Origin: a virus | Length of the DNA stretch: 21,506 bases | Virus record (IMG/VR): IMGVR_UViG_3300027754_000501 | Span: 1-21,506 of that record | Reading direction: 5' to 3' (one strand) | Shown: positions 1-21,506 of the stretch, piece after piece | Layout: every line of letters starts with the position of its first letter | Position numbering within the stretch: the first letter of the stretch is position 1 | The notes under the pieces: model-generated | What the model saw: only the letters and a program-made list of their open reading frames with translations | Database searches by the model: none | Told to the model about the DNA's origin: nothing | Translations under genes and position numbers: made by a program

Positions 1-588
1 TTGTACTAAATAATCTATTTCGTTTTTTTCTACGTTTGTAGAATTTTCTGAATTGTGTTTGTAAACTCCTTTGTTTGCTATTGTGTACGCTGCAAATGGT
101 AAAAATTGCGACATTGCGAAGTGAATCAACATCGGTTTTACATACGTAACTAATAAATTATTATAATCCGTTGGTATCGTATAAAGTGAATCTACTGTAA
201 TTTCTGCGTCGTTATTTCCGCCGTCAATTATTGCCGTGGTTCCTATCTTATACCCCGTTCCGGCAACATCAATATCTGCAACCGTAACTAATCCACCAAC
301 TGCGGTAATATCTACCGTTAAACCCGCTCCGGTGCTTGTTGTTGTAACACCGATTCCGGTTGTGTAACCTGTTCCCGGATTGGTAATTGAAATTGTTGCT
401 GGTATTCCTGAATATGCTAAAATAATTTCAGCTTGTAATTTCTGAAGTAATTGCGTTCCTAAAATTCTTTGTATATCAATATCTTGCGCGATCTTTACCC
501 ATTGTATAAAAGAATCCGTGTCTACATTACCGTTTAATGCAGTAAATTTTACTATGTCGTTTCGTGAAATTAATAATGCTTCGGCCAT
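1..588 (-). CDS. Head-tail adaptor (connector) protein, C-terminus beyond the window
   Basis: The frame opens at an ATG (588-586) and stays open to base 1, giving 196 residues with no stop, so the 3' end lies outside. Residues 1-60 (LISRNDIVKFTALNGNVDTD, then an amphipathic helix) and about 138-196 (VKPMLIHFAMSQFLPFAAYT, then NKGVYKHNSENS) match, from memory, a small helical adaptor that follows the portal gene in Bacteroidetes phages (DUF6712-like). It would sit in the neck, joining portal to tail. Residues 62-135 are a Gly/Thr-rich beta insert with two copies of a GTGY motif (72-75, 110-113), a type known from phage structural proteins. The insert is not part of the helical adaptor as I know it. 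The gene starts 2 nt after the portal stop. The family call is fairly confident; the role of the insert is unknown. Confidence 0.75.
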   Translation of the reverse strand, partial: MAEALLISRNDIVKFTALNGNVDTDSFIQWVKIAQDIDIQRILGTQLLQKLQAEIILAYSGIPATISITNPGTGYTTGIGVTTTSTGAGLTVDITAVGGLVTVADIDVAGTGYKIGTTAIIDGGNNDAEITVDSLYTIPTDYNNLLVTYVKPMLIHFAMSQFLPFAAYTIANKGVYKHNSENSTNVEKNEIDYLVQ

Positions 589-589
589 T

Positions 590-2386
590 TTATTCTTGAT
601 TTTCTTTTAACATTTTTCCACCCGTATTTGGGTTGTTTGGGCTAAATCCTTTTAACGGTAATTGGTTTGGGTAAAACGAAACTTGATAAGGGTTTGTAAC
701 TTTGTAACCTTTTATTTCAGCTGCTCGCGTTCCTATTTCTGCATATCCTTTTTCAATAGCGTTTAAATCTAACATAAAAGTTACCCTACTCCATTTGTGG
801 TGGCATCGTGCTCCCCCTTTAAATTTAAAAATGTCGTATGTGTTTGCTCCAAATTCACCCCAACCCGGATTAACCGCTCTTTTACTCATTGCATCAATAT
901 CTTCTTTTCTGAATAAACGATCTTCTTTAAACATCATAGCTTTACAAAATGCTCTTTCAGGAACTTTGTTACCCGTGTATTTGTAACGAACTTTAAAATA
1001 TTTTAAGTCGCTTACTTTTTTGTCTTGTACGCTCTTTAATTTTGGTTGTGGGTTTCCTGTTTGAACTAAGTTAATAAACCTGCTTAAAAGCGTTGTTTTG
1101 GGTTCTAAATCGCTTTCAGCTTTGATTAATTGCAGGTCTAAATCTTCATCGTTTTCTGAATCTTCGCGTTCATCAACTAAAATCCAATTTTCGTTTAATT
1201 GGTTTGCATCTACTTCAGCTAAAATTTCCTCTAAATCCGTGTTTATTTTATTTAGTTCCGTTCCTGTTTCCTCAATTACTTGTTCTTCAGTTAACGCGTT
1301 TTCTAAATCTACAAATTCCAACGGTTGTAATGTTCTGAAAAATAACTTTAATGCAATTCCGTTAAACGCTAAAATCTTATCAAAGCATTCAATTATTTCT
1401 TCCTGAAATGGTCGTATAACCATATTGTCAAAAAGTATTGTTGAATTTTTTAATTCATCAGCATTTGAACCAAATCCACTTGTAGTTGCAATTCCAAATA
1501 AAAGAGGGCTTGTTACATTGTGTCCTAACATTATTTTACGTAAACACTCTTCGCTTAAATACGTGTAATGGTCCGGCGCGTCGTTTAATGGAATATCGTC
1601 TACAGTAGTTTTACTTTCTGCATTTTGATTAAAAGCAACTATTACTTTTTGTCCACGCGATCCGGTTAACTTAGTTAAAACTTTTGAAGTAATTATTTCT
1701 TGTTGTTCTTCGCTCGGTAATCCGTTATTAAAATTTACAACCTTAGTCCCCGAAAAACCGTTTTGAACTTCGTTAATTAAATAATCTGCTACCTCTTCTT
1801 CCAATAGTGAATATGGAATCGAACCTTGATAATCAGGGTAACTGTAATATTTCATTCCAACTGAATAAGGTCTACAAAATAATATTTCTATTTTTTCATT
1901 TGAAAAACCAAATGCAGGAATTCTTTTAGGCGTGTATTTTTTTAGGTCTAACCAATTATCGGAATAATAATAAGCTTCAATTTCTCCTTCTTTATTGCAT
2001 TTTTCAGCACGTAATAAATTAACCGGAATATGGTAAACTTTTAAAATCTTTTTATGGTCCGCCGAATAATGTACTTGAATTGCAAATTGACCTAACATTT
2101 TACGATCAATAACAATTTTACGAACACAATCACTATTAAACAAAGCCATCATTTGAGCGTACTCATTAGGCTTTTTGCTTGCGTCTAACGCACTTAATCC
2201 ACGACCGTAAACTAATCTACTTATATTGTTTATAATCGCGTTATTCGTCGTTGAATTTGTGTACCTATCAATTAAAAAATTAAAATAATTATTGTCTTCT
2301 CCAAATTCCACCCAATTTTCCCGTTTCGATTCCTGAATTACGGGCGTCGTGTACGAACTTAAATTTAAAACGTGTATATTATTCAT
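590..2386 (-). CDS. Phage portal protein with a C-terminal Cys/His domain
   Basis: This 598-residue protein is the probable portal, the dodecameric ring at the capsid vertex through which DNA is packaged and ejected. Residues 1-400 resemble portal proteins of Bacteroidetes phages: NNAIINNISRLVYGRG early, YHIPVNLLRAEK in the middle, and a later stretch with PLLFGIATTSGFGSNADELK. An acidic linker (about 385-450) leads to a separate domain of about 140 residues with YFKVRYKYTG, PERAFCKAMM and KGGARCHHKW (about 522-532). I know this tail from other Bacteroidetes portal-like proteins but not its function; the Cys-His-His cluster could bind metal. The start overlaps the upstream gene by 8 nt and the adaptor follows 2 nt after the stop. 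The position late in the virion operon is unusual, since portals usually follow terminase. Confidence 0.8.
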   Translation of the reverse strand: MNNIHVLNLSSYTTPVIQESKRENWVEFGEDNNYFNFLIDRYTNSTTNNAIINNISRLVYGRGLSALDASKKPNEYAQMMALFNSDCVRKIVIDRKMLGQFAIQVHYSADHKKILKVYHIPVNLLRAEKCNKEGEIEAYYYSDNWLDLKKYTPKRIPAFGFSNEKIEILFCRPYSVGMKYYSYPDYQGSIPYSLLEEEVADYLINEVQNGFSGTKVVNFNNGLPSEEQQEIITSKVLTKLTGSRGQKVIVAFNQNAESKTTVDDIPLNDAPDHYTYLSEECLRKIMLGHNVTSPLLFGIATTSGFGSNADELKNSTILFDNMVIRPFQEEIIECFDKILAFNGIALKLFFRTLQPLEFVDLENALTEEQVIEETGTELNKINTDLEEILAEVDANQLNENWILVDEREDSENDEDLDLQLIKAESDLEPKTTLLSRFINLVQTGNPQPKLKSVQDKKVSDLKYFKVRYKYTGNKVPERAFCKAMMFKEDRLFRKEDIDAMSKRAVNPGWGEFGANTYDIFKFKGGARCHHKWSRVTFMLDLNAIEKGYAEIGTRAAEIKGYKVTNPYQVSFYPNQLPLKGFSPNNPNTGGKMLKENQE

Positions 2387-2711
2387 AAACTATAAATTCA
2401 TTTGTTGTACTGTTTGAAACATACTGCCCGTTATTTACGGAAAATGTAACCAAACTTTGATCAGTACAAAATATTTTGTCTTTGTAAACTGTTGCCGATC
2501 CATTTTTAATTGTTAAAATATAGAAACGATTTTCTACTAAATTAAATTCCGATTCCAACGTACTATAATAATCTCCTTCCGTAAAAGTATACGTATCAAT
2601 TACTACCGTTTTATTTGTTAATTCATCTGTAATTTGAACTAAATCAAAAGTTGAACTTCTTGGAATTAAATTAAATGTTTGCGGCGTTATATCAGTTGTT
2701 AAAACAATCAT
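2379..2711 (-). CDS. Small beta-rich virion protein of unknown role
   Basis: The frame can be read from a TTG at 2777, but the first 22 codons would then lie in a terminator hairpin (2745-2774). I therefore start at ATG 2711, giving 110 residues beginning MIVLTTDITPQTFNLIPR. The protein alternates short hydrophobic and polar stretches (VVIDTYTFTEGDYYSTLE, RFYILTIKNG, TVYKDKIFCT), which suggests an all-beta fold, with no membrane segment. It lies between the tail-tube gene and the portal, and its last 8 nt overlap the portal start, so translation is probably coupled. Small proteins with this look occur next to portals in flavobacterial phages. A head-tail joining or minor virion role is inference from position only. 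Confidence 0.65.
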   Translation of the reverse strand: MIVLTTDITPQTFNLIPRSSTFDLVQITDELTNKTVVIDTYTFTEGDYYSTLESEFNLVENRFYILTIKNGSATVYKDKIFCTDQSLVTFSVNNGQYVSNSTTNEFIVYE

Positions 2712-2744
2712 ATCTATATAACTAAAAAATGTGTTTTTTGTCCC

Positions 2745-2774
2745 AAATAAAAAACCCCCACCGTAAAGTGAGGG
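2745..2774 (-). terminator. Intrinsic terminator after the tail-tube gene
   Basis: Read on the minus strand, a 7-bp stem CCCTCAC/GTGGGGG with a 6-nt loop is followed by six T. One pair is G.U in minus-strand RNA, where the plus-strand RNA would have a C.A mismatch, so the element is directional. It starts 23 nt after the tail-tube stop and lies upstream of the 110-aa gene and the portal. Those must be reached by readthrough or by an unseen promoter. Confidence 0.8.
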
Positions 2775-2796
2775 CAATTTATAAAGTAATATTTAA

Positions 2797-3363
2797 TTAC
2801 GAAGTAACTATTAAAGCATCGTCCGTACCGTCGTTAAATACAGCCTGTAAACCAGCTTCGGTTGTACATTCTAAGAAATTTGCCGGAATTTTTTCCATGC
2901 CTGTAAAAGTCAAATTATAACCGTTAAAATCACTCATCTGCACCCCACTTGAAACAGTACCCGCAGTAACATCACATCCTTGGTCTAACCCTGCTAAAAA
3001 GTATTGGTGGTCTCTTGTTTCAACAACAATACGTGGACGTCCGTACGCTAACATTTTAACGTTTTTATGCGTTGCGGCGTCTTGTTTCTTTAATGTTATT
3101 GTTAATACTTGTTCAAAGAAAGTAGTTCCGTTATCGCGTGACGTTTGAATAGTTTGTTCGAATCCGTTTGCTCCTTTTAATTCGTATTTATACAAAGAAA
3201 GTTGCGCATCAGGAACCCACGTTTCAATAACGTCTGTATTTGTTGCATCATAATTTACGTTTTGTATTTCTAAATCGCCGTAATTTATAAAGTAGATATT
3301 TAATAATCCTGAAATCGCGTCTTTGCACGCTTCCAATCTTCCGTTTGCTATATCGCAGCTCAT
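2797..3363 (-). CDS. Major tail tube protein
   Basis: The 188-residue protein starts MSCDIANGRLEACKDAISG and continues with NIYFINYGDLEI, a beginning I associate with major tail proteins of Bacteroidetes siphoviruses. Such proteins stack as hexamer rings to form the tail tube. The rest is mainly beta strands (TFFEQVLTITLKKQ, RPRIVVETRDHQYFLAGLDQ), ending in a short acidic tail. The start ATG (3363) follows an A-rich leader just behind a terminator that closes the capsid gene, and a second terminator follows the stop. This bracketing fits a highly made virion protein. No tail sheath gene is visible, which fits a non-contractile tail. Confidence 0.75.
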   Translation of the reverse strand: MSCDIANGRLEACKDAISGLLNIYFINYGDLEIQNVNYDATNTDVIETWVPDAQLSLYKYELKGANGFEQTIQTSRDNGTTFFEQVLTITLKKQDAATHKNVKMLAYGRPRIVVETRDHQYFLAGLDQGCDVTAGTVSSGVQMSDFNGYNLTFTGMEKIPANFLECTTEAGLQAVFNDGTDDALIVTS

Positions 3364-3386
3364 ATTTTTATTTTTTAATGTTTAAC

Positions 3387-3420
3387 AAAAAAAAGGGTGG
3401 CGTATATTTCACCACCCTTT
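3387..3420 (-). terminator. Intrinsic terminator after the capsid gene
   Basis: On the minus strand AAAGGGTGG and CCACCCTTT form a 9-bp stem (six G-C pairs) around an 11-nt loop, followed by a run of T; eight A lie at 3387-3394 on the plus strand. It starts about 34 nt after the capsid stop and ends about 24 nt before the tail-tube start. No flavobacterial promoter is visible between it and the tail-tube gene. Confidence 0.9.
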
Positions 3421-3453
3421 GTATTTAGTTTATAGAATATTATTTTTTTAAAA

Positions 3454-4404
3454 TTAAATTCCGTATGTAACAACATCCGAAGCAAATCCGTATTTAACAT
3501 CTGCGGTAAATCGCATAATTACACGTACATTTTGACTTCCGTCAGTATCTGACATGTCCAAAACTCGGCATTCATTCATGTCATTCATTAAACCGGTCGC
3601 AAAAAACAAGTTTGAAGTTTGAGCCAATAATGCAGTGTTTGAAGCTAATCCATTTGCTAAAAATACTTTTACACCGTCGAAATAAATATCATTCAATACT
3701 TGGTTTGTTCCTTTATTGTCGTAACCGTTTGCACCAACTCCAGCTGCTGCAAATCCACCCAACGCACGAACGTACGCTCTATAAATGTTACTTGAAACAT
3801 ACAAAACTAAATCTTCTTTACCGTACAAAGCCGCTGGCAAAGCATCAATCATTAAACCTAATTCTGTAATAACGTTTGTAGCATCTACCGTTGTACCCGC
3901 AATTTTTTGACCTGCTGGTAAATCTGCATCAGCGTCTAATTGTGTCATAATACCCGAAAATTGTCCCGCTGTACCATCAACACCTTGCCAAATTGAAGTT
4001 TCCATACCCGCCGCAACTTTTTCTGCTGCGTGTGCAATTAAAAAATCTGCGAATGATTTTGGCAAAACGTCAAATGCTGAATAACCCATTTGAATAGCAT
4101 CCCAATCCGATCTAAAATCAGTTTTACAAAGTTGTAAGTTAACTTGAAAAGATTCCGGTTGTAATATTTTTTCAGTTAATGTAATTGTACTTGTTGGATC
4201 AAAATCACACGTTGCATTTTTAATTATGTTATCCGTTGCAACTCTTTTAATTACTTGTTTGAATTTTACATTTGGCATTATTGTAATACCACCTTTTTCT
4301 AAAGTTGGCGCACTTAACAAAGCCGCTGCAATGTATTTTCCTGCCGATTCACCGGCGTACGTTGTCGTTATTGACGTTGTTGTACTTAAATTAATGTTTT
4401 TCAT
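3454..4404 (-). CDS. Major capsid protein
   Basis: This 316-residue protein is the probable shell subunit. It follows protease, scaffold and decoration genes, is followed by a strong terminator, and is Ala/Gly-rich with the even mix of strands and helices expected of an HK97-like coat protein. Stretches such as FADFLIAHAAEKVAAGMETS, then WQGVDGTAGQFSGI, and near the end RVIMRFTADVKYGFASDVV match capsid proteins of Bacteroidetes phages from memory. The N-terminus (MKNINLSTTTSITTTYAGES) is short, with no long delta-like domain, which fits a separate scaffold gene upstream. The ATG (4404) lies behind an A/T leader, 18 nt after the previous stop. Identity by context and remembered similarity is fairly secure; the fold is inferred. 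Confidence 0.8.
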   Translation of the reverse strand: MKNINLSTTTSITTTYAGESAGKYIAAALLSAPTLEKGGITIMPNVKFKQVIKRVATDNIIKNATCDFDPTSTITLTEKILQPESFQVNLQLCKTDFRSDWDAIQMGYSAFDVLPKSFADFLIAHAAEKVAAGMETSIWQGVDGTAGQFSGIMTQLDADADLPAGQKIAGTTVDATNVITELGLMIDALPAALYGKEDLVLYVSSNIYRAYVRALGGFAAAGVGANGYDNKGTNQVLNDIYFDGVKVFLANGLASNTALLAQTSNLFFATGLMNDMNECRVLDMSDTDGSQNVRVIMRFTADVKYGFASDVVTYGI

Positions 4405-4422
4405 TATATATATTTTTTAAAA

Positions 4423-4842
4423 TTAAACTACTGTTAATGTAATTGCGCCTGCTGAAGTTCCTAATCCAATAACATACCAATTAACGCCATCACAATTTAA
4501 TTGAACAAAATCTCCAATTGTGTCTGCACTTGCTGAAAATGTAATTGTGTTTTCGTTTGCACCCGGTACGTTAACTGAATTTACAATTACTCCACCTTGA
4601 ATAACATTTGAAGCCGCTTTAATTGTCCATGCAGTTGTTGCGAATAACGCTTGTACTGTAAAACGGAAATTTAAACCTGCTGAAGTTGCTACTGCTGGTA
4701 AAGTAATTTGTGCGCCTGCTGCTGCATTCAAAGAATAATGTCTTCCTGAATCCGCCGCAGTTAATGTAGTTGCTGAACTTATTACTGAAGTTTGAACTAA
4801 TTGACGTAATTCGTCATTTGAAATCGATACTAATGTTGCCAT
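4423..4842 (-). CDS. Capsid decoration / head fibre-like protein
   Basis: The 139-residue protein has a short N-terminal helix (ELRQLVQTSVIS) and then a small beta domain: TTLTAADSGRHYSLNAAAGA, ITLPAV, LNFRFTVQ, FATTAWTIKAA, and GDFVQLNCDGVNWYVIG. This pattern recurs in small phage proteins that lie beside capsid genes and coat the head surface or form short head fibres. It sits between scaffold and capsid genes, 18-20 nt from each, so it is probably co-expressed with the shell in quantity. There is no signal peptide or membrane segment. The decoration role comes from the pattern and position; a fibre-tip role elsewhere on the virion is possible. Confidence 0.65.
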   Translation of the reverse strand: MATLVSISNDELRQLVQTSVISSATTLTAADSGRHYSLNAAAGAQITLPAVATSAGLNFRFTVQALFATTAWTIKAASNVIQGGVIVNSVNVPGANENTITFSASADTIGDFVQLNCDGVNWYVIGLGTSAGAITLTVV

Positions 4843-4862
4843 TTTTTTTTATTTTAAAATTA

Positions 4863-5435
4863 TTATTTACTTAATTTGTCTAAAACTGAATCCATAATCG
4901 TGCGCGGTTTTTTAGGCGCTAATCTTGTAATTTCTATCGGCGTATTATTTTCAGGATTAAATGAAATAGGTTTTACTTCGTTTAATTCTGTTTCTGTAAC
5001 TTCGTTTATTTTTGCTAACTCCGCTTTTAACGTTTCGTTTTCAGTTTTCAAAGCTTCAATTTCTGCAAAGAAAGTTTCTTTAACTACGCTTTCAATAGTT
5101 TTCTTTGGTGCGCTTTTTCCTGTTTCCATTTCTTGTTTTGCTTCGGTTGGAACTTCTTCAGCGGGTGCTTCTGGCATTTCTTCTTCTTCTGCAACTTCTT
5201 TCATTTCGGAAATAATACCTTCAGTTGTTACTACTAAAATACGACCGTCTTCCATTTCGTATTCTCCAACTGGCACGGGTATTTTTTGATCGTCTTCCGT
5301 TACGATTACAATTTCCATTTCGGCTTCGAATGAATCAGCTTCTAAAACTGTTACTCCGTCCGCTAACATCATTTGTTCTAAACTTACTTCCATTCCGAGT
5401 AAAGTTTTGATTTGGTTTATAAGGCTGTTTTTCAT
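4863..5435 (-). CDS. Capsid assembly scaffolding protein
   Basis: The 190-residue protein has three visible parts. Residues about 20-75 form a small beta region typical of Bacteroidetes phage scaffold-like proteins (LADGVTVLEADSFEAE, PVPVGEYEMEDGRILVV). Residues 79-104 are strongly acidic and Pro/Ala-rich, so flexible. Residues 113-155 are a predicted coiled coil (ESVVKETFFAEIEALKTENE), followed by a basic C-terminus (RLAPKKPRTIMDSVLDKLSK), which in many scaffolds binds the coat protein. It lies downstream of the prohead protease and directly before the decoration and capsid genes, the usual place for a scaffold. Such proteins guide shell assembly and are then degraded by the protease. The start ATG lies 2 nt after the previous stop. 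Confidence 0.75.
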   Translation of the reverse strand: MKNSLINQIKTLLGMEVSLEQMMLADGVTVLEADSFEAEMEIVIVTEDDQKIPVPVGEYEMEDGRILVVTTEGIISEMKEVAEEEEMPEAPAEEVPTEAKQEMETGKSAPKKTIESVVKETFFAEIEALKTENETLKAELAKINEVTETELNEVKPISFNPENNTPIEITRLAPKKPRTIMDSVLDKLSK

Positions 5436-5437
5436 TT

Positions 5438-5818
5438 TTATTTTATTTGGTTTAATAAAGTTTTCAAATCTTTAAAATCAGCTTCGGCGCTTTTAAGTCT
5501 ATTAAATGCTGTTTCAACAATTGGTAAATTAACTCCTAATTCACTTTGCATTTTTTTTAATTTATCATGTAATGAAACGGATTTTTCATAAGCTGCATTT
5601 AACTTTATTAAATTATCATTTGCAGATTTTTTTTCATCAGACATTTGTTTACTTAAATTAGTTAGTCTATCAATGTTTTGTGCAATAGGATTTTGCAAAT
5701 TTTGCATTACTACTAATTCTTTTTCTAAATCTTGTGAAGTTCCTAATTCCACTTCATGCGTGGCCAAATTAACTTCCTCTTTAAATAGTTTGTTGTAAAC
5801 TGTTTTTCGTGTATTCAT
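5438..5818 (-). CDS. Small coiled-coil protein with HEVEL motif
   Basis: I do not recognise a named family for this 126-residue protein. It is helical and charged, with long amphipathic stretches (LEKELVVMQNLQNPIAQNID, and SADEKK-like linkers before IKLNAAYEKSVSLHDKLKKM), so a coiled coil is likely. It shares three features with the 143-residue protein at 6071-6502: size, an N-terminal LAxHEVxL motif (here LATHEVEL, residues 18-25) and a C-terminal ELG-x-x-x-P element (residues 93-99). The two look like diverged paralogues. It lies between protease and scaffold, so an accessory role in head assembly is a fair guess. The ATG (5818) follows an A-rich leader. Confidence 0.65.
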   Translation of the reverse strand: MNTRKTVYNKLFKEEVNLATHEVELGTSQDLEKELVVMQNLQNPIAQNIDRLTNLSKQMSDEKKSANDNLIKLNAAYEKSVSLHDKLKKMQSELGVNLPIVETAFNRLKSAEADFKDLKTLLNQIK

Positions 5819-5867
5819 ATTACTTTATTTAACTTATTAACTTTCGCTTTTTTGTTTTGTTCCCTTT

Positions 5868-6062
5868 TTAGCCGTTTTCACGCACTGTAACACGCACTCC
5901 GTTGTTTTCTGTTGTCGTAACATTTTGAGGCGGCACGCTTGCTGTTTGCCCTATTCCCTGAGCTTGTAAACTACCGTCGCAACATTTTGAACTATACCTT
6001 CCGTTTTTGCATAAGCATCCACGCTTTCCACCAATCGGACTTGATTTACTTTGTGTTCTCAT
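5868..6062 (-). CDS. Small cysteine-motif protein (GCLCKNG...CCDGSLQAQGIG)
   Basis: The 64-residue protein starts with a basic stretch (MRTQSKSSPIGGKR), followed by a cysteine-rich core, GCLCKNGRYSSKCCDGSLQA, then QGIG, and ends in a polar tail. The core is one I remember from many short proteins in Flavobacterium-type phages, where it lies among head genes; no function is known to me. The pattern C-x-C...C-C could bind metal or form disulphides in a virion. It lies 8 nt after the upstream gene and 49 nt before the next, both small coiled-coil proteins. Confidence 0.65.
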   Translation of the reverse strand: MRTQSKSSPIGGKRGCLCKNGRYSSKCCDGSLQAQGIGQTASVPPQNVTTTENNGVRVTVRENG

Positions 6063-6070
6063 TTTATTTA

Positions 6071-6502
6071 TTATGAAATGAATTCTTTTTGACTTAATAC
6101 TTCTTTTAAATGATTTATATAATATTCAGCGTTATTTGGGGTAAAATTTTCATACAAATTATAAGCATTAAAATAGGCTTTGTCGCTATCTGGAATTCTA
6201 ATACCAAGTTCTTTATATAAACCTTCAGCTTTTGTCATTAATTTTTTTAATTCATTAATTGAAACAACATATTTTTGTAATAATTCAACTGACAATTCAC
6301 CCTCGTTAAATATTATTCTTTGTGCGTTTTTTAATTTTTTACTATTTTCGCCATAGGCAAGAATAAGTTTTCTTGATTTTTCTGTACTATTTAATAACTC
6401 GTCCATTATAGCTAAATGCACTTCGTGTTGTGCTAATTTAATTTCGTTAGCGTTCGCATCCATTTGCGAAATCATTTTTAAAATGTTATTTACCTTGTTC
6501 AT
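6071..6502 (-). CDS. Small coiled-coil protein with HEVHL motif
   Basis: This 143-residue protein of unknown function is mostly helical and charged. It carries LAQHEVHL at residues 23-30 and ELGIRIP at 98-104, matching in order and spacing the LAxHEVxL and ELGVNLP elements of the 126-residue protein at 5438-5818. Its start overlaps the end of the protease gene by 17 nt, so translation is likely coupled to it. Position between protease and scaffold suggests a role in prohead assembly or a short-lived internal protein. A related HEVEL stretch is present in the protease itself (residues 41-45). No cysteine or membrane segment is evident. Confidence 0.65.
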   Translation of the reverse strand: MNKVNNILKMISQMDANANEIKLAQHEVHLAIMDELLNSTEKSRKLILAYGENSKKLKNAQRIIFNEGELSVELLQKYVVSINELKKLMTKAEGLYKELGIRIPDSDKAYFNAYNLYENFTPNNAEYYINHLKEVLSQKEFIS

Positions 6503-7085
6503 GTTTATTTATTAAATCTATTAATTTTTCTATCATTATTTCTTCTTCAGTTTGTAAACTCATTTCGTATTTGTCCACAAAGTAACCTTCAATCGAAAAG
6601 CCTTTTACTTCACCGGCTTTTACTTTATTCCAAATTTCGTCGTTGTTTACTTTCATCGAAATCATCCACGTACCCTTTGGTAAATTAAAACCGTAAAAAT
6701 TTGATTTGTCTTTTTTTTCGTCTTCAATTATCCAACTTTCAACAACTGACATTCCGTCTAACATTTTCTTTTCGTGTTCTAACGTAGCGTTATTTTGGTT
6801 TGATCGCATCAAAAATAATTCGCTTGCTTTTCGGATCGTGTCTTCACTAAAAAAAATATAAAATTCTTTGTCTTTAACACGTCGGTAAATTTGTTTATTA
6901 GGAACCAACGCCGCACCCATTAATATACGTTTTTCGGTGTCTACCTCTTTTAGTTCTACTTCGTGTTTATTTAACGCTACAAAGTTTTCTTCGATTGCAG
7001 GACTTTCAACAACTGAAACGGCGTTAATACCCATTTCTATTTTTGTTTCGTCTATTAACAGTTCTATTATTTCAAACTTTTTCAT
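6486..7085 (-). CDS. XkdF-like prohead serine protease (Peptidase_S78_2 type)
   Basis: The 199-residue protein has the order of elements I associate with XkdF-like prohead proteases: an N-terminal VSVVESPAIEENFVAL, then EKRILMGAALVPNKQIYR, the histidine motif TLEHEKKMLDG (H104), the serine motif SVVESWIIEDE (S117), PKGTWMISMKV and the closing VKGFSIEGYF (160-169). These enzymes cut the scaffold, and often coat or portal proteins, during capsid maturation. A His-Ser pair about a dozen residues apart is as expected. The gene opens the head module, 11 nt after the tape measure stop, which is an unusual neighbour for a protease. The stop overlaps the next gene by 17 nt. A HEVEL stretch at 41-45, shared with two small downstream proteins, is odd. 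Confidence 0.85.
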   Translation of the reverse strand: MKKFEIIELLIDETKIEMGINAVSVVESPAIEENFVALNKHEVELKEVDTEKRILMGAALVPNKQIYRRVKDKEFYIFFSEDTIRKASELFLMRSNQNNATLEHEKKMLDGMSVVESWIIEDEKKDKSNFYGFNLPKGTWMISMKVNNDEIWNKVKAGEVKGFSIEGYFVDKYEMSLQTEEEIMIEKLIDLINKHEQGK

Positions 7086-7096
7086 ATATTTTTAAC

Positions 7097-9268
7097 TTAT
7101 AAACTCGAATTTTGTGCCCTATTTCTATCTAACGCCTGTTGGCTTGTTACTTGACCGCTAACTACGTAGGCCATTGTTGGTTGTTGTTGTAATTGCGCTA
7201 ATTGATTAATTCCGTTATTTCCCACCGTGTTAAATTGTGGCGTCATTGTCGCACCTGCACCCGTCCCACCACCACCACCAAGCCCACCACCTGAAGGCGC
7301 TGATCCACCACCCAACGAACTCAAAGCTTTTGCCGTTGCTGCAATATTTGCCGCTATTCCTATTCCGGTTGAAATATTATTTAAAGCTATTACCGGCGCG
7401 GCAGCTGCTCCACTTGTTGCGATTGCTTGCGGTGTTGCTAATGCTCCGGCGTTTGCTAATTTATTTGCTATAATCATTTTTGCAATACCAATTGCACTTT
7501 CTGCAATAACCGCCGCTTTTTGAACTCCTTTACTTTTTTCAAAAACATTTTTAATTAATTGAACGCCTTGTAACGCTACTTCAATTCCTTGATTTTGAAT
7601 AGCTTGTTTTTGTTCCGCTACGGCTTTTGCGTTTGCTATTTCTGCATCCGCTGCGATTTTATCCGCTGCCGCTTTTTCTAATTTGTATTTAGTGTTTATA
7701 GCTGCGGAATCTTTATTGAATTTGTCCGTTAATTCAGTTTGTAATATTGTGTTGTTTAATGCAGCTTCGTATTCTTTATCGTATGCAATTTGTAAATCTA
7801 AAAGGTCTTGTTCTTGTTGTGTGTTTTTTAGTTTTTGTAACGCGTACCATTGTTCGTCTTGTAATTTAATTTTTTCTTCAGTTGCTTTTGTTGCCGCGTC
7901 TTTGTCTAATTTATCATATTTATCGTTAATTGCTTTTTCATCAAATCTTTTACTATCAACTGCTTGCGCATTTAATTTAGCTAACTTATTTACTTTGTCT
8001 TTGTCGCCTGCTAATTCCTTTTCAGCGTCTTCTTTTTTGTATTTGTATTGAAGTTCTAACGCTGCCAATTCTTTTGCGCGCCCCTCTTCCATTAAGCGCA
8101 CTTTTTCTTCTTCAGTTCGTCGCGTAATATCTATTTGTTGTACTGCTGCTGAAGACGCGCTTTCAGTTGCTGCTGCGTTGTTTTGTTTCATTTGCAATAA
8201 AAAACCGTCCCTATCGCTTTGCATTTGTTTTAACCCTTGCTTTGCTTCTGCAATTGTGGCCGCGCTTTCTGCTTTAACTGCCGCAGGGTCAAATAATAAT
8301 TTACTCCCCGCGCTCGCGCCCGCTTTTGTTATTTCTGTTAATACTTCGTTAAAATCCATTGCGACAATTTTACTATACCCTAATAATTCAGCGCCTTTAT
8401 TAATTGTAGCAATAACTAAATCTAACGGTTTCATAAATATACGAAGCATAAACACGCCCATTTCGAGCGCGCCTTGTATTATCATTTTAGTTATTTTTTG
8501 ATTTCTTTCAGCTGCTTCAATTTCTAATTTTGCAACTGTTTCTAATCCTTTTATTCTAATTGCTTCGTCTTCAATAGACGTATTCATTTTATTAATTCGG
8601 ATTTGTAAAATTTCCTTTTCACTTTTACCCTGAAGTCTTAAAGCGTTTTCTTCTAATTGCGCGTTTTCATAAGATTTTTTTGAACTTGCCGCGTGTTTTT
8701 CTGCGTCTACATTTAACTTTTTTTGTTCTGCTGAAACCCCACTAACGGCCGCTTTTATATCATCCCAATAAGCTACAACCGCACCTAACGCAATAACTAA
8801 CAAACCAATTCCCGTTGCCGCTATTCCCGTTTTAATTCCACTTAACGCACTTTTTGCGGCTGCTCCTAATTGTTTAAAAGAATCCTTTGCTTCCATTAAA
8901 CCGTTAATGCCTTGCGTTAAAGCCATTACGCTTTGTACTTTTAAAAGGGCTTCTTCTACTTTGTCACTTTCTATACCTAATAAAGCCATTCCACCCGTAA
9001 ACGCTTGGAATCCATTCATTACACCGTTAACCGCGCCCTCAACCGCTTTAAATTTTGCATCAGGATTAAACGCGTCTACTAAATCTTTACTAAACCCTAT
9101 TTGATCTTTTAATTGCGCTGCTGCTTTTGCCGCGTTAATTGCTTGTTTACTTGTTTCACCGTATTGCGCGCTAACTTTTTGAAGTTCCGCAACCGCTTCT
9201 TTATACTGCGATTTTAAACTTTTGCTATTGTCTTTTATTTCTAATTCAACCGTTCTTTTTTCTGCCAT
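7097..9268 (-). CDS. Tail tape measure protein
   Basis: This 723-residue protein has the usual tape measure architecture. The N-terminal 60 residues and the middle (about 370-560) are long, charged coiled coils rich in Ala, Lys, Glu and Gln. A hydrophobic helix lies at about 147-167 (TGIAATGIGLLVIALGAVVA). The C-terminal part has IAESAIGIAKMIIANK, then Ala-rich hydrophobic stretches and a Gly-rich segment (about 658-680). Tape measures fix tail length and pass into the host envelope at infection. At roughly 1.5 angstrom per residue the length suggests a tail near 110 nm (inference). The ATG lies inside the last 28 nt of the upstream 54-aa ORF. It is followed directly by the prohead protease instead of the distal tail genes expected in lambda-like order. 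Confidence 0.9.
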   Translation of the reverse strand: MAEKRTVELEIKDNSKSLKSQYKEAVAELQKVSAQYGETSKQAINAAKAAAQLKDQIGFSKDLVDAFNPDAKFKAVEGAVNGVMNGFQAFTGGMALLGIESDKVEEALLKVQSVMALTQGINGLMEAKDSFKQLGAAAKSALSGIKTGIAATGIGLLVIALGAVVAYWDDIKAAVSGVSAEQKKLNVDAEKHAASSKKSYENAQLEENALRLQGKSEKEILQIRINKMNTSIEDEAIRIKGLETVAKLEIEAAERNQKITKMIIQGALEMGVFMLRIFMKPLDLVIATINKGAELLGYSKIVAMDFNEVLTEITKAGASAGSKLLFDPAAVKAESAATIAEAKQGLKQMQSDRDGFLLQMKQNNAAATESASSAAVQQIDITRRTEEEKVRLMEEGRAKELAALELQYKYKKEDAEKELAGDKDKVNKLAKLNAQAVDSKRFDEKAINDKYDKLDKDAATKATEEKIKLQDEQWYALQKLKNTQQEQDLLDLQIAYDKEYEAALNNTILQTELTDKFNKDSAAINTKYKLEKAAADKIAADAEIANAKAVAEQKQAIQNQGIEVALQGVQLIKNVFEKSKGVQKAAVIAESAIGIAKMIIANKLANAGALATPQAIATSGAAAAPVIALNNISTGIGIAANIAATAKALSSLGGGSAPSGGGLGGGGGTGAGATMTPQFNTVGNNGINQLAQLQQQPTMAYVVSGQVTSQQALDRNRAQNSSL

Positions 9269-9405
9269 TTGGATTTTCTTATTTCTTGTTTAAATATCTT
9301 TTTTACATTTCCTGTTAATTCGTGTTTTCCTTTTGCCACGTCCACAATTTCAGAAACACCGTAAAAATCACCGGTCTTTAATAGTTCTAAAATCAATTCT
9401 ATCAT
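9241..9405 (-). CDS. Small basic protein upstream of the tape measure (54 aa)
   Basis: An ATG at 9405 opens a 54-codon frame to a TAG at 9241-9243, starting MIELILELLKTGDFYGVSEI and ending in a strongly basic region (KKIFKQEIRKSKWQKKERLN). It overlaps the stop of the upstream tail gene as ATGA and runs 28 nt into the tape measure gene, so it fills an otherwise empty gap of about 130 nt. Good spacing and coupling on both sides argue that it is translated. I do not recognise it. The site between a large tail protein and the tape measure is where tail assembly helpers are often found, but no chaperone motif is visible. Confidence 0.6.
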   Translation of the reverse strand: MIELILELLKTGDFYGVSEIVDVAKGKHELTGNVKKIFKQEIRKSKWQKKERLN

Positions 9406-11690
9406 GCTTGTTGAATTATATATAAATAATTAATTAATGTATTTCCGTCCCTGTTATTTATTGTTATGGTAATTGTTATTGTACGTTCTATTCCCGTCGT
9501 GTTTGCCGGAATACATACCGTTACAAATCCACTTTCTGTTAAGGGGTTTGGACTCATTGTAACCCCTACCAAACTACTTGTTAAATCCGCAAATGAATTT
9601 CTTTGTATGTTAATTAAATAATCGTAACACGCCCCTAACGAACTAACCGTATTTATTGAGGGTGGATTAACCGGCCTAAAATCTAAATACAAACTAAAAT
9701 TTACTTCACCTGTTCTAAGGTTTGACTTCATGTCGTTTATTATATATCTTTTATCTCGAATAATTATACGATCATTTAAGTTTAAATTTGTCAAAAGTGA
9801 AATTGGTAAAACTGTTTTAACGTTAATTAAACGATTTTTAAGATTGTATAAATTAGTTAAATACCCAAAGTAATATATTGCAAATAAATTGTTTGCGCTT
9901 GCTACATTTAAAAGCGTGCTTTCATCCGCACTAAAATTTAAAGAATAGTTTGTACCTTGTATTATTGTATCCTGTCCGAACGGCATATAATCCGAAACGG
10001 TAACATGAGTAGTTCCATTATAGAATTTAAACGTACACGGTTTTTGATCGTACATATAAAGCAATGTAGGTTTTGGAACGTAGCTTTGGAATGTTTCGTT
10101 TAAATGGTAACCTACTTGTAAATCAGTACCCGTGAATTTATTAAATAGTAAATTTTCAAAAGGAACTTCTACGGAATATTCGCCACCGTCATAATCGTAA
10201 CTTGAATTTGTGTTACCGTAATCTCTAAAATATAAACTTTTAAAGTTTTTATTCATGAAACTTTCGCTTTCTTGATATTTAAACGAAATCTTTTTATATA
10301 ACTTAATCCGATCTACGTCAATTGAATCAATATCAGTATATTCTGTAATGTCCACAATCGCGCCGGAATTATACCACTCATCTAAAGGTTGTAAAGTAAA
10401 ATTATCTACTGACGTTCCAAAACAAGTTAGGTTAAATTCTTTTATTATTCCGGAAAGGAAATCTCCTACTTTAATTTCAGGTGCTAACGTTGCTAAATCT
10501 ACGTTTCCCGAAAATGTTTGTGTACTTGCTGTTGTGGAATACGTTGTTTGTCCAAAAGTAACAACATCGAATGCGTCGTAATAATTATATTTTTGAATAT
10601 ATCCAAAACGCGCATTAAAAGTTATGTTTTCACTTGCGCGAACTTGCGCTGTTATAGTTGATTGTAAACCATCAATATTTTGTTGACTTAAAACCGTGTA
10701 CGTAGTTGTTGTATTTCCAAATCCAGTTACAGTATTTGAATACGTGCCGTTTATAAAAATATCAATCCAATAAGTTACGGTAGCTGATGAAATGGAACTA
10801 ATCCTAATTGTAGTTTCATGAAATAAACTATTTGGAATTACATTTACACCTGAAACGCTTTCTATATAATTATAATTTAAAGCTCCATTTGTTGTATTAA
10901 AAAAAGTTGCCGCGCCTGCAGGGGAAAATGTTAAAATATCCACGTCTAAAGGGGATGTTACATAAGTTTTTTCTAATACGTTTTTTAATAATAAAAAGCA
11001 TTTTGTAAATCTTAAATCAGTTAACCACGAACCCGAAAATGTAACCCCGTATTTTGTTGCAATTGCGCTTAAAACTTTTTCTACTTTTATAGCAGGAAAT
11101 AATTCGTTGTAAAAAATAGGGTGCGCGTTTTGTGTTATATCGTAAGTTCCAACCCCACTAATTTGCCATAAATTCTTCCAACTTATTAATGGGTATCGAA
11201 CATCGTAATCTACTGCGTCGTCGGTTATTCTATTGTAAACTTCGGTTGCTGTGTATTCATGTGAATAATTGTTTAACTCTTTTACGTCGCTTAATTTATC
11301 TTCTCCAAATTTATCTTTTAAGCTTAACAAATCGCCGTAAAATGTTATTTGGTAATTATCCGCTATTCCTTTTTTTACGTTGGATTTTTCTAAACTTATT
11401 TTTCCCGTTCGAAACGGCGTTAAATCAATTTCAATATACGCTTTTCTTTTTATGCTGTGATCTACGCTTGCATCTACGTCTGATTCATAAAAGTGCTCAA
11501 ATATAGAATTATTAACGGGACTTGCTGGAACGCTAAAACTCAAACTAACATCCGTAAAAACTTTGGAAATATCTGCTATGTTTTGGATCGTCGAAGTAAC
11601 TTCTATTGTTTCGTCGTTAAATAATTCTAACTCTTTAAAATTGCCACTATCAAAAATAGGTTCTATATATATTTGTACTTTGCGCTCCAT
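9402..11690 (-). CDS. Large tail protein (distal tail / baseplate), 762 aa
   Basis: This is a 762-residue virion protein rich in Asn, Thr, Ser, Tyr and Phe with many beta strands. The N-terminal 200 residues (VQIYIEPIFDSGNFKELELF, then SLSFSVPASPVNNSIFEHFY and KISLEKSNVKKG) match large tail proteins of Bacteroidetes siphoviruses from memory; the middle and end (DRIKLYKKISFKYQESESFM, SNLRTGEVNFSLYLDFRPV) also fit. The last 80 or so residues form a separate beta domain (ACYDYLINIQRNSF, then VTVCIPANTTGIERTITITI) like an Ig-type surface domain. Its start shares 1 nt with the previous stop (TAATG). Role as distal tail, hub or receptor-facing protein is inferred from size and neighbours; the precise part is not known. 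Confidence 0.65.
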   Translation of the reverse strand: MERKVQIYIEPIFDSGNFKELELFNDETIEVTSTIQNIADISKVFTDVSLSFSVPASPVNNSIFEHFYESDVDASVDHSIKRKAYIEIDLTPFRTGKISLEKSNVKKGIADNYQITFYGDLLSLKDKFGEDKLSDVKELNNYSHEYTATEVYNRITDDAVDYDVRYPLISWKNLWQISGVGTYDITQNAHPIFYNELFPAIKVEKVLSAIATKYGVTFSGSWLTDLRFTKCFLLLKNVLEKTYVTSPLDVDILTFSPAGAATFFNTTNGALNYNYIESVSGVNVIPNSLFHETTIRISSISSATVTYWIDIFINGTYSNTVTGFGNTTTTYTVLSQQNIDGLQSTITAQVRASENITFNARFGYIQKYNYYDAFDVVTFGQTTYSTTASTQTFSGNVDLATLAPEIKVGDFLSGIIKEFNLTCFGTSVDNFTLQPLDEWYNSGAIVDITEYTDIDSIDVDRIKLYKKISFKYQESESFMNKNFKSLYFRDYGNTNSSYDYDGGEYSVEVPFENLLFNKFTGTDLQVGYHLNETFQSYVPKPTLLYMYDQKPCTFKFYNGTTHVTVSDYMPFGQDTIIQGTNYSLNFSADESTLLNVASANNLFAIYYFGYLTNLYNLKNRLINVKTVLPISLLTNLNLNDRIIIRDKRYIINDMKSNLRTGEVNFSLYLDFRPVNPPSINTVSSLGACYDYLINIQRNSFADLTSSLVGVTMSPNPLTESGFVTVCIPANTTGIERTITITITINNRDGNTLINYLYIIQQA

Positions 11691-12754
11691 TACACAACTG
11701 AATTAATTACGTCAAATGCAAATTCGAATTCTAAAGAATAATTAATCATTTTTGTATTTATGTTTTTAAATAACTCGGTGCTTTTAGAATTCAATTTAGC
11801 AGGGTAGTCGTTAATAATTATTTTTTCGCTTAACATTATTTGTCGTAATAATTCTTTGTAGTCTTCAGTTACCCAATCCGTATTTACTTTAATTGATTTT
11901 TTACCGTTGTTATTAAATACGTGTCTTTGTCCCTGAATAGTATTATAGTCGGTATTGGTTTGCATTAAATTATATTCTTCACTTTCTACGGTTAACGTGT
12001 CGTTACTCGCTGCATAAAAATATGTCCTTTGCCAGCATCCATATTTATTTACGAAATCACAAAGTACAGGATCGTATTTACAATTTTGACTTGGTATAAA
12101 TGTAGCGCTCCAAATAACGGCATCTCCCGTGTCCAAAATCTCTAAAACATTTCCACTACTGTAATAACTTGAATATACTCTTAAAACGTCTATTAAAGCG
12201 TTGTTAGTTAGTGCCTGCGTAAACACTGCACCCGTAACTAAATTTCTGTAACGTGCTTTGTAACTTGTACCCGTTTTCACCATAATAAAACCAGCGCGCC
12301 TGTTGTCAAAAACTGACGGGCTTAAACCATCGTATAAATAATTAAACGTCCCTTCGTCGTGTAAAATATCGTAATTCAAACTTGGATTAAAACCTTCTTC
12401 GTAATATCCAAAACCGTCGTAACCTTTATAATCGGTTGTGTCTAATAGCGTGTAAGTTCCTGAAACTAATTTATAGCGTTTAACTTTTACGTTTACGTAT
12501 TGCGTTGTTTGACTTGCTGTCCACGCGTTGTAAGGTTGTTGTCTTGTATTGAATGTAATATATTCTCTAATATACGGACTTATGTTATATTCTGTTTTAA
12601 TATTGTTTGTCGCTGAAATTAATTTACTTAACGTATATTGTGGGCTTGCTGGTGCGCTTCCTGTTCCGTTCCATAAAAACAATTCTATTTTACTACCCGT
12701 GTTTAAAATTTCGGCTACTGAAATAATATGCGGGCTTCGTGCAAAAATACTCAT
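11690..12754 (-). CDS. Tail structural protein, 354 aa
   Basis: The 354-residue protein begins MSIFARSPHIISVAE, followed by KIELFLWNGTGSAPASPQYT and SPYIREYI, a beta-rich pattern I know from a conserved but unnamed tail protein of Bacteroidetes phages, always beside the larger tail protein that follows here. A compact element near residues 225-247, CKYDPVLCDFVNKYGCWQRT, has three cysteines within 16 residues and an NKYG turn. The C-terminus (LSEKIIINDYPAKLNSKSTE, then INYSLEFEFAFD) also fits that group. The start overlaps the upstream stop as ATGA and the stop overlaps the next start as TAATG, so the three genes are probably coupled. Distal tail or baseplate location is inference. Confidence 0.65.
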   Translation of the reverse strand: MSIFARSPHIISVAEILNTGSKIELFLWNGTGSAPASPQYTLSKLISATNNIKTEYNISPYIREYITFNTRQQPYNAWTASQTTQYVNVKVKRYKLVSGTYTLLDTTDYKGYDGFGYYEEGFNPSLNYDILHDEGTFNYLYDGLSPSVFDNRRAGFIMVKTGTSYKARYRNLVTGAVFTQALTNNALIDVLRVYSSYYSSGNVLEILDTGDAVIWSATFIPSQNCKYDPVLCDFVNKYGCWQRTYFYAASNDTLTVESEEYNLMQTNTDYNTIQGQRHVFNNNGKKSIKVNTDWVTEDYKELLRQIMLSEKIIINDYPAKLNSKSTELFKNINTKMINYSLEFEFAFDVINSVV

Positions 12755-13320
12755 TTGATATTTTTTAAATTTGTGTCTAATATTTGCGTTAACAATTGTT
12801 CCGCGTCTAATCCGTATTTGTCAATCAAAACATCCGGCAAAGTTTTAAATGCTTTCTCGAAAGGTTTGGTAAAAAATAAACTTGGTTTAATTCCACTCAT
12901 GTAAATACTTCGCGCTAATAAAAATTTTAATGTTTTTCTACTCATGAATTTACCTTGCAAATCACGTGGTGCAATTCCTTTTCTAATTATCCATTTATCC
13001 AAACTTTTTGTTAACCCTCCTTTTGGTCCCGAACCGCTTCCAAACTTGTAAGGTGAATTAGGCGCTTTTTGTACTCCTTTGTTTTTAGATCCATTTGGTA
13101 AACCGCTTGGGTTTGCTCCTTTTACCCCCTTATCCTGAAAATTTCCGTATGGTTCCATATTGAAATAAACGCCTATTGAATTCGGCATCTGTTTTACTTC
13201 ACCTTGGATTGAATTCGAAAGTTTTCCGCTTGCGTCTTTTCCTTGACTGCGTAAATTTGCCTTTGCTTCATTTACCACAATGTCCCGAAATTTCTGTAAA
13301 GCTTTTAGTGTTTCACTCAT
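12751..13320 (-). CDS. HK97 gp10-like tail completion / head-tail joining protein
   Basis: The 189-residue protein is basic, with an N-terminal helix (LKALQKFRDIVVNEAKANLR), then a Gly/Asn/Lys-rich stretch (MEPYGNFQDKGVKGANPSG, residues about 55-100), and a helical C-terminal half containing SGIKPSLFFTKPFEKAFKTL. The helix plus YGNFQDKGVKG plus C-terminal FF.KPF pattern is that of gp10-type proteins that join the finished tail to the head; I know close relatives by sight in flavobacterial phages. The neighbours (a terminator-like protein upstream and tail structural proteins downstream) agree. It overlaps the next start as ATGA and starts inside the previous TAA (TAATG). Fairly confident of family type, less of exact role. 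Confidence 0.65.
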   Translation of the reverse strand: MSETLKALQKFRDIVVNEAKANLRSQGKDASGKLSNSIQGEVKQMPNSIGVYFNMEPYGNFQDKGVKGANPSGLPNGSKNKGVQKAPNSPYKFGSGSGPKGGLTKSLDKWIIRKGIAPRDLQGKFMSRKTLKFLLARSIYMSGIKPSLFFTKPFEKAFKTLPDVLIDKYGLDAEQLLTQILDTNLKNIK

Positions 13321-14072
13321 TAATCGTAAATTACATCTAACGTTAAACTTCCATTACAAATTGAATTGTAAAGGTTTGTTGGAATATCTAAACGAACCCT
13401 TCCATCTCCATTGTCGGAATAAGTACCGTAATTTAAAAAACAAGCGTTATTTTGTACGGGTGGATCTGCATTAAACATAGCCACTAAATCAGTTATGTTA
13501 TTTTCATTAATTCCGTAACAAACTGCTACTTGGTTACCGTCGCATAAATAACGAATAGAGTTCATAGGTGTGGTAAAATCTATTATTTGACTGTAAACCG
13601 CTTGCGTTGTAATGCTATCGCAAATTGTCATTGTGTTAGCTACTAAAACATCAAACGTCATTGTCCAACCCGCTAAATAGTTTTCAAATCGTTCCGCAAA
13701 TGGTTCGCACGTTGGGTTTCCATCCACTACAAAATTATCTGTATACAAATCACCGCGCCGTAACATTTCGTACAACCTGTTTAAAATTGCTAACTGCGTA
13801 TTTAAAACATTTTGTTCGTTATCATTTCCTATAAATAATTCAGTTACTTCGTCTTTTGAAATGTCCACAATATCCATAGCCAATAAACTAATATTGAAAC
13901 GAATTACATTAGATTCAAAAACCGCCGAATTAACCATAATATGCGCTAACGGAAATATTGTTTGTTTGCCTAAATCAACTTGAAATATATCACCGGTTGT
14001 AACCGTGTTTACGATTGCATCATTATCCAAATGATTTTTTAACGTGTCAATTATTGTGTAAAAGTTAGCCAT
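13320..14072 (-). CDS. Probable tail terminator / tail completion protein
   Basis: The 250-residue protein begins MANFYTIIDTLKNHLDNDA, then NTVTTGDIFQVDLGKQTIFP and LAHIMVNSAVFESNVIRFNI, ending its first half with SLLAMDIVDISKDE. This N-terminal region of about 150 residues has the mixed helix and strand arrangement of tail terminator proteins and is one I remember from flavobacterial phages as a conserved structural protein. The C-terminal 100 residues are a beta-rich extension with three cysteines (NPTCEPFAERF, TMTICDSITT, NACFLNYG). It overlaps the frameshifted chaperone end by 8 nt. A terminator caps the tail tube when the tape measure length is reached. The role is inferred from order and fold; a neck role cannot be excluded. 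Confidence 0.55.
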   Translation of the reverse strand: MANFYTIIDTLKNHLDNDAIVNTVTTGDIFQVDLGKQTIFPLAHIMVNSAVFESNVIRFNISLLAMDIVDISKDEVTELFIGNDNEQNVLNTQLAILNRLYEMLRRGDLYTDNFVVDGNPTCEPFAERFENYLAGWTMTFDVLVANTMTICDSITTQAVYSQIIDFTTPMNSIRYLCDGNQVAVCYGINENNITDLVAMFNADPPVQNNACFLNYGTYSDNGDGRVRLDIPTNLYNSICNGSLTLDVIYD

Positions 14073-14340
14073 GTTTTATTCTTTTGTTTAATTCGCGTTG
14101 TTCGATTTCTGTTTTTTGTCGTTCATAAGTAAGAAAGGTAAGACACTTTCGAAGTCCAAGCCTTGTAACTTCATCAAATTTGGTAACATCTCCTTGAGCA
14201 ACTGCATAGATTGAGTTATACCAACCCCACTGCTTTCCAAACTGCGTTCGTTCGCTGAAGTCATTAGTTCCGGATTCTTCAGTATCTCCATCTCCAAATA
14301 AGAAAGAGAATTGTTTACTAAGTCGTTTCCTAAAGTCCAA
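14065..14340 (-). CDS. Tail assembly chaperone, -1 frameshift extension (GT-like part)
   Basis: This 91-codon frame has no ATG at its beginning; its first codon (TTG at 14340) lies at the end of a run of nine T. It is in the -1 frame relative to the chaperone at 14088-14828, and a one-base slip on T TTT TTT joins them exactly: VFF is followed by LDFRKRLSKQ. The fusion would have about 254 residues. The extension reads like a real protein, with FGKQWGWYNSIYAVAQGDVT followed by KFDEVTRLGLRKCLTFLTYE, a pattern I know from tail chaperone extensions of Bacteroidetes phages, and a charged C-terminus. In lambda the GT extension recruits tail tube subunits to the tape measure. It overlaps the next gene by 8 nt. 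I list it as a frameshift product, not a separate gene. Confidence 0.75.
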   Translation of the reverse strand: MDFRKRLSKQFSFLFGDGDTEESGTNDFSERTQFGKQWGWYNSIYAVAQGDVTKFDEVTRLGLRKCLTFLTYERQKTEIEQRELNKRIKHG

Positions 14341-14828
14341 AAAAAAACACTTGCTGCCATTACTACGTCTAAAGGTGCAAATTTCATTAGGTCGCTAAAT
14401 TCAGCTGTTCCCGTGTATTGTATTATTTCGTATTTATCTTTACTTCGTGTTTTGATCGGCCTGTACATTACTGCCATCGCTTTGTGGAAATTATCCACGC
14501 TGGTAATATTACTTTCTAAATCTATATATTCACCAAATGTTATTTCGTCCATATTTGGAATAAATCCGAACTCCATGTTTTGAATTTTAAACGTAGGTTG
14601 AAACTTTGGTTTTTCCTGAAACAATTTATTAAAATGTAACGCCAAATCTTTAACGTCACTCCATTTTATTTTTATTACTTCTTTTAAATTTAAACCGCAA
14701 AATATTTCTATTGTTTTTTCTGCAATAAATTCTTGATCGTTTGAATTGTTAATTACCTTCATGAATTTTTGATAATTCTGCAAAGGTATTTCAGAAAGTT
14801 TTGTAGGCACGTAGATTTCCGTTTTCAT
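14088..14828 (-). CDS. Tail assembly chaperone (G-like), with -1 frameshift site
   Basis: The 246-residue product begins with ATG at 14828 (MKTEIYVPTKLSEIPLQNYQ) and contains FGEYIDLESNITSVDNFHKA and MYRPIKTRSKDKYEI, typical of phage tail assembly chaperones, which hold the tape measure and tail tube during assembly. Codon 163 ends at 14340 in a run of nine T (14339-14347 on the complementary strand). The slippery heptamer T TTT TTT is in the right phase for a -1 slip into the frame at 14065-14340. Unlike lambda G, whose zero frame stops soon after the slip site, this zero frame continues for another 83 residues (WTLGNDLVNNSLSYLEMEIL and on), so about 250 nt are coded in two frames. It lies between a 57-aa gene and the tail terminator. 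Confidence 0.75.
   Translation of the reverse strand: MKTEIYVPTKLSEIPLQNYQKFMKVINNSNDQEFIAEKTIEIFCGLNLKEVIKIKWSDVKDLALHFNKLFQEKPKFQPTFKIQNMEFGFIPNMDEITFGEYIDLESNITSVDNFHKAMAVMYRPIKTRSKDKYEIIQYTGTAEFSDLMKFAPLDVVMAASVFFWTLGNDLVNNSLSYLEMEILKNPELMTSANERSLESSGVGITQSMQLLKEMLPNLMKLQGLDFESVLPFLLMNDKKQKSNNAN
14341..14348 (-). other. Programmed -1 ribosomal frameshift site (poly-T slippery sequence)
   Basis: In the zero frame the codons are GTT TTT TTT TGG, starting at 14348. The seven bases T TTT TTT fit the X XXY YYZ rule with full re-pairing after a -1 slip. The new frame then reads TTG GAC TTT and stays open for 91 codons. I see no strong stem directly downstream, so the long U-run itself may be enough. 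Confidence 0.75.
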
Positions 14829-14838
14829 ATTGTTATAA

Positions 14839-15012
14839 CTATTTTTTTTGTTTATTGTAGTAAGTAAGTGAAATTGAATAGGCTTCGTTTAACATTACTA
14901 CGTGTTTTCTAATATTCATTGGATCGTCAAATATTATTTTAATCCGTTTACCGGTTTTATCTTGTATGTATTGCTCAACTGTGCGCACCATTACCGGTAG
15001 TTCGTCTGTCAT
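14839..15012 (-). CDS. Small protein between terminase and tail chaperone (57 aa)
   Basis: An ATG at 15012 opens a frame of 57 codons to a TAG at 14839-14841, beginning MTDELPVMVRTVEQYIQDKT and continuing GKRIKIIFDDPMNIRKHVVM. It fills nearly the whole gap between the large terminase stop (15022) and the chaperone start (14828), with 9-10 nt on each side, as expected of a real gene in a tightly packed operon. The composition is ordinary: mixed charged and hydrophobic, one probable amphipathic helix and no membrane segment or cysteine. I do not recognise the family. Position alone suggests a role in head completion or tail assembly. Confidence 0.65.
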   Translation of the reverse strand: MTDELPVMVRTVEQYIQDKTGKRIKIIFDDPMNIRKHVVMLNEAYSISLTYYNKQKK

Positions 15013-15021
15013 TTTTGTGAA

Positions 15022-16179
15022 TTATCTAATGAAATATTTACCGTAATTCGAATTTAATCCTAACGTTTCCATTTCATGGTATCGTAGCGCATCAATTCCG
15101 TGGTCTTGTTTTCCCTGCGGTTTGTTTAATTGCTTTCCTGTTTTATCCTGGTCCCAACAATATGCGCGTAATTCCTTAATTAAATTCGTGCTTTGTGACG
15201 TTACCAAATATTCTTGTTGCTGCATTATATCAATACCGTAATTAATTGAATCCTTGCCCTTTGTAACTCCTTTTATTGTTATTCCGTACCGTCTTATTTC
15301 ATCAATACTTTTAGGCTCGGAACTATCCGCGTAAACAACCACGTTTTTTGGTAGTTCCTTTGCTATGTCGCTGTTTAACATTCCGGTCTGGTATTTCAGT
15401 TCGTTAACTATTCGTTGGCCGTTGTAATTGTAAACTTCGATTATTGCGGTTGGGTCGTTTGTATATCCGAAGTCTAATCCTATTCCAACTAACTTTGCTT
15501 CGGTTGGTATTGTGTTTATTATTTTCCAATTACTGAATATTACGCCCTCAAGCATTCCTATTTCTCCCAACCCGTAAACACGCCACCAATTAGCCCAATA
15601 TGCGCTTGTTGGTGCTTTGTCGCGGTTCTTTTCTATTTCCCTTACTATTCGTTCGTCTAACGCTTCGTTATCCTTGTACGTCAAAATTAAAAAGTCGCTA
15701 TCTGTTTCACCTTTTAATTCAGTGTGAACCCAAAATTCATTAGCCGGATTAAAATCTAAATAGACTTCTTTTTTTGTACGTATCGAAAGTTCATTGTACG
15801 CTTCAAAGTTTACGTTGTTACATTCGTTTATATACAAAATGTCACGGCGCGCACCTCTTAATTTGCTGGAATCATCTGCGCTAAAAAATTCAATTACACT
15901 ACCGTTTGAAAATTCATATCGTAAAAGCGATTTGTTAAAACGCTGTTCAAAAAAACGGTTTGTGCTTTTCATTATACGCAAAAAATCTTTTAATGCGCCC
16001 CTTCTTAAATGTGGAATACTTTCAGCTACTATGCTTATTTCTTGGTTTGCGTAGGTTGATGCTTTGGTAATTAATATAGGTATTATTCCATACGTTTTAC
16101 CCGCTGAAGTACCACCTTGAATTATTTTAACGCGCTTTTTTAACGCTTCAATTTTGTTAATCGCCGTTGTTATGATCAC
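15022..16179 (-). CDS. terL: Terminase large subunit (TerL)
   Basis: The 385-residue protein has both terminase domains. The ATPase part shows Walker A QGGTSAGKT (21-29), Walker B DILYINE with the catalytic Glu (113-119), and a downstream coupling region LDFNPANEFWVH (141-152). The nuclease part has VGIGLDFGYTNDPTA (D236), VVYADSSEPKSIDEI (D285) and QDHGIDALRYHE (D359, D363), the three acidic clusters that bind metal. It cuts concatemeric DNA and drives it through the portal. The start is GTG (16179-16177), overlapping the small subunit by 23 nt; the next in-frame ATG is at residue 70, after Walker A, so GTG is the best choice. It looks like a terminase_3/XtmB-type enzyme of normal, slightly short length. 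The packaging type (cos or pac) cannot be read here. Confidence 0.95.
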   Translation of the reverse strand: MIITTAINKIEALKKRVKIIQGGTSAGKTYGIIPILITKASTYANQEISIVAESIPHLRRGALKDFLRIMKSTNRFFEQRFNKSLLRYEFSNGSVIEFFSADDSSKLRGARRDILYINECNNVNFEAYNELSIRTKKEVYLDFNPANEFWVHTELKGETDSDFLILTYKDNEALDERIVREIEKNRDKAPTSAYWANWWRVYGLGEIGMLEGVIFSNWKIINTIPTEAKLVGIGLDFGYTNDPTAIIEVYNYNGQRIVNELKYQTGMLNSDIAKELPKNVVVYADSSEPKSIDEIRRYGITIKGVTKGKDSINYGIDIMQQQEYLVTSQSTNLIKELRAYCWDQDKTGKQLNKPQGKQDHGIDALRYHEMETLGLNSNYGKYFIR

Positions 16180-16489
16180 TTAACTTAAATAAAGGTTGTT
16201 CTATATTTGTTTGTTCTATTTGTTGTAATGGTGCGCCGTATCCTGAATCCATTAATGCTTTGTACGCGTTTACGTCCCCGTCACGGGCTTTTTTAATTAA
16301 CGCTAACGTCATTAAATCTTCTTGACTCATTGTTTGGCTTTCACCTGTTAACGGGTTCTTTAGGTTCTGATTGACCTCTAACCAATAGCGGGCGATTGTG
16401 CTGCGGTTCTTTGCTCCTTTAGGGCGTCCGTTAGGGTTTCCGCTTTCTCCTTTGTCCCAAGCTGGTTTTAAATTATCTTCTTTTGCCAT
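16157..16489 (-). CDS. terS: Terminase small subunit (DUF5681-like N-terminus)
   Basis: The 110-residue protein begins with a basic, Gly/Asn-rich stretch, WDKGESGNPNGRPKGAKNRS (residues 11-30), the signature of DUF5681-type proteins that precede terminase large subunits in many phages. The remaining helical part (ARYWLEVNQNL, then EDLMTLALIKKARDGDVNAY and KALMDSGYGAP) fits the compact helical domain of small terminases that recognise phage DNA and load it on TerL. It overlaps TerL by 23 nt. Two 9-bp direct repeats lie directly before the ATG (16490-16509). The role rests on the motif and on position. Confidence 0.8.
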   Translation of the reverse strand: MAKEDNLKPAWDKGESGNPNGRPKGAKNRSTIARYWLEVNQNLKNPLTGESQTMSQEDLMTLALIKKARDGDVNAYKALMDSGYGAPLQQIEQTNIEQPLFKLSDHNNGD

Positions 16490-16509
16490 TTCGGTGTTTT
16501 TTCGGTGTT
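16490..16509 (-). repeat. Two 9-bp direct repeats before the small terminase gene
   Basis: TTCGGTGTT occurs at 16490-16498 and again at 16501-16509 (plus-strand reading), 11 bp apart, about one helical turn. They fill the short gap between the methyltransferase stop and the terminase ATG. On the minus strand a TATCTTTG box (16519-16526) lies just upstream. An operator or leader element is possible, but chance in A/T-rich DNA cannot be excluded. Confidence 0.35.
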
Positions 16510-16515
16510 ATTTTA

Positions 16516-17541
16516 TTACAAAGATAGTTTATCAAACCATTGATTGTAAATTTCGGTTGCAATTTGTGCGGTCATTACCGGGGGAACACTCATTCCGATT
16601 AAATACATTGGTCGTAATTCTTTAAAATTATAATCCAATGGGTAGCTACCTATTAAACAAACCTCTTTATTGCTTAATTTTCTTTTTTCTGTTGAATGAA
16701 AAAAACCTTCGCATTGATTTGCTGTAATTGTGTTACAAACTTCATTATCAGCTAATCGCATACTTGAAAAATTACTTCCATTTGAAACAGTTGCAAATGA
16801 TTTTCCTTGTTTGCATATTTCCCACATTTTTGCCCTTTGCCCGTTTATACCCTCTTTTAATCCTGTTTCTTTTATTTGTTTAAATAAAATTGCCTCTTCA
16901 TTAAACTTTAATTCTAATTTAGGAAAATTCAAATCATTTCTTTGGCAAATAAAAAATACCCTTTCCCTTTTTTGCGGAACGCCCATTGATGCAGCATTTA
17001 ATAAAAATAATTGAACTTTATATCCGGCCGCTTCAAATTCTTTTTTTATTCGGTGTACGTAGGCTTTTGCATTTCCCTGAATTAATCCTTTTACGTTTTC
17101 AGCGATAACAACTTTTGGCTGTAATTTTTTAGCTAATTTAATATAATCAAAAAATAAATCGTCTAATCTTTGTTCAGCTTGCCCCTCTCTAAATACTTTT
17201 GTTTTGCCCCAATCTTTTTCACGGTTACCAGCCATTGAAAAACTGCTACATGGCGGCGATCCGTCTAAAATATCAAGGTTGTATAAATCTTTTGGAAAAT
17301 CAGTTCTATTTGCAAAATCTCGAATATCCTCAACAAATAAATATTTCGGATTGTGATTTGTTTTGTAAACATCAGCAATTGGCGGATCTATTTCAACGCC
17401 GCCCAAATGTTCAAAACCTGCTAATTTATAACCCATTGTGGACCCACCGCCACAAATAAACGTGCCAAATACTTTTAATCCGTTACTTTTTGGGTAACCG
17501 TCTTTTAAGTGCCATTTATACGCGAATTTATGTTTATTCAT
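16516..17541 (-). CDS. DNA (cytosine-5-)-methyltransferase
   Basis: The 341-residue enzyme shows the ordered C5-methyltransferase motifs: motif I in modified form (FGTFICGGGSTMGYKLAGFE, 25-44) with GGVEID as the SAM-binding acidic end (47-52), motif IV DGSPPCSSFSMAG with catalytic Cys98, motif VI VIAENVKGL (145-153), motif VIII VPQKRERVFFI (188-198), and motif X GMSVPP (316-321) with Ser where most have Asn. The target recognition region (about 200-300) is short, as in phage solitary enzymes. No restriction endonuclease gene lies beside it, so it is probably an orphan that marks phage DNA against host restriction. It overlaps the ParB-like gene by 8 nt and precedes the terminase genes, so methylation and packaging may be expressed together. 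The specificity cannot be read. Confidence 0.93.
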   Translation of the reverse strand: MNKHKFAYKWHLKDGYPKSNGLKVFGTFICGGGSTMGYKLAGFEHLGGVEIDPPIADVYKTNHNPKYLFVEDIRDFANRTDFPKDLYNLDILDGSPPCSSFSMAGNREKDWGKTKVFREGQAEQRLDDLFFDYIKLAKKLQPKVVIAENVKGLIQGNAKAYVHRIKKEFEAAGYKVQLFLLNAASMGVPQKRERVFFICQRNDLNFPKLELKFNEEAILFKQIKETGLKEGINGQRAKMWEICKQGKSFATVSNGSNFSSMRLADNEVCNTITANQCEGFFHSTEKRKLSNKEVCLIGSYPLDYNFKELRPMYLIGMSVPPVMTAQIATEIYNQWFDKLSL

Positions 17542-18085
17542 TGCCTAATAATTTCCAAATTGCTTGCTCCGGTGTTGATGCAATTTTACTTAATTGCTCC
17601 CTAACTAAATTATAATCGTCTTCAGTATATTTTAATTTTAAAATCATTTCTGAATCTAATAAATCAATATCAATTTCCTCGTTTTTTCCTGAATAGTCTA
17701 ATTGATTTGTTTCGTAGTTAGGAATATTTAATCCCCAATCGTCTAATTTTTCAGCATCCCACTCATTCGCTAACTGATCCCAATCCCACTCGCCAAAACC
17801 AACGTTATCCTTGATTAAAAATTCCGCTTTTTGTTCCTCGTTCCATTCGTCTGCGATTATAACCGGTATTTCGGTGTATTTTAACTCGTTTAAGGCTTTT
17901 AAACGCATATTACCACCCAATACGCAATATTTACCGTCAACGTCTGTAAAAACGATTAGAGGGCGTTTATTTAGCATATCAGGAAACTCCTTTATTGAAG
18001 TAATTAACTTTTGAAATTTGCCGTCTTTTATTACGCGCGGGTTTTTTGGGTTTGCTTTAACCTGTGATATATTTACTTTAATCAT
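17534..18085 (-). CDS. ParB/Srx-like N-terminal domain protein
   Basis: The 183-residue protein has a ParB-like N-terminal fold: KVNISQVKANPKNPRVI (3-19), then PLIVFTDVDGKYCVLGGNMR with the GGNMR box (57-61), LKALNELKYTEIPVIIADEW, and the EEQKAEFLIKDNVGFGEWDW helix (83-102). ParB-like proteins of this type (the modern superfamily has CTP-binding, nuclease and other uses) often sit next to phage methyltransferases and terminases. No helix-turn-helix or C-terminal dimer domain of true partition proteins is evident. It overlaps the methyltransferase by 8 nt and the upstream gene by 8 nt, so the three are a translation-coupled set. A role in DNA modification or genome processing is inference; chromosome partition is unlikely. 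Confidence 0.8.
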   Translation of the reverse strand: MIKVNISQVKANPKNPRVIKDGKFQKLITSIKEFPDMLNKRPLIVFTDVDGKYCVLGGNMRLKALNELKYTEIPVIIADEWNEEQKAEFLIKDNVGFGEWDWDQLANEWDAEKLDDWGLNIPNYETNQLDYSGKNEEIDIDLLDSEMILKLKYTEDDYNLVREQLSKIASTPEQAIWKLLGNE

Positions 18086-18455
18086 TGTTTTCTATTTCGT
18101 AGGTGTCAAAAACCGTTCTAAGTTGTTGGATTTTTTCGCGTAAACATGAACTGCATGAAGTCGGTTCGTTTCTTACTTTAAATATTCTGCTATGAATTTT
18201 TAGCATTGTTACTTGTTCTGTTGGTTTTACGTCTAACGTGTTTTTTCCAAACCATGCTTTTAAATATTCGTATTCCGGCTGGTCCAAACATTCAGGTTTA
18301 CGATATGGAAATAATTTATTTAGCGTGTTTTTTCTTTGATCGCATCCACAATCTTCACCTAAAATAAACTTTGCTATTTTCGCAATTCCTGTTGTTTCTA
18401 AAACTTGTTCTACTGTGTCGCCTAATCCAATGGCTTTTTTTCTTGGTCGTCCCAT
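18078..18455 (-). CDS. Cys-motif protein of unknown function beside the sigma factor
   Basis: The 125-residue protein starts MGRPRKKAIGLGDTVEQVLE and has the element GEDCGCDQRKNTLNKLFPYR (33-52), with C36 and C38, C56, and a C-terminal CSSC (101-104) before LREKIQQLRTVFD. I remember GEDCGCDxRK-type stretches from several Bacteroidetes phage proteins, though not a function. The C-x-C and C-x-x-C pairs could hold a zinc ion, making a small DNA- or protein-binding fold. It lies 3 nt from the sigma factor gene and overlaps the ParB-like gene by 8 nt. A role with the sigma factor or in small-terminase-type DNA recognition is possible, but nothing in the sequence decides. Confidence 0.65.
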   Translation of the reverse strand: MGRPRKKAIGLGDTVEQVLETTGIAKIAKFILGEDCGCDQRKNTLNKLFPYRKPECLDQPEYEYLKAWFGKNTLDVKPTEQVTMLKIHSRIFKVRNEPTSCSSCLREKIQQLRTVFDTYEIENND

Positions 18456-18458
18456 ATT

Positions 18459-18998
18459 TTATTTTATTAATTCATAATCCTGGTTAATATAATCTTCGTA
18501 GTGCTCCTTTACTTCGTGTTTAAGCGACTTTTTGCAATTTGTTATAGTGGAATATATACTTTTAAAACTAATGCCTGTAACGGCGCTTATTTGCCTGTAA
18601 CTTAATCCGGAATCCCTGTACAAATTAAATAACATTTGATCATACCAATGCCAGCTTTTAACTGTTTCCGTTATTAACTCTTCAATTTTAGTTTTTGCGC
18701 GTGTTTTTTCGTTTGTTTCGCTTACGTCTTTTAATTGGATTGCTTCCGTAATATTTACTTTTACCAATCTTAATTTTGTTTTCTGGTAATCTACAAACAT
18801 ATTGCGTAAAATAATCCAAATATAACCTTTATAAATTTTTCCGCTTTTATAAAACTTTTCCGTGTTTTCCTGCTGAATTAATTTAATATACATTTCCTGG
18901 ACTATGTCTTCAGTATAAAACGTTTCACCAAAACCGCGCACAATTTTAACCCATTCTTTGTGGTGCTTCGATAAATCGTTTAATAGTTCTTCATTCAC
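18459..18998 (-). CDS. Phage sigma-70 family (ECF-like) sigma factor
   Basis: The 179-residue protein has both regions of a small sigma factor. Region 2 covers residues 28-72 (YTEDIVQEMYIKL, then KGYIWIILRNMFVDYQK), which contacts core polymerase and the -10 equivalent. Region 4 covers about 118-160 (WYDQMLFNLYRDSGLSYRQI, then SAVTGISFKSIYSTITNCKK), a clear helix-turn-helix. It lacks a region 1.1 or a long region 3, as in ECF sigma factors. The start is GTG at 18998; the ATG 4 nt further is out of frame. It lies between the early genes and the virion genes, so control of late transcription is likely. It is transcribed from the promoter at 19228-19257 via the 68-aa membrane gene, 2 nt before it. 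Confidence 0.88.
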   Translation of the reverse strand: MNEELLNDLSKHHKEWVKIVRGFGETFYTEDIVQEMYIKLIQQENTEKFYKSGKIYKGYIWIILRNMFVDYQKTKLRLVKVNITEAIQLKDVSETNEKTRAKTKIEELITETVKSWHWYDQMLFNLYRDSGLSYRQISAVTGISFKSIYSTITNCKKSLKHEVKEHYEDYINQDYELIK

Positions 18999-19000
18999 TT

Positions 19001-19207
19001 TTACAAAGTTAGTGTAAATTTATACGCTAAAATAATTAATAAAACTATTATAACGCGTTTTATACTTCGTATCATTTCCGTTTCGTTAAATACCCACTTG
19101 CTAAATTTTGTTGAACGCATCCACCAACATAAAAGCAAAATAGCTCTATCCAAAAAGAATAAAGCTATGAGCAAAGGAAATAAAAGTAATTCAATTAATA
19201 TTCTCAT
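19001..19207 (-). CDS. Small membrane protein with two helices (68 aa)
   Basis: The 68-residue protein has a hydrophobic segment at residues 2-28 (RILIELLLFPLLIALFFLDR and further), a basic loop (RSTKFSKW), and a second segment at about 50-64 (RVIIVLLIILAYKF). It is first in the operon that carries the sigma factor, 14-20 nt downstream of the promoter core at 19228-19257. Function is unknown. A holin would have this size and topology, but no lysis gene is near and the position upstream of a sigma factor is not typical of lysis genes. Effects on the host membrane or superinfection exclusion are other options. Confidence 0.7.
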   Translation of the reverse strand: MRILIELLLFPLLIALFFLDRAILLLCWWMRSTKFSKWVFNETEMIRSIKRVIIVLLIILAYKFTLTL

Positions 19208-19227
19208 TTTTTAGTTTTTTCATGAGT

Positions 19228-19257
19228 CAAATTTAGTTTAAATATTTCTTAAATCAA
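19228..19257 (-). promoter_or_regulatory. Flavobacterium-type promoter for the sigma factor operon
   Basis: On the minus strand there is TTG (19257-19255), a 19-bp spacer and TAAATTTG (19235-19228). This fits the Flavobacterium consensus TTG, 17-23 bp, TAnnTTTG. The 68-aa gene starts 20 nt further at 19207. The -7 box and spacing are identical to those at 19914-19943. The -33 end lies in the end of the previous gene. Confidence 0.75.
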
Positions 19258-19438
19258 TTTTTTGCTCCGTTCCGTTTGGATGCGTTACAATTAATGAAGT
19301 TAATTTTCCTATATTCCATGTGCCAAATTCTACTTCGTATGTTTCAAAGTTTATTTTTAAGTGATTATCATTTGGTAACTGCGTAAAACATTTAGTTTTT
19401 GGCGCGTTTTTTATTTCAGGGCAAATATTTTTATTCAT
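19238..19438 (-). CDS. Small hypothetical protein (66 aa)
   Basis: A 66-residue frame starts at ATG 19438 (MNKNICPEIKNAPKTKCFTQ) and ends before the promoter at 19228. The C-terminal half has alternating beta stretches (LKINFETYEVEFGTW, then KLTSLIVTHPNGTEQKIDL). Two cysteines lie in the first 17 residues. It begins 8 nt inside the end of the 30-aa membrane ORF, and its stop is adjacent to the next promoter. I do not recognise the family. It is in the small-gene block ahead of the sigma factor. Confidence 0.65.
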   Translation of the reverse strand: MNKNICPEIKNAPKTKCFTQLPNDNHLKINFETYEVEFGTWNIGKLTSLIVTHPNGTEQKIDLRNI

Positions 19439-19523
19439 TTTCTACGTGTTTTTTGATTAGATAAAAAGCAATACCGATTATAAAAATAATCCAAATCAGT
19501 ATTGCAATATTTCTTAATAACAT
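19431..19523 (-). CDS. Tiny single-pass membrane peptide (30 aa)
   Basis: ATG at 19523 opens a 30-codon frame (MLLRNIAILIWIIFIIGIAF, then YLIKKHVENE) to a TAA at 19431-19433. Residues 5-23 are one long hydrophobic helix with positive charge on both sides. It overlaps the end of the 125-aa gene by 10 nt and the start of the 66-aa gene by 8 nt, which is the overlap pattern of true genes here. The gap it fills (19439-19513) is otherwise unexplained. A host membrane effector or a small lysis helper are possibilities; function is unknown. Confidence 0.55.
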   Translation of the reverse strand: MLLRNIAILIWIIFIIGIAFYLIKKHVENE

Positions 19524-19891
19524 TGTTCCCGGCGTATTTGGTAGTTTAATTCTTCGTGCCATTCCAATAAATCGTTTTCCCAAACTTCCATATCAAAACC
19601 GCATAATTCAGGTTCGTTTAAAACAATTTCCTCAATAGCTTCGCAAACTAATTTCCTGTTACGCTGGTTTAAAAATCCGCTTTTAAATACGTGTTCCCAA
19701 TCGTACTGTTCTAATCTTAAATCCACACTATCAATTACATGATCGCCGTTTTCGAGTGTAATGTTAAACGATACTTCGCCGCAAAAATTCATTTGCTTGT
19801 TTCCTATTTCAATGTTGAAATAAACATCGTTATCGCAAAATTCTAAATTAACGATTTTGAAATTTCTGTTTTTAAATTCTACTGTTTTCAT
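19514..19891 (-). CDS. Hypothetical acidic protein (125 aa)
   Basis: The 125-residue protein starts at ATG 19891 with MKTVEFKNRNFKIVNLEFCD, has a beta-rich first half (VYFNIEIGNKQMNF, then GEVSFNITLENGDHVIDSVD) and a helical acidic second half (RKLVCEAIEEIVLNEPELCG, then FDMEVWENDLLEWHEELNYQ). It is not a family I can name. It is the first gene after the promoter at 19914-19943, so it is probably the main product of this short unit. A small acidic protein in an early region may inhibit a host enzyme, but that is speculation. Confidence 0.7.
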   Translation of the reverse strand: MKTVEFKNRNFKIVNLEFCDNDVYFNIEIGNKQMNFCGEVSFNITLENGDHVIDSVDLRLEQYDWEHVFKSGFLNQRNRKLVCEAIEEIVLNEPELCGFDMEVWENDLLEWHEELNYQIRREQCY

Positions 19892-19913
19892 ATTACTTGT
19901 TTTTAATTGTTAT

Positions 19914-19943
19914 CAAATTTAATATAACTTTTTAAATAAACAA
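19914..19943 (-). promoter_or_regulatory. Flavobacterium-type promoter
   Basis: On the minus strand TTG (19943-19941), a 19-bp spacer and TAAATTTG (19921-19914) match the Flavobacterium consensus. It lies 22 nt before the ATG of the 125-aa gene and just after the terminator that closes the upstream early operon. The same -7 octamer and spacing recur at 19228-19257. Confidence 0.8.
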
Positions 19944-19952
19944 TACATTTTG

Positions 19953-19990
19953 AAAAAAAAAAAAGCGAAATTTTTTACGTTTCGCCTTTT
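19953..19990 (-). terminator. Intrinsic terminator closing the early operon
   Basis: On the minus strand GCGAAA and TTTCGC form a 6-bp stem with a 9-nt loop, followed by twelve T, with AAAAAG on the 5' side. It lies about 17 nt after the 27-aa ORF and just ahead of the next promoter. On the plus strand only five T follow, so it is mainly a minus-strand terminator. Confidence 0.88.
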
Positions 19991-20006
19991 TAGGTTTTGC
20001 CGAGCC

Positions 20007-20090
20007 TTATTTTTTAATCTTTTCAAGTATTGATTTTGGCGTGTGGTATTGCCCTTCAATATAGATCATTATTTTTACTAAGTAATTCAT
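20007..20090 (-). CDS. Tiny ORF coupled to the helix-turn-helix gene (27 aa)
   Basis: The TAA of the 69-aa gene overlaps an ATG (TAATG at 20092-20088) that opens a 27-codon frame: MNYLVKIMIYIEGQYHTPKS, then ILEKIKK. The terminator follows 17 nt after its stop. Overlap of stop and start by one base is the coupling seen repeatedly in this window, so translation is plausible. The sequence is too short to name. It could also be a non-functional frame. Confidence 0.4.
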   Translation of the reverse strand: MNYLVKIMIYIEGQYHTPKSILEKIKK

Positions 20091-20299
20091 TACATTCCTT
20101 TTTTGTTTAAATAATCCGCCACGCGTTGAATAGTTCGATTTGTAACAGATTTCCCGCTTAAAAATACGTGGATGTTTGATTGATGTAATTTAGCATCAAC
20201 ACAAAACGCATTTAACGTTATTCCTGTTTTATTCAAATATTCCCGCAGTAAGTTGCGTGTAATTTGGTCGCTGTTTGCAATTATTTTAGTTGCTTTCAT
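20090..20299 (-). CDS. Small helix-turn-helix (XRE-like) DNA-binding protein
   Basis: The 69-residue protein has helical segments that fit an XRE-type fold: NLLREYLNKTGITLNAFCVD, then AKLHQSNIHVFLSGKSVTNR and TIQRVADYLNKKGM. The middle part, with a helix, the turn LHQSNIHVFLSGK and the final helix ending at the C-terminus, is the classic Cro-like pattern. The size is that of phage Cro or a small regulator. It lies 2 nt after the 82-aa gene and overlaps the 27-aa ORF. A role as early repressor or host-gene regulator is inference. No operator could be assigned. Confidence 0.75.
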   Translation of the reverse strand: MKATKIIANSDQITRNLLREYLNKTGITLNAFCVDAKLHQSNIHVFLSGKSVTNRTIQRVADYLNKKGM

Positions 20300-20301
20300 T
20301 C

Positions 20302-20550
20302 TTAAAAATCATTTAAAAAATCGTCTAAAACTGATTTTGTAGGTACTTCAGGCATTTGTTGAACTTCGTCAACCGGTTTAATTGATAAACTTAAAAACCC
20401 TTTGCCGTCTTTTGATTGTTTTTTCCATGCGCTTAAAAAGAATTCTCGGCCGTTGATCGTGATTTTACCGTTTAAATCTGGCTGCGTTTCTTTTACTTTT
20501 TTATCGTTTGTAAATAACGCTCCTGAATTGTCGTAAATTTTGTTTTCCAT
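20302..20550 (-). CDS. Possible ssDNA-binding protein with acidic C-terminal tail
   Basis: The 82-residue protein reads MENKIYDNSGALFTNDKKVK, then LNGKITINGREFFLSAWKKQ and GKGFLSLSIKPVDEV, a small beta fold of a type found in short phage and bacterial proteins (similar in look to DUF736-like proteins). It ends SVLDDFLNDF. An acidic tail with a final Phe is the tip found on bacterial SSB and T7 gp2.5, where it binds partner replication proteins. Together with the exonuclease in the same operon this suggests single-strand DNA binding in replication or recombination. That link is inference; the fold has not been shown to be an OB-fold. Confidence 0.55.
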   Translation of the reverse strand: MENKIYDNSGALFTNDKKVKETQPDLNGKITINGREFFLSAWKKQSKDGKGFLSLSIKPVDEVQQMPEVPTKSVLDDFLNDF

Positions 20551-20556
20551 TTTTAT

Positions 20557-20775
20557 TTATTTTAAGTCTATTTTATAATACTCTAATGTTATATCCGCTA
20601 TTTTTTCAGCATCTTTACGTACCCTTGCTTGCCTATCTTCATCTTCAAACGGGCTGTGCCATCTTTCATCCGAAATAGCATCGTAGTTTAAATACGTAAT
20701 AATTGCTTCAACAACTCTTTCTCTTCTTTCATCGTAGTTCATAGGAACTAATAAAACTCGTGCTAAATTTTCCAT
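20557..20775 (-). CDS. Hypothetical protein (72 aa)
   Basis: This 72-residue, charged, mainly helical protein starts MENLARVLLVPMNYDERRER and continues VVEAIITYLNYDAISDERWH, ending KIADITLEYYKIDLK. I do not recognise it. The ATG (20775) lies directly behind a run of seven TTTA units (20777-20807), which therefore makes up its entire leader. It follows the 54-aa coiled-coil gene, whose stop lies inside the repeat. It belongs to the early operon. Confidence 0.7.
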   Translation of the reverse strand: MENLARVLLVPMNYDERRERVVEAIITYLNYDAISDERWHSPFEDEDRQARVRKDAEKIADITLEYYKIDLK

Positions 20776-20776
20776 T

Positions 20777-20807
20777 TTTATTTATTTATTTATTTATTTA
20801 TTTATTT
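20777..20807 (-). repeat. Tetranucleotide repeat (TTTA)x7 in a leader
   Basis: Seven perfect TTTA units plus TTT fill 31 bp; on the coding strand this is an AAAT/TAAA run ending 1 nt before the ATG of the 72-aa gene. It contains the TAA stop of the 54-aa gene (20798-20800). Shorter AAATAAA leaders precede several starts here, so it may be an expanded version of the local leader. Unit number could change by slippage. Confidence 0.9.
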
Positions 20808-20962
20808 GTTTTTAACTCTTCTCTACAAATTTTGATTATAAGCGAATTACTATGTAACGGCGTGTTATTATCTATATTTTCAATTATATAACTTAAAACG
20901 CCTCGTAACTCCTTAATTTGGTTCTTTAAATCTTTGATTTCTTCGTTAACTTCTGGATTCAT
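20798..20962 (-). CDS. Small coiled-coil protein (54 aa)
   Basis: ATG at 20962, directly after the exonuclease TAA, opens 54 codons (MNPEVNEEIKDLKNQIKELR, then GVLSYIIENIDNN) to a TAA at 20798-20800 inside the TTTA repeat. Residues 5-30 have a heptad-like pattern suited to a short coiled coil. Zero spacing after the upstream stop supports coupling. No family recognised. It fills the gap between the exonuclease and the 72-aa gene. Confidence 0.65.
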   Translation of the reverse strand: MNPEVNEEIKDLKNQIKELRGVLSYIIENIDNNTPLHSNSLIIKICREELKTNK

Positions 20963-21506
20963 TTATTGAAATTTTAATAGTTTATAATTCATTCGTAATT
21001 TTTCCTTCCAAAATTCAGATTCGTTTTTATACGCCTGGCAAATCGCTCGAAATTTTCCGTACGTTGAATTTTTTGAGTAAATTATTTTTTTTGCTTTTAC
21101 TTCTCCGATTCCTTTCACGCCTTTTATATTATCGCATGCATCCCCAACTAAAAACAGTTCACAAAGTAAATTTTCGCAGTCGGTTTTTGTCATGTTTTTA
21201 AACCCTTTTCGAATCTTAAATTCTTCGCCGTTTTCGTCGTATCTTTTGAGTTGGTAATAATCAAAATGCAGGCCTTCAATTTGCTTTAAATCTTTGTCGA
21301 TTGAACAAATTATATAATCGTTGACGTTTAATAACTGAGCGTTGTAATAAATAAGGTCGTCCGCTTCGTATTCGTCATGAGCAAATGAATTATTCCAATA
21401 CTCTATCAAATAATTTCGTAACTCAGAAATCCAACGATTCGGTTTTTTACGATTTGCTTTGTATTGTGGATCTATTTCCTTTCGAAAGTTGTTTTTACAT
21501 TTTGTA
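20963..21506 (-). CDS. 5'-3' exonuclease (T5/FEN-like), N-terminus beyond the window
   Basis: A frame runs from the window edge to TAA at 20963, about 181 residues. The first in-frame alternative start (TTG at 21409) is not the true start, since the frame is open upstream and encodes FRKEIDPQYKANRKKPNRW, the YKANR clamp of flap endonucleases. The later part has the metal-site acids (EYEADDLI, SIDKDLKQ) and the helix-hairpin-helix VGDACDNIKGVKGIGEVKAK. It would digest 5' ends or primers in phage replication, like T5 D15 or the T7 exonuclease class. The small size suggests a free-standing enzyme and not a polymerase domain. It starts the visible early operon. Confidence 0.88.
   Translation of the reverse strand, partial: TKCKNNFRKEIDPQYKANRKKPNRWISELRNYLIEYWNNSFAHDEYEADDLIYYNAQLLNVNDYIICSIDKDLKQIEGLHFDYYQLKRYDENGEEFKIRKGFKNMTKTDCENLLCELFLVGDACDNIKGVKGIGEVKAKKIIYSKNSTYGKFRAICQAYKNESEFWKEKLRMNYKLLKFQ

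Follow-up and report, generated by a model that had tools for sequence, protein, structure and literature searches.

Genes and features at the locus

We call the sequence analyzed here the window; it is an IMG/VR virus record of 21.5 kb (21,506 nucleotides) whose genes are arranged as terS/terL, the gene under study (the slip gene), a tail-completion-like gene and a tape-measure-like gene, with head genes, named by inspection, after them. The slip gene lies closely behind terL, and the tape-measure-like gene (7097-9268) follows after four further genes. A 57-aa ORF between terL and the slip gene (14839-15012, minus strand) is probably a small phage gene; upstream of terS, adjoining genes that look from their sequence like ones for a DNA cytosine methyltransferase and ParB occupy 16516-18085 on the minus strand.

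Within the slip gene, a run of nine T's (T9) is followed by ∼250 nt that are open in both the zero frame and the minus-1 frame (Table 1). The TTT TTT after GTT is also common to both products, giving 163 shared residues in all, and the minus-1 ORF (14340-14065) ends within the first codons of the next gene (ATGGCTAAC). The original prediction for this stretch had placed T9 in GTT TTT TTT TGG, followed by an open minus-1 frame of 91 codons and a zero frame running 83 residues past the slip; we confirmed these coordinates (the latter at 14339-14091) as well as the predicted product sizes, 246 aa for the zero frame and 254 aa (163 + 91) for the minus-1 frame. The window has a second nine-base run at 4842-4850, which is A9 on the gene strand, sits at the start codon of a 139-aa ORF, and is likely an A-rich leader.

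Table 1. Features of the slip gene in the window
Feature	Position	Strand	Description
Zero-frame ORF	14828-14088	minus	246 aa; contains GTT TTT TTT TGG; ATG at 14828
N-terminal region common to both products	14346..14828	minus	zero frame, 161 codons including GTT
Slippery run T9 (GTT TTT TTT TGG)	14339..14347	minus	
Zero-frame C-terminal tail	14091..14339	minus	83 codons; stop at 14088-14090
Minus-1-frame extension	14068..14340	minus	91 codons, KQWGWY motif; stop at 14065-14067
Overlap of minus-1 stop and next-gene start (ATGGCTAA)	14065..14072	minus	close relatives arranged likewise

The run and both frames are conserved in relatives

Three kinds of query (the zero-frame protein, distant family members, and the extension in the minus-1 frame) were run against viral contigs and yielded ∼270 relative loci, among them cases in which overlapping fragments come from a single contig; Nonlabens phage P12024S contributed a relative as well. 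Among these, 266 loci were readable across the slip; 140 are unique and form 32 clusters when grouped at <75% extension identity. The 266 loci all have T9 or T10 at the same place (T9 in 124 unique loci, T10 in 16), together with an open upstream zero frame and a minus-1 extension, which is usually 73 to 91 aa long and bears an FGKKWGWY-type or KWGWY-type motif across the family. The zero-frame tail is open for 25 to 83 codons in nearly all relatives: 83 in the window's clade and 76 to 83, 66, 48 to 67, 36, and 25 in other clades. The original prediction had named conservation of the T-run and of both frames in relatives as one of its checks, and on both counts the relatives bear it out; none of the readable loci lacks the run, and stops are not scattered through either frame.

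Two loci depart from this pattern, and metagenomic contigs such as these may contain errors. L179 (2001-2273) is the sole close relative with a zero-frame stop only 19 codons after T9, its minus-1 frame being intact; it is either a natural test case or a sequencing error. In L077, the minus-1 frame from 2990 lacks a stop for at least 200 codons and thereby enters the next gene, which reflects an indel, a fusion, or an assembly error.

Profile searches of Bacteroidota genomes recovered very divergent members (L283, L285, L286, and L287), again with T9 and a minus-1 extension. Across distant lineages, conservation is higher for the extension than for the zero-frame tail. Carriers are few among the Bacteroidota genomes surveyed, and searches of genome contigs gave one Bacteroidetes MAG. 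One Bacteroidota genome locus, L282 (minus strand), apparently has the N-terminal region and the extension joined in one frame (247 aa), with a weak match to the extension (E 8e-4), and BFVD proteins of 226 to 267 aa match the models of the N-terminal region and the extension alike; together, these observations suggest that the slip-gene protein naturally has the extension as a C-terminal domain. "Fused" pattern matches among the relatives contained only short extension ORFs and were rejected. Flavobacterium phage 6H was also rejected as a family member, having neither T9 nor a clean minus-1 extension; its gp10 (L278 9900-10927) is a weak fold relative with a long open minus-1 frame after its stop. 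The slip gene belongs to an uncharacterized gene family in phages of Bacteroidota.

Proposed slippage by the ribosome or by RNA polymerase

It is probable, given the conserved frames and the selection described below, that one gene yields two proteins through a one-base slip at T9 and that both overlapping C-termini are functional and selected. Slippage itself, its level, and the choice between ribosome and RNA polymerase we infer from the sequences. The heptamer T TTT TTT, of the X XXY YYZ type in the zero frame, is classic for minus-1 ribosomal slippage and is present in all clusters. A downstream stimulatory RNA structure is common, though not obligatory, at minus-1 frameshift sites. None was found here: downstream folding across the 32 clusters gave a mean z of +0.25 relative to shuffled sequences, with 0/32 clusters below −2, no stimulator up- or downstream of the slip rose above shuffles (mean z +0.2 to +0.25; window z 0.66), and Rfam returned no match.

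A variant of the two-protein explanation, which differs in the slip mechanism only, holds that RNA polymerase slips at T9, making mRNAs with a U added or lost, and that both proteins are translated from the mixed mRNA; we put it somewhat short of an even chance. A tandem ribosomal slip would require just T TTT TTT, whereas the run always has at least nine T's, with T6 to T8 never seen at the slip site; elsewhere in the relatives' contigs, we counted 85 T7 and 10 T8 runs versus 9 of T9 and longer. Six of the 36 lineages carry the run displaced by a single base relative to the zero frame (xxT TTT TTT TTx: GGT TTT TTT TTG, TAT TTT TTT TTA, GCT TTT TTT TTC, GCT TTT TTT TTG, and ACT TTT TTT TTG), and in these, too, it comprises nine T's. 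A lost 5′ T is thus always paired with a 3′ T, an outcome with a probability of C(11,6)/C(36,6) = 2.4e-4 given the 3′ T frequency, although the lineages are not fully independent and some flanking T's are held by amino acid constraint. Nine is also the length from which selection against A/T runs, on which RNA polymerase slips, is evident in many bacterial genomes, and an A8 run was termed nonslippery (PMC1088944). The lack of a downstream structure fits slippage by the polymerase, as does the third frame, which is shut within 8 codons in 31/32 clusters, albeit little above the permutation expectation of 26.3. On the other hand, a long U-run permits the ribosome to slip in several registers, so the length preference fits either machine. 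Given that the run is never shorter than nine, that shifted runs are still nine, and that no stimulator was found, we hold slippage by RNA polymerase and by the ribosome to be about equally likely on this sequence evidence. The more specific proposal, of a large unannotated tail-chaperone-like family in Bacteroidota phages combining RNA-polymerase slippage at nine or more T's with a long stretch encoding two selected C-termini, is one that we advance tentatively and with less than even confidence.

Purifying selection acts on both frames in the overlap

Selection was examined in 31 independent pairs of extant sequences drawn from 63 nonredundant family members that belong to the window's clade or to clades sister to it; each possible change was classed by its effect in both frames, with the +1 frame of neighboring coding regions as the control. 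In the overlap, the rate of changes that alter the zero-frame protein but are silent for the minus-1 protein is 0.060 per site versus 0.204 upstream and 0.260 downstream, a 3.4-fold suppression, and as a fraction of the upstream synonymous rate, the overlap rate comes to 0.29 (bootstrap 95%, 0.18 to 0.43). Over the 65.4 overlap sites at which a silent change would introduce a stop into the zero frame, 0 such changes occurred, where ∼17 are expected; the same class occurs at 0.259 and 0.290 per site in the control genes. The difference between overlap and control holds at kappa values of 1, 3, and 6. The minus-1 frame is constrained as well (dNN/dSN, 0.31; 0.12 to 0.63). Thus, purifying selection acts on both frames in the overlap, and the dual coding in this family is real.

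The constraint on the zero frame ends where that frame ends. In the L028/L206 group, whose zero-frame stop is at codon 36, the silent-in-minus-1 rate is 0.056 to 0.078 in codons 1 to 26, 0.185 in codons 26 to 35, and 0.26 to 0.27 past the stop; in the L240 group (stop at 64/65), it is 0.03 to 0.12 inside and 0.20 after, and in the L226 group (stop at 56), 0.06 to 0.11 inside and 0.29 after. The L224 and L246 groups are small, with too few changes to tell where constraint ends. When the five groups are pooled, the rate is 0.076 before the zero-frame stop and 0.222 after it (p = 7e-8). The openness of the zero frame points the same way: in the window alone, a frame open this long arises in 5% of codon permutations that keep the minus-1 amino acids fixed and in 0.04% of codon-usage draws, and combining the 32 clusters gives Fisher p-values of 1e-9 (permutation) and 4e-21 (codon usage), which are somewhat optimistic since the clusters are related.

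These data bear on the reading that only the minus-1 frame makes a real product past the slip, the zero frame being an accidentally open by-product. The better conservation of the extension between distant lineages is in keeping with it, as are the variable zero-frame end point and the short tails of L179 and of Nonlabens phage P12024S, but an accidental frame explains neither the 3.4-fold suppression and the absence of new zero-frame stops nor a constraint that follows the stop position and a permutation p-value of 1e-9. We consider this reading unlikely overall and largely refuted for the first ∼30 to 60 codons; it may hold near the end of the 83-codon tail, the last third of which is the least constrained and may be dispensable.

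Less likely again is that the low synonymous rate marks an RNA element, such as a frameshift stimulator or other signal, and no second protein. The silent-in-minus-1 rate is indeed lowest directly past the slip (0.021 in codons 1 to 14), as such an element would have it; yet fold energies are not below those of shuffled sequences, and among changes that alter the minus-1 product, those silent in the zero frame (NS, 0.035) are about twice as frequent as those altering both (NN, 0.019). Moreover, constraint extends up to ∼200 nt and ends at each lineage's own zero-frame stop, which disfavors an RNA element because such an element would not track a stop codon. That the T-run is a DNA phase-variation switch or an assembly error, leaving one broken frame, is scarcely credible: homopolymers are error-prone and mutable, but no run length fuses the N-terminal region with the extension in any of the 266 readable loci from many assemblies, and an error would not yield dual-frame selection.

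Predicted structures and a model for the two products

In the model of the zero-frame product, the N-terminal region has a pLDDT of mostly 74 to 92, a long helix continues to about residue 184, and the pLDDT falls below 50 from residue 193, so that the far half of the tail, which is mildly constrained, is predicted to be disordered. In the model of the minus-1 extension, residues 17 to 27 form a linker of low confidence and residues 27 to 90 form helices, mostly with a pLDDT of ∼90. Constraint followed frame by frame along the overlap agrees with these models. The zero tail is most constrained in codons 1 to 27; in codons 14 to 27, changes silent in the zero frame are the commonest (0.091 versus 0.038 silent in minus-1), and in codons 27 to 40, where the extension helices begin, changes silent in the minus-1 frame are (0.082 versus 0.011 silent in zero).

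The N-terminal region matches PHROG 32199 (E 2.9e-15), a PHROG of unknown function; Pfam, PHROG, and NCBIfam scans of both ends assigned no function. A PDB fold search gave no reliable match, although the protein may have the known chaperone fold. Two weak fold matches in BFVD are annotated as a "tape-measure chaperone" of Caulobacter phage Seuss (E 0.32) and a "tail assembly chaperone protein" of ctCpR1 (E 0.61, prob 0.60). At the sequence level, the slip architecture is of the G/GT type, with T9 and both frames open and selected across 32 clusters; in the window gene order, the slip gene does not lie between the major tail protein and tape-measure genes. For the GT-type tail chaperone of the original prediction, the architecture speaks in favor, and the distance from the tape-measure gene and the weakness of the fold matches (E 0.3 to 0.6) speak against. 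Architecture and operon context make a tail-assembly chaperone role of the lambda G/GT type the most likely one by analogy.

The two-protein explanation builds on direct observations, namely, the slip site, the two open frames, their conservation, and the selection on both. Most transcripts or ribosomes would go straight through T9 and give the 246-aa form, which we assume by analogy with lambda to be the major product, and a one-base slip in a minority would produce the 254-aa form, which ends in a helical domain with the KWGWY motif. The two forms would have the common 163-residue N-terminal domain and functional C-termini written in the same ∼250 nt, with the frames partly alternating: the zero frame would dominate codons 14 to 27 after the slip, opposite the flexible minus-1 linker, and the minus-1 frame thereafter. 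Their most likely function would be that of tail-assembly chaperones working at a fixed ratio, as in lambda G/GT. The predicted disorder and mild constraint of the distal zero tail, the end point varying from 25 to 83 codons, and L179 are points against this explanation, as is the lack of an RNA stimulator in the folding analysis.

Relative to the literature searched, four things are new: the family itself, selection on both frames, a selected zone that tracks where the zero frame stops, and a run that never drops below nine T's. The usual picture of a frameshift in a tail-chaperone gene is that of a short zero-frame end to which an extension is added. In the present case, a phage family overlays two selected C-termini, making the short form a protein with its own tail, beyond a mere truncation. 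The family offers a large natural data set on dual coding in double-stranded DNA phages, with frames that split the work between helix and linker, and whether ribosome or RNA polymerase sets the ratio of the forms becomes a testable question. The annotation of hundreds of phage contigs would be corrected, since the extension has likely been missed in them, as it was in Nonlabens phage P12024S.

Comparison with known systems

Slippage-prone runs of A or U that give several products per gene are known from Thermus dnaX and Shigella mxiE/spa13 (PMC1088944, PMC5009743); these are not phage tail genes, and slippage was measured there, whereas it is suggested by sequence here. Among tail genes, the original prediction had likened the locus to lambda G/GT, and the likeness stands at the sequence level: in both, a minus-1 slip accounts for a pair of proteins that are alike at the N-terminus and end differently. 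Unlike the slip gene, lambda slips at GGGAAAG, ∼6 codons before the G stop, has no T-run, and adjoins the tape-measure gene H. P2 E/E+E′ is also a minus-1 extension of a tail gene at a T-run (T6G), but its zero-frame stop comes ∼7 codons after the slip; HK97 gp13 and its frameshift product likewise form a minus-1 extension of a tail gene, with an overlap of at most 17 codons.

A true homologue is found in gp38 of Nonlabens phages P12024S/L (Inhavirus), where T9 occupies the equivalent site and the minus-1 extension bears a KWSWY motif; unlike in the window, the zero frame stops 25 codons after the slip. In the P12024S record (L018 3989-4683), the slip gene is split into the hypothetical proteins gp38 and gp39, and the fusion is unannotated.

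The closest precedent is SPP1 17.5/17.5*, described as an analogue of G/GT (PMC6316719). Its gp17.5 (173 aa) and gp17.5* (297 aa) have 112 residues in common and arise by a putative minus-1 slip at the U-run UUUUUUC. Compared by these published figures, SPP1 differs from the window family in having T6 plus C rather than T9 or T10 and an extension of ∼185 aa. It resembles the window gene in its long double-coded stretch, the zero frame continuing for 61 codons past the slip (PMC6316719); thus, the long zero-frame tail that had been taken to set the slip gene apart does so with respect to lambda but is a property that it shares with SPP1.
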